Assembly: GCF_000195295.1 (NCBI RefSeq)
Contig: NC_015388.1
Coordinates: forward strand, 1,116,001-1,180,000
Reading direction: 5' to 3'
Length of the DNA stretch: 64,000 bases
Source of the DNA: Desulfobacca acetoxidans DSM 11109
GTDB taxonomy: Bacteria; Desulfobacterota; Desulfobaccia; Desulfobaccales; Desulfobaccaceae
Shown here: positions 1 through 64,000 of the stretch, in pieces
Position numbering within the stretch: the stretch's first letter is position 1
Layout of the letters: the number at the start of each line of letters is the position of its first letter
The notes under the pieces: model-generated
What the model was told of the DNA's origin: nothing
What the model saw: only the letters and a program-made list of their open reading frames with translations
The model's database searches: none
Made by a program: the position numbers and the translations under genes

Positions 1-8
1 TTGCGGAA

Positions 9-35
9 AAGGGCGCTGGCCGGCGCCCTTTTTTT
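9..35. terminator. Intrinsic terminator, probably bidirectional
   Basis: A GGGCGC stem (11-16) pairs with GCGCCC (23-28) and is followed by seven T on the plus strand. The minus strand has a TTTT run after the same stem. It lies just past the stop of the minus-strand gene at 45-833 and could also end a gene left of the window. Confidence 0.75.
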
Positions 36-44
36 GTCGGCCGC

Positions 45-833
45 TTACCAGGGCCAGTGAGCGGCAAGATAGGTGAGCGATGGCTGCAGGCTGTTTTCGT
101 GATGCGGCTCCAGTGTAATAATCGGCCGTTGCCGGGCATTGGTAAAATATGCCAGGATACCGGGAAACGGAACGATCCCCGCTCCTAAGGCCAGGTGGTC
201 ATCGTTAACGCCATGATTGTCATGCAGGTGAAGCTGTCCTACCAGCGGTCCCAGGGTTTCTAACCACCCCTGGAAGTCCCCCCCGCCAAAGGCCTGCAGG
301 TGCCCTACATCCAAACAGAATCCGACCTTGACTCCCCGGAGCCGCGTTAGCAACTCCTTGATAAGCTGCGGTTCCGTTTCATAGACATTCTCTAGGGTCA
401 AAAGCGTTCCCTGGCGAGCCGCCTGATCGGCCAGAGGCGCCCACGTGCCAATACTGTGGTCCAGCCAGCGGTCTTCCAGCCCTTGATAATGACGGCTCTC
501 ATAACCGATATGACAGACAATGCTGCGTGCCTGAAATATATCCAGTTGATCGAAAGCATCCTGGAGCCGGGAACGGCTGGCAGCCAGAATCTTGGCATCG
601 AGCGCCCCCGGTACCAGATCCTGAAACGGGGCGTGCAAGGTGATGCTCAAACCGGCCTTATGAAACATATCCGCAACCTTGGCAAAATCCCGTTGAGAAA
701 AACAGTCCAGGCTGCTGGCGTCCAGACCGATTTCCGGATTCAGACCCTGCTCGAGAAACAGAGGTAGATAGCGCTCCCATAACATGCTGAAAGGAGCGTT
801 TACCTGCACCTGGGCTTTGACTATCCCAATCAT
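45..833 (-). CDS. Sugar phosphate isomerase/epimerase-like TIM-barrel protein
   Basis: A 262-aa protein of the xylose isomerase-like/AP endonuclease 2 TIM-barrel superfamily. The strand-end motifs carrying metal ligands are visible in order: VCHIG, TLENV, CLDVGH, LHLHDN and LEPHHE, consistent with a divalent-metal site of His, Glu and Asp. Members are sugar isomerases, epimerases or endonuclease IV relatives, and the substrate cannot be told from sequence. No signal peptide, so it should be cytoplasmic. It lies 27 bp downstream of the methylmalonyl-CoA epimerase gene on the same strand and is probably co-transcribed with it; a terminator follows. Confidence 0.85.
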   Translation of the reverse strand: MIGIVKAQVQVNAPFSMLWERYLPLFLEQGLNPEIGLDASSLDCFSQRDFAKVADMFHKAGLSITLHAPFQDLVPGALDAKILAASRSRLQDAFDQLDIFQARSIVCHIGYESRHYQGLEDRWLDHSIGTWAPLADQAARQGTLLTLENVYETEPQLIKELLTRLRGVKVGFCLDVGHLQAFGGGDFQGWLETLGPLVGQLHLHDNHGVNDDHLALGAGIVPFPGILAYFTNARQRPIITLEPHHENSLQPSLTYLAAHWPW

Positions 834-860
834 CTCTGCACCTTGCCCGCTAGACCCGCC

Positions 861-1268
861 CTAGTGGGCATGTTGACAGAGTTCTATCAGCACCCCGTGC
901 GTGGCCTTAGGATGAATGAAAGCGATTTTGGCCCCATGGGCGCCCTCCCGGGGTTTCTCGTCGATCAATTTGACGCCGGCGGCCTTGAGTTCCTCCAAGG
1001 CTGATTCTAAATCCTCTACCTCAAAAGCGACGTGATGGATTCCCTCACCGTTTTTCTCAATGTATTTGGCTACCGCACTCTCGGGGCTGGTAGCCAGCAA
1101 CAACTCAATATTGGTCTCTCCGACTTTAAAGAAGCTGACTTTCACCTTCTGAGATTCTACCACCTCCTCATGGTGACCTTCTAATTGCAGGTTTTCTCCG
1201 TAAAGCTTCTTAACCGGCTCCAGTTCTTTGACCGCGATGCCCAGATGGGAGATACATTTAATTTTCAT
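861..1268 (-). CDS. mce: Methylmalonyl-CoA epimerase
   Basis: A 135-aa single VOC-fold protein, the usual length for methylmalonyl-CoA epimerase. It interconverts the (R) and (S) forms of methylmalonyl-CoA in the propionate/succinate pathway. Visible motifs are HLGIAV near the N-terminus (first metal His), GIHHVAFEV in the middle (second metal His) and IELCQ at the end (metal Glu). In syntrophic and sulfate-reducing bacteria the enzyme works with B12-dependent methylmalonyl-CoA mutase, which is not in this window. It is the first gene of a two-gene minus-strand unit with the isomerase-like gene and is divergent from mfd. Confidence 0.92.
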
Positions 1269-1610
1269 GAGTCCAATCCTCCGTTAAAAGTTTAAGTTCT
1301 CGGTTTGTGCGTTTAGGGGAAAGGTGGGATTCCCTGTCCCTCAGGCTATTCTTGAAGTCGCCAGGTGTAGTTCAAGTTTTTAGGCTAGCATGATTTCGGC
1401 CAAAAACTTCCAACTATTGCCCAAATACCTATTTTTTTTCACCTTTGTAATACTTTTTGTGGTAAAATGAGTTATGTTCGGTTGTTTGGGCGAGGTCTGT
1501 CTCTGACTGCCAACCTGCGATGAAATTATACACATTTGGTTGTAAGGTTTCAGCATTAAAAAGCGGCCCGGATAAGTAGCCCTCCCCGGAAAACCGTTAT
1601 TTTCTTTTTC
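1269..1610. other. Intergenic region between divergent mce and mfd
   Basis: These 342 bp separate two divergent genes and must hold the promoters of both. An AT-rich stretch around 1440-1475 is a plausible promoter zone for mfd, but I could not fix -35 and -10 boxes with good spacing. No gene or repeat is evident. Confidence 0.5.
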
Positions 1611-4600
1611 ATGCCCGATAATACGGTACGATTATATCAACTGCTGATGGCGGTTGAACCACGGCAGACGCCGCTGGAGCTTTATGGCCTGTCCCCGGCG
1701 GCCGCAAGCCTGACACTGGTCCGGCTCTGGCGCGAACTTCATCGCCCGATCTTGCTGGTAACTCCTTCGACCGGACAACAGGTCAGTTTCTATGGTGACT
1801 TGAAGTTCTTTCTGTCCGGCTGTCAGGAGGTTGTTTCCTCCGACGCCAGCACCTCGCCGCTCTATATCTTCCCGGAACATGAAAACTTGCCGTTTGTCGA
1901 ACTGACGCCGGATTGCAAAACTGCCAGTCACCGTCTAGCAGCCGCTTATGCTCTGTCAGCCCGAATCAATATGCCAATCATCACCGCAACCCCGGCGGCT
2001 TTGTTACAGCCCCTTCCCCCACGGGACAAGCTATCGACAATAATCGAATATCTGGTGGTGGGAGAGGAGATTGATCGTGACCGATTTTTGGCCCATCTTC
2101 AGGCCGGCGGCTATACCAGGCGTCCCTTAGTGGAGGAGAGAGGCGATTACAGCGTGCGTGGCGGAGTAATAGATTTCTTTCCACCACTGAGCTCGTATCC
2201 TGTCAGGGCGGAGTTTTGGGGAGATACCATCGATTCTCTGCGGCATTTCAACCCTGCCACGCAGCGCTCTCTGCGCCATTTCGAAGATGCCATCGTCTTA
2301 CCGGTAAGCGAGGTCTTCCTCGATTCCGAGACCCAAAAAGCCGCCAGCCGCCGCCTGCGGTCAGTTAAAGACCCTTTGATTCTGGAATACCTCCAGCGCC
2401 GGGAACATTTTCCCCAAATTGAGCGATACCTGCCGTACTTCTATGATAAAATCGAATATCTAGGGGACTATCTCCCGGAAAACTGCCTCGTAGGGCTCTG
2501 GGACCCGCTTAATATCTCCCAGGAGTTAAAACGGTATCTGGCAATTGAGAGCCAGGAGCGGCCCGGACTGGAACTATCTCAGGATGACTGGCAAAAATTT
2601 GAGGAGAAGTTTCAAACGCTCCATTTCCACACCGTCCCTTTCAGTGATCATTCCATTCCGACGCCAAAGGTTTTTCATTTTTCAGTTGCAGGAAATCAGG
2701 AGCTGGCGGCTTCCCTGGCAGCTTCGGCCACAGAGCCCGGACGTTTAATCGGACCGCTGGCAAACCGGTTGCAGCAATGGCGAGAGAGCGGTTTTCAGGT
2801 GATTCTAGTCTGCCGCAGCCGCTCTCAGGCAGAACGGTTGAGCCTGCTGTTAGCCGATCGTCAGGTTCCGACTGATCTTACCCCAAGTTTTCAATGGGAT
2901 TGCGTTGGCGCCCTGCAATTGACCTGGAACGGACTTTCGGCCGGATTTCAGTGGCTGTCTGAGGCCCTCATCGTCCTCACCGAAGAAGAGGTTCTGGGAG
3001 CCTCCCGGGAGCCATCGAAACGCAAGACCACTCGCCCCCTGCAGTTCTTAACCTCTCTCACCGACCTTAAAGTTGGCGACCCGATCGTTCACCTTGACCA
3101 TGGGGTCGGGTTATATCGTGGTCTGGTCAAGTTGGCGGTGGGTAGCGAAATAAACGACTTTCTCCAACTCGAATATTTGGGCGGCGACCGGCTCTACCTG
3201 CCGGTGGACCGATTGCATCTGGTCCAGAAATACATGGGGGTGGATGATAAGATTCCCCCCCTAGAAAAATTAGGCGGCAAGTCATGGGAAAAGACCAAAA
3301 AACGGGTTCGTCAGGCTGTAGAGAAGATAGCCAGGGAACTCGTGGAGCTGTATGCCGCCCGGCGGGTCCTGCCAGGCCATCACTTTTCTCCGCCTGACCC
3401 GGCCCTGCGGGAATTTGAAGCCACCTTTGATTTTGAAGAAACCCCCGACCAATTAGAGGCTATCCAGGATGTCTTGGAAGACATGGCCAGCGACCGGGTG
3501 ATGGACCGGTTGATCTGTGGTGACGTGGGCTATGGCAAGACCGAGGTGGCTCTGCGGGCTGCCTTTAAAGCTGCTATGGACGGCAAACAGGTAGCTTTTT
3601 TAGTTCCTACCACAGTCCTGGCGGAACAGCACCTGGAGACTTTTAAAAGGCGGTTTCGCTCCTATCCACTCGAAATCAGAGCCCTCAGTCGGTTTCGAGC
3701 GTTTAAAGAACAGAAACGGATTTTGGCCGACCTGAGCGCTGGCAAGGTTGACATCATCATCGGTACACACCGGCTGCTACAGAAAGACGTCCATTTTAAG
3801 GAATTGGGTCTGATTATTGTGGATGAGGAGCAGCGTTTTGGCGTCAGTCATAAAGAAAAATTAAAGAAATTCCGCCAGACGGTTGATGTTCTGACTCTCA
3901 GCGCCACCCCCATCCCCAGGACCTTGCAGATGGCCATGACCGGCATCCGGGAGATGAGCATTATCAACACTGCCCCGGCAGAGCGCCAGTCGATTAAGAC
4001 CTATCTGGTTCGGCCGAATGACAGCATTATCTGCGAGGCTGTTCGGAGAGAACTTGAGCGGGGCGGACAGGTGTTCTTCGTCCATAACCGGGTGCACAAT
4101 CTTCCTTCTTACGTTGCCTATCTGAAGCGGCTGGTTCCGAAAGCCCGGATAGGCATGGCTCACGGGCAGATGCCGGAAAAAGACCTGGAACATGTCATGT
4201 GGCAGTTTTGGCGTCGAGAGATTGACGTCCTGGTCTGTACTGCCATTATTGAATCCGGCCTGGATATCCCGGCGGCCAATACCATCATTATCAACCGGGC
4301 CCACGCCCTGGGATTGGCCCAGATTTACCAGTTGCGAGGGCGGGTTGGCAGAGGGAGGGAACAGGCTTATGCCTATTTATTGGTTCCCGAGGAGGAACAC
4401 CTGAATCCCGAGGCCCAGAAAAGATTGAAGGCGCTGATGGAATTCACCGAACTCGGGTCCGGCTTTAAAATCGCCCTTCATGATTTGCAGATCAGGGGGG
4501 CGGGCAATATTCTGGGCGCTGCCCAGTCCGGCCACATCGCTGAAGTCGGCTATGAACTCTACCTGCAATTGCTGGAGGAGGAGATTAACCGTCTGAAAGG

Positions 4601-5117
4601 CGAACCGAGGGATGAGACCCCCGATCCAGAACTTCACCTCCCCCTGGCGGCTTACCTGCCGGAATCCTATATTCCGGACATCGACCAGCGCCTGATGTTC
4701 TATCGGCGTTTAAGTGGTCGCTTAACCGATGGAGAGATCGATGGCATTGCTGAAGAATTACTGGACTGCTATGGCCCATTGATGCCGGAGGCGGTAAATC
4801 TGCTAGAGGTGGTTCGGGCTAAAGGGCGCTTGCGAGAAATCGGCATCAAGCGGTTGGAGATGAATAATGGGCTGATTACCATTACGTTTGCCGATATGCC
4901 CCAGATTGACCTGGATCGGCTCATCGCCCAGGTTCTGAAACAGCCCCGACTTTACCGCCTGACGCCGAATAACCAATTGCGGGTGCATCAACAAGACGAC
5001 GGCGCCCCCCTCGATCGGCTGAAAAACTGCTTGAAAGAAATTGAATTTTTTGTTATTGGGGAAGAAAAAAAGAGAATCGTAGATTCTCGTGCAGTTCACA
5101 AGGAACTATCTCCATGA
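1611..5117 (+). CDS. mfd: Transcription-repair coupling factor
   Basis: An 1168-aa protein, the normal size for Mfd. It displaces RNA polymerase stalled at DNA damage and recruits UvrA. In order are the UvrB-like N-terminal modules, the RNA-polymerase-interacting domain (around 480-560, beginning [17 protein letters not shown]), and the superfamily 2 translocase. The translocase has Walker A GDVGYGKT near residue 637, a DEEQ box ([11 protein letters not shown]), the SATPIPRTL motif and QLRGRVGRG motif VI. The C-terminal TRCF domain follows. The stop codon overlaps the next start by 4 bp, so the SurA-like gene is translationally coupled to it. Confidence 0.97.
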
Positions 5118-6064
5118 GACTTATTGCATCCCTTCTTTTCTGTGCCTGTCTGGCAATCCTGCCCGACGGTATGGCTGCTGCCAAGATTGTTGATGAGATC
5201 GTGGCACAGGTAAATGATGAAGTTATTACTTTATCTGAACTAGAACAGGCCATGAAGTACATTCAAGCCAACCCGGCAGCCGGCGCCAAGGTCAAAAATA
5301 ATCAGGCCTTCCGACGACAGGCGCTTGAGATGCTCATCGACCGCAAGTTAGCCAAAGAAGAGGCTAAACGCTATGGCATTACGGTACCCGAAAAAGAAAT
5401 CAAAAAGACCGTCGATGATATCAAACAGAAGTACGGTTTTACCGACGATGAGACACTCTCCAAGGCCCTGGCCAAAGACGGAATGACCATGGAGCAACTG
5501 CGGCAGCAGTTAATTGAGCAGATTCAGCAGGATCGTCTGATGCTCTCGACAGTGCGCAGCAAAGTTAAAGTCTCGGACGCAGAAATACAACAATTTTATG
5601 AGCAACGTTATCGTCAGGCAGACAACCGGGTTCATATTAAGATTATTAATCTGCCGGTGGCGGCGGGTAGCAGTGCCGAAGAACAGGAAGAAGTCCGGGC
5701 TTTGGCGGAAAGGATATTAATTCAGGCGCGCCGGGGCGAGAGCTTCGATAAGCTCATGGAGACCTACTCCAAATCTACCCCGAACGTTCCGGGAGGGGAC
5801 CTGGGCTATATCCGCCAATCCGATATAGACCCGCGTTTTTTTGAGTTTCTGTCCAACCTGCGACCGGGAGAGATCGTGCCCCTGCGGGCGCCTTTCGGGT
5901 TCCAGATCATCAAAATGGTTGATGCTAAGGTGGGAAAGGCGAAGAGCCTGTCAGAGGCCAGAGGGGAAATCGAACAGATTCTAATACGCGAACAGATGGC
6001 CAAACTCTTTTCAGAATATCTCCAGTCCATCCGCCAGAAGGCCCATATCAAGATATTGCTCTAG
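5114..6064 (+). CDS. SurA-like periplasmic chaperone / parvulin peptidyl-prolyl isomerase
   Basis: A 316-aa exported protein. The N-terminus is a signal peptide (basic MR, hydrophobic LIASLLFCACLAIL, cleavage probably after AAA near residue 23). Next is a SurA-type chaperone domain that begins IVDEIVAQVNDEVIT. A parvulin rotamase domain occupies about 170-270 and contains GGDLGYI and the APFGFQIIKM end motif. SurA assists folding of outer-membrane proteins in the periplasm. It has one PPIase domain where E. coli SurA (about 430 aa) has two. The start overlaps the mfd stop as ATGA. Substrates are unknown. Confidence 0.88.
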   Translation: MRLIASLLFCACLAILPDGMAAAKIVDEIVAQVNDEVITLSELEQAMKYIQANPAAGAKVKNNQAFRRQALEMLIDRKLAKEEAKRYGITVPEKEIKKTVDDIKQKYGFTDDETLSKALAKDGMTMEQLRQQLIEQIQQDRLMLSTVRSKVKVSDAEIQQFYEQRYRQADNRVHIKIINLPVAAGSSAEEQEEVRALAERILIQARRGESFDKLMETYSKSTPNVPGGDLGYIRQSDIDPRFFEFLSNLRPGEIVPLRAPFGFQIIKMVDAKVGKAKSLSEARGEIEQILIREQMAKLFSEYLQSIRQKAHIKILL

Positions 6065-6147
6065 ACCTGATAAATCTATGAGGTCTTGGGAAGAAATCTA
6101 TAAGACCTGGTTCCCTGCAACAACGACGGCATTCGAGTTAACGCATT

Positions 6148-7458
6148 ATGTCTGATACCATTAATGGTTCTGTTTATATCGCCGACCTGCCCGACAAAGT
6201 TGGGCAGGAGGTCTCGCTTCGAGGTTGGCTGTATAACAAACGCTCGAGCGGCAAAGTGCGGTTCCTCATCCTGCGGGATGGGACCGGCCTGGTGCAGGGC
6301 GTCATGGTTAAAGGAAAGCTGCCCGAAACGGATTTTACCGCCTTCGACCGCTTAACCCAGGAATCATCGCTGAGCCTGGAGGGAGTAGTACGGGTCGAGC
6401 CTCGGGCTCCCGGTGGCTATGAGTTGGAGGTTACTGCGGTTCATCCCTTGCATGTTGCCTCGGAGTATCCCATCTCCCACAAGGAGCATGGGGTTGATTT
6501 TCTCTTGAACCACCGCCATCTGTGGCTCCGCAGCCCTCGCCAGCAGGCCGTCCTGCGGGTACGGGATGAAATTATCCGAGCCTGTCGGGATTTCTTCGCT
6601 GACCGCCGGTTTGTCCTGGTGGATACGCCGATCTTTACCCCTACTGCCTGCGAAGGTACCACCACCCTGTTTGAGACCGACTATTTCGGCGACCGCAAGG
6701 CCTATCTGACCCAGAGCGGTCAACTCTATCTTGAGGCCGCCGCCCTCGCTCTGGGACGCGTCTACTGCTTCGGACCGACCTTCCGGGCCGAGAAATCCAA
6801 GACTCGGCGCCATCTGACCGAATTCTGGATGCTGGAAACCGAAGTCGCCTTTGCCGACCTGGAAGATATCATGGCCCTGGCGGAGGCCCTGCTCTGTGCC
6901 GTTGCCGTCCGGGTGTTGGAAAACCGCATCGCCGAATTAACCTTCCTGGAGCGCCCTCTCGCCCCCCTCCAGGCTATCCGCCCCCCTTTCCCGCGCCTGA
7001 GCTATACCGAGTCCTTAAAACGCCTAACGGCTGCGGGTCATCAGCTCGCCTGGGGCGAGGATCTCGGCGCTCCGGAGGAAACCGCGCTCTCCCAGATGTA
7101 CGACCGTCCGGTGCTGATCCACCACTATCCCAAAGAATGTAAGGCCTTTTACATGAAGCCGGATACAGTCGACCCCCGCACCGTCCTCTGTGTCGATGTC
7201 CTGGCGCCGGAGGGTGTAGGCGAGATTATCGGCGGCTCGCAGCGGGAAGACGATTTGGAGGCCTTACTTACCCGTATCAAGGAGCATCATCTTCCCCAGG
7301 AGCCTCTGGAATGGTACTTAGACCTGCGCCGTTACGGCAGTGTGCCCCACAGCGGCTTCGGTCTGGGCATCGAACGTCTGGTGACCTGGTTTTGTGGTTT
7401 GCACCATGTCCGGGAGGCAATACCATTTCCGCGCCTGATGGACCGCCTGACGCCGTAA
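6148..7458 (+). CDS. asnS: Asparaginyl-tRNA synthetase
   Basis: A 436-aa class IIb aminoacyl-tRNA synthetase that charges tRNA-Asn with asparagine. An OB-fold anticodon-binding domain (about 15-110, with [21 protein letters not shown]) precedes the class II catalytic core. Motif 2 is seen as [20 protein letters not shown] and motif 3 as [12 protein letters not shown]. Length and the AsnRS-type motif 2 favour AsnRS over AspRS. GatB is also encoded here (37625-39055); with AsnRS present, the amidotransferase may serve mainly tRNA-Gln, which is inference. An imperfect 7-bp inverted repeat (6081-6108) lies upstream without a T-run. Confidence 0.93.
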
Positions 7459-7512
7459 GTCCGGGGATAGGAAACGGGACAATTTATCTGGAGAAGCCGT
7501 TAAAAAATAAGG

Positions 7513-7538
7513 GCGGGAAAGTGAAAGACATCCCGCTT
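7513..7538 (+). repeat. 26-bp palindromic element, copy 1
   Basis: A GGCGGGA arm and a TCCCGC arm are separated by a 12-base loop (aagtgaaagaca). Two relatives occur at 10895-10919 (inverted) and 39228-39253. This copy lies between asnS and the restriction-modification gene. It could act as a weak terminator but has no T-run. Confidence 0.6.
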
Positions 7539-7604
7539 CCTTGAGCCTGAAATAATCGAGGTTGGCGGTAGGTTTCTGATAGCGCCAAAAATGGGGATCT
7601 CAAC

Positions 7605-10600
7605 ATGGTCCTATCAAATATAATGGAAGAGGAACTTAATAAATATGCCGAAGAGATATCTGCTACCTTCAGCCTGCCCATAACCTTCAATCCAGAAGAT
7701 CAATTGAAAACCCCCGTGGCCGGCCTGCTTAGACGCTCGGGGGCAGTGATGGGGGTGGCCATCGAGGTGGTGACCGAAATCCACGCCAAGGAATTGGGGC
7801 GGCCGGATATGGGGGTAGTGGTCGAGGGCCTGTTGAACGGCCATGTGGAATTAAAGGCTCCGGGAAAAGGGGCCAACCCCGAAAAGTTCAAAGGCGGAGA
7901 CCGAGGCCAATGGGAAAGGTTCCGCAACCTGCCGAATCTCATATACACCGACGGCAATGATTGGGCCTTGTATCGCAGCGGCGCCCGGCAGGGGGGCGTG
8001 GTGCGCCTCTCCGGAGATGTGACCCGAGACGGGCGAAAGGCTGTGGGCGGCAACGATGCAGCCGCTTTGGAGGTATTGCTGCGGGATTTTTTCACCTGGC
8101 AGCCCATCGTCCCCGCACTGCCGGCGGCCTTGGCCCAGATGCTGGCCCCTTTATGCCGCCTGTTACGCAGTGATGTCTTGATAGCATTACAAAAGCCGGA
8201 TTCCAACCTGAATCTACTAGCCGCCGACTGGCGGCGTTATCTTTTTCCCGATGCCGATGATCTGCAATTTGCCGACGCCTATGCCCAAACCCTCACCTAT
8301 GCCCTCCTTCTGGCCCGCCTGACTGGGAAAGGCGAGGGATTATCCGTCCATGACGCTGTCACCACCATCCGCACCGGCCACCGCCTACTGGCCGATACCC
8401 TGAACATCCTTGGCGATCCCAAGGCCAGGGACGAGATCAAAACCCCGGTGGATCTGCTGGAGCGGGTCATCGGGGCCATTGACCCGGCCGCCTTCCTAAA
8501 AAAGAGTAAGGGCGAACCCTGGCTCTATTTTTATGAAGATTTTCTGGCGGCCTATGATCCAAAGATGCGCAAGGAACGGGGCGTATATTACACGCCGGTA
8601 GAGGTGGTACAGGCCCAGGTGCGCCTCGTGGCGGAATTGCTCACCGAGCGTTTTGAGGCGGATTACTCCTTTGTCAGCCCCGACGTAGTCACCCTGGACC
8701 CCGGGGCCGGCACCGGCACCTATATCCTGGCGGCGCTGCAACACGGGTTGCAGCAGATAGAGGAGGCCAAAGGGCCGGGTATGAGGGCCAAGGCCGCTGC
8801 GCAAGCCGCCCGGAATATTCATGCCTTTGAAATCCTGGTGGGACCCTATGCCGTGGCCCACCTGCGTCTGACTCAAGAAATCCTGGCCGAGGGCGGGCAA
8901 CTGCCCGAGGACGGCGTCCACGTCTATCTGACGGACACCCTGGAATCGCCCCTCAAGCCCTTGCCCCACTTCCCTTTTATGTACAAAGAACTGGCGGCAG
9001 AACACCAGCGGGCCCAGCAGGTGAAGGCCGCGGCCCCGGTGCTGGTCTGTCTGGGCAATCCGCCGTATGACCGCCAGCAGATAGACCTGGAGAACCAGAA
9101 GTCGATTAAACGGAAAGGCGGCTGGGTGCGCTATGGCGATAACCTAATCGGCGACCGCCCGCTCCTGGCAGATTTCCTCAAGCCTTTAGAAGAGCTGGGT
9201 TGGATGGTGCACGCCAAAAACCTCTACAACGATTATGTCTATTTCTGGCGCTGGGCCTTGTGGAAGGTCTTTGAAAACAAGGGCGGCCCCGGCATTGTCA
9301 GCTTCATCACCGCGTCTTCGTATCTGCGGGGGCCGGGCTTTGCCGGAATGCGCCAGGTGATGCGCCAGATGTTTGACGAAATGTGGATCATAGACCTGGA
9401 GGGCGGCAGTCTGGGGGCGCGCAAAACCGAAAACGTCTTTGCCATCCGCACGCCAGTGGCCATCGCCATCGGGGTACGCCACGGCGAGCCGCAGCCGGAA
9501 AGCGCGGCCACGGTGCACTATACGAGGATCAGCGGGACCAGGCAGGAAAAGCTAAAAGCCCTGGCACAGGTTGAACAGTTCAGCGACCTGCCCTGGCGGG
9601 AGTGTCTGCCCGGATGGACCGACCTGTTTTTACCCACGAGCGATAAACCATACTGGAACTGGCCGCTGGTGACCGATATTTTCCCATGGCAGGAAAACGG
9701 GATTCAATTCAAAAGAACCTGGCCTATTGGCGAGACTTGGGAAGTTTTGAAAAATCGCTGGGAAAAACTAGTCAGAGAAATTCCGGGGAAAAAAGGTCTA
9801 CTGCTGCGAGAAACAGAAGCCCGTAAGACAACAAGCACAATTCATGATCCAGTTAACGGTAATAATTTATTATCGCTGAATAATATTGATTTAGAGACGA
9901 AAGCTCCAGAAATAGTTCCTTACGGATATCGGAGCCTCGATAGAAGGTGGGCTTTACTAGACGTACGTCTCTGCGACAGGCCGAGGCCGAATCTGTTGAG
10001 AGCACACAGCAACCGCCAGATTTACCTTACCAGCCTGTTAACAGAGGTTTTGGGTAATGGATCTGGAGCATTGGCAACCGATCTGATCCCTGACTTGCAT
10101 CATTTTCGAGGTTCTTTCGGCGGTGCCCATATCATTCCCCTCTGGCGGGACGCCGAAGCCACGGAGCCCAACATCACCCACGGAGTATTAGAGGTTCTCA
10201 CCGACACCTACAGGTGGGACGTCACGCCGGAGGACCTCCTGGCCTATACCTACGCCCTCCTGGCCTCGCCGGAATATGTGCGCCGGTTTTGGGATGAATT
10301 GACCATTCCGGGGCCGCGGCTGCCTATTACAAAGGACGCCTCTTGGTTCAATAGGGCCGTGGAGCTGGGCCGTCGCCTGATCTGGCTGCACACCTATGGG
10401 GAGCGTCTCGTTCCCCCCGGCCAGAAACCCGGTCGGGTGCCACCGGGCCAGACCAAATGTATGGTGGGGACTCCGGCCGATCCCAAGAACTACCCGGAAA
10501 CGTTTTCTTATGATGCGGCAGGGCGCAAGCTGCACGTGGGCCACGGGGTTTTTGCGCCGGTGGGCTCGGAAGTATGGGAGTTCAGCGTTTCGGGGTTCGA

Positions 10601-10880
10601 GGTAGTCAAATCCTGGCTGGCCTATCGGATGAAGAAGGGGGCCGGGAAAAAATCTTCTCCCCTAGATGACATCCGGCCGGAACGGTGGGAGTTCGATGAG
10701 GAGTTGCTGGATCTGCTCTGGGTGTTGGAACATACAGTGGCGATGTGGCCGGAGTTGGGAAAGGTATTGGATGCCATTGTGGCGGATAGGTTATTTGTTG
10801 CTAAAGATTTTCCCGAGCCGACGCCGGTGGAACGGGCGGCGAAGAAGGCGGCACCACTGTTCGAGATGGCGGACGGTTAG
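7605..10880 (+). CDS. Single-chain Type IIG-like restriction endonuclease / N6-adenine methyltransferase
   Basis: A 1091-aa protein that seems to combine cleavage, methylation and DNA recognition. The N-terminus has a candidate PD-(D/E)xK nuclease site: PD at 67-68 and E82-L83-K84 (HVELKAPG). The methyltransferase core has AdoMet motif I DPGAGTG at 365-371 and catalytic motif IV NPPY at 485-488, the N6-adenine (gamma class) signature. The remaining 500 residues, with YTYALLASPEYVRRFW, resemble the specificity region of type ISP/IIG enzymes. No helicase motifs were seen, unlike full type ISP enzymes. It has no partner genes, stands between asnS and prfB, and is flanked by palindromes. A solitary methyltransferase with a dead nuclease is the alternative. 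Confidence 0.85.
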   Translation: MVLSNIMEEELNKYAEEISATFSLPITFNPEDQLKTPVAGLLRRSGAVMGVAIEVVTEIHAKELGRPDMGVVVEGLLNGHVELKAPGKGANPEKFKGGDRGQWERFRNLPNLIYTDGNDWALYRSGARQGGVVRLSGDVTRDGRKAVGGNDAAALEVLLRDFFTWQPIVPALPAALAQMLAPLCRLLRSDVLIALQKPDSNLNLLAADWRRYLFPDADDLQFADAYAQTLTYALLLARLTGKGEGLSVHDAVTTIRTGHRLLADTLNILGDPKARDEIKTPVDLLERVIGAIDPAAFLKKSKGEPWLYFYEDFLAAYDPKMRKERGVYYTPVEVVQAQVRLVAELLTERFEADYSFVSPDVVTLDPGAGTGTYILAALQHGLQQIEEAKGPGMRAKAAAQAARNIHAFEILVGPYAVAHLRLTQEILAEGGQLPEDGVHVYLTDTLESPLKPLPHFPFMYKELAAEHQRAQQVKAAAPVLVCLGNPPYDRQQIDLENQKSIKRKGGWVRYGDNLIGDRPLLADFLKPLEELGWMVHAKNLYNDYVYFWRWALWKVFENKGGPGIVSFITASSYLRGPGFAGMRQVMRQMFDEMWIIDLEGGSLGARKTENVFAIRTPVAIAIGVRHGEPQPESAATVHYTRISGTRQEKLKALAQVEQFSDLPWRECLPGWTDLFLPTSDKPYWNWPLVTDIFPWQENGIQFKRTWPIGETWEVLKNRWEKLVREIPGKKGLLLRETEARKTTSTIHDPVNGNNLLSLNNIDLETKAPEIVPYGYRSLDRRWALLDVRLCDRPRPNLLRAHSNRQIYLTSLLTEVLGNGSGALATDLIPDLHHFRGSFGGAHIIPLWRDAEATEPNITHGVLEVLTDTYRWDVTPEDLLAYTYALLASPEYVRRFWDELTIPGPRLPITKDASWFNRAVELGRRLIWLHTYGERLVPPGQKPGRVPPGQTKCMVGTPADPKNYPETFSYDAAGRKLHVGHGVFAPVGSEVWEFSVSGFEVVKSWLAYRMKKGAGKKSSPLDDIRPERWEFDEELLDLLWVLEHTVAMWPELGKVLDAIVADRLFVAKDFPEPTPVERAAKKAAPLFEMADG

Positions 10881-10894
10881 TATCTAGGCCCGAA

Positions 10895-10919
10895 GGCGGG
10901 AGAGCTTTGCTTTCCCGCC
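10895..10919 (-). repeat. 26-bp palindromic element, copy 2 (inverted)
   Basis: GGCGGGA (10895-10901) and TCCCGCC (10913-10919) surround an 11-base loop that reads aagcaaagctc on the minus strand, matching copy 3 at 39228. It lies between the convergent restriction gene and prfB and may serve as a transcription barrier for both, though without T-runs. Confidence 0.6.
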
Positions 10920-10948
10920 CCAATTATCATCCTAAGCTACTGCCTATA

Positions 10949-12059
10949 TTAGGAAACGGCCGTACTGAGCAGATAGGCTTCGATGAAAGCATCTAGATCG
11001 CCGTCCAGGACAGCTTCAACATTGCCTTCCTCATGTTTGGTCCGGTGATCCTTGATCAGACGATAAGGCTGAAGGACATAAGAGCGGATCTGGCTGCCCC
11101 AGGCAATATCTTTCTGGGCATCGAGCACAACTTGGGCCTTTTCCTGACGCTTGCTCTTCTCCAACTCATACAACCTGGATTTCAGCACTCTCATGGCCAA
11201 TTCCCGGTTGCGGTGTTGGGAGCGCTCGTTCTGCATGGAAACCACGATACCGGTAGGAATATGGGTGAGGCGCACCGCCGAACTGGTCTTATTGACATGT
11301 TGGCCGCCAGCGCCGCTGGCCCGGAAGGTATCGATCCGCAGATCCTTCTCCTGGAGGTCGATCTGGATGTCCTCATCCGCTTCCGGATAGACAAATACCG
11401 CAGCAAACGAGGTGTGACGGCGGCCGCTGGCATCGAACGGTGAGATGCGCACCAGTCGATGGATGCCGCTCTCGGACTTCAGATAGCCATAAGCATGAGG
11501 GCCGCTGACCGCAAAGGTGGAGCTTTTGACGCCTGCTTCGTCACCCGGCAACAGATCATATATCTCGGTCCTAAACCCCTGGCGCTCTGCAAACCTGAGA
11601 TACATCCGCAGGAGCATTTCGGCCCAATCCTGGGCTTCAGTCCCGCCAGCACCGGCATGTATGGTTATGATCGCATCCTTGTCATCGTCCTCGCCTCCCA
11701 AGAGCATTTCCAACTCCAACTGCTGCAGGGCTCTTTCCTGCACCTTGAGATCAGTGAGAACATCGACAAAGGCCTGCTCATCAGTCTCCTCCTGGGCTAA
11801 CTCCAGAAGTACTTCCAGGTCTTCAATCTTTTTGCCCTGCTCTTGCCACACGGTCAAGAGGTGAGTCAGGGCGCCGCGTTCTTTGAGAATCTGTGAACTT
11901 TGAGAGGAATTTTGCCAAAAATCGGGTTTGGCGGCTAGGACTTCTATCTCCGCCAGGCGGGCTTTTTTCTTTTCTAAATCAAAGACGACCTCGCAGTTGG
12001 GAATAGCGTTGAGAAAGGGTTGACAAACGATTTTTCAGATCAGCAGGGTTTATTAACAT
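10949..12059 (-). CDS. prfB: Peptide chain release factor 2, with programmed +1 frameshift
   Basis: RF2 recognises UGA and UAA stops and triggers peptide release. Starting at ATG 12059 (RBS AGGAG at 12070-12066), 26 codons run to an in-frame TGA at 11981-11979. Skipping one base at CTT-TGA joins the frame that ends at 10949, giving 369 aa, close to E. coli RF2 (365). The peptidyl-release motif SGAGGQHVNKT is present in domain 3. The long open frame alone (from 11857) would lack the N-terminal helices, so the frameshifted product is the real one. Convergent with the upstream restriction gene. Confidence 0.96.
11979..11992 (-). promoter_or_regulatory. prfB programmed +1 frameshift site
   Basis: The slippery CTT codon (11984-11982) is followed directly by the TGA stop (11981-11979), with a Shine-Dalgarno-like GAGGT (11992-11988) three bases upstream. 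This matches the autoregulatory RF2 site: low RF2 makes ribosomes pause at the UGA and shift, restoring RF2. Confidence 0.93.
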
Positions 12060-12404
12060 ATACATCTCCTCATAAATAATGTCAGTTATAACGTCTGGCA
12101 GGCTAGCCGGCTGCAGTCAAGATGGTTGCCTGTGTCCCCTCAAACCTCTGTCCTATCTCTTCAACCTGCATATCCTTTCCGCAAGAGGGAAAAAGTAGGG
12201 GGGCGGACCTGAGACATCACAGTTAATCAGGGTTACCAAGCTGGAAAATGGTCACGCGGGGAACTGCTTTTAACGCATCTTATTATAAATAATATCATAG
12301 ATTTTATTTGAATACTACAAGAAGTTTTCCCTGCCCCGGGAGCATATTAAAGGCGCTAAGGTGTGACCTTTGTGGAGTAAAAAATAGAGGAGTACTCACG
12401 GGCA
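12060..12404. other. Intergenic region upstream of prfB
   Basis: This 345-bp stretch holds the prfB leader and RBS (12070-12066) and presumably its promoter within the AT-rich part at about 12270-12320. I could not assign boxes with confidence. The end of the FeoA-domain operon is on the left edge of the next gene at 12405. No convincing gene or terminator was found. Confidence 0.4.
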
Positions 12405-13109
12405 CTATTCCACCCAGATATTTTCAGCCTGGTTTTTATCCAGACAAAGTCTCAGTCCCAGGGCGGTTTCAATAATTATGGCGCATTCTTCGCCCATGCA
12501 CAATGGGGGTAGGGGTTCTATTCCCTTTAAGCGCAGGAGAGTTTGAGGCCTGATACCGATTGTTCCTAAGTTCATATGAGCCCGTTTGCTTCCTAAAAGT
12601 TTCTCGACCTGGAAAGGCTCTCCCATGGGAGAGAGAGGTAGCTGACAGGATTCCCTGCCACTAGCCGGACGTCCCCAAATTTTTGTCGCCAAACCGCTCA
12701 GGAGGGCTATATGCCTTTTATCATCAACCAGACAAAGATAGCGCATGACCGGCAACAGGGTTTTGAGTTGAATTTCTTCGCCAATGACAAGTCCCAGAAT
12801 AGTTAAGGACTCCCGGAGCTGCCGTCCTCCCCGAAAGTTGACAATCGCGGCCCGTTCTCCGACTGCCAGCTTTGCCAGCGGTATCTCCTTTTTATCTTGT
12901 GTGACGATAACCTTTTCGCTCATACCGCTGGGCAGGAGGACGTGCCCCTTGGAGGTCAGGAGGAACAATATGGGATAGCGGTTCTCTTCTTTTATTTTTG
13001 AAATTACCTGGCCTATTGTAATGCCCAGGTCGCGCAAATCTTCGAGTCCCTTCCCCAATCCGACTACTCGCAAGGGTGTATCAAAAGAAGCCTCCCAAAG
13101 CGTACTCAT
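12405..13109 (-). CDS. Protein with repeated FeoA-like domains, last gene of the ferrosome-like operon
   Basis: A 234-aa cytoplasmic protein apparently made of consecutive FeoA-like SH3 domains at about 1-70, 75-145 and 160-232. The middle one is clearest (LAVGERAAIVNFRGGRQLRE followed by LGLVIGEEIQLK); the first (LRDLGITIGQVISK) and third (LGTIGIRPQTLLRLKG) are more diverged. Normal FeoA is about 75 aa with one domain and assists FeoB. Its start overlaps the stop of the SCA-type P1B ATPase gene by 4 bp, so the two are co-translated, suggesting it modulates that pump rather than FeoB. That role is inference. A scaffold or metal sensor is also possible. Confidence 0.75.
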   Translation of the reverse strand: MSTLWEASFDTPLRVVGLGKGLEDLRDLGITIGQVISKIKEENRYPILFLLTSKGHVLLPSGMSEKVIVTQDKKEIPLAKLAVGERAAIVNFRGGRQLRESLTILGLVIGEEIQLKTLLPVMRYLCLVDDKRHIALLSGLATKIWGRPASGRESCQLPLSPMGEPFQVEKLLGSKRAHMNLGTIGIRPQTLLRLKGIEPLPPLCMGEECAIIIETALGLRLCLDKNQAENIWVE

Positions 13110-15175
13110 TTTTTCTCCTCTCCGCTTAGGCTTAAGGAGCGCATGAGAATCCCCACGGTAATGGAATTATGGAAAATCGAAGTGACCAGGGGAGAGATCC
13201 GACCCAAAAGCGCCAAAACCAATATTGCTGAATTCAAACCCGTGGCCAGGTAAAAGTTCTCCCGGGTATAGCTTATGGTCTGTTTGGAGAAGGAATAAGC
13301 CCACGGCAGGGGGCGCAGGTCATCCTTTTGCAGCAGGACCGAAGCGGTTTCCCGGGCCAGGGAAGATCCCTCCCTCAGGCAGATCCCCACATCAGCGCAT
13401 ATGAGGCCGGGGGCATCGTTGGCTCCGTCTCCGATAAATGCCACGGTTTCGCCCTCTTTTTTCAGAGAGTTGATAAACCCACCCTTCTCTTCCGGCAAGA
13501 ATTCCCATTTTACTTCATCGATCCCTAATTTTTGGCCAATGGCCTGAGCGGCTTGGCGGTTGTCACCGGTGAGCATAATAATTCTCCGGGCGCCAAGGTC
13601 TTTCAGGTTTTTTATGGTGTCTTTGGCTTCAGGTCTCACGGTTTCGTTCAAGGCCAAGAGGCCGATGAGCTTGCCCTCCTCGGCGATATAGAGGATGTTA
13701 TTGCCGGATTTATATAATTCCTGTTCCGGGACGTCAGCCGGGAGACAATTGATACCCTCATCATCCTCTAAAAAATGTCGGCTGCCCACCAGGATTTTCT
13801 TTCCTGCAATGATCGAGCTGACCCCATGAGCGACAATATATTCGGCCAGGCTCCGGGGAAGAAGTGGGACCCCTCTCCTGGCGGCTTCCTGGCTTAAGGC
13901 CTGAGAGAGAGGATGGTTGTAAGGTGCTTCGGCGGTGGCTGCCAGACTTAATATTCTTTCTTCGGAAGACGCCCCGTCGAGGGGGATAATTTCACTCAAC
14001 TGCAGGGAACGCTCGGTCAGGGTGCCGGTCTTATCAAAGACGAAGGTAGTAACTTTAGAGAGCTTCTCCCAGGAGCGGCCATCCCGGACCAGTATCCCCT
14101 CGGTCGCAGCGCGATACATACTGGCCCGCAGGGCAATAGGAGCAGAGAGTTTCAAGGCACAGGAATAATCTACACAAAATACCCCGGCAGTTTTCTGCAC
14201 ATTTCGGGTAAGGGCAAAAACCCCCGTCCCGAGGCCGAAGGTGAGAGGTACCAATTGATCGGCCAAGGCCTCGCTCTCCCGTTGATACGGGGCTGGCCGC
14301 TGGATGGCGGTGGTGATAAATTTCCCTATTCTGGCCATGGTGGTCTCGGCTCCGACCCTTTCGGCCTGATAGGTAATATGGCCTTCCTCGAGCACGCTGC
14401 CGGCCAGGACCTGGCTGCCCGGCTGCAGGTGCACCGGAACATATTCGCCGGTAATGGCAGACTGGTTGGCCAAGGCGTCTCCTGACACCACAGTCCCATC
14501 CACGGGCATGAGTTCTCCGGTATGCCCAATGATCAGGTCACCGACCCGAAGCGATTTGACCTCTACCTCCACTTCCTGGCCATCCAGATTAATCCAGGTT
14601 TTGTCTACCGGCGGCTTCAAGAGCTGGCGCAACAGCCGGTGAGACTTTCTTTCGGTGCTGTCCTGCAAGTACTCCCCTAGGGTGAGCAAGAAATTGATGG
14701 CATTGGCAGTAAGATAATCCCGGCGCAGCAAAGACAGGGTAACAGCCGTGGCATCAAGAACTTCTACCTTCAGCCCCTGTTTGACAAGTGTAGAGATCCC
14801 TCCCCAGACCAGCGGGAAGCAGGAAATCCAACTCAGCACCGGCACCAGTCGATGGGGAAGGAGAAAGGTTAACAGCACCATGGCGCCGCCGCGGTAGACA
14901 TCCCCCATATCTGTCTGTTGTGCCGGCTCTATTTCCTCGCCCAGGACTTCCATCGGTAGAGACTCCAAGGCCTGGAGAATCCTAATTTTTGCAGGTTCCC
15001 CGCCGGTGAAATGAACCGACAGCGAACACGCCATGGCATTGACCCGGACCGCGGTCACATCCTCCATTGCCCCCAGGTAGTCCTCCAGATAGGTCTCATC
15101 AAAAGCCGGATCACACAGAAAATGAGCTCTTAAACGGAGGCGACTTCGGGTTTCATGGACTATCTGAAATACCAT
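13106..15175 (-). CDS. fezB: P1B-type metal ATPase with SCA motif, FezB-like (ferrosome iron pump candidate)
   Basis: A 689-aa P-type ATPase. It has an actuator TGE (ITGEYVPV), phosphorylation motif DKTGTLTE, an HP motif (YNHPLSQAL) and hinge GDGANDAP, so the catalytic cycle looks intact. In the transmembrane metal site it has SCA (DYSCALKLSAP) where copper and zinc pumps have CPC. To my knowledge SCA marks the P1B-6 subgroup that includes FezB, the ATPase of ferrosomes. The N-terminal 80 residues resemble an HMA fold (VHETRSRLRLR) but lack CxxC. Neighbours are small glycine-rich membrane proteins and FeoA-like domains. Iron as substrate is inferred from subgroup and context. Confidence 0.8.
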   Translation of the reverse strand: MVFQIVHETRSRLRLRAHFLCDPAFDETYLEDYLGAMEDVTAVRVNAMACSLSVHFTGGEPAKIRILQALESLPMEVLGEEIEPAQQTDMGDVYRGGAMVLLTFLLPHRLVPVLSWISCFPLVWGGISTLVKQGLKVEVLDATAVTLSLLRRDYLTANAINFLLTLGEYLQDSTERKSHRLLRQLLKPPVDKTWINLDGQEVEVEVKSLRVGDLIIGHTGELMPVDGTVVSGDALANQSAITGEYVPVHLQPGSQVLAGSVLEEGHITYQAERVGAETTMARIGKFITTAIQRPAPYQRESEALADQLVPLTFGLGTGVFALTRNVQKTAGVFCVDYSCALKLSAPIALRASMYRAATEGILVRDGRSWEKLSKVTTFVFDKTGTLTERSLQLSEIIPLDGASSEERILSLAATAEAPYNHPLSQALSQEAARRGVPLLPRSLAEYIVAHGVSSIIAGKKILVGSRHFLEDDEGINCLPADVPEQELYKSGNNILYIAEEGKLIGLLALNETVRPEAKDTIKNLKDLGARRIIMLTGDNRQAAQAIGQKLGIDEVKWEFLPEEKGGFINSLKKEGETVAFIGDGANDAPGLICADVGICLREGSSLARETASVLLQKDDLRPLPWAYSFSKQTISYTRENFYLATGLNSAILVLALLGRISPLVTSIFHNSITVGILMRSLSLSGEEKK

Positions 15176-15184
15176 TACTCTTCC

Positions 15185-15361
15185 CTAACGATAGAGATTA
15201 TGGTGCCAGATCGAAAAGCCAATCAGAGCGGCTGCCGCCCACAGGTGGAGAGTCCTGGCCCCCCGGCCTCTCATAAAACCGGTAACCGCCAAAGCTCCCA
15301 TGGAGCAAAGCATGGCAGTTTTTGCGGCACTGCGTTTTTCCTTTAAGGATGCCTGCAACAT
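15185..15361 (-). CDS. Small membrane protein (58 aa) upstream of the SCA-type ATPase
   Basis: A short open frame starting at ATG 15361 with an AGGAG ribosome-binding site 5 bases upstream. The product has a basic N-terminus (SLKEKRSAAK), two short hydrophobic stretches (AMLCSMGALAVTGFM and LWAAAALIGFSIW) around a basic GRGAR turn, and ends HHNLYR. It is therefore probably a two-helix hairpin membrane protein. The stop lies 9 bp before the ATPase start, which argues for co-translation. I recognise no family. A His-rich end and position suggest an accessory part of the putative ferrosome pump; this is inference. Confidence 0.7.
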   Translation of the reverse strand: MLQASLKEKRSAAKTAMLCSMGALAVTGFMRGRGARTLHLWAAAALIGFSIWHHNLYR

Positions 15362-15426
15362 ATTCTTCTCCTGGGCAAATCAGGTAACCCTGGCTACTGC
15401 TGGTTATTTTTCCGATCTGCGAACCA

Positions 15427-15452
15427 TAGGTGCAGCTTAGTCACTGCACCTA
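15427..15452. repeat. Perfect 9-bp inverted repeat inside the ferrosome-like operon
   Basis: TAGGTGCAG (15427-15435) and CTGCACCTA (15444-15452) flank an 8-base loop. It lies in the 187-bp gap between the 108-aa and 58-aa membrane protein genes, the longest gap in the operon. There is no T-run, so it is more likely an mRNA stem-loop or operator than a terminator. Confidence 0.5.
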
Positions 15453-15548
15453 AGTCCGCAAATAGTTTTTCGAAGCAGGTGCTCGGGTAACTCAGTGTTT
15501 GCCAACTTCTTACCGCCAACTGACAACCATCCACTGACCCCCTGATGG

Positions 15549-15875
15549 TTAGGTTTCTTCTGCGGCAGCCTGCATTTCCGCTCGGACATCCCGGGCCTGC
15601 TCCTTTAATTCCTCCACTCCTCCCATAATAGAGTACCAGAGCGAGGCCGCCCCCCTGACGACCGCCCTCTGCACCGTGGGATTGGCGACCAGGAACCCCA
15701 GCAAAGCGCCAATGACAAAGCCCTTGACATAGCGAGCTTCGCCGAAATTTATCCAGCCATCAAAATAACCTAACGGAACCGGATTTGCCGTTTGGTCCTG
15801 GTACTGCTGGTATTGTTGATACTGAGGAGGATAAACCTGTGGTGCCGGCATATGATGATGTGGTGTAAATGACAT
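15549..15875 (-). CDS. Small membrane protein, putative ferrosome-associated
   Basis: A 108-aa protein with a His/Pro/Tyr/Gln-rich N-terminus (three consecutive His, and PPQYQQYQQYQ), one glycine-containing transmembrane helix (KGFVIGALLGFLVA) and a charged amphipathic C-terminal helix (EELKEQARDVRAEMQAA). The KG-x3-GA...TV helix is shared with the C-terminus of the Gly/Pro-rich protein at 16249-17103, so the two are likely paralogous in that module. It sits between other operon genes with short gaps. No known family is recognised with confidence; a structural role in an iron organelle is inferred from context. Confidence 0.75.
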   Translation of the reverse strand: MSFTPHHHMPAPQVYPPQYQQYQQYQDQTANPVPLGYFDGWINFGEARYVKGFVIGALLGFLVANPTVQRAVVRGAASLWYSIMGGVEELKEQARDVRAEMQAAAEET

Positions 15876-15893
15876 TGATCCCTCCGTGATGTT

Positions 15894-16235
15894 TTACTTT
15901 TTTTCAGAGGCAACGGCAGTATCCCAGAGATACTTGGTTCCGGTGGCAGTAGCCACGAGGGCCAAAAAACCCAGAATTCCCGTGGCCCCCAAGGTACCCG
16001 CGACCGCCGCCGCCGCGGCAGAAGCAATTCCACCTCCGGCGGCCTCTTTAAAGGTATTTCTTATTGCTTCTTCCCGGGTCATCTCGCCGGCTTTGACCAG
16101 ACGAATGCCTCTGGCCGCAGCGCCGGCTCCCACCGCCACAGCCCCCACGACTCCGGAGACTAACGCCATTCGGGGCACCAGGGGAGTAACCGGCCGGGTC
16201 GGATATTGATAGTAGCCCGTATGAGAATGCTTCAT
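15894..16235 (-). CDS. Glycine/alanine-rich membrane protein, putative ferrosome-associated
   Basis: The preferred ATG is 16235, with GGAGG seven bases upstream, giving 113 aa; a longer frame to 16271 would overlap the preceding gene. Two glycine/alanine-rich hydrophobic segments (VSGVVGAVAVGAGAAARG and the long ASAAAAAVAGTLGATGILGFLALVATATG) are separated by a short charged stretch (LVKAGEMTREEAIRNTFKEA). Such Gly-rich helices recall magnetosome and ferrosome membrane proteins, but I do not claim homology. The N-terminus is His/Tyr rich (KHSHTGYYQYP). It sits tightly between neighbours in the same operon. Confidence 0.75.
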   Translation of the reverse strand: MKHSHTGYYQYPTRPVTPLVPRMALVSGVVGAVAVGAGAAARGIRLVKAGEMTREEAIRNTFKEAAGGGIASAAAAAVAGTLGATGILGFLALVATATGTKYLWDTAVASEKK

Positions 16236-16248
16236 TATTGTTCCTCCA

Positions 16249-17103
16249 CTATTTTTTCTCTTCTTTGCCACCGAAGAAATGGGTCCACATGTTGCCGAGG
16301 GACTCTTTGACGGTATCGCTGGTCAACACCACCGCCACCACGGCGCCAAGCAAAGCGCCTTTCCAGAAATCCCCAGAGCCGCTGTCCAGCCACGAGGCCA
16401 TACCGTCCCAATTAGGATTCCCGTTGGCCAGATCACTGAGCATGTTAGTGATCCCGTAGCGATGCTCCTGAAATTTGGGATGACCCCCCATCATCCCGCC
16501 GGGATGGCCTGGGCTATATCCGCCACAACTGCAACCGGCCTGGGCCATCGGGCCCATATCGCCATAGCCATAAGGAGGCGTTACAGGAGGCCCATAAGGC
16601 GGTGTGCCACCATGTCCATACGGGGGAGCGGCGCCATGCCCATAAGGCGGCGTGCTGCCGTGCCCGTAAGGCGGAGCGACTCCATGTCCATACGGGGGAG
16701 CGGCGCCGTGCCCATACGGTGGTGTGATCCCGTGTCCATAAGGCGGAGTGCCTCCATGAGAGGGACCGGCCTGACCGGGTCCCATCATCTGAGGGCCGCC
16801 CATCCCAGGTCCCGACATCATGCCACCGGGGTGCGGACCGGGCATTCCTGAGGACCCTTCACACGAGCAGCCTGCCTGACCGTGAGCTGGCCCCATCATC
16901 TGTGGACCCCCCATACCATTGCCGCCTCCTGCTTCCGGCCCCATCATCTGAGGGCCGCCCATCCCGGCTCCATCCCCCATGCCGCCCGCCATCGGCGCCG
17001 GTCCGGGATGCATACCGGGGTTCTGACCCTGAGGGGGCATTTCTGGCCCGCCTCCCGGTCCCGAATCCGCCTGTTGGCAGATATTAGCCCAATCTTTTTC
17101 CAT
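16249..17103 (-). CDS. Gly/Pro/Met-rich repeat protein with C-terminal membrane helix
   Basis: A 284-aa low-complexity protein. Residues about 40-115 hold three GMGGPQMMGP repeats. Residues about 118-185 hold eight copies of an octapeptide around PPYGHG (the last two vary), encoded by a 24-bp tandem repeat at about 16570-16760. Two CSC motifs (AGCSC) flank these regions. The C-terminus (FWKGALLGAVVAVVLTSDTV...) is one transmembrane helix, related to the module in the 108-aa protein. His, Met and Cys could bind metal, and the flexible domain could coat or template an iron mineral; both are inference. Its start overlaps the next upstream gene by 20 bp. Confidence 0.8.
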   Translation of the reverse strand: MEKDWANICQQADSGPGGGPEMPPQGQNPGMHPGPAPMAGGMGDGAGMGGPQMMGPEAGGGNGMGGPQMMGPAHGQAGCSCEGSSGMPGPHPGGMMSGPGMGGPQMMGPGQAGPSHGGTPPYGHGITPPYGHGAAPPYGHGVAPPYGHGSTPPYGHGAAPPYGHGGTPPYGPPVTPPYGYGDMGPMAQAGCSCGGYSPGHPGGMMGGHPKFQEHRYGITNMLSDLANGNPNWDGMASWLDSGSGDFWKGALLGAVVAVVLTSDTVKESLGNMWTHFFGGKEEKK

Positions 17104-17533
17104 CCTCTTCCACCTCCGTCTTCTGCTGGTGAGAAAGTAAGCGATTAATAAAGCGCACTGCTGAAGCTTCCGTGTTCAGAAATTCCTCCCATTGTCCGGG
17201 GGACAATTTTTTCGGGTCATAAGTAATAACTGCGGAAAGTGCTAAGGTGTTTATATCTATGCTCTTAATTCCATTTCCCTGACACCCTGCCAGGCTTTTC
17301 AGACGGGAAAGATCGATATTGCCGATATCTTCAATCTTATCAAAGACATTTGCTGATAATCGCAATCGTATCCGGCCGGGGATATGGTGGGCCACTGTAA
17401 CCAGAGAACGAAGTTCCAACAGACTATTTAGATCCACTGAGCCATCCTTTTCCTTCCAGAAGCGGAAAGAATAAATAAAGTTTTTACCGGGCCGCCCTTC
17501 ACTCTGAACCGAAAGGGGCGTTTGGTAGGACAC
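17084..17533 (-). CDS. HMA-like domain protein lacking CxxC (FezC-like candidate)
   Basis: A 149-aa protein. After about 45 residues comes a ferredoxin-like HMA-type domain, VAHHIPGRIRLRLSA ... ALSAVITYDPKKLSP. The H-x4-R-[LI]-R-L-[RK] start motif also begins both P1B ATPases in this operon. None of the three has the metal-binding CxxC of ordinary HMA domains, so they probably serve protein-protein contact or a different chemistry. Ferrosome clusters are known to include an HMA-domain protein besides the ATPase; I recall it as FezC, but cannot confirm that identity here. It lies 14 bp after the CPC-type ATPase gene and overlaps the Gly/Pro-rich gene. Confidence 0.7.
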   Translation of the reverse strand: MSYQTPLSVQSEGRPGKNFIYSFRFWKEKDGSVDLNSLLELRSLVTVAHHIPGRIRLRLSANVFDKIEDIGNIDLSRLKSLAGCQGNGIKSIDINTLALSAVITYDPKKLSPGQWEEFLNTEASAVRFINRLLSHQQKTEVEEDGKRLG

Positions 17534-17547
17534 AACTATTTGTAACT

Positions 17548-19749
17548 TTAATGAATCGCCAGAGTGTCTAACCGTCGGGAATCCGGCAGTTGCGTTTCTG
17601 CCTGGGAGTCGGCATAAGTCTCATTGGATTGTGGGGCAAAAGTCAGCAATCGGCTGGAGTTGGCCATAATCCCGAGACTGTGGGCCACGTGAAAAAGACC
17701 GGCCAACACCGGAGGGAGAAACCCCAGAATACCTAAGCCGGCTCCGATAAGATCGGTGCTGGTTGCCAGCCAAAAGTTCTGGTAGACGATTTTCAGGGTT
17801 TGCTGGCTCAATTCCCGGAGATACAGTACTTTTGCCAGATCTCCGTTGGTAAGCACGACATCGGCGGTGGCCAGGGCGATCTCCGAGCCTCCGCCGCCTA
17901 CGGCAATGCCGATATCCGCCTCCGCCAGGGCCAGGGCGTCGTTTACCCCGTCTCCCACTACCACCACCTTATGCCCGTTTCCCTTGAGCTCATTAACGAC
18001 CCGGGCTTTATCCTCCGGCAGTAGTAAGCTGTAGTGGACGTCGAAAGGCAGATGTCGTAACACCTGGCGCGCCACTTCGGCCTTATCCCCCGTGATCATC
18101 ACGGTTTTTTTCACCCCGCGGGCCTGGAGGGCCTCTAGCAACCCGGCGGCGCCCCTTTGCAGGTGGTTATCGATGCCAATCAGGCCTAAAGTGGTATCCT
18201 CCACGGCCACGTATACTATTGTCTGTCCCCGCGCCTCGGCTTTTTGAGCTTCCCTCGTCAGGACAGGAACCAGATGAATGTGCTCCTTCTCTAAAAATCG
18301 TTCATTGCCCACCAGTACCTGTTTGCCCTGAACCTCGGCTCGCACCCCTGATCCCAGGATATAATCGCACAGAGCATGGGGGAGAGGTCGAACCCCTTGC
18401 CGTTGGGCCTCTTGTTTGATCGCACTGGCTATGGGGTGTTTGTTGTGTTGTTCGGCTGACACCGCCCACTCCAGCAGGGTTTCAGGTTTTGTACCATTGG
18501 CCCCCAGAATCAGGCTCACCTGGGGCTGACGGGGGGTAATGGTGCCGGTTTTATCGAAGCAGTAAGTATCGGCAGTTCCGACTTCTTCCAGATAACGACC
18601 GCCCTTGATCAAAATTCCCTTGCGCATGGCCGCATAAAGGCCGCTACTGATGGCGCTGCCGGCAGCCAGAGCCGTAGCACAGGGGCACGCCATGGTCAGC
18701 ATAACGGCAAAAGTTTTGGCAAAGTTGGCTGTGATCAGGTAGGTGGCCCCGGTGGCGATAAGACCGGCGCGCAACATCCGTTCCCCCAGCTTGTCTGCCA
18801 CCCTTTGCACCTCGGCGCGATTGGACAGGGCCTCTTCAGCCAGTTTTAAGACCTGCCGCAGATAGAGATCCTCTCCCACCCTCTGGGCTCTGACCGTGAT
18901 GACTCCTTCCCGGATATAGCTGCCGGCAAAGACAAATTCACCCGCGGCCTTTTTTTCGGGCTGGAGTTGGCCGGTGATATGGGCGGTATCCACCAAAGCC
19001 GTTCCATGGATTATCTCACCATCTACCGGCACCCGCTCGCCGCTGTGCAGAACGACCTCATCCTTAACCTGCAGGGCGTCAAAAGGTATTTCGATTTCTA
19101 CGCCTTCTTGAAGAATAAAGACCTTTTCCCCGGCCAGAGAAAACAGTTCTCTGATCTTTCTCTGGGACTTGTCTGCCAAATAATCTGTGAGCAGATGGGA
19201 ACCTTCTTCTATCCACAGCACTTGTAAAGCCGCCAGCGCCTCGCCGGCCCCCACCGCGGCCAGAGCCGCCCCTCCGATAAAAGTCTCTAATGAAATTCCC
19301 GGCTTGTCTTTCCTTTCCGTCAGGCCGGATTTCAAAGTTGACAGTGAAGAAAGGCCCGCCACCAGGCCTAAGACACTAAAAGGTCCCTGGGCAATGGCCT
19401 GCTTCAACAGAACTTTTTTGATGAACACGTATCCCATGCAGGCTGTGAGCCCGAGAAAGCGGGCCATAGAACCTCTCAGGCTCTTGGGGCTCCCACGCCG
19501 GGCAGGAATAGTAAGACCTTTCACTTTGAAAAATCCCTTGACCTCGGACAGCACCGCCGGCTGCGTGATTTTCTTCGGATAGTAGCGGATGACCAGACTG
19601 TTGCTTTTTACTCGCCGTTCTACCGAAAAGATAGCCTTCTGCTCTAAGAGATACTGTTGCAGGTCTCTAAGCAGACTACCTTCTTCCCGCCGAAGGGATA
19701 TTTTTAGGCGCAGGCGCCCTGGAATGGCATGGCAGACTTCGTAAACCAT
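17548..19749 (-). CDS. P1B-type ATPase with CPC motif and altered TGE (TGQ), first gene of the operon
   Basis: A 733-aa P-type metal ATPase preceded by an AGGAG site. It has CPC in the membrane site (MACPCATALAAG), DKTGTITP, HP (NKHPIASAI) and GDGVNDALAL. The actuator loop reads ITGQLQPEKKA: the TGE glutamate that positions water for dephosphorylation is glutamine (codon CAA at about 18974). The N-terminal HMA-like domain starts VCHAIPGRLRLKIS and lacks CxxC. CPC usually means copper, or zinc/cadmium, but neighbours point to iron. The pump may be slowed or serve as a partner subunit of the SCA-type ATPase. It leads the operon down to 12405. Confidence 0.85.
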   Translation of the reverse strand: MVYEVCHAIPGRLRLKISLRREEGSLLRDLQQYLLEQKAIFSVERRVKSNSLVIRYYPKKITQPAVLSEVKGFFKVKGLTIPARRGSPKSLRGSMARFLGLTACMGYVFIKKVLLKQAIAQGPFSVLGLVAGLSSLSTLKSGLTERKDKPGISLETFIGGAALAAVGAGEALAALQVLWIEEGSHLLTDYLADKSQRKIRELFSLAGEKVFILQEGVEIEIPFDALQVKDEVVLHSGERVPVDGEIIHGTALVDTAHITGQLQPEKKAAGEFVFAGSYIREGVITVRAQRVGEDLYLRQVLKLAEEALSNRAEVQRVADKLGERMLRAGLIATGATYLITANFAKTFAVMLTMACPCATALAAGSAISSGLYAAMRKGILIKGGRYLEEVGTADTYCFDKTGTITPRQPQVSLILGANGTKPETLLEWAVSAEQHNKHPIASAIKQEAQRQGVRPLPHALCDYILGSGVRAEVQGKQVLVGNERFLEKEHIHLVPVLTREAQKAEARGQTIVYVAVEDTTLGLIGIDNHLQRGAAGLLEALQARGVKKTVMITGDKAEVARQVLRHLPFDVHYSLLLPEDKARVVNELKGNGHKVVVVGDGVNDALALAEADIGIAVGGGGSEIALATADVVLTNGDLAKVLYLRELSQQTLKIVYQNFWLATSTDLIGAGLGILGFLPPVLAGLFHVAHSLGIMANSSRLLTFAPQSNETYADSQAETQLPDSRRLDTLAIH

Positions 19750-19874
19750 AATTCTCCTGCTCGCTGGGGATAAGCAGCTATCGGGATGTGACGTGTCCCC
19801 GGATGCAAAGGTATTTTTAGAAACTAAGACTCAATATCAATAGATTTTCCAACGAGTCATCATCTTCCCAGAAT
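19750..19874. other. Leader/promoter region of the ferrosome-like operon
   Basis: This holds the RBS (AGGAG) for the CPC-type ATPase gene and, on the minus strand, AT-rich sequence from 19858 to 19805 with TTGGAA and TTGATA candidates. No pair with good -10 spacing stands out and no clear Fur or DtxR box was found. Confidence 0.35.
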
Positions 19875-19990
19875 CACAACGAAGTATGAAAACAGAATCG
19901 TGGCAGCTGCTCACAATAATGCTTTTTCGGCTCACCGCTCACCGCTCACTGCCCTGCCCACGGCTCACGGCTCACTGTTTTTATACAAGT
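19875..19990 (+). repeat. Direct repeat, copy 1 (about 116 bp) with CGGCTCAC units
   Basis: Starts cacaacgaag, contains aacagaatcgtggcagctgc and several short CTCACCG/CTCACGG units, and ends ctgtttttatacaagt. It repeats with few changes at 20008-20104. A related copy on the opposite strand is at 29364-29413. It lies between feoB and the ferrosome-like operon, and the in-frame ORFs here are made only of repeat. Confidence 0.75.
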
Positions 19991-20007
19991 GCTCATGTTC
20001 TGCCGAA

Positions 20008-20104
20008 CACAACGAAGCATAAAAACAGAATCGTGGCGGCTGCTCACAATAATGTTTTTGCTGCTCACGGCTCACGGCTCACGGCTCACTGTTTTTATAC
20101 AAGT
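20008..20104 (+). repeat. Direct repeat, copy 2 (97 bp)
   Basis: Second copy of the element at 19875-19990, shorter because it has fewer CTCACGG heptamers. The remainder of the gap up to 20215 shows no gene. Confidence 0.75.
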
Positions 20105-20215
20105 TGGCTCATCCGGTGCGGCAATTGTCAGACCACCGCCTGAGATTGTTTTTTTAAGGGAGAGTTGGAGGGTCAAGGGGAGGAGAAAGATTTGGACTCT
20201 CTCCCCCTCTGAACA

Positions 20216-22408
20216 TTAAATCCCGCTTCCCACCTGGTAAACCATAACCGCAATGACATATGCCAGCACGGTGTTAAAAGCCACGGCAAACAAGGCCCAG
20301 TTCCAGGAGGATTCTCGGGCCATGGCCACCACGGTCACAAAACAAGGGGCATAGAGCAACACAAAGATAATCAGGGATAGCACCGCCGGAATGGTCCAGT
20401 GGGGGTCAGCGGCAATCTTTTGGGTCAGGCTTTCGGGTTCTTCCGGGTCCACCGTTCCTAGGGAATAGGCAGTGCCCAGAGTGGCGACAATCACCTCCTT
20501 GGCGGCAAACCCGCCGATGAGAGCGATATTGGTCTGCCAGTTGAAGCCGGCCAGACTCATCACCGGTTCGATGGCGTGCCCCAGGCGCCCGGCCACCGAA
20601 TACTCCAATGCCGCTTCGCTCTGTTTATCGGCGATTTCAGATAGTTTCTCCTTGAGCAGCTTATCTTTATCCTCGTCCGACAGGTTCTCCCGGGTGGCTG
20701 TTGCCGCCACCTCCTGCTCCGCAACTGCCTTTTGCTGTTCGTAATTTTCGACCTGGTTGGCAGGGAGCTGGGGGAAGGTCATGGCCGCCCAGAGCAGGAT
20801 GGCAATGGCCAGGATGACGGTGCCGGCCTTCTTGAGATATTGCCAGGTGCGGTCCCAGGTGTGGGTCAGCACGCCACGCAGGGTGGGGAGCCGGTAAGGA
20901 GGCAGTTCCATGATAAACGGAGTGGATTCCCCTTTGATCACCGTCCAGCGCAAGATTCTGGAAACTACCAGGGAGGCGGCCCAGGCGCCCAGGGTAATGA
21001 AAAACATGATCTTGGCCTGGCTCTGCTCAAAAAAGGCCCCTACCATTAGGACAAAGACCGGGATCTTAGCGCCGCAGACCTGAAAGGGGGCCGTGATGAT
21101 GGTGGCCAGCCGTTCTTTGGGGCTCCTCAGGGTTCTGGCCGCCATGACCCCGGGCACGGCGCAGCCCCCGGGCAAGCCGCCGGAGATAATCAGGGGCATG
21201 ACCGAGGCGCCGTGCAGACCGAAGACGCGCACCACCCGGTCCATCATGTACGCCACCCGGGCCATATATCCCAGGTCTTCGAGAAAGGTGACCAGGGCAA
21301 ACATGATCAGGATGAGCGGCACAAAGCTCAGGACACTGCCGACACCGCCAATGATGCCGGAAACAATCAGCGATTGCACTAACCCTTCGGGTATCAGACT
21401 GGTAAAGGTATCCCCCAGCCAGCCGAAGAAGACATCCAGCCACCCTTTGGGGTATTCTCCCACGGTAAAAGTAATATGGAAAATGGCATACAGTACGGCA
21501 ATCATGATCGCCGGCCCCAGCAGTTTGTGGGCCAGCACCTTATCCAGACGGTCAGACTGGTCAAAACGCTCGTGGGAGGCGGTGACCAAAACGTTGGGCT
21601 GCCGGAGCACAGAGTTGATAAAACCATACCGGTGGTCGGCGATAATGGCCTCGGGGTAAGAGTTGAAGTTTTTCTGACAGAGCTCTTCCACCGTGATGAC
21701 CATTTCCTCTAATTTACGGGAGATGGAACCGGTCTGTCGGCCGGCGGCCATAATCTTTTCATCTCCTTCCAAATACTTCAGGGCGATCCAACGGGCGGGA
21801 TAGCGCTCGGTCATAAAGTTGGCCGCCTCAATCATGTGGGTCATGCCCGCCAGGATGGGATCAATGTCCGGTCCGTAAGAGATTTCCAAGGGTTTCCATT
21901 CATGGCCGGATTTTCGGGCAACGGCGACTGCCTCCCGGACAATATCCTCTTTGCCATCGCCTTTGCGGGCCACGGTTTCCACTACTGGAACCTGCAATAA
22001 CTCACCTAAACTCTTACTATTTATCCGGATGCCCTTCTTTTTTACTTCATCCATCATGTTCAAGGCCAGGACTAAGGGAATTCCCAGTTCCATGAACTGC
22101 ACTGCCAGATAGAGGCTGCGTTCCAAGGCGGTGGCGTCTATGATGTCCACTACCACGTCCACCTTCTCATCCACCAGAACCTCACGGGCCACCACCTCTT
22201 CCAGAGAATAGGCGGTCAGAGAATAGGTTCCCGGGATATCGATGAGGTGTACCTCCTTGCCGTTATGACGGTACGAACCTTCTTTACGCTCCACGGTTAT
22301 GCCGGGATAATTGCCGACTCGCTGATGGGCCCCGGTTATGGCATTGAACATGGTGGTTTTTCCGCAATTAGGATTGCCGGCCAGGGCTACCGTGATATTT
22401 TCCGCCAC
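20216..22408 (-). CDS. feoB: Ferrous iron transporter FeoB
   Basis: A 730-aa inner-membrane Fe(II) transporter. The N-terminal G domain shows G1 GNPNCGKTT, G3 DIPGTYSL and G4 NMMD. The C-terminal membrane part has the two Gate regions (with GGLPGGCAVPGVMAARTL and FAAKEVIVATLGT) and many helices. The cytosolic loop around 560-600 is rich in Glu, Lys and Ala. feoA starts just upstream with a 2-bp gap, so the pair is an operon with the DtxR-type regulator ahead. In anaerobes FeoB is the main route for Fe(II), consistent with supplying the adjacent storage cluster. Confidence 0.96.
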   Translation of the reverse strand: MAENITVALAGNPNCGKTTMFNAITGAHQRVGNYPGITVERKEGSYRHNGKEVHLIDIPGTYSLTAYSLEEVVAREVLVDEKVDVVVDIIDATALERSLYLAVQFMELGIPLVLALNMMDEVKKKGIRINSKSLGELLQVPVVETVARKGDGKEDIVREAVAVARKSGHEWKPLEISYGPDIDPILAGMTHMIEAANFMTERYPARWIALKYLEGDEKIMAAGRQTGSISRKLEEMVITVEELCQKNFNSYPEAIIADHRYGFINSVLRQPNVLVTASHERFDQSDRLDKVLAHKLLGPAIMIAVLYAIFHITFTVGEYPKGWLDVFFGWLGDTFTSLIPEGLVQSLIVSGIIGGVGSVLSFVPLILIMFALVTFLEDLGYMARVAYMMDRVVRVFGLHGASVMPLIISGGLPGGCAVPGVMAARTLRSPKERLATIITAPFQVCGAKIPVFVLMVGAFFEQSQAKIMFFITLGAWAASLVVSRILRWTVIKGESTPFIMELPPYRLPTLRGVLTHTWDRTWQYLKKAGTVILAIAILLWAAMTFPQLPANQVENYEQQKAVAEQEVAATATRENLSDEDKDKLLKEKLSEIADKQSEAALEYSVAGRLGHAIEPVMSLAGFNWQTNIALIGGFAAKEVIVATLGTAYSLGTVDPEEPESLTQKIAADPHWTIPAVLSLIIFVLLYAPCFVTVVAMARESSWNWALFAVAFNTVLAYVIAVMVYQVGSGI

Positions 22409-22410
22409 GA

Positions 22411-22644
22411 TTAACCCTCCGTCTCCACCGTGATGTGGTCGGCTTCACTATTGCGCAGGGCCATGGTGAAACCTTTCAACCGCAAGGCCACCGGGTCCAG
22501 GAGTGGCGCCCGGCCGACAATCAAGACTTCCGTGCCGGGCAACAGCCCCATGTCCCTGATTCGCCGGCCCAATTCTTTGTTGGCGGCCACCGTTTTGATA
22601 ACCGCGCGCTCGTTTAAATCCATGTGCCGCATTGACTTCACCAT
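22411..22644 (-). CDS. feoA: FeoA accessory protein
   Basis: A 77-aa single SH3-like FeoA domain (LNERAVIKTVAANKELGRR, MGLLPGTEVLIVGRAPLLDP), the standard partner of FeoB thought to regulate its activity at the cytoplasmic face. It lies 66 bp downstream of the DtxR-family gene and 2 bp upstream of feoB. ATG 22644 is the longest start; an inner Met at residue 5 or 8 is possible. Confidence 0.93.
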   Translation of the reverse strand: MVKSMRHMDLNERAVIKTVAANKELGRRIRDMGLLPGTEVLIVGRAPLLDPVALRLKGFTMALRNSEADHITVETEG

Positions 22645-22710
22645 CGGTCTTCTCCCTTTTAGAGCATTTATTTTTCCCAGATCAAGTGTAGCTGAACGCT
22701 TTCCTGTGTC

Positions 22711-23490
22711 TTAGGGCAACTCCACTGTAATGGCAACCGCCTCTTCGCGGCGCAGAGAGAAATGATAACCCAGGACCTTCACCTCCACTGGATCACCATA
22801 AGGCCCCAGTCTCTCAACTTCTGCAACGATTCCTGGAATGAAACCGAGCTCTTGGACCCGTTGGCCTGGACTACTGGAGGTGTCTACGGAGAGAATTATT
22901 CCTTTTTCGCCAGGCTTAAGCTCATGAAGCAGTAAAGTCCGCGGCTTTTCTTGTTGTTGCCGTTCCTCAAAGTTTTCCAGGCATTGAAAAATGCACTGCT
23001 CACATTGTCTCCTTTGCGCGGCATCCTGGCAGAAACGTTGAAAATCCTGAAGCCACTCTCTGCCACTGCGAGGGCAGATATCGAGAAATTCCCCAAACTG
23101 GATGAGCCGGTCCACAATAACCCCCGGTATCGCACGTTCCATCAGGTAGGCGGCTTCTTCTGCGATTTTCTGGTCAATTCCGAGTATCTTGACGAAAAAT
23201 CCCTGGAGGACTTCATGACAGCGCACCACCCCCTTGGCAAGAATGATGCCTTCCGGGGTCAGTGTGATCAGGCCGTAGGGAGTGTAATTAATGAGCCGAC
23301 GCTCCGCTAACGTCTTGAGAGCTCCGCTTACTGTTGACTTGTGTAAATTCAAATAGCCGGCAATATCCTTGACCCGAGCTACCTGATTTTCTCGCTCCAG
23401 GTGATAAATCGCCTCCAGATAATCTTCCATCCTGGCGTTTAAGCTCGTTTCTCCCGTGGTTAGTTTGTCTTCATCCGGAAAGTCCTTCAT
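22711..23490 (-). CDS. DtxR/MntR-family metal regulator with Cys-rich insert and C-terminal FeoA domain
   Basis: A 259-aa regulator. Residues 20-80 are the winged helix (RMEDYLEAIYHL, VKDIAGYLNLHKSTVSGALK). Residues 85-135 are the dimerisation domain, and 187-259 form a FeoA/SH3 domain. The MntR-type N-terminal ligands (Asp and Glu of MEDYLEAIY) and one His (RCHEVL) are kept. In the helix EEAAYLMERAI the usual Glu-His ligand pair has become Glu-Arg. A segment absent from DtxR follows with Cys at 139, 154, 163, 166 and 170, which might hold an iron-sulfur cluster. First gene of the feo operon, so probably its iron-responsive regulator. Confidence 0.88.
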   Translation of the reverse strand: MKDFPDEDKLTTGETSLNARMEDYLEAIYHLERENQVARVKDIAGYLNLHKSTVSGALKTLAERRLINYTPYGLITLTPEGIILAKGVVRCHEVLQGFFVKILGIDQKIAEEAAYLMERAIPGVIVDRLIQFGEFLDICPRSGREWLQDFQRFCQDAAQRRQCEQCIFQCLENFEERQQQEKPRTLLLHELKPGEKGIILSVDTSSSPGQRVQELGFIPGIVAEVERLGPYGDPVEVKVLGYHFSLRREEAVAITVELP

Positions 23491-23613
23491 TTTTAAGATT
23501 ATCCCCTACAGGGGCGGGATATCCCCGTCTCTACAATCAAGATTTCCGCTTTTCCCTTGGTGCTGCAAAGAGCACCGCCGCAGTTTCCGGATGAACACTA
23601 GTTCTTAAGTTTG

Positions 23614-23663
23614 AATTATATAATTAAGTTTTATAGTTATAAATGTGTTTGGCTTTATAACAA
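23614..23663 (-). promoter_or_regulatory. Candidate promoter and operator of the regulator-feoAB operon
   Basis: On the minus strand TTGTTA (23663-23658) and TATAAC (23641-23636) are spaced 16 bp. A perfect 12-bp palindrome AATTATATAATT lies at 23614-23625, just downstream, where a repressor such as the adjacent DtxR-type protein could sit. The start codon is 124 bp further. This is from inspection only. Confidence 0.35.
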
Positions 23664-23978
23664 ATGTTTTGCTGATAAAACAATAGAAAAAACGAACCTG
23701 GATGTCAAGCTTTTTTTTGAGAACCGAAAGCCCTGAGAGAAAAACAGGCTAATATCAAAGTCATTAGGCTGTGACTTTTTTTAAAGGGGGATTGAAAGGT
23801 TTTTCATGATAAATTAGAAGATATCTAAAAGATAATATCTGAGAAAGTATTCTTGGCCGCCGGATAAGACCGTCTGGCGTGTTACATGTTATCAGGTATA
23901 GGTTTTTTAACCAGGTGAGGCCTCTTAACGGCAATCTGCCGAAGGAATATCAGTCGTCGTATGCCGATCCGCCAACCC

Positions 23979-24077
23979 CGAACCATAAGAATGGGTTCTT
24001 GGAGGGACAGGCTTTCTCGCCTGGACAGAACTTATTTTTTGGCCAGCAACCAACAACCGGAAACCGGAAACTATCAA
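23979..24077 (+). repeat. Dispersed repeat family B, copy 1
   Basis: Begins cgaaccataagaatgg, contains a short palindrome around caggctttctcgcctg, and ends accggaaactatcaa. Similar copies lie at 44990-45088 and 47791-47876, each just upstream of a gene on the same strand. The rest of the 611-bp gap (23491-24101) holds AT-rich sequence and an AGATATCT palindrome near 23819, but no gene. Confidence 0.65.
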
Positions 24078-24101
24078 CTTTAGCTCAGGTATGCAATAAT
24101 T

Positions 24102-25472
24102 ATGTGGAAATTGCTCCCGTCTGGTAAGGCTCTTTGGAAAAATAAATTTATTGCGATCGCTGTGGTGGCTGTCATTATCCTGTTGACGTCAATCTGGGTC
24201 TGGCGCGCCGATAAACAAGACTCCCTCTCGTATAGTTTCGCAGTAGTCAACCGAGGCGATCTGCAGGCTACCATTACCGCTACGGGTACGGTGGAGCCGG
24301 AGGAGCTGGTAGATGTGGGCGCCCAGGTGGCGGGGAAGATCACCGTTTTTGGGAAAGACAAAAGTGGCAAAACGGTCGATTACGGTTCTGTCGTGGAGGC
24401 CGGGGCCATTTTGGCCAAGATTGACGATGCCATTTACGCTGCCGAAGCAGCCCAAGCCAAAGCGCAGTTGGCCCAGGCCAAAGCCAATGTACAGCGGGCT
24501 GAGGCCGAACTGGGGCAATTGCGGGCCAAGTTCCTCCAGGCCGAGCGGGATTGGGTGCGCGCCCGGAAACTAGGGCCGTCCGATGCCTTGTCCGAAAGCG
24601 ATTATGATGCGGCTCAGTCGGCCTTTGAAGTTGCCAAGGCCAACGTCGACGTCGGGCGGGCCACTCTGTTGCAGGCCAAAGAAGGTGTGGCACAATCCGA
24701 AGCCGCCTTAAGCAGGGCCTCTCAAAACTTGGATTATTGCACTATTAAAGCCCCGGTCAACGGTGTGATCATCGACCGGCGGGTAAATATCGGTCAGACG
24801 GTGGTGGCCAGCCTCAATGCTCCTAGTCTCTTCCTGATTGCCAAGGACCTGACCCGTTTACAGATCTGGGCGCCGGTAAATGAGGCTGACATCGGCAATA
24901 TCCACCCCGGCCAGCCCGTCACCTTTGTCGTCGATGCCTACCCGCGGGACACCTTTAAGGGCGTAGTGGGCAAAGTCCGGTTAAATGCCACCATGACCCA
25001 GAACGTCGTGACCTATACCGTGGAAGTTAACACCGATAACGCCGAACAGAAGTTGATTCCCTACCTGACGGCGAATGTTAGGTTTCTGGTGGCAAAGCGC
25101 CAAAATGTTCTGTTGGTCCCCAACGCCGCCTTGCGTTGGCGTCCCCAACTGGCGCAGATAGCGCCTGATTTTCGACAGCAGTATCAAAAGGATGAGAGCA
25201 CCGGGGTTTTGAGGACCGCCTCGGCAAAAGCCAAGAAAGAGGAGTGGGGCGTGGGGACGTTATGGGTGCCAAAAGGCGCCTATATTCAGCCAATGGAAGT
25301 TCGGTTGGGTCCGAGCGACGGAACGTTCACCGAAGTTCAGGGTCCGGGACTGCAGGAGGGTTTAAAGGTTGTGGCAGGTGAAAAACGATTGGCAGATGAA
25401 GAGAATTCCTCTGGTTCTCCCAGTCCCTTCACACCCAAACTCTTTGGCGGTAAAGCACCCCGACCTCACTAG
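24102..25472 (+). CDS. MacA-like periplasmic adaptor (membrane fusion) protein
   Basis: A 456-aa HlyD/MacA-type adaptor. It has a cytoplasmic N-terminus and one transmembrane helix at about 15-33 (FIAIAVVAVIILLTSIWVW). A lipoyl/barrel-sandwich half follows, then an alpha-hairpin of about 100 residues rich in Ala, Gln and Lys (QAKAQLAQAKANVQRAEAEL...). The second half includes YCTIKAPVNGVI and VNIGQTV, with a beta-barrel and membrane-proximal domain. It bridges the MacB-type ATPase and an outer-membrane channel, both encoded directly downstream. The operon starts 24 bp after a dispersed repeat. Substrate (macrolide, peptide, lipid or siderophore) unknown. Confidence 0.9.
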   Translation: MWKLLPSGKALWKNKFIAIAVVAVIILLTSIWVWRADKQDSLSYSFAVVNRGDLQATITATGTVEPEELVDVGAQVAGKITVFGKDKSGKTVDYGSVVEAGAILAKIDDAIYAAEAAQAKAQLAQAKANVQRAEAELGQLRAKFLQAERDWVRARKLGPSDALSESDYDAAQSAFEVAKANVDVGRATLLQAKEGVAQSEAALSRASQNLDYCTIKAPVNGVIIDRRVNIGQTVVASLNAPSLFLIAKDLTRLQIWAPVNEADIGNIHPGQPVTFVVDAYPRDTFKGVVGKVRLNATMTQNVVTYTVEVNTDNAEQKLIPYLTANVRFLVAKRQNVLLVPNAALRWRPQLAQIAPDFRQQYQKDESTGVLRTASAKAKKEEWGVGTLWVPKGAYIQPMEVRLGPSDGTFTEVQGPGLQEGLKVVAGEKRLADEENSSGSPSPFTPKLFGGKAPRPH

Positions 25473-25533
25473 GGTAACGGAAAGGTTCTGCCGCAATCAA
25501 AATAATCCATGATAATGTGCGACCGTTAGTGGC

Positions 25534-27672
25534 ATGAAGCTCATAGAACTGCATAATGTTTATAAGACCTATCAATTAGGGGAGATCGAGGTCCCGGTGC
25601 TCAAGGGCGTCTCCCTCACCATTTCCCAAGGAGAGTTTGTAGCCCTCATGGGGACGTCAGGGTCGGGAAAAACGACGCTGATGAACATACTCGGGTGTTT
25701 GGACCGGCCGACCTCTGGTCAATATTGGCTTGATGGCCTCGATGTCACTGCCCTTACCCCTGACGAACGGGCTTACCTGCGCAACCGGAAACTCGGGTTT
25801 GTGTTTCAGATCTTTAATCTGCTGCCCCGCACCAGCGCCCTGGAAAATGTGATCGTGCCGTTGTCTTACAACGGGTTTGATATTTCAGACCGACAGGCAC
25901 ATCAGCGGGCTCAGGATTTGCTTGAGCGGATGGGATTGTCGACCCGGGTGGATTATGAGCCTTCGCAGCTTTCCGGAGGACAGCAACAACGGGTAGCCAT
26001 CGCCCGCGCCCTGGTTAATTCTCCCCCGGTGCTCCTGGCAGATGAACCGACTGGCAATCTGGATTCGCAGACCAGCGAAGAAGTCCTGGTCCTTTTCCAG
26101 AGGCTTAACGCCGAAGGCGTGACTATTATCCTCGTTACGCATGACGAAAACGTCGCCCGCCATGCCGGGAGGATTATCCGCATCAATGACGGCGTGGCGG
26201 AAACCGTTGAATTGGCAGCGGAGCCGGATGCCAAGGATTCTTATGGTCCCAGGGCGGAAAAAAGCCAACCTCATTCTCATACTTCTCTGCCCCGTCTGCG
26301 GTGGATGCTGCGTACCGCGCTCAACGGTCTGCGCCGCAATATCTTAAGGGCTGCCCTCACTGCTTTGGGTATCATTATCGGGGTTGCGGCGGTCATCGCT
26401 ATGATGGAGATCGGCCGGGGTTCGGCCGACGCTATTCAGCGGACCATAGCCAGCATGGGGGCCAACAACTTGATCATCTTTCCCGGTACCGCATCAAGCG
26501 GTGGGGTCACCTTCGGCATGGGAGCCGCAATGACCCTCACTCCCCAGGATGTTGAGGCCATCTTACGGGAATGTCCGGCCGTGAAGGCTGCCGCGCCCAT
26601 AGTACGGGCGCGCATCCAGATCGTCTACGGAAACCGCAACTGGGTCCCAATCTATATCTTTGGAACCACCCCGGCCTTCCTCGACGTACGGGAGTGGCCC
26701 CTGGAAGCCGGTGAGCCTCTGACGGAACAGGATGTGCGCAACGTCAGTAAGGTCTGCCTCCTGGGCAAACGACTGGTGCGGGAGCTTTTCGGAGGAGAAG
26801 ATCCCCTCAACAAGGAAATACGGGTTAATAATATCATTTTCAAAGTCGTGGGCGTCCTCAGTTCCAAAGGGGCCAACATGATCGGGATGGATCAGGATGA
26901 TATCCTGGTCGCCCCCTGGACAACCATTAGATACCGGGTGACGCGTAGTTCGCTGACCAATGTCAATCAGAGCGCCAAACAGACAACCTCTACTTCTAGT
27001 ACATCTGAAAAGGTTAACACCCTGAACGAGCTGTATCCCAGCACCCAACTCAGCCTGTATCCGGCCCGTTCCACCAGCCAGGAGGCCAACAACCCGATGC
27101 CAGTCCGGTTTGCCAACGTGGACCAGATCATGGTGGCGGCCCACTCTACCCAAGACATCCCCAGGGCTATACAACAGATAACCCAACTCTTGCGGGAGCG
27201 GCACCGCATCCGTCCCGGCGAACCCGAGGACTTCAACATCCGGGATATGACCGAGCCGTCCCGAGCCTTGTCTTCAACCGCCACGCTCATGACCAAGCTG
27301 CTGTTGGCCGTCGCCTTGATCTCCCTCGTGGTCGGCGGGGTAGGCATCATGAATATCATGTTGGTATCGGTAACTGAGCGCACCCGGGAAATCGGCCTGC
27401 GGTTGGCCGTGGGAGCTCGCAGCCGAGACATCCTGAAACAGTTCCTGACCGAGGCGGTCCTGCTATGTTTCTGTGGAGGTATCGTCGGGATTTTGTTCGG
27501 CCGCGGCGCCTCTATGGTGATAACGACCGTGTTTGGCTGGCCTACCGGAATATCTCCCCTAGCCATCCTGGCAGCTTTCGCGGTCTCGGTGACCGTGGGG
27601 GTCACCTTCGGCTATTACCCGGCCTGGAAGGCCTCGCGCTTGGATCCCATCAATGCTCTACGATACGAGTAA
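25534..27672 (+). CDS. MacB-like ABC transporter, ATPase fused to permease
   Basis: A 712-aa fusion. An N-terminal nucleotide-binding domain has Walker [10 protein letters not shown], signature [15 protein letters not shown] and Walker [13 protein letters not shown], followed by the H-loop VTHD. A linker leads to the MacB membrane part: first helix ([20 protein letters not shown]), a large periplasmic domain, then three helices near the C-terminus ([20 protein letters not shown]), the FtsX-type fold. MacB is a mechanotransmitter that drives periplasmic substrates through the TolC channel rather than transporting across the inner membrane. 61 bp after the adaptor gene; its end overlaps the channel gene by 20 bp. 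Confidence 0.94.
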
Positions 27673-29128
27673 GTTTGTGAGATACCTCATATCCCTCTTC
27701 TGGACGGTGTCCTCTCTAATCTTGGCAATCGGCTGCGCCGTTGGTCCGGATTACCAGGCGCCCAAGACCGAGGTCCCGGCAGAATGGAACGGCCAGGCCT
27801 TTGTTACCCAGGGGCAGGCCAGCAAGACCACCACCGAGCCGGTCACTTTAGCCCAATGGTGGGGGATTTTTAATGACCGGACCCTCAATTCTTTGGTGGA
27901 ACTGGCTATCACTGCCAACCTTGATCTCAAGCAGGTGGAGGCCCGGATTCGCCAGGCACGAGCAGCCCGTGGAGTGGCAGGCGCCGGACTTGGTCCTACA
28001 GTGGATGCCTCGGTCATCTACCAGCGCAGCAAGAGCTCGAGCGAAACCGTGGGGTCCGGCGGAAGTCCGACGGTTGCCGCCACCGGGGCTTTCAGGGAAT
28101 TATTTCAGGTCGGGTTGGATTCCTCCTGGGAGCTGGATTTCTTCGGTGGGACCAGACGCAATCTGGAAGCGGCCACCGCCGACCTGCGGGCCGCCATGGA
28201 AGATCGCCGGGATGTGTTGATCACCCTGATAGGGGACGTCGGCAGCAACTACCTGAATCTGCGGGGACTGCAACAACAGCTTGCTATTGCCCATAAGAAC
28301 CTGGAAGTTCAGAGGAAAACCGCTGCCATTGTGCACCGCCGTTTTGAGACCGGTTTTGTCAGCCGCCTGGACGTGGCCAATGCCGACGCCCAGGCAGCCG
28401 CCACTGAAGCCCAAATACCCGTATTGGAATCTTCGGCGCAAGCGGCCATCTACAGCTTGGGGGTGCTGTTAGGTCAAAATCCTGCTGCCCTGGAGACTAC
28501 CCTGGTGCGACCGAACCCACTTCCTCCCACCCCGCCGAAGATTCCTATCGGTCTGCCGTCTGATCTAGTCCGCCGCCGGCCGGACATCCGGCGCGCCGAA
28601 GCTCAACTGCATGCCGCCACCGCGCGCATCGGCGTGGCCACGGCCGATCTTTTCCCCCGATTTTTCCTTACCGGTGGTTTTGGCGTCTCGGCTCGGGATC
28701 TGAACCGGCTGGGCATCTCCAACAGCAGGTATTGGTCGTTCAGCCCCACCGTTACCTGGCCGATCTTCGCCTCCGGCCGCATCCGCTGGAACATCGAGAT
28801 GCAAAACGCCCTCCAGGAACAGGCCTTCCTGACGTACCAGAAGACGGTGCTTACTGCCCTCAAAGAAGTCGAGACCGCCCTGGTAGCCTACGCCAAAGAA
28901 CAGGAACATCGGCAGTCCCTGGCAACGGCGGTCGATAACAACCGCCAGGCGGTGGATCTGGCCATGAAATTATACGTTGCCGGCAAAACGGATTTTTTAA
29001 ACGTGCTCACTGCCCAACGCTCTCTGTATGTCAATGAAGAGGCCCTGGTGCAGAGCACCCAACGCCTGACCGTCAATCTTATCACTCTCTATAAGGCCTT
29101 GGGGGGAGGCTGGGAAGAAAAATCGTAG
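27653..29128 (+). CDS. Outer-membrane efflux lipoprotein of the NodT/TolC family
   Basis: A 491-aa channel protein. The N-terminus is a lipoprotein signal with Cys28 in LAIGC, then CAVGPDYQAP, the typical start of NodT-type factors. Two OEP repeats follow (about 60-260 and 275-480), with DLVRRRPDIRRAEAQLHAATA at the start of the second and long Ala/Gln-rich helices that form the trans-periplasmic barrel. It completes a tripartite pump with the adaptor and MacB-type ATPase upstream. Its start lies inside the macB-like 3' end (20-bp overlap), so it is translationally coupled. Confidence 0.94.
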   Translation: MLYDTSKFVRYLISLFWTVSSLILAIGCAVGPDYQAPKTEVPAEWNGQAFVTQGQASKTTTEPVTLAQWWGIFNDRTLNSLVELAITANLDLKQVEARIRQARAARGVAGAGLGPTVDASVIYQRSKSSSETVGSGGSPTVAATGAFRELFQVGLDSSWELDFFGGTRRNLEAATADLRAAMEDRRDVLITLIGDVGSNYLNLRGLQQQLAIAHKNLEVQRKTAAIVHRRFETGFVSRLDVANADAQAAATEAQIPVLESSAQAAIYSLGVLLGQNPAALETTLVRPNPLPPTPPKIPIGLPSDLVRRRPDIRRAEAQLHAATARIGVATADLFPRFFLTGGFGVSARDLNRLGISNSRYWSFSPTVTWPIFASGRIRWNIEMQNALQEQAFLTYQKTVLTALKEVETALVAYAKEQEHRQSLATAVDNNRQAVDLAMKLYVAGKTDFLNVLTAQRSLYVNEEALVQSTQRLTVNLITLYKALGGGWEEKS

Positions 29129-29664
29129 AGATTTGATTACTAACAATCAATTTTGAACTGTTACCGAGAAAATAAGTTTCAAATTTTGAGTTGAAAAGAT
29201 CGAGGGCCAGTAAAAGGTTGGAGACTAATTTTTATGGTTTGTAGGTAACTTACAGGTCATAAAGATTGGTCAGGGTTATTTATCAACCGCAAACAATGGC
29301 ACCAATACTCCTTGCGCCCGGCTAGCAGATCACCATTATGTGAAAACAGTGGGCAGTATGCGGCGGGCAGAAAAAGCATTATTGTAAGCAGCCGCCACGG
29401 TTCTGTTTTCATGTCCGGTACAGATCATCACCCCCCCCCCGAAAAACCTTAATGATTCATTGTTTATAAAATAAACGCCTATCCTTTTCCTGTTTAATAA
29501 TGCAACACCTATTTTATTTAATATATTGGACAGTTATATTATTTCCGTCAACGCTCTGTAGTAATATACAACACATCTGCTATTTATTTAATGAACTCAA
29601 GGGGTCAAGAAGACCTAAAATTTTTAATCGCTCGTATATCCGTTAGGTTACACCAGATCACAAT
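29129..29664. other. Long intergenic region with repeat copy and poly-C tract
   Basis: No convincing gene. A minus-strand copy of the repeat found at 19875 lies at 29364-29413, and a run of ten C is at 29431-29440. AT-rich sequence from 29460 to 29640 could hold upstream activator sites for the sigma-54 promoter that follows, but I could not define a dyad there. Confidence 0.5.
29364..29413 (-). repeat. Copy of the 19875-type dispersed repeat
   Basis: Read on the minus strand it gives atgaaaacagaaccgtggcg and then tgcttacaataatgctttttc, matching the repeats at 19875 and 20008 almost base for base over some 48 bp. The CTCACGG units are absent. Confidence 0.7.
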
Positions 29665-29681
29665 TTGGCATATTCTTTGCT
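29665..29681 (+). promoter_or_regulatory. Sigma-54 promoter upstream of the GcvH-like gene
   Basis: TTGGCA (29665-29670) and TTGC (29677-29680) place GG (29667-29668) and GC (29679-29680) exactly 10 bases apart, the invariant -24/-12 geometry. Transcription would start near 29692, leaving a leader of about 300 nt before the GcvH-like gene. The NtrC-type activator encoded at 31501-32850 is the obvious candidate regulator. Confidence 0.75.
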
Positions 29682-29995
29682 TATTAAAAGTTTGAGACCG
29701 GTCAGAAGTACACCTTCTCCCAACCTTCTAACAGAGGATTGAGGCATGAATTTTAGGCATGTGGCTGATGGCTAGTCCTTGCTAAGACCTTGTGGGCGCC
29801 ATGATGAAGAGCGGCGGTGCCATCGCTGCTGAAATAGGTGGAAGTGAAGAGATGTAATGGCGAGGTCTGGTAAGGATGTTTCTCTTCGAGAATGTTTCTG
29901 TCTGAGAGAAAGATCAAAAACCTCAAGATCCCGAAGGAAGTCGCGGTTGCATCTTCTCCCGTCGGGACAACCCATTGCACAAAGGAAACGGCGCC

Positions 29996-30910
29996 ATGAA
30001 AAAGAAACTTGCTGAGGGCAAGAAGCCCTGTATCTGGATGGAGGCTGGCGTGATCGACTACAAAATCTGTCATAATAATTTTGATTGTTCCCACTGTGAA
30101 TTTGATCGGGCCATGACTGAAAATGCTAATCATAATCTCGCCCTGCGCCGGGCTGGCCAAACTCCCACCGGCAAGCTGGGTGCCATTGTCCCGTGGCCGG
30201 ATAAGATGCGGCAGCGTTCCGGATTGCAGCAGCAGTGCCGGCATATGCTAACCGGCAGGGTGCCGGCCCATTTCTGTGGCAACAACTACCTCTGTCACAG
30301 ATGTGAATTTGACCAGCTCCTGGAAGATCAGGTGGAGTTTTTCCTGGAACCGGAAAGGCCTAAACTCGAAGATGTTTTCGGCTTTGCTGTGCCTACGACC
30401 AACTATCTCCATCGCGGACATACCTGGGCAGTCCTGGAGAGTGGCGGTCGCGTCCGTCTCGGTCTGGACGATTTCTCCCAGAAGGTTTTGGGTCCCGCCG
30501 ATGAGATGAAGCTGCCCAAATTAGGTGAGGAATTCCACCATGACGCCGTCGGCTTGGCCTTGGCCCGCCAGGGTAAAAAGGCTGCTGTCCTGGCGCCGGT
30601 AGACGGTATCATTGAGGCGGTAAATCCCAAAGTTCGGCAGAGGCCGGCTTTGGCCCATGATGATCCTTACGGGGAAGGCTGGCTCTTTGTTGTTACCCCC
30701 ACCAACCTGAAGCCGAACCTGGAGCATATGCTCTTCGGTCCGAGCAACGTTGCCTGGATAGAAGGCGAGGCCCACAAGCTGTTGAATATGCTGGAATCCT
30801 CGGCGGGCGTTACCCTCCCCTCAGGTGGGTCGATCATTGACGATGTCTATGGACACTTTCCAGAACTTGATTGGCAGCGTCTGGTCCATGAGTTTCTTCA
30901 TAGCGTCTGA
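29996..30910 (+). CDS. GcvH-like (lipoyl-domain) protein with duplicated Cys module
   Basis: A 304-aa protein, about twice GcvH length. ATG 29996 is preferred, with AAGGA upstream; an upstream TTG adds 7 residues. Residues 12-34 and 81-103 each carry C-x12-C-x5-C-x2-C followed by EFD, an exact internal repeat likely to bind zinc or an Fe-S cluster. From about 125 on it resembles GcvH: VRLGLDDFSQKVLG, GKKAAVLAPVDG with Lys194/195 where GcvH has its lipoylated Lys, and DPYGEGWL. It follows a sigma-54 promoter and sits beside a two-component pair. No other gcv gene is near, so a role in sensing or sulfur/redox chemistry is more likely than glycine cleavage. Confidence 0.82.
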   Translation: MKKKLAEGKKPCIWMEAGVIDYKICHNNFDCSHCEFDRAMTENANHNLALRRAGQTPTGKLGAIVPWPDKMRQRSGLQQQCRHMLTGRVPAHFCGNNYLCHRCEFDQLLEDQVEFFLEPERPKLEDVFGFAVPTTNYLHRGHTWAVLESGGRVRLGLDDFSQKVLGPADEMKLPKLGEEFHHDAVGLALARQGKKAAVLAPVDGIIEAVNPKVRQRPALAHDDPYGEGWLFVVTPTNLKPNLEHMLFGPSNVAWIEGEAHKLLNMLESSAGVTLPSGGSIIDDVYGHFPELDWQRLVHEFLHSV

Positions 30911-31481
30911 GACGGCGCAGTAATCCATGGTCACGGAAATAGTCGGCCAGGAGAATCTGACAATAGCTACAGAATGCCAGGTTCTTCTGGTCTAATTTTT
31001 CCAGGTTGGCGGCAAAACCCATAAGACAGCCTTTCTGCTGGCAGTGCCCCAGGCCAAAGGTGTGCCCCACTTCGTGCAGGGTTAATTTGGTGAGGCGGGT
31101 TAAGACCAGGGATAGCGGTAGCTGAATGCCCTCGGGGTCGCCTCGTAGTCGAAACAGCGACACGACCGCCGCCCTGCCGTTCAACTGAGCTTCGCCGAAG
31201 ACAAAGGTTAAAATCGGGATATAGAGGTCAACCGGTGTTACTCCGACAATCCGCAGCGCCGGCGATTCAGTCCGAGAGAGCAACTCTTCGAGGATCTGGG
31301 TGGAGTTGTGCTGCTGGCGGGTAACGTTATATGTCCGCAAAGGCAAGGGTTGCGGTGACAACACCTTCACCGGGAGATGCAGAAATTTTTTGACAACGGC
31401 CCCTAAATACCGCAGGAGCTCCGGGTCTACCGGACCTAGAGCCACTAAACCTAAAAACGGATGACGCATCATGAATCGCAA
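30834..31481 (-). CDS. Archaemetzincin-like zinc metalloprotease
   Basis: A 215-aa protein with the archaemetzincin signature HEVGHTFGLGHCQQKGCLM: three zinc His in HExxHxxGxxH and Cys residues following, then CSYC for the second structural zinc. Family members are cytoplasmic metalloproteases of unclear substrate, common in archaea and some bacteria. Its 3' end overlaps the convergent GcvH-like gene by 77 bp, an unusually long tail-to-tail overlap. It lies 19 bp downstream of the NtrC-type activator gene on the same strand and is probably transcribed with it and the kinase. Confidence 0.88.
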   Translation of the reverse strand: MRFMMRHPFLGLVALGPVDPELLRYLGAVVKKFLHLPVKVLSPQPLPLRTYNVTRQQHNSTQILEELLSRTESPALRIVGVTPVDLYIPILTFVFGEAQLNGRAAVVSLFRLRGDPEGIQLPLSLVLTRLTKLTLHEVGHTFGLGHCQQKGCLMGFAANLEKLDQKNLAFCSYCQILLADYFRDHGLLRRLRRYEETHGPDAANQVLESVHRHRQ

Positions 31482-31500
31482 GGCCCCAGGACTGCCCTGG

Positions 31501-32850
31501 CTAAGGCGTCAGACCGTATTTTTTGATCTTCTGGTAGAGCGTGGTGCGATTGATGCCTAGGACCTTGGCGGCACTGGAAATATTGCCACTATGCAGCGCC
31601 AGTATCCGGGCGATATGTTGTCGTTCCATTTCTAGTAAAGATAACCCCCCTGTTTCCAACGACTCTCCCGTTGGAGTGGTAAATGGCAGATCGCTTAGTT
31701 TGATCTGCCGACTTTTCCCCACCACCACTGCCCGCTCTACAGCATTTTCCAGTTCCCGGACATTCCCCGGCCACGAATAGTGCAGCAGAGCCTCCATGGC
31801 CGCTGGATGGATGGCATCGATCTTTTTATTGGTTTCGGTGGCATACCGCCGCAGAAAATATTGGGCCAGCAAGGGGATATCCTCACGCCGTTCGCGCAGC
31901 GGCGGCACATGCAGGTGAACGACGTTCAGACGATAGAATAAATCCTGCCGAAAGGCCTTTTCCCGAATGGCTTCCTGGAGATCACGATGAGTGGCGGCGA
32001 TCACCCGAAAATCGCTGTGCAGCGGCTCTGTCCCCCCCACTCTGGTAAACTCATGGGTCTCCAAGACTCGGAGCAGATCAATCTGCATTTTCATGGAAAG
32101 GTCGCCTACTTCATCGAGAAAAAGCGTTCCGGCATTCGCCAGTTCGAGTCGACCCTTCTTGGCAAATTTGGCGTCCGTGAAAGCGCCTCGCTCATGGCCG
32201 AAGAGTTCACTCTCCAACAGGTGCTCCGTAAAGGCGCCGCAATTGATGGCAATGAAAGCGCCATAACAACGCGGACTGTGAACATGGATGGCCCTGGCTA
32301 CCAGTTCCTTGCCGACACCAGTCTCACCGGTAATCAATACTGTGGCGTCGCTCTGGGCCACATCCCGGATGGTATCGAATAGCCGCTGCATCGGCGGCGA
32401 CTGGCCCACCAGATTATCCAAGTGATTTACCTTCGGTTTGCGATCCCTCAGGATCATACTCTCCATGGCCAGGGTCTGAATGCCGGCCAGTTTTTCTATG
32501 GTAAGGCTCAGTTCTTCCAATTCAAAAGGCTTGAGCAGATAATCATAAGCCCCCAGGCGCATCGACTCCACTGCATCCCGGATGGAGCCGTAAGCGGTCA
32601 TCATCACGACAGCCTCGGTATGATCGTTCTCCCGCAGCTTTTTAAGCAGCGACAGTCCATCCATTCTGGGCATCTTGACGTCGATCAGCATAATGTCATA
32701 GCGGTTCTCCTGGATCATGGCCCAAGCCGCTATCCCGTCGGCGGCGGTGGCTACCTCATAGCCATCCTGCTGCAGCCAACCGCTCAGAGACTCGCGGATG
32801 CTCAACTCATCGTCCACTACCAGGATACTAATTTTTTTCTGCGGCAACAC
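31501..32850 (-). CDS. Sigma-54-dependent response regulator (NtrC family)
   Basis: A 449-aa activator counted from GTG 32850, one base after the kinase stop; the longer frame would overlap the kinase and lacks homology. It has a receiver domain with the phospho-accepting Asp in MLIDVKMP. The AAA+ domain has Walker A GETGVGKE, Walker B GTLFLDEVGDL and the sigma-54 contact loop GAFTDA (usually GAFTGA). A Fis-type helix-turn-helix closes the protein (SAAKVLGINRTTLYQKIKKYG). It is the cognate partner of the adjacent kinase and likely activates the sigma-54 promoter at 29665. Confidence 0.94.
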   Translation of the reverse strand: MLPQKKISILVVDDELSIRESLSGWLQQDGYEVATAADGIAAWAMIQENRYDIMLIDVKMPRMDGLSLLKKLRENDHTEAVVMMTAYGSIRDAVESMRLGAYDYLLKPFELEELSLTIEKLAGIQTLAMESMILRDRKPKVNHLDNLVGQSPPMQRLFDTIRDVAQSDATVLITGETGVGKELVARAIHVHSPRCYGAFIAINCGAFTEHLLESELFGHERGAFTDAKFAKKGRLELANAGTLFLDEVGDLSMKMQIDLLRVLETHEFTRVGGTEPLHSDFRVIAATHRDLQEAIREKAFRQDLFYRLNVVHLHVPPLRERREDIPLLAQYFLRRYATETNKKIDAIHPAAMEALLHYSWPGNVRELENAVERAVVVGKSRQIKLSDLPFTTPTGESLETGGLSLLEMERQHIARILALHSGNISSAAKVLGINRTTLYQKIKKYGLTP

Positions 32851-32851
32851 T

Positions 32852-35131
32852 CTAAGTCCCCTGTTTATAAGCGGGTAGACGAATCGTAAAGGTTGTCCCC
32901 TGTCCGACGATGCTGTCCACTTTGATGGTGCCTTTGTGTTCCTGGATGATGCCGTACACCACGGACAACCCCAATCCTGCCCCGGAACCGGCCTTCTTGG
33001 TAGTATAAAATGGCTCAAAGATACTGGAATACTTTTCCTTGGGGATACCGATGCCGGTATCGGCGATCTGGACCATGACCCCGGGGCGCCGGTAATTTTT
33101 AGTCTTCAGGGTCAATACCCCTCCATCCGGCATGGCATCGCGGGCATTGAGGATGAGATTTAAAAAAACCTGCTTCATCTGTTCCGGGTCAGCCAAAACC
33201 GGCATCAGGTCTGGGTCAAACTGGCAATTAACAGTGATCCCCTGCAGCCGCAACTGATATTCGGTTAACGTCAGCGTCTCCGTCAGCAGCGCATTCAACC
33301 CCACCGGTTTAAATTCCGGACTGGTCTTGCGGGAAAAGGCCAAAAGATTGGAGACCGTCTTACTGACCCGGGAGGTCTCTCCGTAAATCAGATCAAGGTA
33401 TTCGTGCATTTTGGCCGATTCGGTCTCGCTCAGCAATCCTTTTCCCATAATACGCTGCATCAATTTGACCAGATTCATGATGCCGGTCATCGGATTGTTG
33501 ATCTCGTGCACCACGCTGGCAGACAGTTTTCCCAATGAGGTCATTTTATCATCGTGCAGCATTCGGGCCCGGGAGGCGATCTCCTTGGTAACGTCCCGCG
33601 CCACATTAATAACCAGGGTAACTTTTCCCGCCTCGTCAAAGAGAGGATGGCAGACCACGTGCATGTAATGCTCCCGGCCATCCTTGTCAAAATGAACATG
33701 GGTGCCGGAGCACGCCTTCCCCAAAACCACCGCATCTCGGAGTGGACACGGGAGGTCGGGACCGGAGCAGGGCTTATCCAGGTGATGGGAAATTTCATAA
33801 CAGTATTTGCCTACCGTATCTCTCCGCCTCAATCCTACCATCTTCAGCAAAGCCCGGTTGACTTCGACGACGCGGTAATCCGGCTCGATCACCATCATGT
33901 GGTCTTCAATGCTGTTGACAATCGTTTCCAGGAAGGCCTTCTCTTTGGCGGCCTGTTTGAAAAGCTGCCGGGTCTGTTCCTCCGATTTTTTCAGGGCCTC
34001 TTCCAGCTGCTGGCGGGTGGTGATATCTTTTATGACCTCAATTACCCGCCGGCCGGCAATTTCCGGCGGACACAGGGGAGAGATGGTTATTTCATAGTAA
34101 TGCTCAACGCCGTCCGAATCGGTATAATACTGTAAGACCTGGGCCGGCTTGCATTCCTGTAGGACCTGCGGTAAAGGACAGACCATCCCGTGACGGTCGC
34201 AGGGCTCAGATAACTGGTGCAAAACCTTATAACAATGTTCCCCCACAACCTCTTCAGCGTTCTTCTGAAAATTAGTCAGAAAGGTCTGGTTAACCTCTTC
34301 CACCAGATAATCCTGGTTTAATACCAGCACTGAATCAGGCAGATAGTCGAATATTTTTTGAAACTGATTACGTTGGTTGGCTAATTTGATTTCGCTTTCC
34401 ACCCGCAGGCGCAGCCGGTCTTCTTCCTTCTGGAACAACTCCCAGAAGAGCCGCGATTGGATATGATCAATAACCTGAGTCTGGGCCGACTTCTTTTGGA
34501 TAATGCTTTTCCGAACCTCTGGGTCTCCGGTGAGTTCAAGGACCAGATCGGGCTCCTGCGCCAAAAGCGTTGGATAATCCCGAACCGTGGGGATACCTAG
34601 AACCGCTGCCTCCTGTATGCCGGGGGCCTCGGGATCGGGATCGGCCACTCCCAGGATACTGATCCGCCGGAGGCTGGACAATCCACCGGTGATCTGCTGC
34701 AAGACCTGTTGACAGAGCCCGCCTCCCCCCATAATGGCGATCTTTAACGGGTGGTATCTCTCACTAAAAGATAAGTCCTTGGTAATGAGGTCCCAGAAAT
34801 TCTCCCAGTCATGGGGTCGATTGCATTGAAGAACCATGACCCCTGCCGGACAATGCGCCATGAGTTCCTCGTAAACCGAGACCATCCCGGTGGCGTCGAC
34901 CAGGATGTCTAGTTCCGGCAATTGCGTTAAATCAAGGGCGCAAGGAAATACGGGGAGGTTTTGCCGGCGGGCATAGAGGATGCCGGGAGCCTCAAGGTTC
35001 TGATCGGCCACCCCTACTACTCGTAAGGGTTGATCAACTCTCCGACTGGGCGCCAGGGCCTCCAGGATGGCCATTCCCTGCCGGCCGGCTCCCACCAAGG
35101 CAATATTGTATGACTGTTTGCCAGGATTCAT
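32852..35131 (-). CDS. PAS sensor histidine kinase with N-terminal Rossmann-like domains
   Basis: A 759-aa soluble kinase with no transmembrane segment. Residues 1-120 start NIALVGAGRQGMA (GxGxxG), and 125-240 start KIAIMGGGG and include ELTGDPEV: two dehydrogenase-like nucleotide-binding domains in tandem. Two PAS domains follow (about 255-370 and 395-515), both with the pattern C-Y-x3-H-x-L-x2-P-C...C-P-L, suggesting metal or thiol sensing. Then come HisKA (VVHEINNPMTG) and HATPase_c (LNLILNARDAM, DTGIGIP, GAGLGLSVVYG). It probably senses a dinucleotide or redox state and phosphorylates the NtrC-type partner encoded 1 bp downstream. Confidence 0.9.
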   Translation of the reverse strand: MNPGKQSYNIALVGAGRQGMAILEALAPSRRVDQPLRVVGVADQNLEAPGILYARRQNLPVFPCALDLTQLPELDILVDATGMVSVYEELMAHCPAGVMVLQCNRPHDWENFWDLITKDLSFSERYHPLKIAIMGGGGLCQQVLQQITGGLSSLRRISILGVADPDPEAPGIQEAAVLGIPTVRDYPTLLAQEPDLVLELTGDPEVRKSIIQKKSAQTQVIDHIQSRLFWELFQKEEDRLRLRVESEIKLANQRNQFQKIFDYLPDSVLVLNQDYLVEEVNQTFLTNFQKNAEEVVGEHCYKVLHQLSEPCDRHGMVCPLPQVLQECKPAQVLQYYTDSDGVEHYYEITISPLCPPEIAGRRVIEVIKDITTRQQLEEALKKSEEQTRQLFKQAAKEKAFLETIVNSIEDHMMVIEPDYRVVEVNRALLKMVGLRRRDTVGKYCYEISHHLDKPCSGPDLPCPLRDAVVLGKACSGTHVHFDKDGREHYMHVVCHPLFDEAGKVTLVINVARDVTKEIASRARMLHDDKMTSLGKLSASVVHEINNPMTGIMNLVKLMQRIMGKGLLSETESAKMHEYLDLIYGETSRVSKTVSNLLAFSRKTSPEFKPVGLNALLTETLTLTEYQLRLQGITVNCQFDPDLMPVLADPEQMKQVFLNLILNARDAMPDGGVLTLKTKNYRRPGVMVQIADTGIGIPKEKYSSIFEPFYTTKKAGSGAGLGLSVVYGIIQEHKGTIKVDSIVGQGTTFTIRLPAYKQGT

Positions 35132-35401
35132 GATAAACTCCAGCAGCGCCGCTGTTCAACTCTGTCGGTTGTCATCTTCGGCCAGGCACGCCCCCTGTTT
35201 CTGTAGGGGCAGCCAGACAGCCCGTCCAGGGAAAAACTGGTGCAAGACAAACGTTTTCCATTGTTATAGATATCTACTATACCATTTTTGAAGTTTTGAT
35301 TATAGGCGAAAAATACAACCACCCGCTTCTGGCTTGCATCCGTTGGTATAAAAAGATAATGAATAATCAGCAGGTTAAATGTGAATAGGAGTTTATTGAG
35401 G

Positions 35402-35430
35402 TTGACAAATGCAATAATAATGATTAGTAT
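35402..35430 (+). promoter_or_regulatory. Sigma-70-type promoter of mrp
   Basis: A consensus -35 TTGACA (35402-35407) and TAGTAT (35425-35430) are separated by 17 bp. The first gene downstream is the Mrp ATPase gene at 35571, with GAGGTGA as RBS at about 35554-35560. The remaining part of the gap 35132-35570 must hold the divergent kinase promoter, which I could not place. Confidence 0.6.
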
Positions 35431-35570
35431 ACCATATTGAACATAAGTTCACCGTATTTTTTCGGCGGTGGTGTAAGGTAACTCGGTCGTCAAGATTAAG
35501 CACGTTACTCAGGTGTTATCTAAAAACGCAGATAATTAAAAATCCGATGTAAGTTGAGGTGACATAACAC

Positions 35571-36461
35571 ATGTCAAAATCGAGCGATAAATCTCACGAA
35601 CCTTCCTGTTCTCAATGCGGTTCTAAAGGTTCCGGTTGCGAACACAGTCATGACAAGCATCCTGAACATTTCGAGAAGGCCCTGGCACGTTCAACCCTGA
35701 ATCGCATCCAACATAAATTTTTGGTCATGAGCGGCAAGGGTGGGGTGGGCAAAAGCAGTGTTGCCGTAGCCTTGGCGATGACTCTGGCCAGGCAGGGATA
35801 CCGGGTCGGACTCATGGATGTAGATTTACACGGACCGAATGTTCTACGTATGCTGGGTCTGAACAAGCCTCTCGATCCCACCACGACACATCTTTTCTTT
35901 ACGGTCGAAGGCCTGGAGAATTTAAAAGTAGTTTCGGTCGAGGCTTTTATGCCGGACCGGGAGAGCGCCGTAATCTGGCGTGGTCCTCTGAAACATCAAG
36001 CCATACAACAATTTATCAGTGATGTGGATTGGGGTGAACTGGATTACCTGATCATTGACGCACCGCCCGGGACGGGAGACGAACCTTTATCGGTAATACA
36101 AACCATACCGGAAGCCGAGGCCATTATTGTCACTACGCCTCAGGAAATTTCTCTTGCCGATGTCCGCAAGTCAATCGATTTCTGCCGGAAGACGAATATG
36201 GCCATCGTCGGTTTAGTGGAAAATATGAGCCGCCTCATCTGTCCGGGTTGTGGCAAGGAGATCCGGCTCTTTTCTTCCGGCGGCGGTCAACGCCTGGCCG
36301 CCGCGGCGCATGTCCCCCTATTGGGATCTCTGCCCTTCGATCCGCATCTGGTGGAATTGGCCGATATGGGTCGCATAACCCAATTGCAGCCTGAGGAAAG
36401 TCCGTTTTTAAAGGCCTTTGGCGAACTGGTGAAAGGCATCACCGCCAAGTCGTCCCAGTAA
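35571..36461 (+). CDS. mrp: Mrp/ApbC-NBP35 family Fe-S cluster carrier ATPase
   Basis: A 296-aa deviant P-loop ATPase with SGKGGVGKSS at about 54-63, switch motif DVDLHGPN and IIDAPPGTGDEP. The C-terminal ENMS...CPGCGKE holds the CxxC that bridges an Fe-S cluster between two subunits. The N-terminus is Cys/His rich (CSQCGSKGSGCEHSHDKH), as in NBP35-like members. It is cytoplasmic and delivers Fe-S clusters to apo-proteins. Preceded by its own promoter and followed 46 bp later by the RimI-like gene. Confidence 0.93.
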   Translation: MSKSSDKSHEPSCSQCGSKGSGCEHSHDKHPEHFEKALARSTLNRIQHKFLVMSGKGGVGKSSVAVALAMTLARQGYRVGLMDVDLHGPNVLRMLGLNKPLDPTTTHLFFTVEGLENLKVVSVEAFMPDRESAVIWRGPLKHQAIQQFISDVDWGELDYLIIDAPPGTGDEPLSVIQTIPEAEAIIVTTPQEISLADVRKSIDFCRKTNMAIVGLVENMSRLICPGCGKEIRLFSSGGGQRLAAAAHVPLLGSLPFDPHLVELADMGRITQLQPEESPFLKAFGELVKGITAKSSQ

Positions 36462-36507
36462 GTGCAGGCTCTAGAGCCGATCAAGAAACTACCAGAGGGG
36501 AGGTCCC

Positions 36508-36966
36508 ATGGGTTACAGTCAGGAAGGTGTTCGATCCCAAATCAGGCTGGCCGTACCGGAGGACCTTCCCCAGATTCTTGCCGTCGAACGCCTCTGTTTT
36601 GACAAACAATGGCAGGAAAGCGAGTTTCGCCCTGCTCTCCGGGATATTTTTTTTGTCTATGAAGAAGACCAAGTCCTCGGTTTTATTATTGCCTGCTGTT
36701 GCGAAATCGCCAAAAAAGGCGTGATTATGAGGGTGGCGGTTCATCCGGAGGCTCAAGGTCGAGGTATTGCCTCTCAATTAATGCAAAAGGCGTTGAATAT
36801 TCTCCGTGAAAGGAAGGTAACCTGCGTAGAATTGGATGTGGAAATCACTAAGACCGACGTTAAGCGGCTCTACGAAAAGTTTGGCTTTAAGACTTTGAAA
36901 GTAGTTAATATCGATAGCGATTACGAGAATGACGCCTTTTATATTATGAAACTGCGATTTGTCTAA
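36508..36966 (+). CDS. rimI: GNAT acetyltransferase, RimI-like
   Basis: A 152-aa single GNAT domain. The acetyl-CoA pyrophosphate loop is VHPEAQGRGIASQLM (Q/R-x-x-G-x-G/A), followed by the C-terminal ELDVEITKTDVKRLYEKFGF, typical of RimI-type N-terminal alanine acetyltransferases of ribosomal protein S18. The ending NDAFYIMKL is also RimI-like. Other GNAT substrates are possible, so the function is family-level. It shares orientation with mrp, 46 bp downstream, and is followed by the MITE-disrupted gene on the opposite strand. Confidence 0.75.
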   Translation: MGYSQEGVRSQIRLAVPEDLPQILAVERLCFDKQWQESEFRPALRDIFFVYEEDQVLGFIIACCCEIAKKGVIMRVAVHPEAQGRGIASQLMQKALNILRERKVTCVELDVEITKTDVKRLYEKFGFKTLKVVNIDSDYENDAFYIMKLRFV

Positions 36967-37073
36967 ATATCAGGCGACTAAATGGGGTTGGCTAAGGTCG
37001 GCCAATCGAACGTTTTATTCCAGCTCTAAAGCCTCCTGCAAAAAAGTGCTGAAGGTATCAAGATCTTTTTCGA

Positions 37074-37617
37074 TCACAGTCCACTTATTCTGATTCCCCA
37101 GCGCTCTATCTGTTCCCGAAAGCTGCATTTCTCCAACTCAATGACATCCACCCAACGGCCCATGAATTCCTCCAGGTCCACCAGCAGCTTAAAATAATCG
37201 TAATACTTCAGCTATCTGAGATAATAGATCAGGAGCATGGTTGGCGGTGCCCACCCTACAGCACCACAGCATCAACAGACCCGTCTGTAGGGGCGAATCT
37301 TGTATTCGCCCCAAGCAACTGAAGTGTTACAAATAATCTTCCTGAAGCCCTTCCACCGCCAGATCGATGTCCGAAAAGGGGTAGAAGTATTCTGCCCGGA
37401 GCAGCGATCCGGTTAAGTAGACTTTTTTACCCGTTTTTTCTGAAAAAAAGCTGGCAATTCCCGTTCGGCCCGTGCCAGTAAAAGCTGTCGGGCCTGTTTC
37501 CGTTAGCTGCAGTTCCGCGGCCAATGATTTTTCCCATAAGGCCAAGGTTCGGCGGAGATGTTCTTTCCGGGAGGGTCCAACAATGGGTTGGTCTCGGTTC
37601 GGGCTCGATTCCGGCAT
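37074..37617 (-). pseudogene. MNT-type nucleotidyltransferase gene interrupted by a MITE
   Basis: The intact 5' part (37617-37327) encodes 96 aa with the nucleotidyltransferase signature GS-x10-SDIDL (TGSLLRAEYFYPFSDIDL). The 131-bp MITE at 37200-37330 brings a stop right after EDYL. Removing it with one 8-bp target copy restores the frame through EDYFKLLVDLEEFMGRWVDVI to a stop at 37074-37076. MNT domains usually act as antitoxins of HEPN toxins or transfer AMP. A downstream frame still reads KWTVIEKDLDTFSTFLQEAL, perhaps from a decayed neighbour. It lies 7 bp after gatB. Confidence 0.85.
37200..37330 (+). mobile_element. 131-bp MITE, copy 1, inserted in a nucleotidyltransferase gene
   Basis: Ends are GTAATACTTCAG and CTGAAGTGTTAC, an 11/12 terminal inverted repeat. 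It is flanked by an 8-bp direct repeat AAATAATC (37192-37199 and 37331-37338), a clear target site duplication. The interior has a second palindrome, GGGGCGAAT-n5-ATTCGCCCC. It encodes nothing. Confidence 0.92.
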
Positions 37618-37624
37618 GGGTCCT

Positions 37625-39055
37625 TTATTCCTTGAGCAGGCGACTCAAAAGCTGGTTCGCCAACTTGGGGTTGGCCTGGCCCTTGGTCTTTTTCATCATC
37701 TCTCCCACGAAAAAACCCATGACCTTGGTTTTGCCAGCCTTAAAATCCGCCACCTCCTTGGGATTGGCGGCCAGGATCTCTCGGGCCAGGGTTTCCAGCG
37801 AACCGGTGTCGCTGATCTGAATCAGACCTTTTGCTTTAACGATGGCGTCCGGGTCGTTGCCGCTGGCGATCATCTCCATAAAGACGCTCTTGGCAATCTT
37901 TCCGCTAATGACTTCCTCCTCTACCAGGGTCAGGAGGCGGGCCAGACCGGTAGGCGCTACCGGGCAGGTCTGGATGTCCTGGTCTTCTTTTTTAAGTTCC
38001 CGCATGAGTTCGGACATGATCCAATTGCTGACTTTCTTGGGTTGCGGAAAGTCTCGGACGCAGTCTTCGAAATAATCGGCCAAAGCTTTCTCCTGAGTTA
38101 AGACGCCGGCGTCATACTCCGGCAGGTCATACTGGGAAATGAATCGTTCTTTCTTTGCATCGGGCAACTCCGGCAGGGTGGCCTGGACCTCCTTGAGCCA
38201 CTCGGGGGAAATGACCAGAGGGATTAGATCCGGGTCAGGGAAGTAACGATAGTCATGGGCCTCTTCTTTGCCGCGCATGGAGTAGGTCTTTCCCTGGTTG
38301 GCGTCCCAGAGGCGGGTCTCCTGGATGACCTCGCCGCCAGCATCCAGAAGGCTGCGTTGCCGCCGGATTTCGTATTCCAGGGCCCGCTGGACATTGCGGA
38401 AGGAATTCATATTTTTCAATTCCGTTCGGACGCCGAATTCCGTGGCGCCTTGCGGTCGCAGCGAAATGTTGGCGTCGCAGCGCAGAGAGCCTTCTTCCAT
38501 ATTGCCGTCGCAGATCTCTAAATAGAGAAGGATGTTGCGGATGGCTTTGAGGTAGGCTGCTGCTTCATCGGGCGTGCGCAGGTCTGGTTCGCTGACGATT
38601 TCCAGCAGGGGGACGCCGGTGCGGTTGAAATCCACATAGCTGATGGGAAGTTGTTCATCGTGGATGAGTTTGCCGGCATCTTCCTCCATGTGTATCCGGG
38701 TCAGGCCGATCTGCTTTTTGACCCCGTCCACTTCAATATCCACCCGGCCATGCTCCGCCAGTGGAAGCTCATACTGGGAAATCTGATAACCTTTAGGAAG
38801 GTCGGGATAAAAATAATTTTTCCGGGCAAACCTGCTGTAAGAAGCGATCAGGCAATGGGTGGCCAGGGCCATTTTCAGCCCATATTCAACCACTTTTCTA
38901 TTAAGCACCGGCAAAACGCCGGGCATACCCAGACAGATCGGGCAGGTTTGGCTATTAGGTGTAGCCCCGAAGGTCGTGGCGCAGCCGCAGAAGATTTTAC
39001 TTTGAGTCAAGAGCTGGGCGTGAACTTCTAAACCGATAACTACCTCATATTCCAT
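37625..39055 (-). CDS. gatB: Aspartyl/glutamyl-tRNA amidotransferase subunit B
   Basis: A 476-aa GatB, the tRNA-binding kinase subunit of the GatCAB complex that amidates misacylated Glu-tRNA(Gln) or Asp-tRNA(Asn). It starts [13 protein letters not shown] and has the zinc Cys set CGCATTFG...CPICLGMPG. The GatB cradle motifs [15 protein letters not shown] and [14 protein letters not shown] are present, with a C-terminal YqeY-like tail ([17 protein letters not shown]). gatA and gatC are not adjacent. It is followed after 7 bp by the broken nucleotidyltransferase gene. Confidence 0.96.
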
Positions 39056-39100
39056 ATTACTTTTCCATATAACCAGGCTGTTCCTATTCCAACCCGCCTA

Positions 39101-39123
39101 GGGGCGAATCTCGTATTCGCCCC
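39101..39123. repeat. Solo palindrome derived from the MITE core
   Basis: GGGGCGAAT (39101-39109), a 5-base loop and ATTCGCCCC (39115-39123) match the internal palindrome of the 131-bp MITE. It lies in the 268-bp gap between gatB and thi4 without the terminal inverted repeats. Confidence 0.65.
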
Positions 39124-39227
39124 CTGGTTACTTAAATGAAAACCGTAAGCCTTAAACCGTAAGCCGACATTGCGAACTGATTACTCGGGACTTGCGGATT
39201 TTCATGCTTCCTTGTGTTCTCCAGTAG

Positions 39228-39253
39228 GGCGGGAAAGCAAAGCGCATCCCGCC
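39228..39253 (+). repeat. 26-bp palindromic element, copy 3
   Basis: GGCGGGA (39228-39234), a 12-base loop aagcaaagcgca and TCCCGCC (39247-39253). It matches the copies flanking the restriction-modification gene at 7513 and 10895. Confidence 0.6.
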
Positions 39254-39323
39254 TTAATCAGCATTCTCAGGCTTCGTTGGGTTCCCCAGAATATGAAAAC
39301 TTGTAGGCGCCCCTAGCCGGGCG

Positions 39324-40109
39324 CTACCCTTTCTTTAATCGCTCATCGATCAGGTTGGCCGCCTTTTCACCCGAGAGCATCATCCCGCCAAAAATCGGCC
39401 CCATCCGAAAAGTTCCCAGGGTGCCGGTTGCAGTCATGCCAGCCACCCACAGGCCCGGATAGACTTCCGAGGTATATTCCACCGTCTTCGCTTCGCCGAC
39501 TTCGGCCCACATGGAGCGCTCCCCCATGATGCCGCCGGTTTCGGTTTTAAGGGAGGCAGGCTGATTTTTCCGCAGGAAGATTTTGATGACTTCGACGTCG
39601 TGACCGGTGCAGTCGATAACGTGTTTGGCCCGGATGGTCAGTGGGTCAACATGCAGCCCGGCCATATTGACCGCAGTCCAGAGGATGACCAGGCCGTCGA
39701 TCCGATTTTCCCGGACCATGACGTCTTCCACATGGATCAGATTAAAAATCTTGACGCCGGCTTTCATGGCCTGGGAGGCCAGGGTGGTGGTGGATTCGAT
39801 GGCATCGGCGGTATAATAACCCCGGTCATAGGGACGCGAGGTGATGCCCAACTCGTCTAATAGATGTTTGGCCTCCTCTTGGACGACGATCTCGTTAAAC
39901 ATCATGCCGCCGCCCCACATGCCGCCGCCGACCGAGAGCTTGCGTTCAAAAATAGCCGCCTTGCGACCTTTTTGGGCCAGACGCCAGCCGGCTACCAATC
40001 CGGAGACGCCGCCGCCTACAATAGCCACGTCCAACTCCAGATTATCCAGAAATTTTTCCATAAATCGTTCTATAATCGCTCGGCTAATGATAATTTCATC
40101 TAAACCCAT
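39324..40109 (-). CDS. thi4: Thi4-type thiazole synthase
   Basis: A 261-aa FAD/NAD-binding Thi4-family enzyme that makes the thiazole precursor of thiamin from NAD, glycine and a sulfur source. A Rossmann motif [14 protein letters not shown] is at about 28-41; [20 protein letters not shown] and [13 protein letters not shown] are family hallmarks. At the site where yeast Thi4 uses a suicidal Cys, this protein has His (AGLHVDP), as in methanogen enzymes that take sulfide directly and turn over many times. This fits a sulfidic anaerobe. No THI-box riboswitch was evident upstream. Confidence 0.93.
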
Positions 40110-40349
40110 GCCATTTTCTCCTTGAACAGGTTATTGAGGGGAATATACCTGCCTAACCAGCGATAGGCAAGAAAGTATTTTTCCTTAGGTCCTTAAAATC
40201 CGTGGTCACGCCGGAGGCTTGAAGATAGAACATAATCGACTTCTCAATTCTCGGGGTTTTGGAGTTTGCTTGACCCTCATCGGGTTTTTGGATATAGATT
40301 AATAAACTACAACAGGGTAGTAGGGGATGTTCAGAGATTATCAAGGCTA

Positions 40350-40841
40350 ATGAGTGGACTGATGCCAAAGGTAATATTGACCCAGGAAGGATATCGGAAG
40401 CTGCTCAGAGAATTGAAACACCTGCGGCGCATCGTCCGGCCCCGCATCTTGGAGGACGTTATGGAGGCCGCGGCGGACGGCCGCCTGGAAAAAAATGACC
40501 AATACTGGGAGGCCCGCAGCCGCCAGGTTCAGGTGGACCGACAGATTCACCATTTGCAGGAGATCATTGCCCAGTCAGAAGTCTTAGTAGGAAGTAATCT
40601 TACTGCCTCGCAGGTTAGATTTAACTGCCGGGTTAAGATCTGCAATGTTATTACTCAAGAGATTTCGATTTTTCATCTCGTGAGCAGCATCGAGGCCGAT
40701 GTCCGCCAGGGTCATCTGTCGATCGAGTCCCCGTTAGGACAGGCCTTATTAGGGAAAAAAGTGGGTGAGAGGATCGGCTTCAACCCGCCCGGCGGACCAC
40801 GCTGGTATCAGGTGTTGGAGATCCAGATGGCGGGCTGCTAA
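40350..40841 (+). CDS. GreA/GreB-type transcription elongation factor
   Basis: A 163-aa Gre factor from ATG 40350 (short AAGG upstream); ATG 40362 is an alternative, and a longer frame back to 40266 looks unrelated. The N-terminal coiled coil (KVILTQEGYRKLLRELKHLRR ... DGRLEKNDQYWEARSRQ) carries acidic tip residues that enter the polymerase secondary channel to trigger cleavage of backtracked RNA. The C-terminal FKBP-like domain ends SPLGQALLGKKVGERIGF. The tip reads AAADGRLEKNDQYWEA, close to the GreB/GreA pattern GDLxENxEY. Divergent from thi4. Confidence 0.85.
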   Translation: MSGLMPKVILTQEGYRKLLRELKHLRRIVRPRILEDVMEAAADGRLEKNDQYWEARSRQVQVDRQIHHLQEIIAQSEVLVGSNLTASQVRFNCRVKICNVITQEISIFHLVSSIEADVRQGHLSIESPLGQALLGKKVGERIGFNPPGGPRWYQVLEIQMAGC

Positions 40842-40920
40842 TAGTCCTGATTGGCCGATGAACGGTTACCGAGCAGGAACGTCTTGATCCTGATCTCTCG
40901 AGTGATCCTGAGGAGGATTC

Positions 40921-43335
40921 ATGCCAATACATGAATGGGAGCTGAAGCCGGAAGAATTGCGCGAAGTATGTTCAGCCGCTCAGATGGGATTTGAAACAAC
41001 AGATGATTTAGAAATCCGTCCTGAACCGGTGATGGCTCAATACCGGGCCATGCACGCTTTGGAGATCGGTCTGGGGATGAAAGACCCGGATTTTAATCTC
41101 TTTGTCTCCGGTCTGGCGCGCTCGGGCCGGACGGAGATGATTAAGGCCCATGTGGAACGGTTGGCCGCACAGGAGGAAACTCCTCCGGATTACGTCTATG
41201 TCTTTAATTTTAAAGAACCGGAAAAACCCCGAGCCTTGCGCCTGCCCACCGGGATGGGCAAGACTCTGCGCAATGATGTGGATGAGTTGATTAACACCCT
41301 GAAGGTGCAGCTTCCGGAAGTCTTTGAGAGTGAAGACTACAGCAATCGGCGGGAAGCCCTGGTTAACCAATTCACCCGGGAGCGCAATAATATTCTCAAA
41401 GACTTAGATGAACAGGCGACAGCCGAGGGGTTTATCCTGAATATTTCGCAGGCCGGTATGATGATCTTTCCCGGTCGCGAGGGCAAGCCTTTGACTGAGG
41501 AGGAGATCAAGGCACTGTCGGATGCAGAGCGGGAAGAACTGCGGCAGAAATCCACCGCTTTGCACACTGAAATGAATGAGGCTTTGAGAAAAATCCGCAA
41601 GATGGAAAAGGAGTTCCAACTGTCGGAAAAGAAGTTGGACCAGGATGTGGCTCTCTTCGTAGTTGGGCATTTGATTGAGGAACTCATCGAAAAATATCAA
41701 CAGCATCCGGCTGTGACCGACTACCTGAAGCAGTTGGAAGAAGATATTCTCAAGAATGTTGACGACTTAAAGCGCCGTCCGGGCGCCCCGCAACCCTTTC
41801 CCTTTCCTGCCCCGGAGCCGAGCTTTGTCCAGTATCAGGTGAATGTCTTTGTGGACAATTCCGAGACTAAGGGGGCGCCGGTCATAGTAGAACACAATCC
41901 TACGTATCCCAATCTTTTCGGTAGCATCGAACGTAGGGCGCAATTCGGCGCACTGCTCACCGACTTCACGCTCATTCACCCCGGGGCCCTGCATCGGGCC
42001 AACGGCGGTTATCTGATCATCAATGCCCTCGACCTCTTGAAATGGTATTACTCCTATGAGGCCTTGAAAAGGACCCTGAAGGAGAGGGTTATTAAAATTG
42101 AAGACCTGGGCGAACAGTTGGGCCTCATTACTACCAAGTCTCTGAGACCGGAACCCATACCCCTGCACCTGAAAGTGATTCTCATCGGCAGTCCCTGGAT
42201 TTATCAACTGCTCTATAATTATGATGAGGATTTTCATAAACATTTCAAGATTAAGGCCGATTTTGACTGGATCATGAAACGCACACCCCATCATCTGGAG
42301 CGTCTGATCTCATTTGTCCGCAGCTATACTCATAAAGAAGGACTGCCGCCTTTGCACAACACCGCGGTGGCACGCCTGGTAGAGTATGCCAGTGAGATGG
42401 TGGGTCATAAATATAAACTGACCCTGCAAGTACAAGAACTGGCTGACATCATCAAAGAAGCCAATTTCTGGGCCAGCAAGAACGGACATACCATAATCCA
42501 CGGCGACGACATGGAAAAGGCCGTCAGCGAAAAAATCTTCCGCTCCGACCTGTTCGAAGAGAAGATGCAGGACTACATCCAGGAAGGCATGTTGTTTATC
42601 GAGACCAGCGGCTCCGTGGTCGGCCAGATCAACGGCCTCTCGGTCTATATGCTGGGAGATTACGCCTTTGCCCGGCCGAGCCGCATTACCGCCACCGTTT
42701 CTTTGGGCAAAGAGGGGGTGGTGGCCATCGAAAGGGAGTCGAAGCTTTCAGGGAACATCCACACCAAAGGGGTGATGATTCTCTCCAGCTTTCTGCGCAG
42801 CCGTTTTGCCAAGGATAAGCCCTTGACGCTGTCGGCCCACCTGACCTTTGAACAGAGTTACGGTATGGTGGATGGAGACAGTGCCTCGGCTGCAGAGCTC
42901 ATCGCCCTGCTATCCTGCCTGGCCGAGGCCCCGTTGGCGCAAAACATCGCCATGACGGGTTCGGTGAGCCAGCGAGGGGAATTTCAGCCCATCGGCGGCG
43001 TCAACTGGAAAGTGGAGGGGTTCTATAAAGTATGCAAGGCTAGAGGGTTGGACGGTGGGCAGGGGGTCATCATTCCCAAGTCCAACGTCCAGGAACTGAT
43101 GCTGCGGCAAGAGGTTGTAGATTCAGTACGCGCCGGTCTGTTTCACGTCTGGGCTGTGAGTTCCGTGGACGAAGCTCTAGAAATCCTTACCGGTTTGCCG
43201 GCCGGAGCACCCCTGCCAGAAGGTGGTTTTCCGCCGGATACCCTGAATGCTCGGGTGGACCAAAAACTGCGATTCATGATGGAAACCGCCCGTAAGTTGA
43301 TGAAAGAGGAAGAGGGCAAGAAAGGCGACGAATAA
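40921..43335 (+). CDS. Lon-family (S16) ATP-dependent protease, COG1067 type
   Basis: An 804-aa protease. The N-terminal region has a Walker-A-like loop GLARSGRTEM with Arg where Lys is usual. A long charged coiled-coil insert occupies about 140-270, then an AAA+ lid region. The C-terminal S16 protease domain has catalytic Ser654 in GMVDGDSASAAE and Lys697 in GGVNWKVEGF. Substrates are unknown; relatives are Lon-like proteases without the LonA N-terminal domain. RBS GAGGA precedes ATG 40921. It is followed 31 bp later by a methyltransferase gene in the same direction. Confidence 0.92.
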   Translation: MPIHEWELKPEELREVCSAAQMGFETTDDLEIRPEPVMAQYRAMHALEIGLGMKDPDFNLFVSGLARSGRTEMIKAHVERLAAQEETPPDYVYVFNFKEPEKPRALRLPTGMGKTLRNDVDELINTLKVQLPEVFESEDYSNRREALVNQFTRERNNILKDLDEQATAEGFILNISQAGMMIFPGREGKPLTEEEIKALSDAEREELRQKSTALHTEMNEALRKIRKMEKEFQLSEKKLDQDVALFVVGHLIEELIEKYQQHPAVTDYLKQLEEDILKNVDDLKRRPGAPQPFPFPAPEPSFVQYQVNVFVDNSETKGAPVIVEHNPTYPNLFGSIERRAQFGALLTDFTLIHPGALHRANGGYLIINALDLLKWYYSYEALKRTLKERVIKIEDLGEQLGLITTKSLRPEPIPLHLKVILIGSPWIYQLLYNYDEDFHKHFKIKADFDWIMKRTPHHLERLISFVRSYTHKEGLPPLHNTAVARLVEYASEMVGHKYKLTLQVQELADIIKEANFWASKNGHTIIHGDDMEKAVSEKIFRSDLFEEKMQDYIQEGMLFIETSGSVVGQINGLSVYMLGDYAFARPSRITATVSLGKEGVVAIERESKLSGNIHTKGVMILSSFLRSRFAKDKPLTLSAHLTFEQSYGMVDGDSASAAELIALLSCLAEAPLAQNIAMTGSVSQRGEFQPIGGVNWKVEGFYKVCKARGLDGGQGVIIPKSNVQELMLRQEVVDSVRAGLFHVWAVSSVDEALEILTGLPAGAPLPEGGFPPDTLNARVDQKLRFMMETARKLMKEEEGKKGDE

Positions 43336-43366
43336 GCAGCCCGGCCTGCTCTACCAGAGTTAAATT

Positions 43367-44059
43367 ATGATAAGCGCAGCAGTCTCAAAAACATTGTGGG
43401 AAGAACTCTCCCAACGCTACCAGTTGGAATGGGCCGATATCCAGGTTGGCTCCGTAAAGCTCAAAATACTCCAGCTTCAGAATTTGGAGGGCTATCTAGT
43501 AAGCAACATTGAGGCCAATGCACTGTCTATGGGAAATTTTCCCTATTGGGCTATGGTCTGGGATGCCGCTCTCGTGTTGGCGGACTTTTTGGTTCGACAA
43601 GAACCGCAGCCGGCAAGAGAAATCTTAGAAATCGGTGCTGGCCTGGGTTTTGTCGGTCTCTGTGCCGGGAGGCGGGGCCATCGGATCACTTTAACCGACA
43701 ACATGCCGGATGCCCTCAATTTTGCCCGGCTAAGCGTCTATCACAACAACCTGACCAATGTCGCGGTGGAATTTCTGGATTGGACCAAGCCGACCCTGAC
43801 CGGCAGGTATGATTGGATTGTCGGCTCGGATATCCTCTATGAGGAAAAGACCTTCGCCTCCTTGGGAAACATCTTTGCCACCTATCTCAAACCGCAGGGC
43901 AAGATCTATATTACCCAGGGCATCAGAGGATTGGGACCTAAAATATTTTTTGAAATGATGCGCAGCAACTACTCCGTCCGCTATCAGGAGAAAAAACTAG
44001 GGTCGAAAGAGGGGGATAAGAAAATTCTTTTCTTTGAGATGCAGGCCAAACAACCATAA
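43367..44059 (+). CDS. SAM-dependent methyltransferase
   Basis: A 230-aa class I methyltransferase. Motif I is ILEIGAGLGFVGLCAGRRG, motif II LTDNMPDALNFA, and post-II DWIVGSDILYEE. The preceding MGNFPYWAMVWDAALVLADFL is typical of the METTL/Nnt1-like lysine or small-molecule methyltransferase family (the W-x-x-A-x-x-L-A motif). A protein-lysine target is plausible but unproven. It follows the Lon-family protease gene closely and is probably co-transcribed. Confidence 0.85.
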   Translation: MISAAVSKTLWEELSQRYQLEWADIQVGSVKLKILQLQNLEGYLVSNIEANALSMGNFPYWAMVWDAALVLADFLVRQEPQPAREILEIGAGLGFVGLCAGRRGHRITLTDNMPDALNFARLSVYHNNLTNVAVEFLDWTKPTLTGRYDWIVGSDILYEEKTFASLGNIFATYLKPQGKIYITQGIRGLGPKIFFEMMRSNYSVRYQEKKLGSKEGDKKILFFEMQAKQP

Positions 44060-44206
44060 TGACCCTAAAGCTCCAACCATTGGCTCTGAAAAGTTAGAAA
44101 TGGCATCGTGGGAAGATCTCCCCCTGGGGATGGGGAGAAATGTTTCAAGAATTGACGGGTGTTATTTTTATCCATTGAGATATTCACCACTTACGGGCTA
44201 TATTCG

Positions 44207-44222
44207 TGGCATAGGTATTGCA
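44207..44222 (+). promoter_or_regulatory. Sigma-54 promoter upstream of the hydrogenase maturation protease
   Basis: TGGCA (44207-44211) and TTGCA (44218-44222) place GG (44208-44209) and GC (44220-44221) exactly 10 bases apart, a near-consensus -24/-12 element. Transcription would begin near 44233, about 120 nt before the GTG start at 44356. Confidence 0.7.
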
Positions 44223-44355
44223 CATTTTAACCTACCGACACTAAATCCTACGAATGAAGATTCTACGAAACGCCTGTATGGGAAATAACTTCTGCACCTG
44301 GTGCGGGAAAATCTGTTTCCAGGTCAAAAATTGTCGGTTGACATGAATAATTGCC

Positions 44356-44907
44356 GTGGCCGGAAAAGACATTTTCGATAATAAAGTATTAATCTGCGGT
44401 TGTGGGAATACTCTGTTCGGTGATGATGGCTTTGGACCGGAGGTTATCAGTTATTTAAGAAATCATTGCCACCTTCCTGCCGGAGCGGGTCTGATCGAGG
44501 TCGGGGCCACTATCTGGGAAATGTTAGTTAACCTGGCCGTGAGCGAAAAAAAACCGCACCGGTTGATCATTGTCGATGCCGTGGATGAATCAGGGAGGCA
44601 GCCGGGTGAGGTGTTCGAACTCTCGGTGGATGAAATTCCGGCAAAAAAAATGCTGGCCTTTTCTCTGCACCAATTCCCGGCGGTAAATATTTTGAAAGAC
44701 CTACAGAAACAGACAGGTATGGATATCCGTCTGCTGGCGGCCCAGGTACAATCTCTGCCCAAGGAGGTGTCTTTAGGTCTTTCACCACTTTTAGCTGCCG
44801 CGGTCGAGACTGCCTGCCAACGCCTGGTCGCCATCCTAGCCGATTCAGGGGTAACGGTGGAAAATTATGATCTAAACCACAAAAGCTCGTTGAGCTCATC
44901 GAAGTAG
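44356..44907 (+). CDS. Hydrogenase maturation protease (HyaD/HybD family)
   Basis: A 183-aa endopeptidase of the family that trims the C-terminus of the NiFe-hydrogenase large subunit after nickel insertion. The start region LICGCGNTLFGDDGFGPEVI matches the family motif GxGNxLxxDDGxG with a nickel-sensing Asp/Glu. Central HRLIIVDAVDESG and SLHQFP (with His) match the second nickel site. GTG 44356 is the likely start. It is expressed from a sigma-54 promoter and lies near hypA. The hydrogenase itself is outside the window. Confidence 0.88.
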   Translation: MAGKDIFDNKVLICGCGNTLFGDDGFGPEVISYLRNHCHLPAGAGLIEVGATIWEMLVNLAVSEKKPHRLIIVDAVDESGRQPGEVFELSVDEIPAKKMLAFSLHQFPAVNILKDLQKQTGMDIRLLAAQVQSLPKEVSLGLSPLLAAAVETACQRLVAILADSGVTVENYDLNHKSSLSSSK

Positions 44908-44989
44908 GATATAGGCGTGTTCTCGCAGTTTGGAAAGAGTGCTGGTGATGTGACGGGAAAACTGATTGCCATTCTTTCAAAAACACCCA

Positions 44990-45088
44990 CGAACCATAAA
45001 AATGGTTTCCGGGGGACCGGCTTCCAGCCTGTGCGGAACTTAATTTCTTAACTAACAGCCATAAAACAGAAACCGGAAACTATAATTT
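44990..45088 (+). repeat. Dispersed repeat family B, copy 2
   Basis: Starts cgaaccataaaaatgg, holds cggcttccagcctg and ends accggaaactataattt. It lies upstream of hypA in the 292-bp gap after the hydrogenase protease gene, which contains nothing else recognisable. Confidence 0.65.
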
Positions 45089-45199
45089 CTCACAAACCGA
45101 TAGAAAAATGCAGAGGATGGAACCGCAGGCAGGGGTGAGACAGGGCACTGAACTGCAGAACGCCTTTAAATGAGAAATATTTCCCTGAGGATGGGCCAA

Positions 45200-45574
45200 A
45201 TGCACGAATACTCACTTATGCAAAGGATCGTCGAAACAATTTTAAAAAATTTAGAAGAAGGTGCTGATTTTCAAGGTAGAGAGGTGAAAGAAGTAATATT
45301 GCAGATCGGCGCCCTCGATATTCATTCCCCCGAGTCATTCCGTCAGGCTTTCGAGGTACTGGTGCAAGAAACCGCTTTGGCACACTCTGTCCTGAAGCTC
45401 AATGTCATTCCCGGCGCCATAGCCTGCCCGCGCTGCGGTTATGCCGGTCCCTGCCAGGAGGGGGTGGATGTACACGACCCCCTGCCTTGTACCGAATGTC
45501 CTCAGTGCGGTACCATTGCCAGTATCACCGGAGGTCGCGGGGTAGATGCCGTAGAGTTAGTCCTGGAGGATTAG
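45200..45574 (+). CDS. hypA: Hydrogenase nickel-incorporation protein HypA
   Basis: ATG 45200 gives a 124-aa protein starting MHEYSLMQRI. HypA needs its N-terminal Met-His-Glu as nickel ligands, so this start is chosen over upstream Met codons; GAGG at 45187-45190 supports it. The zinc domain has CPRCG and CPQCG pairs. HypA works with HypB to load nickel into NiFe-hydrogenase. It is co-directional with the hydrogenase protease 290 bp upstream. Confidence 0.94.
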   Translation: MHEYSLMQRIVETILKNLEEGADFQGREVKEVILQIGALDIHSPESFRQAFEVLVQETALAHSVLKLNVIPGAIACPRCGYAGPCQEGVDVHDPLPCTECPQCGTIASITGGRGVDAVELVLED

Positions 45575-45739
45575 CTCCACCTTTCAGGTACGGTCTCCGG
45601 AGACAAGACCTGCCTGGTTATACATGGCGCAGTTTTCCTCATCGCAGCAATTAATATGCGGCTACCAACTGCAAACCTAACTTCGAAAAAGCCAGAAAAC
45701 CTAGCCGTGACCTTATCCTGCCATTTTTTGAAAGACCCG

Positions 45740-46081
45740 TCACACTCCGGGGCCTAAGGTCTTTTCCATCGGCCGACGTTCCGGGACATATTTCCGGCTG
45801 ATTGTGCCTTCGTTCCATGCCCGGGAAACATACAGGGCGCAGTAACAGCTCCCGTATTCTTTGACGTCAGCCTCCCGGTAGATACAGGGACAGAGAATAT
45901 CCTGATCCCAATTGCGGTCTCCGGAGGCCAAACGGCAAGGACAGCTCATATAGCCGTAGCGGGCTTTATTTTCCAGGAGTGCCGCCAATAGAGCCTGGAC
46001 AAGGTTCTGATCCTGGTTAAAGTAATAGCCTTTCGGTTCCTGGGTCTGCTTCAACATCTCGTAGAGTTCGGCTACCTTCAT
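45740..46081 (-). CDS. Ferredoxin-thioredoxin reductase catalytic-subunit-like protein
   Basis: A 113-aa protein with the three Cys pairs of the FTR catalytic chain: CPC (SCPCRLASGD), CPC (LCPCIYRE) and CYC (GSCYCALYV). Together they hold a 4Fe-4S cluster next to a redox disulfide. Spacings are 14 and 12 residues, and the last motif is CYC where plant FTR has CHC. It probably passes electrons from ferredoxin to a thiol partner. The start overlaps the stop of the glutaredoxin-like gene by 4 bp, so that protein is the likely partner. Confidence 0.9.
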   Translation of the reverse strand: MKVAELYEMLKQTQEPKGYYFNQDQNLVQALLAALLENKARYGYMSCPCRLASGDRNWDQDILCPCIYREADVKEYGSCYCALYVSRAWNEGTISRKYVPERRPMEKTLGPGV

Positions 46082-46335
46082 CGGGAATTAAGGATCTCCT
46101 GAATTTCCTCTTTTTTAAACCCGATCACTACCTTGTCGCCAATGACCAGGGTGGGAAAAGAGAGGTTGGGATTGATATTTTTTATTTCTTCGAGGACCTG
46201 TCGGCGTTCTCCCGGTTCTAACCGGTCTACATCGACACAGTCATACTCGAAGCCACATTGTGCCAGAAATTCCTTACAGTTCCGGCAATGTGAACAGGTA
46301 CTGAGGGCATACAGCTTAATGTCGGACGGTTGCAT
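46078..46335 (-). CDS. Glutaredoxin-like thiol-disulfide protein
   Basis: An 85-aa thioredoxin-fold protein with a redox site STCSHCRNCKEF (CxxC plus a further Cys) and the cis-Pro loop SFPTLVIGDKVVIGF. Short length and the ending GFKKEEIQEIL fit the NrdH/glutaredoxin-like family of anaerobes. It is the first gene of a two-gene unit with the FTR-like protein, overlapping by 4 bp, suggesting a ferredoxin-driven glutaredoxin system. Confidence 0.88.
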   Translation of the reverse strand: MQPSDIKLYALSTCSHCRNCKEFLAQCGFEYDCVDVDRLEPGERRQVLEEIKNINPNLSFPTLVIGDKVVIGFKKEEIQEILNSR

Positions 46336-46384
46336 AAAAAATTCCTCAGGATCAAAAAGGTATAGGACTTATAAAAACCGCAAT

Positions 46385-46515
46385 GTAATCCTTCCGCCAT
46401 CTGAGAGAATAGATCAAGGAATGGTGGGCGGCGTCCACCTTACAACACTGCAGCACCGACAGGCCCACCCGGAGGGGCGAATCTGGTATTCGTCCCAAAC
46501 AATTGTAATGTTATC
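46385..46515 (+). mobile_element. MITE, diverged copy
   Basis: About 131 bp from gtaatccttccgcc to aatgttatc, with the internal GGGGCGAAT...ATTCGTCCC palindrome. It has many substitutions relative to the copies at 37200 and 50850 and no clear target duplication, so it is an old copy. Next to another copy at 46524. Confidence 0.75.
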
Positions 46516-46523
46516 CCTTAATA

Positions 46524-46655
46524 GTAATACTTCAGCTATCTGAGATAATAGATCAGGAACATGGTTGGCGGTGCCCACCCTACAGCACCACAGCATCGAC
46601 AGACCCGTCTGTAGGGGCGAATCTGGTATTCGTCCCAAACAATTAAAGTGTTATC
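46524..46655 (+). mobile_element. MITE, copy with decayed right end
   Basis: Matches the 131-bp consensus from GTAATACTTCAG; the right terminal repeat has decayed to taaagtgttatc. No target duplication was found. With the copy at 46385 it fills most of the 416-bp gap (46336-46751), which has no gene. Confidence 0.8.
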
Positions 46656-46751
46656 CCATGATATAGTATATCAAAAACCAAGGCTGTATCATACCAGAAA
46701 TTTTGGTTTTTTTTCATCTCGGCAGCCAAAGCCGGACCACCACCGACCGTA

Positions 46752-47684
46752 TTATCTGTTTAAGCCGACAACGCCATCGCTCGGGCAGCCCTGTATTTTT
46801 CCCAGCAGGATATTTAGAAAAGCACTCTGATAGGAAGTCAAGAGCTTATTCTTTCTCATCAGGACGGTAATCCAATCTGGGGGAAAATAATGCGTCAGCG
46901 GCAGGAAGGCCAACTGTCTGGCATGCAACTCCGGTAATTCTTTTTTAACCAGGGTCGCCAAGGTAATTCCCAATCCCATCTCCACGTACAAGGAACTCAA
47001 CTCCACATTCGAAGATTCCATAATAATGTGGTATTCCAGCCCCAACCTTTTGAGTTCCTCCTCCATTTTACTCCGCCGGGGATAAGTCGGTGTCTTAGGC
47101 GGCAAAATCAAGGGATAACGGGCGATTTCGGCCATTGTCACCTCCGGCTCCCTGGTCAAGGGGTGGCCCACAGGGGTGAGCAGAAAAGTTTCCACTTCGA
47201 GCCAGCGACGGGCTGTCAAATCCGGGGGGGCCTGGGACGCCGAGACGATCCCCATATCGACTTCTCCAGACCTTACCAGAGTGATAACCTCCGATTGGGA
47301 ACGGTCTAAAATGGTCAACTGCACCTGGGGGAACTGCTCCCGGTAGAAGCGTAATACCTTGGGGAACAGATGGTAAATGGTAGTAAAAGGCGCCGCGAGC
47401 GTAAGCCTGCCGATCTGCCCCCCTTGCCTGGCTTTGAGCTCCGCTTGGAGCTGTTCTGAGAGCGCGAAAATAGTTTCGGCAAACCGAAAAACCAATTCTC
47501 CGACCGGCGTCAGACGTAATCTCTGTCTGCCGATCCGCTCTAGTAATGGGCAGGCCAATTCTTCTTCCAAGGCCTTAACCTGTTGACTTAAGGCTGATTG
47601 ACTGCGATAGGTTGCCTCGCCAGCCCTGGTAAAGCTCCCCAACTTGGCAACCTGGTAGAAACCCAAAAGCTGCTGCCATTCCAT
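46752..47684 (-). CDS. LysR-family transcriptional regulator
   Basis: A 310-aa LTTR with an N-terminal winged helix (FTRAGEATYRSQSALSQQVKALEEEL) and a C-terminal effector domain of two lobes (about 90-300). Sequence features such as QQVKALE and VDMGIVS recall the CysB/Cbl branch, which senses sulfur compounds, but ligand assignment is not possible here. An AT-rich palindromic stretch lies just upstream of its start. Upstream on the other strand are a thioesterase gene and a dispersed repeat. Confidence 0.9.
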   Translation of the reverse strand: MEWQQLLGFYQVAKLGSFTRAGEATYRSQSALSQQVKALEEELACPLLERIGRQRLRLTPVGELVFRFAETIFALSEQLQAELKARQGGQIGRLTLAAPFTTIYHLFPKVLRFYREQFPQVQLTILDRSQSEVITLVRSGEVDMGIVSASQAPPDLTARRWLEVETFLLTPVGHPLTREPEVTMAEIARYPLILPPKTPTYPRRSKMEEELKRLGLEYHIIMESSNVELSSLYVEMGLGITLATLVKKELPELHARQLAFLPLTHYFPPDWITVLMRKNKLLTSYQSAFLNILLGKIQGCPSDGVVGLNR

Positions 47685-47685
47685 A

Positions 47686-47730
47686 ATTAAATTATCTTAT
47701 TATTATAATTATTATAATTAATTTTACTAA
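47686..47730. promoter_or_regulatory. AT-rich dyad region upstream of the LysR gene
   Basis: Alternating attataatt and aattataat units form overlapping inverted repeats immediately before the LysR start codon. This is where an LTTR would bind to control its own gene and possibly a divergent promoter. The boxes were not resolved. Confidence 0.4.
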
Positions 47731-47790
47731 TAGTTTAACCCGATCTACAATGAAGTCAACGATTAATTGCCATTACCTGTCGGTCACCCG

Positions 47791-47876
47791 CGAATCATGA
47801 ACTGGTTTCCTGGTGGAACAGGCTTTCTGGCCTGTAGAAAATTTAATTATTGTCCAACAACCGGAGACTATATTTT
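47791..47876 (+). repeat. Dispersed repeat family B, copy 3
   Basis: Starts cgaatcatgaactgg, holds caggctttctggcctg and ends accggagactatatt. It runs to within 22 bp of the thioesterase start, as the copy at 23979 does before the adaptor gene. Confidence 0.65.
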
Positions 47877-47897
47877 TTGACAAGATCGGAGGGTTGT

Positions 47898-48314
47898 ATG
47901 AAAGATGCTCTTAAGCCTGGTTTGGCCTACGAGTTTCGTTATCAGGTTCCCTTGGAGCGCACCGTCCCGCATCTCCTGCCCGAATCCGAGGAATTCCAGC
48001 AGATGCCCAAGGTTCTGGCCTCCGGCTTCATGGTGGGCCTGATTGAATGGGCCTGTATCCAGGCCATCAAGCCATTCCTGGACTGGCCCCGGGAGCAGAC
48101 CGTCGGCATCGGCTTTCAGTTATCCCACTCAGCCCCGACGCCGCCCGGGCATACCGTGACCATCAGGGTGGAACTGAGCCAGGTGGAAGGCCGCAAACTC
48201 ACTTTTATGGTTCAGGCTGCCGATGAGAGCGAACTGATTTCTCAGGGGGTGCACGAAAGATTTATTATCGACGCCGACCGCTTTCGGATCAAGGCCGCCA
48301 GCAAGGCCCGCTAA
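47898..48314 (+). CDS. Hot-dog-fold thioesterase, FlK-like
   Basis: A 138-aa protein from ATG 47898 with GGAGG at 47888-47892. It has the acyl-CoA thioesterase hot-dog fold: a central helix ASGFMVGLIEWACIQAI with a catalytic Glu, then VGIGFQLSHSAPTPPG where the His matches the FlK-type active site, and a beta tail ISQGVHERFIID. FlK hydrolyses fluoroacetyl-CoA, but most relatives act on other short acyl-CoAs. It is followed 30 bp later by an Fe-S protein gene. Confidence 0.82.
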   Translation: MKDALKPGLAYEFRYQVPLERTVPHLLPESEEFQQMPKVLASGFMVGLIEWACIQAIKPFLDWPREQTVGIGFQLSHSAPTPPGHTVTIRVELSQVEGRKLTFMVQAADESELISQGVHERFIIDADRFRIKAASKAR

Positions 48315-48344
48315 AGATTCCCGGGCCGTTTCCGAGGAGGGGCA

Positions 48345-48812
48345 ATGATGTTGATCCATAGCTATCGTTGGGAATTCTGCCGGCCGCCGAACCCAGGGGC
48401 GGGGCATCTGCGGGGGGTGGCGCATCTGGATGGTGATATCACTGCTATTTTGCCGCAACTGAACCGCGTCCTGCGCGGGCATTTATACTTCCCGGAGCCG
48501 CCGTCTTTGACCATCAAATATCAGGCCAAACTCATTACTTTCTACCCCCGGCAGATTGCTATCAACATCCTTACGGACGAAACCGAGGCCGAGCAGATCA
48601 TCCGTTGGCTGCGGGATATCATCAATGATACCTGGGAAAAACGGCAGGAGATTCAGCCCCGGTTTGAGGTGGTGCAGCCGTCACGCATGGTTGAGATCTT
48701 AAAAATGCTGCCTCGAACCAACTGCGGCGATTGCGGTTATGCTACCTGCCTGATCCTGGCGGTGCAGATTAACGAGGGGAACGCCTCCTTGTCCGACTGT
48801 CCTCATCTATGA
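48345..48812 (+). CDS. Small protein with C-terminal Fe-S (Cys4) motif
   Basis: A 155-aa protein of no family that I can name with certainty. The C-terminus NCGDCGYATCLILAVQINEG then DCPHL matches the four-Cys Fe-S motif (CxxC-x4-C-x16-C) found in the gamma subunit of CODH/ACS and RnfB-type proteins. The N-terminal 100 residues look like a compact alpha/beta domain. ATG 48348 two codons in is an equal start. It may transfer electrons or bind a corrinoid protein. Shares a transcript with the thioesterase gene. Confidence 0.75.
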   Translation: MMLIHSYRWEFCRPPNPGAGHLRGVAHLDGDITAILPQLNRVLRGHLYFPEPPSLTIKYQAKLITFYPRQIAINILTDETEAEQIIRWLRDIINDTWEKRQEIQPRFEVVQPSRMVEILKMLPRTNCGDCGYATCLILAVQINEGNASLSDCPHL

Positions 48813-48898
48813 CCGTTGGCAGGGTCCAACCCCCCGACTATGGTTTCCCGGCACGGATGCCGGGAGGCATAGACTCCATCCCAGTCCGGAGTCTGAGG

Positions 48899-49651
48899 TC
48901 ACTCCCGACGGTTGATGAGCGCCGCTACGTAACCGGCGCCGAAACCGTTGTCGATATTGACCACCGCAACTCCGGAGGCGCAGGAATTGAGCATCCCCAG
49001 CAGAGCGGCAATGCCTCCAAAACTGGCGCCGTAGCCGACAGAGGTAGGGACGGCGATGACCGGCCGCTTGACCAGACCCCCGACCACACTGGGGAGGGCT
49101 CCCTCCATACCGGCAACGACGATGAAGACGGAGGCTTCCTGAAGTTTTTCCTGATAAGCCAACAGACGGTGTAAACCGGCCACCCCTACGTCATAGATCG
49201 GCTCCACCCGGTTGCCCATGATTCTGGCGGTGAGCAAGGCCTCTTCGGCTACGGGGATATCCGAGGTCCCGGCCGACATCACCAGGATCAGACCCCGACC
49301 CCGGTCAGGGGCCTCCTGCAAACCGAAGGTCATGATTTGGGAGACCGGGTGATATTCGGCAGCCGGAAAGGATTCCTGTAGAGTAACAGCCTGCTGCGGG
49401 GCCAGCCTGGTGATCAGGATTTGGGAAGCGCCCTGCAATAATGATCTCAGGATAGCGCTTATCTGCTCAATGCTTTTGCCGGCTGCCAAGATGACCTCGG
49501 GAAAACCCTGGCGCAGTTGACGGTGGTGGTCCACGTGGGCAAAACCCAGGTTTTCATAGGGCAGGTGTTGCAACCGCTGCAGGGCCTCGTCAATCCCGAG
49601 GCGGCCTGATTGCACCTGGAGAAGAATCTGTTGCAGATCTATTGTATCCAT
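48899..49651 (-). CDS. larB: LarB, nickel-pincer cofactor biosynthesis carboxylase/hydrolase
   Basis: A 250-aa LarB. It carboxylates the nicotinic acid adenine dinucleotide ring and hydrolyses the phosphoanhydride, the first step to the nickel-pincer nucleotide of lactate racemase. The C-terminal PurE-like domain has SAGTSDIPVAEEA, GMEGALPSVVGGLV and VAVPTSVGYG, with an N-terminal all-helical segment. larC and larE are not in the window. It lies 4 bp downstream of the glycosyltransferase gene and convergent with the Fe-S protein gene, separated by GC-rich stem-loops (48845-48895). Confidence 0.93.
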   Translation of the reverse strand: MDTIDLQQILLQVQSGRLGIDEALQRLQHLPYENLGFAHVDHHRQLRQGFPEVILAAGKSIEQISAILRSLLQGASQILITRLAPQQAVTLQESFPAAEYHPVSQIMTFGLQEAPDRGRGLILVMSAGTSDIPVAEEALLTARIMGNRVEPIYDVGVAGLHRLLAYQEKLQEASVFIVVAGMEGALPSVVGGLVKRPVIAVPTSVGYGASFGGIAALLGMLNSCASGVAVVNIDNGFGAGYVAALINRRE

Positions 49652-49655
49652 GAGT

Positions 49656-50807
49656 CTAAGACTCCTTTACTTTTTTCAGCCGCCCGTCCGGAGCCACCCG
49701 ATACCGCTGACCTCGCCAGCTAATCTCATTTCCCAGAAAGCTTAAAACCCACAGCGCGAAAGCGCATATCTCCTTTATCGGAAACAAGAGCCAGTAGCGC
49801 CAGGGGAGCGGGCTGGCCAGGCAATAATAATGAGCCACCAGACCTGCCCAGAAACGGACTAGGAGACAGCCCAGGGCCAAGCAACCCGCCCAAGGGGCAA
49901 AGGCCGATGCCGACCAGGCCAGCACCCCCCAAGGAAAAGCCAAAGTAATGCCGTAAGCCAAATAACTCTTGGGGCGGCAGACCCGGTAGGTGCGGGCCCA
50001 TCGCAGTTGGTGGGCGAGGTAGCCCATTACCGTCTCCCGCCGGTTGTTCGTTTCCACTACATAAGGCAAAAGCTGCACCTGCAAGCCGGCTTCAGATACG
50101 CGAAGCCCCAACTGGTAGTCGTCGGCCAGATGGTCCGCGATCCCCTCGAAACCGCCGATGCGTTCCAATGTTTCCTGGGATAAAGCCATCACCGCCCCCA
50201 GGGCAAACCGGATGTCTTCCACGTAATACGCCATGGCCACTGAGGGGATAAAATCGGTGCTGATGGTCATCGCCTCCAAGGCGGCGCCATTGGTATCCAC
50301 CGGCCCCGGGCGATACAAACAGGTGGCCAGTCCCGCCTTCGGATCCTGGAGAGCTCCGGCCAGAACGCGCAGGGCATCAGGCCTGACCCGGACGTCGCTG
50401 TCGGAAATGAGAATATAATCGTAGACCGCCAAGGGTAGCAACTGGCGCAGGGTGCTGACCTTGGGATTCATTCCGAGCTCCTGCGGACAGATGACGACGC
50501 GAATGTCAACTTCACCGAAGGTGGCCTGCAAGTCTCTTAAAAGTGGCAGGATAGGATCGGTAGGGTCGGCAACGCCAAAGAGAATCTGCCGGGCCGGGTA
50601 ATCCTGCCGGATGAAGCTGGCCAGACAATCGTAAGAGTCCTGCTCCAGCCCTCTGACCGGCTTCAACAGAGAAATTCCCGGCCAGACCCCACTCTGACAG
50701 GAAGGAAGAGGCCGCCGTCGGAAACAGATCAGGGCAATGATGGCACTGAACTGATAGACCAGGGCGCACAAGCAAAGGCTAGCAAATAGAGCCGCAATCA
50801 GGTTCAT
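49656..50807 (-). CDS. Family 2/21 glycosyltransferase, HpnI/ceramide glucosyltransferase-like
   Basis: A 383-aa membrane glycosyltransferase. It has one N-terminal helix (LIAALFASLCLCALVYQF), a GT-A domain with DxD-type SDSD at 135-138, then DDYQLG, QLRWART (the Q-x-x-RW motif of ceramide glucosyltransferases) and two or three C-terminal helices. It resembles HpnI, which adds N-acetylglucosamine to a hopanoid, but no other hopanoid genes are near, so the acceptor is open. Its 5' two-thirds are part of the 2-kb duplication and recur, truncated, at 60011-60793. Confidence 0.85.
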   Translation of the reverse strand: MNLIAALFASLCLCALVYQFSAIIALICFRRRPLPSCQSGVWPGISLLKPVRGLEQDSYDCLASFIRQDYPARQILFGVADPTDPILPLLRDLQATFGEVDIRVVICPQELGMNPKVSTLRQLLPLAVYDYILISDSDVRVRPDALRVLAGALQDPKAGLATCLYRPGPVDTNGAALEAMTISTDFIPSVAMAYYVEDIRFALGAVMALSQETLERIGGFEGIADHLADDYQLGLRVSEAGLQVQLLPYVVETNNRRETVMGYLAHQLRWARTYRVCRPKSYLAYGITLAFPWGVLAWSASAFAPWAGCLALGCLLVRFWAGLVAHYYCLASPLPWRYWLLFPIKEICAFALWVLSFLGNEISWRGQRYRVAPDGRLKKVKES

Positions 50808-50849
50808 CTGGGACTATTGCCGATCAGAGAATTGGACATATTCATTTCC

Positions 50850-50980
50850 GTAATACTTCAGCTATCTGAGATAATAGATCAGGAACATGGTTGGCGGTGC
50901 CCACCCTACAGCACCACAGCATCGACAGACCCGTCTGTAGGGGCAAATCTGGTATTCGCCCCAAACAACTGAAGTGTTAC
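50850..50980 (+). mobile_element. 131-bp MITE, copy with intact target duplication
   Basis: Same ends as the copy at 37200. The flanks are direct repeats TCATTTCC at 50842-50849 and 50981-50988. It lies upstream of the glycosyltransferase and hydrolase genes and was copied along with the segmental duplication. Confidence 0.92.
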
Positions 50981-51159
50981 TCATTTCCGAAACCTCGATG
51001 GTCCAGAATGCCATAATTTAATGTCAGGTTTGCTTGCTAATGCCGCGGCCATTATTTTTATGAGATAATGGAGACTCTTGCAGAACTAATTGTCATTTTT
51101 TCGAAAGCACCCGCAAGCCATGAGAATCATTTATTGATGGGCAAAGCTCTTATCTTCAG

Positions 51160-51323
51160 CGTAGGACCGAATCTCGTATTCGCCCCCAACCTAAGTCCAA
51201 CCAGCGTAGGGGCAAATCTGGTATCCACCCCCAACCTAATTCCATCCAGTGTAGGGGCAAATCTCGTATTCGCCCGCAACCTAATTCCATCCAGTGTAGG
51301 GGCAAATCTCGTATTCGCCCCGC
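51160..51323. repeat. 45-bp tandem repeats (one partial and three full units)
   Basis: Units run aacctaattccatccagtgt then aggggcaaatctcgtattcg and cccgc, 45 bp. Each contains a GGGGCAAAT...ATTCGCCC palindrome related to the MITE core. The right duplicate at 61147-61218 has one partial and one full unit. The reading frame through them is an artefact of the 45-bp period. Confidence 0.85.
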
Positions 51324-51348
51324 TTCAGTTATCATTTTATATCAGAGG

Positions 51349-52020
51349 ATGCAAAACATGACCATAGCTCAGGGGAACCCGGAGATTCAAGAAGAAAAAG
51401 TAATTTTTGCCGCGGCTGACGTTACGTTGGAAGGACGCCTGGCCCCTGCCGGAGAATCGGGCGGGGTGGTGCTCACTTCCCCTCATCCCTTGTACGGCGG
51501 CGATATGGATAACAACGTGGTCTGGACGGCGGCCCGCGCCTTTCAGAACCGCCACTGGACCACACTCCGGTTTAATTTCCGGGGGGTGGGGTTGAGCACC
51601 GGAGACTACGGCGGGGGGCAGGCGGAAGTGGCTGATATTCAGGCCGCGATGCATTTTTTGGCCACCCGCGTTGCGAGACCGCAGGTCATAGTCGGCTATT
51701 CCTTCGGCGCCGCCGTGGCCAGCCGGGCGCTCATCCAGGGGACGCCGGCTGACGACCTCATTCTGATTGCCCCGCCCATCGCCCTGATGGAGATCAATTA
51801 TTTGCCCGAAACGCCCCGACTCCGCCTCATCATCGTCGGTGACCGGGATGACTTTTGCCCGCTGTCTCAGTTGGAATATCTGTTCCAGACCTCTCCCCTG
51901 GACAGCCGACCCAAGATCAGGGTACTGCCGGGTTGCAGCCACTTTTTTGCCGGTTTTGAAAGGTCCCTGTATGATATCCTGCAAAAATACCAAAGAACCT
52001 TATCGGGTTCCGATACCTGA
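51349..52020 (+). CDS. Alpha/beta hydrolase, copy 1
   Basis: A 223-aa hydrolase of the dienelactone hydrolase/DUF-type alpha/beta fold. Visible are the oxyanion strand TSPHPLYGGDMDN, RFNFRGVGLS, the nucleophile elbow VGYSFGAAVA (G-x-S-x-G), acid GDRDDFC and C-terminal His CSHFF. Many relatives are esterases with unknown substrates. The protein is identical to that of 61245-61916 as read here. It lies in the duplicated segment behind the 45-bp tandem repeats. Confidence 0.88.
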   Translation: MQNMTIAQGNPEIQEEKVIFAAADVTLEGRLAPAGESGGVVLTSPHPLYGGDMDNNVVWTAARAFQNRHWTTLRFNFRGVGLSTGDYGGGQAEVADIQAAMHFLATRVARPQVIVGYSFGAAVASRALIQGTPADDLILIAPPIALMEINYLPETPRLRLIIVGDRDDFCPLSQLEYLFQTSPLDSRPKIRVLPGCSHFFAGFERSLYDILQKYQRTLSGSDT

Positions 52021-52074
52021 GAACCTTTGGCAAAATAACCGATTGGCTTGTTTGCTCTGGCCTGCATTTCGGAC

Positions 52075-53068
52075 GCATAGGCACGCGCTGAGCTATAATC
52101 AATGTAATCTCAGTTAATTGGGAGACTAGCAAAAATCAGTCGTGTGCCTATGTTTCAGTAGTGATAGGATTGATGTTTAAAACAACTCTAGGCATTGGAA
52201 TATCAAGAGATTTGAGAGTCGAAAGCAGATTTCGGGAAGGTTCATGCCGCTGAAAGAATTGAAATTGCGGGGTCTGAAATTCGGTGGCCTGAAGGGAACT
52301 TAGATCGTCTTTGATCCGCTCCCAAGGGAGTTGACAGTGTCGTTCTGCTTCTTCAAGGGGAAACGCCGCCGTGGTGGTATCGTAAAAAATGAGATCAACA
52401 TCCAGATTGAAGAGATGGGCCGTGCGAAAAAATACTGCCTCCTCCACAGTGGCGCTATGAGCCTGCAAAAAATCCATGGCCTCATACATCTGATCTAATT
52501 TGAGGTCTTGACAGGAAGGTAAATGTACCTTGCTTAACCAGCGATTCCAGAAGCCCAGCTTCGATTCCGGTTCACACAAACGGTTGGCGGTCATGGCCAA
52601 AAGCGCCCGTTCATAGGCCTCGTTATAACCCTTCTGTTTAATTATATTTTTGAGCGCCGACGCTATCCCTAACCGTTCCCAAAGCACTTCCAAGACCATT
52701 GCCGTGCCAAGTTCCCGGGTTTGGATTAGCTTGACCTCGTCGGGAAGTAAATCTTGATCCCGGCCAGCTAGACTTTTTTCCTGGGGAACAGTGATCTCAT
52801 TAACTTCCGCTCCGCAAACCCGGGCAATGGATTTGCACAAGCGTATAAGACTCCCCCGATCCAATTCATCGGCCCGGCTGAAATTGTGGATGATCTTGGC
52901 CACCGCTTGACTGCTTTGCTGGTTCCAGACATTATGGGCCAATTGGAAATATTCCACGATGGAGCCGTCTTTATTTTTCCGTTTTGTGGTCCGCAAATAC
53001 ATGCCTATTATGTAAGCATATACTATCTCGAGTTATAAAGATAAAAATTATAAAACATGTGCCTATGT
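52075..53068 (-). mobile_element. Internally deleted IS1634-family element (about 994 bp)
   Basis: The ends carry the inverted repeat cataggcac (52076-52084) / gtgcctatg (53059-53067). Flanks atttcggac (52066-52074) and attttggcc (53069-53077) may be a mutated 9-bp target duplication, 7 of 9 matching. The transposase gene inside lacks its catalytic centre, so the element is not autonomous. It lies directly after the left duplicated segment. Confidence 0.6.
52148..53002 (-). pseudogene. IS1634-family transposase with internal deletion
   Basis: The 284-aa frame begins MYLRTTKRKNKDGSIVEYF, the N-terminus of IS1634/ISMac-type transposases, and reaches LIFYDTTT, the first catalytic Asp. It then jumps to sequence of the C-terminal end (ERIKDDLSSLQATEFQTPQF, RNLLSTLKSL). 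Family members are around 500 aa or more, so the central DDE region with the second Asp and Glu is missing while the reading frame is kept. It cannot transpose on its own but could inhibit or be mobilised by a full-length relative. Confidence 0.75.
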
Positions 53069-53194
53069 ATTTTGGCCAAAATCATCCCCTCAAAATCATA
53101 AAACCCGCATGAATCCTGGACTCTATATTCTCTCTACCCCTTAAATATGACTATTCATCCGAAATTCAGGTCCCAACAGCTTGACAACTCGTCA

Positions 53195-53342
53195 CCCGGA
53201 TAATTCACCAAAATCCCATATACCCGGTGGCACAGGCTTTCCAGCCTGTGCAAAAAAACAGTCTGTATTTCAGGTAAGCCTGTTAATCCATTTCATTAAA
53301 ATGAGTTAGCTATCTTTTTCAAAATATCATGAATAAAGCGGG
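53195..53342 (+). repeat. Direct repeat, left copy (148 bp)
   Basis: Runs from cccggataattcaccaaaat to gaataaagcggg and contains caggctttccagcctg, the palindrome seen in dispersed family B. It recurs at 53538-53685 with few substitutions. Confidence 0.85.
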
Positions 53343-53537
53343 GTCATATTCTCAATCCTGCAGAGCGGCCCAACACAAAAAATAGCAATAAAATACGAGT
53401 AAATAACAATAGCGTCCAAGCAATAATCTTTAAAGTATGTTACGGATACTATCCGCAAAGGTGATTTCAATAATATTATTGGGAAGTTGCTAAATCCAGT
53501 CCCTCAAAAGGCTGCGGCATGCTGCCGGATGCCTTAG

Positions 53538-53685
53538 CCCGGATAATTCATCAAAATCCCATATACCCGGTGGCACAGGCTTTCCAGCCTGTGCAAAAAA
53601 ACAGTCTGTATTTCAGGTAAGCCTGTTAATCTATGGCATTAAAATGAGTTAGCTATCTTTTTCAAAATATCATGAATAAAGCGGG
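53538..53685 (+). repeat. Direct repeat, right copy (148 bp)
   Basis: Second copy of the element at 53195-53342; the 195 bp between the copies carry no obvious gene. Confidence 0.85.
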
Positions 53686-53884
53686 TTAGGCCGGATTTGT
53701 TGCGCTCAAGTTATGGGTTGGTCTGATGGATCATTTCAGGCATGGTATCGGGAAGGAGATGGTATGCGGTCGCGCCCCCCTGTGGTGAATGAACATATTA
53801 AATGAATGACCAAAAAACTAACGTCTGTGATTTGATCTCAGCAGTAGAAGGTATTCTTGTATATTCTCAAAGGGAGAGTTCACA

Positions 53885-54724
53885 ATGAAATTATTGAATT
53901 GCAAGAAATCAATCCTGGTATTGGCTATATTTTTCCTGGTTATTTATCCTGTATATGCTTCTAATAAGATTATTTTAGTAGCGCCGGCATATGGCATTGA
54001 TCAGATGATTAAGAAATTTAATCAAAAAACAGTAAGCCCGGAAAGGGAACAAGAGTATGAGAAAATTAGATCGCATTTTATAGATATGAAAGACAGAGGA
54101 GAAATCTCGATACCAGCTAACCTTATAAAACCATCAGGTCATTATGCTTCGCTTGATACAGAAACTCTCGCACGGGAATGTTTTTCTGGTAGTTATTTCG
54201 CGAATATTATGGGTGTATATGCTACCCATGAAGATGTTGCCTTTATACGACTGCGAGTTTTTCATGATGGCTTTGCCGAATTATTCTCTAGAAGTGATAT
54301 GTGGAAAGGAATACTTTCAGTTTATAAAATGCTGGTTAAAAATCTTGATCCTAAAATGGCGAAGATAGATATTATTAATACAACTACTACATTAGATTCA
54401 CTTACACATTTATACTTTTTCCCTCCATTTAAGGAGCAGCTTTATGGCAGGGAAGAGATATTTCTTGAAGCAAACTTGGAAGCTTTAAAAAGATTCAAAA
54501 GCTTTATTGAGAACTACCATCCAACTGGATCTATGATGAAAATTCCGTTCTACAGGGAACCGTTTTCTGTGGCACGAGTGGCATTAATGCTTCAACAACG
54601 GACTAACCCTCAAAATTATTACGCTATTATTCCAGACCTTGCTGGGGTACGTTTTTCGAGAGAGCAAAAAATGACTGACGTAAAAAAGTATTTGGATTTG
54701 GTCATCCCTGCTCTGGAAAAATGA
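53885..54724 (+). CDS. Secreted protein of unknown function, start of the exosortase island
   Basis: A 279-aa protein with a clear signal peptide (KKSILVLAIFFLVIYPVYAS, cleavage after about residue 25). The mature part is alpha/beta with many Lys, Phe and Tyr and no Cys motif, and I recognise no domain. A region rich in Ile and Thr (IDIINTTTTLDSLTHLYFF) is central. Base composition is AT-rich compared with flanking core genes. RBS AGGGAGAG precedes ATG 53885. As the first gene on the plus strand of the island it could be a cargo protein of the exosortase system, but it has no C-terminal sorting motif. Confidence 0.7.
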   Translation: MKLLNCKKSILVLAIFFLVIYPVYASNKIILVAPAYGIDQMIKKFNQKTVSPEREQEYEKIRSHFIDMKDRGEISIPANLIKPSGHYASLDTETLARECFSGSYFANIMGVYATHEDVAFIRLRVFHDGFAELFSRSDMWKGILSVYKMLVKNLDPKMAKIDIINTTTTLDSLTHLYFFPPFKEQLYGREEIFLEANLEALKRFKSFIENYHPTGSMMKIPFYREPFSVARVALMLQQRTNPQNYYAIIPDLAGVRFSREQKMTDVKKYLDLVIPALEK

Positions 54725-54884
54725 AGCCAAGGAGGTAAGTCTGTTAAGGCAGATAACGAAGCCCTCCCTGGAGATGTGCAGGTGACAACCACGTCCGGCG
54801 CTTCTCCCATCCTTAGAGACCCCCTTAACGATCCGGTAAATGAGCGCCCAACGATCACTCAAACCAAGCCTTGGAGGCAAATCC

Positions 54885-55361
54885 ATGTCAAGAGTTCTTT
54901 GGCTGTTTAGCGCAGTTGTGTTGTGCGCCTGCATGCCCGGTTTCGCACGGGCCGATGCGCTCACGAGAGACCAGGCGATCTCAGTCCTCATTGCACAGGT
55001 AATAAACCCGAGTCCCAACAAAGACACCCTGATGGCCTTCGGCCCTCAAAACATGCTCCAGCCGGGAACTGTGGTGGAACCTTCCATGCTCAACACACCA
55101 CCGTATCCGGGATCTTCCAGGACGATTCAGACCCCGACATGGTTCTTCTGGATAAATGACGAACCGGAGTACCGATTCGTCCACGCCTGCCGATTCATTT
55201 ACATCGATGCAACCCGCGCCAATCCGATAGTAGGCGATGGCATAATCGTCGAGACGCAAGGATGGTGGCCGAAAATCAACGGTGTCGAGATCTATGAGGG
55301 TGGGCCGTACGTGTCTCCCGACCTTGTGTATGGCAACCCTCCTTCTCCTCCTAACCGTTAA
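54885..55361 (+). CDS. Secreted protein of unknown function
   Basis: ATG 54885, preceded by GGAGG at 54872-54876, gives 158 aa. The signal peptide is MSRVLWLFSAVVLCACMPGFARA. The mature part holds ALTRDQAISVLIAQVI and TPTWFFWINDEPEYRFVHACRF. I recognise no family. It follows a 160-bp gap without a gene and precedes the 66-aa gene by 35 bp, so it is probably part of the same transcript. Confidence 0.7.
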   Translation: MSRVLWLFSAVVLCACMPGFARADALTRDQAISVLIAQVINPSPNKDTLMAFGPQNMLQPGTVVEPSMLNTPPYPGSSRTIQTPTWFFWINDEPEYRFVHACRFIYIDATRANPIVGDGIIVETQGWWPKINGVEIYEGGPYVSPDLVYGNPPSPPNR

Positions 55362-55396
55362 AGAACAGTGCATTCATCGAGCACGGAGGTGCGTAC

Positions 55397-55597
55397 ATGA
55401 AAGTCGTATCGACTGCCTGTAGGATATCAATATTGACCACGATTTTATTTCTTCTGTCACTCCAGATAGCCTGGTGCGCTCCAGGCGCTATTATAATAAG
55501 CGGCGTTTCGGAACCATTTGCCCGTGGCGATCTTGATCATATGGAAGCGGCATTCAAGAACACAAGATGGTTAGAGCAAGAAAAAGGAGGTGTTTAA
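55397..55597 (+). CDS. Short secreted protein (66 aa)
   Basis: A 66-aa frame with a signal peptide (RISILTTILFLLSLQIAWCAP) and a 35-residue mature tail. Its stop overlaps the next ATG (TAATG). The second half of the gene is copied at 56337-56440 as part of a tandem duplication, where the 5' half is missing. It may itself be a leftover of a longer gene. No function recognised. Confidence 0.55.
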   Translation: MKVVSTACRISILTTILFLLSLQIAWCAPGAIIISGVSEPFARGDLDHMEAAFKNTRWLEQEKGGV

Positions 55598-56299
55598 TGA
55601 ATAGAAAAACTGCAACGCTGATTGTCATTGTGAGCCGCTGTTTCACTGTAGCTCTCTTTCTGCCGCAGGCATGGGGTGAGGATCCGAAAATAGTCGTCAA
55701 TAAGCCTTACGGCTATCAATTCGAGGCACCGGCCGGCCTGATAGTGAAGGTACAGTATAACGGAGAGATTATAGAAATGTATGAAAATGACAAGATTGCA
55801 ATGAGAATCACAGCGTTTGGCCCAAATCCCAAGGGAAGTATTGCTTACGGCGGCGAAATCAAAAGAAGCGATGATTTGACCCTTCAGGAAAGAATTGCGG
55901 TTGAACTATATCAAGTCTGTAGACCCCCGTATGGAACATCGGACCCTGAATTCTTGCAAGCCATTGATTGGAGCTATCCACTTGTCGGGGGCGAAGCGGC
56001 GGTACAGGCCAACGGCACTTCCTGGAAAGGCTGCGATTCCCGAAGATTTCCCGTGACCATGGTCCGGAAAGGTGATCTGCGTTTTCGGTTTAATAATTTT
56101 CGCTTGGACAGAGAAGCATTCGAACGGGTCCTGTCTTCCTTTCTGTTTATCAAAAGAGAAGACTCCACACTGCCGGCTACGGGAGGTAAGTGATGCAGGC
56201 TCCAGAAATATCTCGGAAAAGGATGGCGTTTATCGAATGTGTCATGATCTTTCCTCTTTTATTAATGATTCCGTGCATGGTGCAGGCGCAACAACAATA
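55493..56299 (+). repeat. Tandem duplication within the island, left unit (807 bp)
   Basis: From ataataagcggcgtttcgg to caacaata it repeats at 56337-57118 (782 bp). The unit holds the end of the 66-aa gene, a secreted-protein gene and the first codons of the amidase-like gene. Copies differ at scattered bases and small indels, so the event is older than the 2-kb duplication. Confidence 0.85.
55597..56193 (+). CDS. Secreted protein of unknown function, paralogue 1
   Basis: ATG 55597 (RBS GGAGG at about 55587) gives 198 aa. The signal peptide is MNRKTATLIVIVSRCFTVALFLPQAWGE. The mature part begins PKIVVNKPYGYQFEAPAGL and ends DREAFERVLSSFLFIKRED, a compact predicted beta/alpha domain with two Cys (CRPPYG and GCDSRRF). 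Paralogue 2 at 56434-57012 is clearly homologous over the full length. No family recognised. It sits in a cluster of exported proteins upstream of the exosortase. Confidence 0.75.
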   Translation: MNRKTATLIVIVSRCFTVALFLPQAWGEDPKIVVNKPYGYQFEAPAGLIVKVQYNGEIIEMYENDKIAMRITAFGPNPKGSIAYGGEIKRSDDLTLQERIAVELYQVCRPPYGTSDPEFLQAIDWSYPLVGGEAAVQANGTSWKGCDSRRFPVTMVRKGDLRFRFNNFRLDREAFERVLSSFLFIKREDSTLPATGGK

Positions 56300-56300
56300 A
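56193..56300 (+). pseudogene. Truncated copy of the amidase-like gene (signal peptide only)
   Basis: ATG 56193 overlaps the preceding stop (TGATG) and encodes 35 residues matching the N-terminus of the amidase-like protein at 57012 (MQAPEISRKRMAFIECVM) through VQAQQQ, then stops. This is the remnant of the 3' gene created by the tandem duplication. Confidence 0.75.
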
Positions 56301-56336
56301 AAATATGGGGGGCTGATAAGATGGTCAGTGAAGCCA

Positions 56337-57118
56337 ATAATAAGCGGCGTTTCGGAACCATTTGACCGTGGCGATCTTGATCATATGGAAGCGGCATTCA
56401 AGAACAAAAGATGGCAAAAAAAGGAGGTGTTTAATGAATAGAAAAACTGCAACGCTGATTGTCATTGTGAGCCTCTGTTTCACTGTAGCTTTCTTTCTGC
56501 CGCAGGCATGGGGTGAGGATTCGAAAATAGTCGTCAATAAGCCCTACGGCTATCAATTCGAGCCACCGGCCGGCCTGATCGTGCAGGTACAGTATAACGG
56601 ATTGATTATAGAAATGTATGAAAATGACAAAATAGCGATGAAAATCACAGCGTTTAAACCAAATCCCAAAGCGCGCGTTGCTGGGAGAAAACTCGATGAC
56701 TTAACCCTTCAGGAAATAATGACAATTAACCTATATGAACTCTGTCGCCCCGGAATATCGTATTCTGAATTCATGCAGACCATTGATTGGAGCTATCCAC
56801 TTGTGGGGGGCGAAGCGGCGGTGCAGGCCAACGGCCCTCCCTGGAAAGGCTGCGATTCCCGAAGATTTCCCGCGACCATGGTCCGGAAAGACGATCTACG
56901 TTTTCGGTTTTCTAATTTTCGTTTGGACAGAGAAGCGTTCGAACGGGTCCTGTCTTCCTTTCTGTTTATCAAAAGAGAAGACTCCACACTCCCGGCTACG
57001 GGAGGCAAGTGATGCAGGCTCCGGAAAGATCTCGGAAAAGGATGGCGTTTATCGAATGTGTCATGATCTTTTCTCTTTTATTAATGATTCCGTACATGGT
57101 GCAGGCGCAACAACAATA
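56337..57118 (+). repeat. Tandem duplication within the island, right unit
   Basis: Second copy of 55493-56299. Here the amidase-like gene continues past the repeat and is complete, while the 66-aa gene is represented only by its 3' end. Confidence 0.85.
56434..57012 (+). CDS. Secreted protein of unknown function, paralogue 2
   Basis: ATG 56434 follows AAGGAGGTG. The 192-aa product is a close paralogue of the 55597-56193 protein: the same start MNRKTATLIVIV and the same end SFLFIKREDSTLPATGGK, but the middle differs by small indels (KPNPKARVAGRKLDDL against GPNPKGSIAYGGEIKRSDDL). Signal peptide to about residue 28; two Cys kept. Its stop overlaps the amidase-like start by one base, so the two are co-translated. 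Function unknown. Confidence 0.78.
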   Translation: MNRKTATLIVIVSLCFTVAFFLPQAWGEDSKIVVNKPYGYQFEPPAGLIVQVQYNGLIIEMYENDKIAMKITAFKPNPKARVAGRKLDDLTLQEIMTINLYELCRPGISYSEFMQTIDWSYPLVGGEAAVQANGPPWKGCDSRRFPATMVRKDDLRFRFSNFRLDREAFERVLSSFLFIKREDSTLPATGGK

Positions 57119-57935
57119 CCACCGGCAGGGAGCGGTTACATACGCCCAGGCCTATGCCGAAAAGTACTGCACTGACGGCTGGATTTTCAGGACCTGTTCA
57201 GGAGATCCTGTGAGCGTTACAGGAGGTGGTGTTATGACCGATGAGGACAAGTATGCCAATCCCCATGGCTGTGACTGCTCCCACTTCGTATCCTGCGCCA
57301 TCGGCGAACCCGGCGGCGGGCTTGACGTCGACCATCCCTACAGCCCATATGTGTATGGTTATGTCGGCGTTGTGGCATTGGGAGGCTGGCTCCTCAGCGG
57401 CCGGGGAGAACTTGTAGACTCGGTTAATGCACTTCAGCCGGGCGATGTGATTCAGTATGACCGCGATGGCACCGGGTGGAAACATAGTGTCGTTTACGTT
57501 GGAAGTGAAAACATTTGTGCGCACTCAATTTCAAGGCTTAGCGAGCATTGGACCAGTGTTGATCATGTGGCAGTCCGCTTCATCCACATCACAATCCCTA
57601 CCGCGATTCCCACCCTCTCGGAATGGAAGCGTATTTTTTTTACTATGGTGATGCTGTCTTTGGTGTTAGGTTTCGTACGCGGCCAATCCCCAGTACTCCC
57701 TTCAGCGTGCGGCAGCTTATGTATAGCATCAAATGCATATCGGATGGCTTACAACCGAAAGCTTTTTTATAAGGCCATCAGATGGGTCTATTCGGCCGCA
57801 GCATTGGGGCTTGCTGGGGCAACAGCGGTTTTTGGGTATGTGTCGATGCCGGATATAGTCGGGACACTTATCTGCGCGCCCTTGGCAGCTTATATACTCC
57901 ACCTGGTTTTATTGTCTTTGCCTGAGGGGCGGTAA
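57012..57935 (+). CDS. Amidase-like exported protein with IPTL-CTERM sorting motif
   Basis: ATG 57012 gives 307 aa. A signal peptide (to about residue 32) is followed by a papain/NlpC-like amidase domain: PHGCDCSHFVSCA (nucleophile probably Cys89), QPGDVIQYD, KHSVVYVG (His158) and CAHS. Residues 199-205 are IPTLSEW, followed by a hydrophobic stretch and FVRG, the IPTL-CTERM signal that exosortase H recognises. Unusually, about 80 residues follow, with another hydrophobic segment and a C-terminal helix pair. The XrtH-like gene lies 49 bp downstream. It is the probable substrate of that enzyme and may act on cell-wall or peptide amide bonds. Confidence 0.8.
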   Translation: MQAPERSRKRMAFIECVMIFSLLLMIPYMVQAQQQYHRQGAVTYAQAYAEKYCTDGWIFRTCSGDPVSVTGGGVMTDEDKYANPHGCDCSHFVSCAIGEPGGGLDVDHPYSPYVYGYVGVVALGGWLLSGRGELVDSVNALQPGDVIQYDRDGTGWKHSVVYVGSENICAHSISRLSEHWTSVDHVAVRFIHITIPTAIPTLSEWKRIFFTMVMLSLVLGFVRGQSPVLPSACGSLCIASNAYRMAYNRKLFYKAIRWVYSAAALGLAGATAVFGYVSMPDIVGTLICAPLAAYILHLVLLSLPEGR

Positions 57936-57984
57936 AAACCTGAATCGAGTTCTTACGGAATCGCTTCATCAGGAATAGATAAAA

Positions 57985-58515
57985 ATGGAAAAGAAGGGCG
58001 TTCACTCTTCCGTATTGAAAAATTCTATTTTGAAAAGAGGTTTGTTTTTCATATTGCTTTTGATAGCAATTTGTCTGGTCCTGCACCCCGTTCGGATCAG
58101 GCAAATCGTAATTGAACCCTTTACGGCGACTATCTGCGGACAGGCGGCGTGGCTTATCAGGCTTGGGGGTGTGGACGCCCACAGCCATCACACCGCTCTT
58201 TGGGGAGCTGGATTCAGCGTGGATGTAAAAGATGGGTGTAACGCTATCTATGAGATTGGAATTTTTGTATGCGCCGTTTTCGCCTATCCGTCCACGCTAA
58301 GACACAAATTTCTTGGAATCGCTGGCGGTTCCTCGGTTATTTATGCTCTCAATATGGTGCGTGTCGTGAGTCTCTTCTTGATTGGCGTATACCATCGCAG
58401 CCTTTTCAAAATGGTGCACGATCATGTTTCTCAAGGGCTTTTCATTTTTTTTGTGGTTATTTTATGGATATTCTGGGCCTCATCAAAACCAGAGCAAGAA
58501 ACCTCCGATAACTAA
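57985..58515 (+). CDS. xrtH: Exosortase, XrtH-like
   Basis: A 176-aa integral membrane protein with about five helices. The exosortase/archaeosortase catalytic triad is visible: Cys85 in DGCNAIYE, Arg126 in NMVRVVS and His147 in HDHVSQG. Exosortases cut proteins at a C-terminal tripartite signal and attach them to the envelope. Short length, and an IPTL-CTERM protein directly upstream, favour the XrtH type. ATG 57985 has no strong RBS in view. The neighbouring membrane-protein gene overlaps its end. The low GC of this part of the island suggests transfer. Confidence 0.85.
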   Translation: MEKKGVHSSVLKNSILKRGLFFILLLIAICLVLHPVRIRQIVIEPFTATICGQAAWLIRLGGVDAHSHHTALWGAGFSVDVKDGCNAIYEIGIFVCAVFAYPSTLRHKFLGIAGGSSVIYALNMVRVVSLFLIGVYHRSLFKMVHDHVSQGLFIFFVVILWIFWASSKPEQETSDN

Positions 58516-59092
58516 AATACTACCTTTTGTTTGTAGACTTATCTTATTTTATATAATTATACTCCTTCTATGGCACTATTTTTATTTATATTATGAAGCG
58601 TTTCTGTGGCAAGTTTCGATAAGAATCGGTTACATTGCGACAAACCTCCCATTAGGCCTGCCAGAACTTAATCTCCAAAATAAGCCGTATTGTGACATCG
58701 GTGGCATATATTTCTTTCCCAATATGGCATGGTACACCATTTGCAACATCATGATGATCACCCTTTGCCTATCGACTTCGGGAATACCTTGGAAAATCCG
58801 GCTAGAGATGATTATTATTGGCACCTTCATACTTTTTATATTTCAAATCATCTGCGTTTATCTTAGCATGTACAATTGGTTATATGTACACTATCCGGTA
58901 TGGTCAACAAGTGAAAAGCAGAAGATTGTTGAGATCATTGAGTATGATAGAGCCACTGCGGTAATTATTGAATGGTTTACTCTCGTTTCCAAAGTTATCA
59001 TACGACATGTGTTAACCGTATTAGTTTGGGTCGGTTTAGTTTTACTATTAAAAAGAGATAACAGAGGTCTTTCAATAGAAATTATACTATGA
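58424..59092 (+). CDS. Multi-pass membrane protein adjoining the exosortase
   Basis: A membrane protein of about 220 residues with four or so hydrophobic helices (LILFYIIILLLWHYFY, MAWYTICNIMMITLCL, MIIIGTFILFIFQIIC, VLTVLVWVGLVLLLK). The start is uncertain: ATG 58424 or 58382 would overlap the exosortase gene by about 90 bp, and a non-ATG start near 58517 is possible. XrtH loci often encode a second membrane protein beside the exosortase, and this is a candidate for that role, which is inference. Very AT-rich. Its stop overlaps the start of the TPR gene by 4 bp. Confidence 0.65.
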   Translation: MFLKGFSFFLWLFYGYSGPHQNQSKKPPITKILPFVCRLILFYIIILLLWHYFYLYYEAFLWQVSIRIGYIATNLPLGLPELNLQNKPYCDIGGIYFFPNMAWYTICNIMMITLCLSTSGIPWKIRLEMIIIGTFILFIFQIICVYLSMYNWLYVHYPVWSTSEKQKIVEIIEYDRATAVIIEWFTLVSKVIIRHVLTVLVWVGLVLLLKRDNRGLSIEIIL

Positions 59093-60237
59093 AGACATTT
59101 TTTTTGAACATATTAAAGTTTATAAAACCAAGAGATACAATATTCTTTATCTGCATGCTACTAATTATCTTTCTTGCTCCGTTATGTTTATATGATATGA
59201 AAGCTCGACGCATTTGTCTAAATATTAAAGATATTTATTCAAAAGGAATAAGGCAATTTGACGAGAAATCATATAACGAATCACTGCTAAGCTTGACTCA
59301 GGCCATTAAATTATGTCCTAAATTTGCGCCAGCCTATTTCTACCGCGCCAGGGTCTATTTTGAACTACGCATGTACCAAGCGGCAGTTTCTGATTACACA
59401 ACAGCGATCTCCATAAATTCAAGATATTATCAGGCTTATAACAGTCGAGCCATTACCTACCGGGCAATGGGAAAATATGATGATGCAATAAAAGACTATT
59501 CCAAATCCCTTAATATTTTTCCAAAGTACTGCACTGCCCTGATTAACCGGAGCATTGCCTACCGGCGAAAGGAGATGTTTAAGGAAGCACTTGCCGACTT
59601 GGAAGTGGCGATTGAAATGTATCCTAATGATGAGAGTGTTATTCTCTTGAGAGGCCGGACACATTTGGACGCGGGAAGACCTTTCCGTGCCATTTCTGAC
59701 TTTAACAGGGTTTTGGAATTGAATCCGAAAAATGTTCAAGCCTGGATTCGTCGGGGTGACGCTGCGGCCATAATAGGCTTACAGGATCAAGCCATATCGG
59801 ACTATGGAGAAGCCTACGCAATCGCTAGTAGCAATAAGGAGCTTTTGCATAGAAGAAGATTTCTGAAATCCATGGGATTGAGAACCAACTCCAAGCTCTT
59901 GCCACCCAACTATCCAATTAGCCAGCAAGACAAGAGCAAGGCCGGCGAGCATAACCGGCGAGGCCTCGAAGGCATAAAACAAGGCAAATTAATCTCCGCC
60001 ATTGCAGAATTCAATAAATCTTTGAAATTATCACCCTATCTTCTACATAAGGCAAAAGCTGCACCTGCAAGCCGGCTTCAGATACGCGAAGCCCCAACTG
60101 GTAGTCGTCGGCCAGATGGTCCGCGATCCCCTCGAAACCGCCGATGCGTTCCAATGTTTCCTGGGATAAAGCCATCACCGCCCCCAGGGCAAACCGGATG
60201 TCTTCCACGTAATACGCCATGGCCACTGAGGGGATAA
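59089..60237 (+). pseudogene. TPR-repeat membrane protein truncated and fused to duplicated sequence
   Basis: The true gene is residues 1-318 (59089-60042): a transmembrane helix at about 17-38 and then at least six TPR units (for example YQAYNSRAITYRAMGKYDDA). At 60043 the right duplicated segment begins, and the frame continues 64 residues through antisense of the glycosyltransferase gene (LHKAKAAPASRL...). The last TPR is cut mid-repeat after NKSLKLSPY. The protein may still fold but is chimeric. TPR proteins often accompany exosortase loci. The start overlaps the preceding gene as ATGA. Confidence 0.8.
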
Positions 60238-60793
60238 AATCGGTGCTGATGGTCATCGCCTCCAAGGCGGCGCCATTGGTATCCACCGGCCCCGGGCGAT
60301 ACAAACAGGTGGCCAGTCCCGCCTTCGGATCCTGGAGAGCTCCGGCCAGAACGCGCAGGGCATCAGGCCTGACCCGGACGTCGCTGTCGGAAATGAGAAT
60401 ATAATCGTAGACCGCCAAGGGTAGCAACTGGCGCAGGGTGCTGACCTTGGGATTCATTCCGAGCTCCTGCGGACAGATGACGACGCGAATGTCAACTTCA
60501 CCGAAGGTGGCCTGCAAGTCTCTTAAAAGTGGCAGGATAGGATCGGTAGGGTCGGCAACGCCAAAGAGAATCTGCCGGGCCGGGTAATCCTGCCGGATGA
60601 AGCTGGCCAGACAATCGTAAGAGTCCTGCTCCAGCCCTCTGACCGGCTTCAACAGAGAAATTCCCGGCCAGACCCCACTCTGACAGGAAGGAAGAGGCCG
60701 CCGTCGGAAACAGATCAGGGCAATGATGGCACTGAACTGATAGACCAGGGCGCAAAAGCAAAGGCTAGCAAATAGAGCCGCAATCAGGTTCAT
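60011..60793 (-). pseudogene. Truncated glycosyltransferase, right duplicate
   Basis: Residues 1 to about 250 match the intact enzyme at 49656-50807, then 60042 ends the duplication and the frame runs into TPR-gene antisense (EDRVIISKIY). It keeps the SDSD and DDYQLG motifs but has lost the QLRWART motif and the C-terminal membrane helices, so it should be inactive. Confidence 0.85.
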
Positions 60794-60835
60794 CTGGGAC
60801 TATTGCCGATCAGAGAATTGGACATATTCATTTCC

Positions 60836-60966
60836 GTAATACTTCAGCTATCTGGGATAATAGATCAGGAACATGGTTGGCGGTGCCCACCCTACAGCAC
60901 CACAGCATCGACAGACCCGTCTGTAGGGGCAAATCTCGTATTCGCCCCAAACAACTGAAGTGTTAC
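60836..60966 (+). mobile_element. 131-bp MITE, right duplicate
   Basis: Copy of the MITE at 50850 carried by the segmental duplication, with the same TCATTTCC flanks (60828-60835 and 60967-60974). Confidence 0.92.
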
Positions 60967-61146
60967 TCATTTCCGAAACCACGATGGCCCAGAATGCCGT
61001 AATTTAATGGCAAATTCGTTTGCTAATGCCGCCGCCATTATTTTTATGAGATAATGGAGACTCTTGCAGAACTAATTGTCATTTTTTCGAAAGCACCCGC
61101 AAGCCATGAGAATCATTTATTGATGGGCAAAGCTCTTATCTTCAGC

Positions 61147-61218
61147 GTAGGACCGAATCTCGTATTCGCCCGCAACCTAATTCCATCCAGTGTAGGGGCA
61201 AATCTCGTATTCGCCCCG
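61147..61218. repeat. 45-bp tandem repeat, shortened array
   Basis: One partial and one full unit, against one partial and three full units in the left duplicate. Shows slippage or unequal exchange since duplication. Confidence 0.8.
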
Positions 61219-61244
61219 CTTCAGTTATCATTTTATATCAGAGG

Positions 61245-61916
61245 ATGCAAAACATGACCATAGCTCAGGGGAACCCGGAGATTCAAGAAGAAAAAGTAAT
61301 TTTTGCCGCGGCTGACGTTACGTTGGAAGGACGCCTGGCCCCTGCCGGAGAATCGGGCGGGGTGGTGCTCACTTCCCCTCATCCCTTGTACGGCGGCGAT
61401 ATGGATAACAACGTGGTCTGGACGGCGGCCCGCGCCTTTCAGAACCGCCACTGGACCACACTCCGGTTTAATTTCCGGGGGGTGGGGTTGAGCACCGGAG
61501 ACTACGGCGGGGGGCAGGCGGAAGTGGCTGATATTCAGGCCGCGATGCATTTTTTGGCCACCCGCGTTGCGAGACCGCAGGTCATAGTCGGCTATTCCTT
61601 CGGCGCCGCCGTGGCCAGCCGGGCGCTCATCCAGGGGACGCCGGCTGACGACCTCATTCTGATTGCCCCGCCCATCGCCCTGATGGAGATCAATTATTTG
61701 CCCGAAACGCCCCGACTCCGCCTCATCATCGTCGGTGACCGGGATGACTTTTGCCCGCTGTCTCAGTTGGAATATCTGTTCCAGACCTCTCCCCTGGACA
61801 GCCGACCCAAGATCAGGGTACTGCCGGGTTGCAGCCACTTTTTTGCCGGTTTTGAAAGGTCCCTGTATGATATCCTGCAAAAATACCAAAGAACCTTATC
61901 GGGTTCCGATACCTGA
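61245..61916 (+). CDS. Alpha/beta hydrolase, copy 2
   Basis: The 223-aa product is the same as that of 51349-52020, with the nucleophile elbow VGYSFGAAVA, acid GDRDDFC and His in CSHFF. Both copies are intact with identical upstream RBS and differ in the number of tandem repeats in the leader. Dosage may therefore be doubled. No substrate can be inferred. Confidence 0.88.
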   Translation: MQNMTIAQGNPEIQEEKVIFAAADVTLEGRLAPAGESGGVVLTSPHPLYGGDMDNNVVWTAARAFQNRHWTTLRFNFRGVGLSTGDYGGGQAEVADIQAAMHFLATRVARPQVIVGYSFGAAVASRALIQGTPADDLILIAPPIALMEINYLPETPRLRLIIVGDRDDFCPLSQLEYLFQTSPLDSRPKIRVLPGCSHFFAGFERSLYDILQKYQRTLSGSDT

Positions 61917-61957
61917 GAACCTTTGGCAAAATAACCGATTGGCTTGTTTGCTCTGGC

Positions 61958-62410
61958 AGGAAAGATTTTGAACCTACGCCTCGATGCAAATGTTACAACA
62001 ATATCAGGATACCTGGAAATTTAACTTTGATAACAGGATATTCGTTTTCTTTAGGCAACTCGCAAATAATTACGTCTTTAGCCGGTTCATTTAAAGATTT
62101 TGATATGAGGACCAAGATAGGCTATACTTGATCGTAATACTTCAGCTTTCTGAGAGAATAGATCAAGGAATGGCGGGAGGTGTCCACCCTACATTAAAGA
62201 ACTTCAAATTCTTAATAAATCACGGCTTAGTTTCGGTTAACCGGAGTGCTGCACTTGATCTAATAACCTAAAATCAACCAAGGGTCTGGAATTTCTTAAT
62301 TTATCCCAAATAAATAAATTATATTATCAGTCGATACTTGTTATCGAATAAATTGATGAGATTTTTTCTCCCGTTGGCCCAAAATTTGACGAGAAAGGTA
62401 CTTCGGGTAG
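61958..62410. other. Intergenic region right of the duplication
   Basis: About 450 bp without a gene. A truncated MITE lies at 62134-62194. The rest is AT-rich, with a possible MFS gene promoter before 62400. No integrase, tRNA or att-like repeat is seen at the duplication boundary. Confidence 0.5.
62134..62194 (+). mobile_element. Truncated MITE (left 60 bp)
   Basis: Starts GTAATACTTCAGC like the full MITE and follows it, with changes shared with the diverged copy at 46385 (gagagaatagatcaaggaat), to ccaccctaca, where it stops. The right half is missing. Confidence 0.7.
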
Positions 62411-63628
62411 TTGCCGACTGCAACCAAGAATCCCAACCCTCCCGCTTCATATAAAATCCTGCTGACTGTGGTCTGCGGCATTGCCTTTGCGAGCTATTTT
62501 GCCACCAGCCTGCGACTGCCGGTAGTGCCGTTGTTTGCCGTATCTCTGGGTGCCTCCACCTCCGAGGTGGGGTTTATTAACTCCAGCTTTCTCCTGATGT
62601 GCGGTCTGTTGGCGCTGCCCTTGGGATTATTAGGCGACCGGTGGGGGCGGAAACGCATCATTCTTCTCGGTCTGTTGATCGCCTCCAGCTCATCTCTGCT
62701 GCTCTACTGGAGCCGCACGCCGCTTCAAATCATCTGGATTTATCTGGCCTTTGGCGTGGGTCTGGCCATGATCGGACCGAGCCTGATGGCCATCGTGGCC
62801 GACATCTCACCGGCCACCCATCTCGGCCGGGCCTATGGTTGGTATACCACTTCCATTTATTCGGCCATGAGTCTGGGGCCGGCCGCGGGAGGTCTATTGG
62901 CAGAGGCCCTGGGGTACCGCCAGGTCTTTCTGTTCGTGGCCGGTGCCATGTTTCTGCTCCTGATTCCGGTAGCGTGGTTTTTACCCCGCAGCAACCCGAG
63001 AGCCGATGATCATCAGCTACCAGACCTGTCGCAGGTGATCTCCTTGGGTTGGTCCAATCACCTGCTGCACGGCTGTTGGGCCCTGACCCTGGGTTCCTGC
63101 ATTGCCCTGGGGGTCTTCTTTACTTTTTTTCCACTGTATGCCCTGCGCCACGGTTTGAACGCCGGTCAGATCGGGGTGGTGTTCGCCGCCCAGGCCGTTA
63201 TCAACGCCCTCTCCCGTATCCCTTTGGGACGTTTGAGCGACCAGACGGATAAGACCAGATTGGCGATCTGGGGTTTCTTAGGTCTGAGCCTTGTTCTGGC
63301 AGCTTTCAGCTTTAGCCATAGCCTGACCGCCTTTATCGTTCTTGCTATGGCCTCGGGAGCCGTGCAGGGGGTGGGGTTTACCCCGCTGGGCGCTCTGATT
63401 CCGGAGGTGGTGCCGGTGGAGGCCCGCGGGCTGGCCATGGGCGGCTATAACACGGCGATTTATTTAGGCATGATGACGGGATCGGCCGGTATGGGACCGG
63501 TGATTCACCTGATCGGTTTCGAACCGAGCTTTTTTCTGGCGGCGTTGATTAATCTGTTCTTCACCGGTTGGTTTTACCTTGCTTTCCGAAGGAAAAATGG
63601 CGGGCGAGGGCGTATCCCGGCCCATTAG
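62411..63628 (+). CDS. Major facilitator superfamily transporter
   Basis: A 405-aa MFS permease with 12 predicted helices in two halves. The A-motif is GLLGDRWGRKR between helices 2 and 3 and recurs in the second half as GRLSDQTDKTR. Helix 5 has GLLAEALGYR, a motif of drug:H+ antiporters (DHA family). It likely exports a small molecule; the substrate is open. TTG 62411 is the apparent start. It stands alone, right of the duplicated segment. Confidence 0.88.
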   Translation: MPTATKNPNPPASYKILLTVVCGIAFASYFATSLRLPVVPLFAVSLGASTSEVGFINSSFLLMCGLLALPLGLLGDRWGRKRIILLGLLIASSSSLLLYWSRTPLQIIWIYLAFGVGLAMIGPSLMAIVADISPATHLGRAYGWYTTSIYSAMSLGPAAGGLLAEALGYRQVFLFVAGAMFLLLIPVAWFLPRSNPRADDHQLPDLSQVISLGWSNHLLHGCWALTLGSCIALGVFFTFFPLYALRHGLNAGQIGVVFAAQAVINALSRIPLGRLSDQTDKTRLAIWGFLGLSLVLAAFSFSHSLTAFIVLAMASGAVQGVGFTPLGALIPEVVPVEARGLAMGGYNTAIYLGMMTGSAGMGPVIHLIGFEPSFFLAALINLFFTGWFYLAFRRKNGGRGRIPAH

Positions 63629-63678
63629 CCCCTGTCGCCGATTATCGCAAATTACTCGGTTGCTGAAAGTTAAACTGA

Positions 63679-63707
63679 TTGACAACCCTCAGAGGTATCG
63701 ATATTCT
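63679..63707 (+). promoter_or_regulatory. Sigma-70-type promoter of the last gene
   Basis: TTGACA (63679-63684) and TATTCT (63702-63707) are separated by 17 bp. Transcription would start near 63714, about 120 nt before the ATG at 63836. Confidence 0.5.
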
Positions 63708-63835
63708 CTTTTTGTTGCACTACAATATAAATGTTGTTAGTTGCGGGTCCCTTTTTCGGCGGCTGTCTTCATCTCGGTTGCAAGGCATCGCCGCCTTACT
63801 GGAATATCTTTCTTATCTGAACAAGGATGCGTTCC

Positions 63836-64000
63836 ATGCACGCTTCCAAGACTCTGCCTCCGCAACCGGGGGGCTTATGGAATCGCTGGAAAAACTGGTT
63901 CCTCAAGATCTTTAGCGGCCGGGATTATCATTATTACGGTTATCTCCCGAGTCGACCCAATTTTCTGCTGCGCTACACACTGGACCGCTTTTTCGCCCGG
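63836..64000 (+). CDS. Start of an unidentified protein, cut by the window edge
   Basis: An open frame of 55 codons from ATG 63836, preceded by AAGGA at 63822-63826, running off the window. It reads MHASKTLPPQPGGLWNRW, then KNWFLKIFSGRDYHYYGYLP and SRPNFLLRYTLDRFFAR. The Trp/Tyr/Arg-rich amphipathic start resembles a membrane-associated enzyme, perhaps an acyltransferase of the PlsB type, but I cannot confirm that from 55 residues. The promoter at 63679 supports it as a real gene. Confidence 0.6.
   Translation, partial: MHASKTLPPQPGGLWNRWKNWFLKIFSGRDYHYYGYLPSRPNFLLRYTLDRFFAR

Follow-up and report, generated by a model that had tools for sequence, protein, structure and literature searches.

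Ferrosomes are recently described iron organelles of which few parts are known. They are membrane-bound iron stores found in Solidesulfovibrio magneticus RS-1, where FezB and FezC are reportedly responsible for the organelle, and a six-gene fez operon is said to be present in Shewanella putrefaciens. Six fez genes have also been described in Rhodopseudomonas palustris (RPA2333-2338; PMC12016538), and a published study describes FezC as a heme-binding, DUF4405-like cytochrome (PMC10979944).

The window analyzed here, i.e., the whole stretch of 64,000 nucleotides, comes from the closed, 3,282,536-bp genome of Desulfobacca acetoxidans, and an initial annotation had proposed that it contains a ferrosome gene cluster. 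By every sequence test that we ran, the locus is of the fez type. We consider it probable that it represents a six-gene-type fez operon that includes fezC, has gained two further genes characteristic of Desulfobacterota, and operates in the manner proposed below.

The locus and its neighbors

The eight co-directional genes that had been placed at 12405-19749 are all present and intact: this minus-strand block consists of eight open reading frames whose adjacent members either overlap or are separated by at most 188 bp (Table 1). From upstream to downstream, they encode a CPC ATPase, an HMA_2 protein, a Gly/Pro/Met-rich protein (GPM), a protein with two transmembrane (TM) segments, a PacL-like protein with a single TM segment, a 58-aa protein, an SCA ATPase, and a FeoA-domain protein (FeoAx), whose gene overlaps that of the SCA ATPase by 4 bp. 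The feoA, feoB and DtxR-type regulator genes that were thought to lie directly upstream are indeed there, on the same strand and in the order dtxR-feoA-feoB. Scans of the upstream regions with Fur, DtxR and MntR consensus sequences detected no box above shuffled sequences; a gene of the DtxR family is, however, next door.

Table 1. Features of the fez-type locus and the adjoining feo genes (window positions).
Feature	Position	Strand	Remarks
FeoAx, three tandem FeoA-like (SH3-like) domains	12405..13109	-	FeoA PF04023, E 4e-16
FezB-type P1B ATPase (SCA motif)	13106..15175	-	TM4 VDYSCALK, TM6 HNxxT
FezC-like DUF4405-type cytochrome, 58 aa	15185..15361	-	DUF4405 weak, E 0.012; RS-1 FezC profile match
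PacL-like protein	15549..15875	-	One TM segment, acidic coiled-coil-like tail; named by layout only
MamC-family relative, 2 TM segments	15894..16271	-	NCBIfam NF038051, E 1.3e-14
GPM, Gly/Pro/Met-rich protein	16249..17103	-	Tandem PPYGHG-type repeats, one C-terminal hydrophobic segment
Stand-alone HMA_2 protein	17084..17533	-	PF19991, E 4e-6, below gathering score
Second P1B ATPase, CPC clade	17548..19749	-	Degenerate HMA_2 N-terminus, TM4 CPCAT, TM6 HxxH
feoB, ferrous iron importer	20216..22408	-	Upstream of block
feoA	22411..22644	-	PF04023, E 1.6e-17
DtxR/MntR-family metalloregulator, C-terminal FeoA domain	22711..23490	-	PF01325, PF02742, PF04023

Two gene models are probably shorter than listed. 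Judged from the lengths of homologues, the HMA_2 protein more likely starts at 17437 (GTG, about 117 aa), and the gene for the 2-TM protein has a likelier ATG start at 16235, behind a GGAGG, yielding 113 aa. The HMA protein had been described as Cys-less, which is not strictly correct (it has one Cys), but it does lack a CxxC motif. The GPM gene contains 24-nt repeats at 16590-16758, and its product has a conserved C-terminal module that is related to the PacL-like protein.

Other features of the window are situated nearby. Between feoB and the CPC gene, at 19860-20110, a GTGAGCCGTGAGC / AAAACATTATTGTGAGCAGC block recurs in imperfect form and resembles a short interspersed repeat. On the minus strand at 10949-12060 is prfB (release factor 2) with its classic programmed +1 frameshift: the upstream frame stops at CTTTGA (...QLRGRL*), and the next frame resumes with DLEKKKARL. 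A large open reading frame of 1091 aa at 7605-10880 has, by eye, the look of an ISP-type restriction-modification protein or DNA methyltransferase.

FezB, FezC and the six-gene core

Relatives of FezB were gathered with one signature, VD[YF][SGA]C[AV][VLI]KL, using one genome per species; there were at least 591, and the 78 best loci were retained. The RS-1 genome, whose identity was confirmed by a plasmid contig that matches NC_012797.1 at 100% identity, has its fezB at 3.19 Mb with the same motif as the SCA ATPase of the window; C. difficile FezB was not among the sequences retrieved for comparison. In trees of P1B ATPases, which took in CopA, ZntA and other P1B ATPases of the host and RS-1 genomes, all SCA ATPases, including that of the window and RS-1 FezB, fell into a single clade (with an SH-aLRT of 100 in the large tree and 100/100 in the careful tree). 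This clade also holds FezB-type ATPases from Clostridia, Synergistes and Proteobacteria, and is separate from CopA, ZntA and other P1B types. A position of the SCA ATPase outside the P1B-6 clades would have spoken against the proposed ferrosome cluster, and its grouping with RS-1 FezB is the opposite result. Within the clade, the pump of the window belongs to the half of the six-gene type and RS-1 FezB to the other, the two being 36% identical over 611 columns. The TM4 Asp, Cys and Lys and the TM6 HNxxT motif occur in all 65 sampled members (65/65), such that the ATPase has both the phylogenetic position and the signature of a FezB-type P1B-6 pump.

The second comparison with RS-1 that the initial annotation had called for concerns FezC. 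In RS-1, the protein encoded directly after fezB has 146 aa and consists of an HMA_2 domain and a DUF4405-like hairpin (RS-1 FezC). A profile of the 58-aa family, built without RS-1, matches this protein at E 4e-8, and in the comparison of the family with FezC, residues H39, G48, W52 and H53 are invariant (20/20), the protein of the window thus retaining the heme-type histidines. Because of the profile match, the invariant residues and the heme binding reported for FezC, we regard the 58-aa protein as FezC-like on sequence grounds, its own match to the DUF4405 Pfam family being weak. The locus therefore shares with RS-1 fezABC both FezB and a cytochrome of the RS-1 type, but differs in that RS-1 FezC is fused to HMA_2, whereas the 58-aa protein is separate from it.

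The remaining small genes point to the other described operon type. In Shewanella, Vibrio, Photobacterium, Ferrimonas, Kluyvera, Pragia and other genera, co-directional HMA, GPM, MamC-like and PacL-like genes precede fezB in the order of the window, and these clusters have an additional divergent 119-aa HMA gene, bringing their total to six. These sets, those of Shewanella coming from species other than S. putrefaciens, are in line with the published six-gene operon type, the operons of R. palustris and S. putrefaciens being compared by description. Relative to this type, the window adds fezC, the CPC P1B ATPase and the triple-FeoA protein, and the divergent HMA gene of Shewanella is missing. 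The earlier claim that the gene set follows the fez plan is thereby supported, both by the FezB clade and by the correspondence of the small genes to the fez genes of these genera. Beside RS-1 fezB, there is no MamC-like, Gly/Pro/Met, CPC or FeoAx gene; and because RS-1 makes ferrosomes without them near fezB, MamC-like, CPC and FeoAx proteins would not be needed for ferrosomes in general.

An alternative explanation for this set of genes is that it forms a platform for the efflux and detoxification of Fe(II) at the plasma membrane, with FezB and the CPC pump exporting metal, PacL-like proteins serving as scaffolds, and no organelle being made. P1B ATPases usually export, the single-TM coiled-coil protein, whose gene is located directly before fezC/fezB in most loci compared, has the layout of the PacL proteins that cluster CtpC in mycobacteria, and the adjacency of feoB would also fit a balance of import and export. 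Nevertheless, the FezB and FezC of the locus resemble orthologues of the very RS-1 proteins that are said to be responsible for the organelle, and neither the Gly/Pro/Met-rich nor the MamC-like protein has an obvious role in plain efflux, so we view this explanation as unlikely.

Where the initial annotation had recognized three small membrane proteins, three are present, one of them FezC-like; it missed that another, the 2-TM protein, is related to MamC, which shapes magnetosome crystals. The match of the 2-TM protein to the MamC family (NF038051) extends over 82 residues and scores 54 bits, well short of the equivalog cut-off of 100. The same profile matches 11 of 12 aligned homologues, including that of Shewanella, as well as counterparts in other six-gene-type clusters, but neither six shuffled versions nor the reversed sequence. 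MamC-type matches were detected in only 12 of 395 genomes of the phylum, with the gene situated among fez genes in 11 of the 12, and in none of 14 control genomes. Given the profile match and the clean controls on the one hand and the sub-threshold score on the other, the sequence identifies the 2-TM protein as a real relative of the MamC family and not as MamC itself. It shares with MamC/Mms13 about 80 alignable residues and two TM segments with a charged loop, and differs both in its score and in that no magnetosome genes were seen nearby. A search of PDB with a profile of the MamC-like proteins returned nothing meaningful. Since most six-gene-type clusters encode a MamC-family protein, organelles that store iron and those that are magnetic may have a mineral-handling part in common, a link that is not drawn in the literature examined that names both ferrosomes and MamC, a body of work apart from the founding ferrosome papers.

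The CPC pump and the triple-FeoA protein

The second P1B ATPase belongs to a well-supported clade (100/100), whose members all possess CPCAT in TM4 and HxxH in TM6 (23/23). They have in common with CopA and ZntA the CPC motif of TM4, but at the TM6 position of the Met of CopA (Met711) and the Asp of ZntA (Asp714), they carry a His, followed by a second His three residues on. Hence a test for P1B-1 (Cu) or P1B-2 (Zn) pumps finds the CPC and, in place of the TM6 Met or Asp, HxxH; and because HxxH accompanies CPCAT, the pump is by its sequence neither a standard copper nor a standard zinc transporter.

It is conceivable that this pump is the main actor of a zinc or copper resistance operon in which the FezB-like pump is secondary. 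Cu and Zn pumps typically have a CPC motif, this pump exceeds the cut-off of TIGR01512 (the cadmium family), and pumps of its clade also occur alone. But the absence of the CopA and ZntA ligands from TM6 and the position of the cluster, adjoining feoAB and itself carrying FeoA domains, make such an operon very improbable. The occurrence of solitary pumps does imply that the CPC pump may act independently: in two loci of sister species, no fez genes accompany the CPC-clade ATPase, whose neighbors encode a HerA-like ATPase and an ABC exporter.

Because joint inheritance would give such a correlation, the close agreement of FezB and CPC distances (r 0.91, reached in 0 of 2000 permutations) is consistent with the two pumps having been inherited together, although part of it reflects shared species history. 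The CPC and FezB clades are not firmly placed as sisters (78/33), and we do not claim that FezB arose by duplication from a CPC pump. A locus in another genome of the same phylum (L035, 2639-7470) encodes two different CPC-type ATPases, the second of which looks intermediate, with CPC in TM4 but a FezB-like HNxxT in TM6.

Several FeoA-like domains had been noticed in FeoAx, and their number is three. The protein matches PF04023 with 59 bits against a gathering score of 23, all of its relatives match the family too (34/34), and its AlphaFold2 model (mean pLDDT 92) has three repeated domains. A whole-chain Foldseek search was weak (best E 0.02), but when FeoAx was aligned to PDB with VIA, the top 19 alignments were all to FeoA proteins or to SH3-like domains of the DtxR family, with Z from 4.3 to 10.2. 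FeoAx thus has the fold of FeoA and of the C-terminal domain of DtxR, but it contains three copies per chain and is encoded after fezB, not before feoB.

The association with FezB is very regular. FeoAx is the next gene after FezB, on the same strand, in 42 of 42 cases, 39 being within 150 bp and three slightly farther. It also follows FezB in Thiohalocapsa and Halochromatium, which showed no CPC gene in the vicinity of fezB. Of 149 genomes searched in the RS-1 family, 24 have FeoAx, and fezB adjoins it in every locus retrieved, one of which is cut by a contig end; RS-1 itself has none. Since FeoA is a partner of FeoB, the simplest guess is that FeoAx would, by analogy, be a partner of FezB.

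Distribution and a proposed working

A CPC-clade ATPase and FezB occur together in 28 of the loci that we examined, mostly in the order CPC-HMA-GPM-MamC-PacL-FezC-FezB-FeoAx, with the CPC gene divergent in two of them (L058, L061). Among them are loci of Desulfonema magnum and Solidesulfovibrio alcoholivorans (L063, with all eight genes), of numerous members of the RS-1 family and further genomes of the phylum, and of some metagenome bins labelled only Deltaproteobacteria. So many loci with nearly one order are far beyond chance, and the variant with CPC and FeoAx is centered on Desulfobacterota and is not an oddity of the host genome. The second P1B ATPase and the FeoA-like domains, which had been flagged as unusual, are both absent from the RS-1 locus and mark this variant; the cluster is a widespread eight-gene version, conserved in order among many sulfate-reducing relatives, and not a new kind of system. 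The literature examined, from which the founding ferrosome papers were absent, offered no description of this variant, and a search of the same scope found no paper combining 'ferrosome' with 'P1B'. Of 40 loci of the FeoAx/CPC type, 13 have feoB at a distance of up to about 10 kb in several arrangements (upstream, downstream or divergent), which links the variant to ferrous iron.

Among the relatives of the host, the distribution is sparse. Six other members of its family were searched, and their P1B ATPases included no FezB-level match; the MamC-like gene was found in none of 28 other genomes of the class (1/29 with the host). This pattern could mean that the locus is a relic that was gained by transfer and is out of use, since the sampled family relatives lack both FezB and the MamC-like gene. 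The eight frames are, however, open, their motifs intact, and their ribosome-binding sites and overlaps kept, which makes disuse highly improbable.

What the sequences show directly is homology, gene order, conserved motifs and joint inheritance; from these we infer that the host probably forms the organelle, and the direction of transport, the substrate of the CPC pump and what the MamC-like protein and FeoAx do are proposed in the same way. As known for these families, FeoAB would import Fe(II) into the cytosol, and FezB, a P1B-6 pump in the vesicle membrane, would load the lumen with it. The FezC-like cytochrome b may set the redox state of the iron (as in PMC10979944). The MamC-like and Gly/Pro/Met-rich proteins could line the membrane and organize or nucleate the iron mineral, while the HMA_2 and coiled-coil proteins might scaffold the pumps. 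FeoAx would be a partner of FezB in the cytosol, coupling or gating it in the way that FeoA acts on FeoB and perhaps handing iron from FeoB to FezB, and the CPC pump a second transporter in the same or a neighboring membrane, clearing other metals or returning metal. With a ferritin-family gene in its genome, the host may have iron stores besides ferrosomes.

A broader version of this model is that many Desulfobacterota possess a chemically distinct ferrosome with two pumps, with the triple-FeoA adaptor coupling import by FeoB to FezB and the mineral being controlled by a MamC-family protein. We put this forward tentatively, and on balance it is doubtful; if true, ferrosomes and magnetosomes would share a family of membrane proteins that shape minerals. 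For an organelle with so few recognized components, the eight-gene version names two candidate new ones: the second pump, whose metal site is unusual, and a partner for FezB that is built on FeoA.

Some relatives carry more than one such unit. A second FezB is encoded directly beside the eight-gene cluster in L186, L188, L189, L191, L193 and L051, sometimes together with a second, oppositely oriented MamC/HMA set, and in L051 two FezB-FeoAx units flank feoAB. The host genome itself has further feo loci (L045, 4513-8139, and L046), the first of which includes a DtxR-family regulator closely similar to that of the window.
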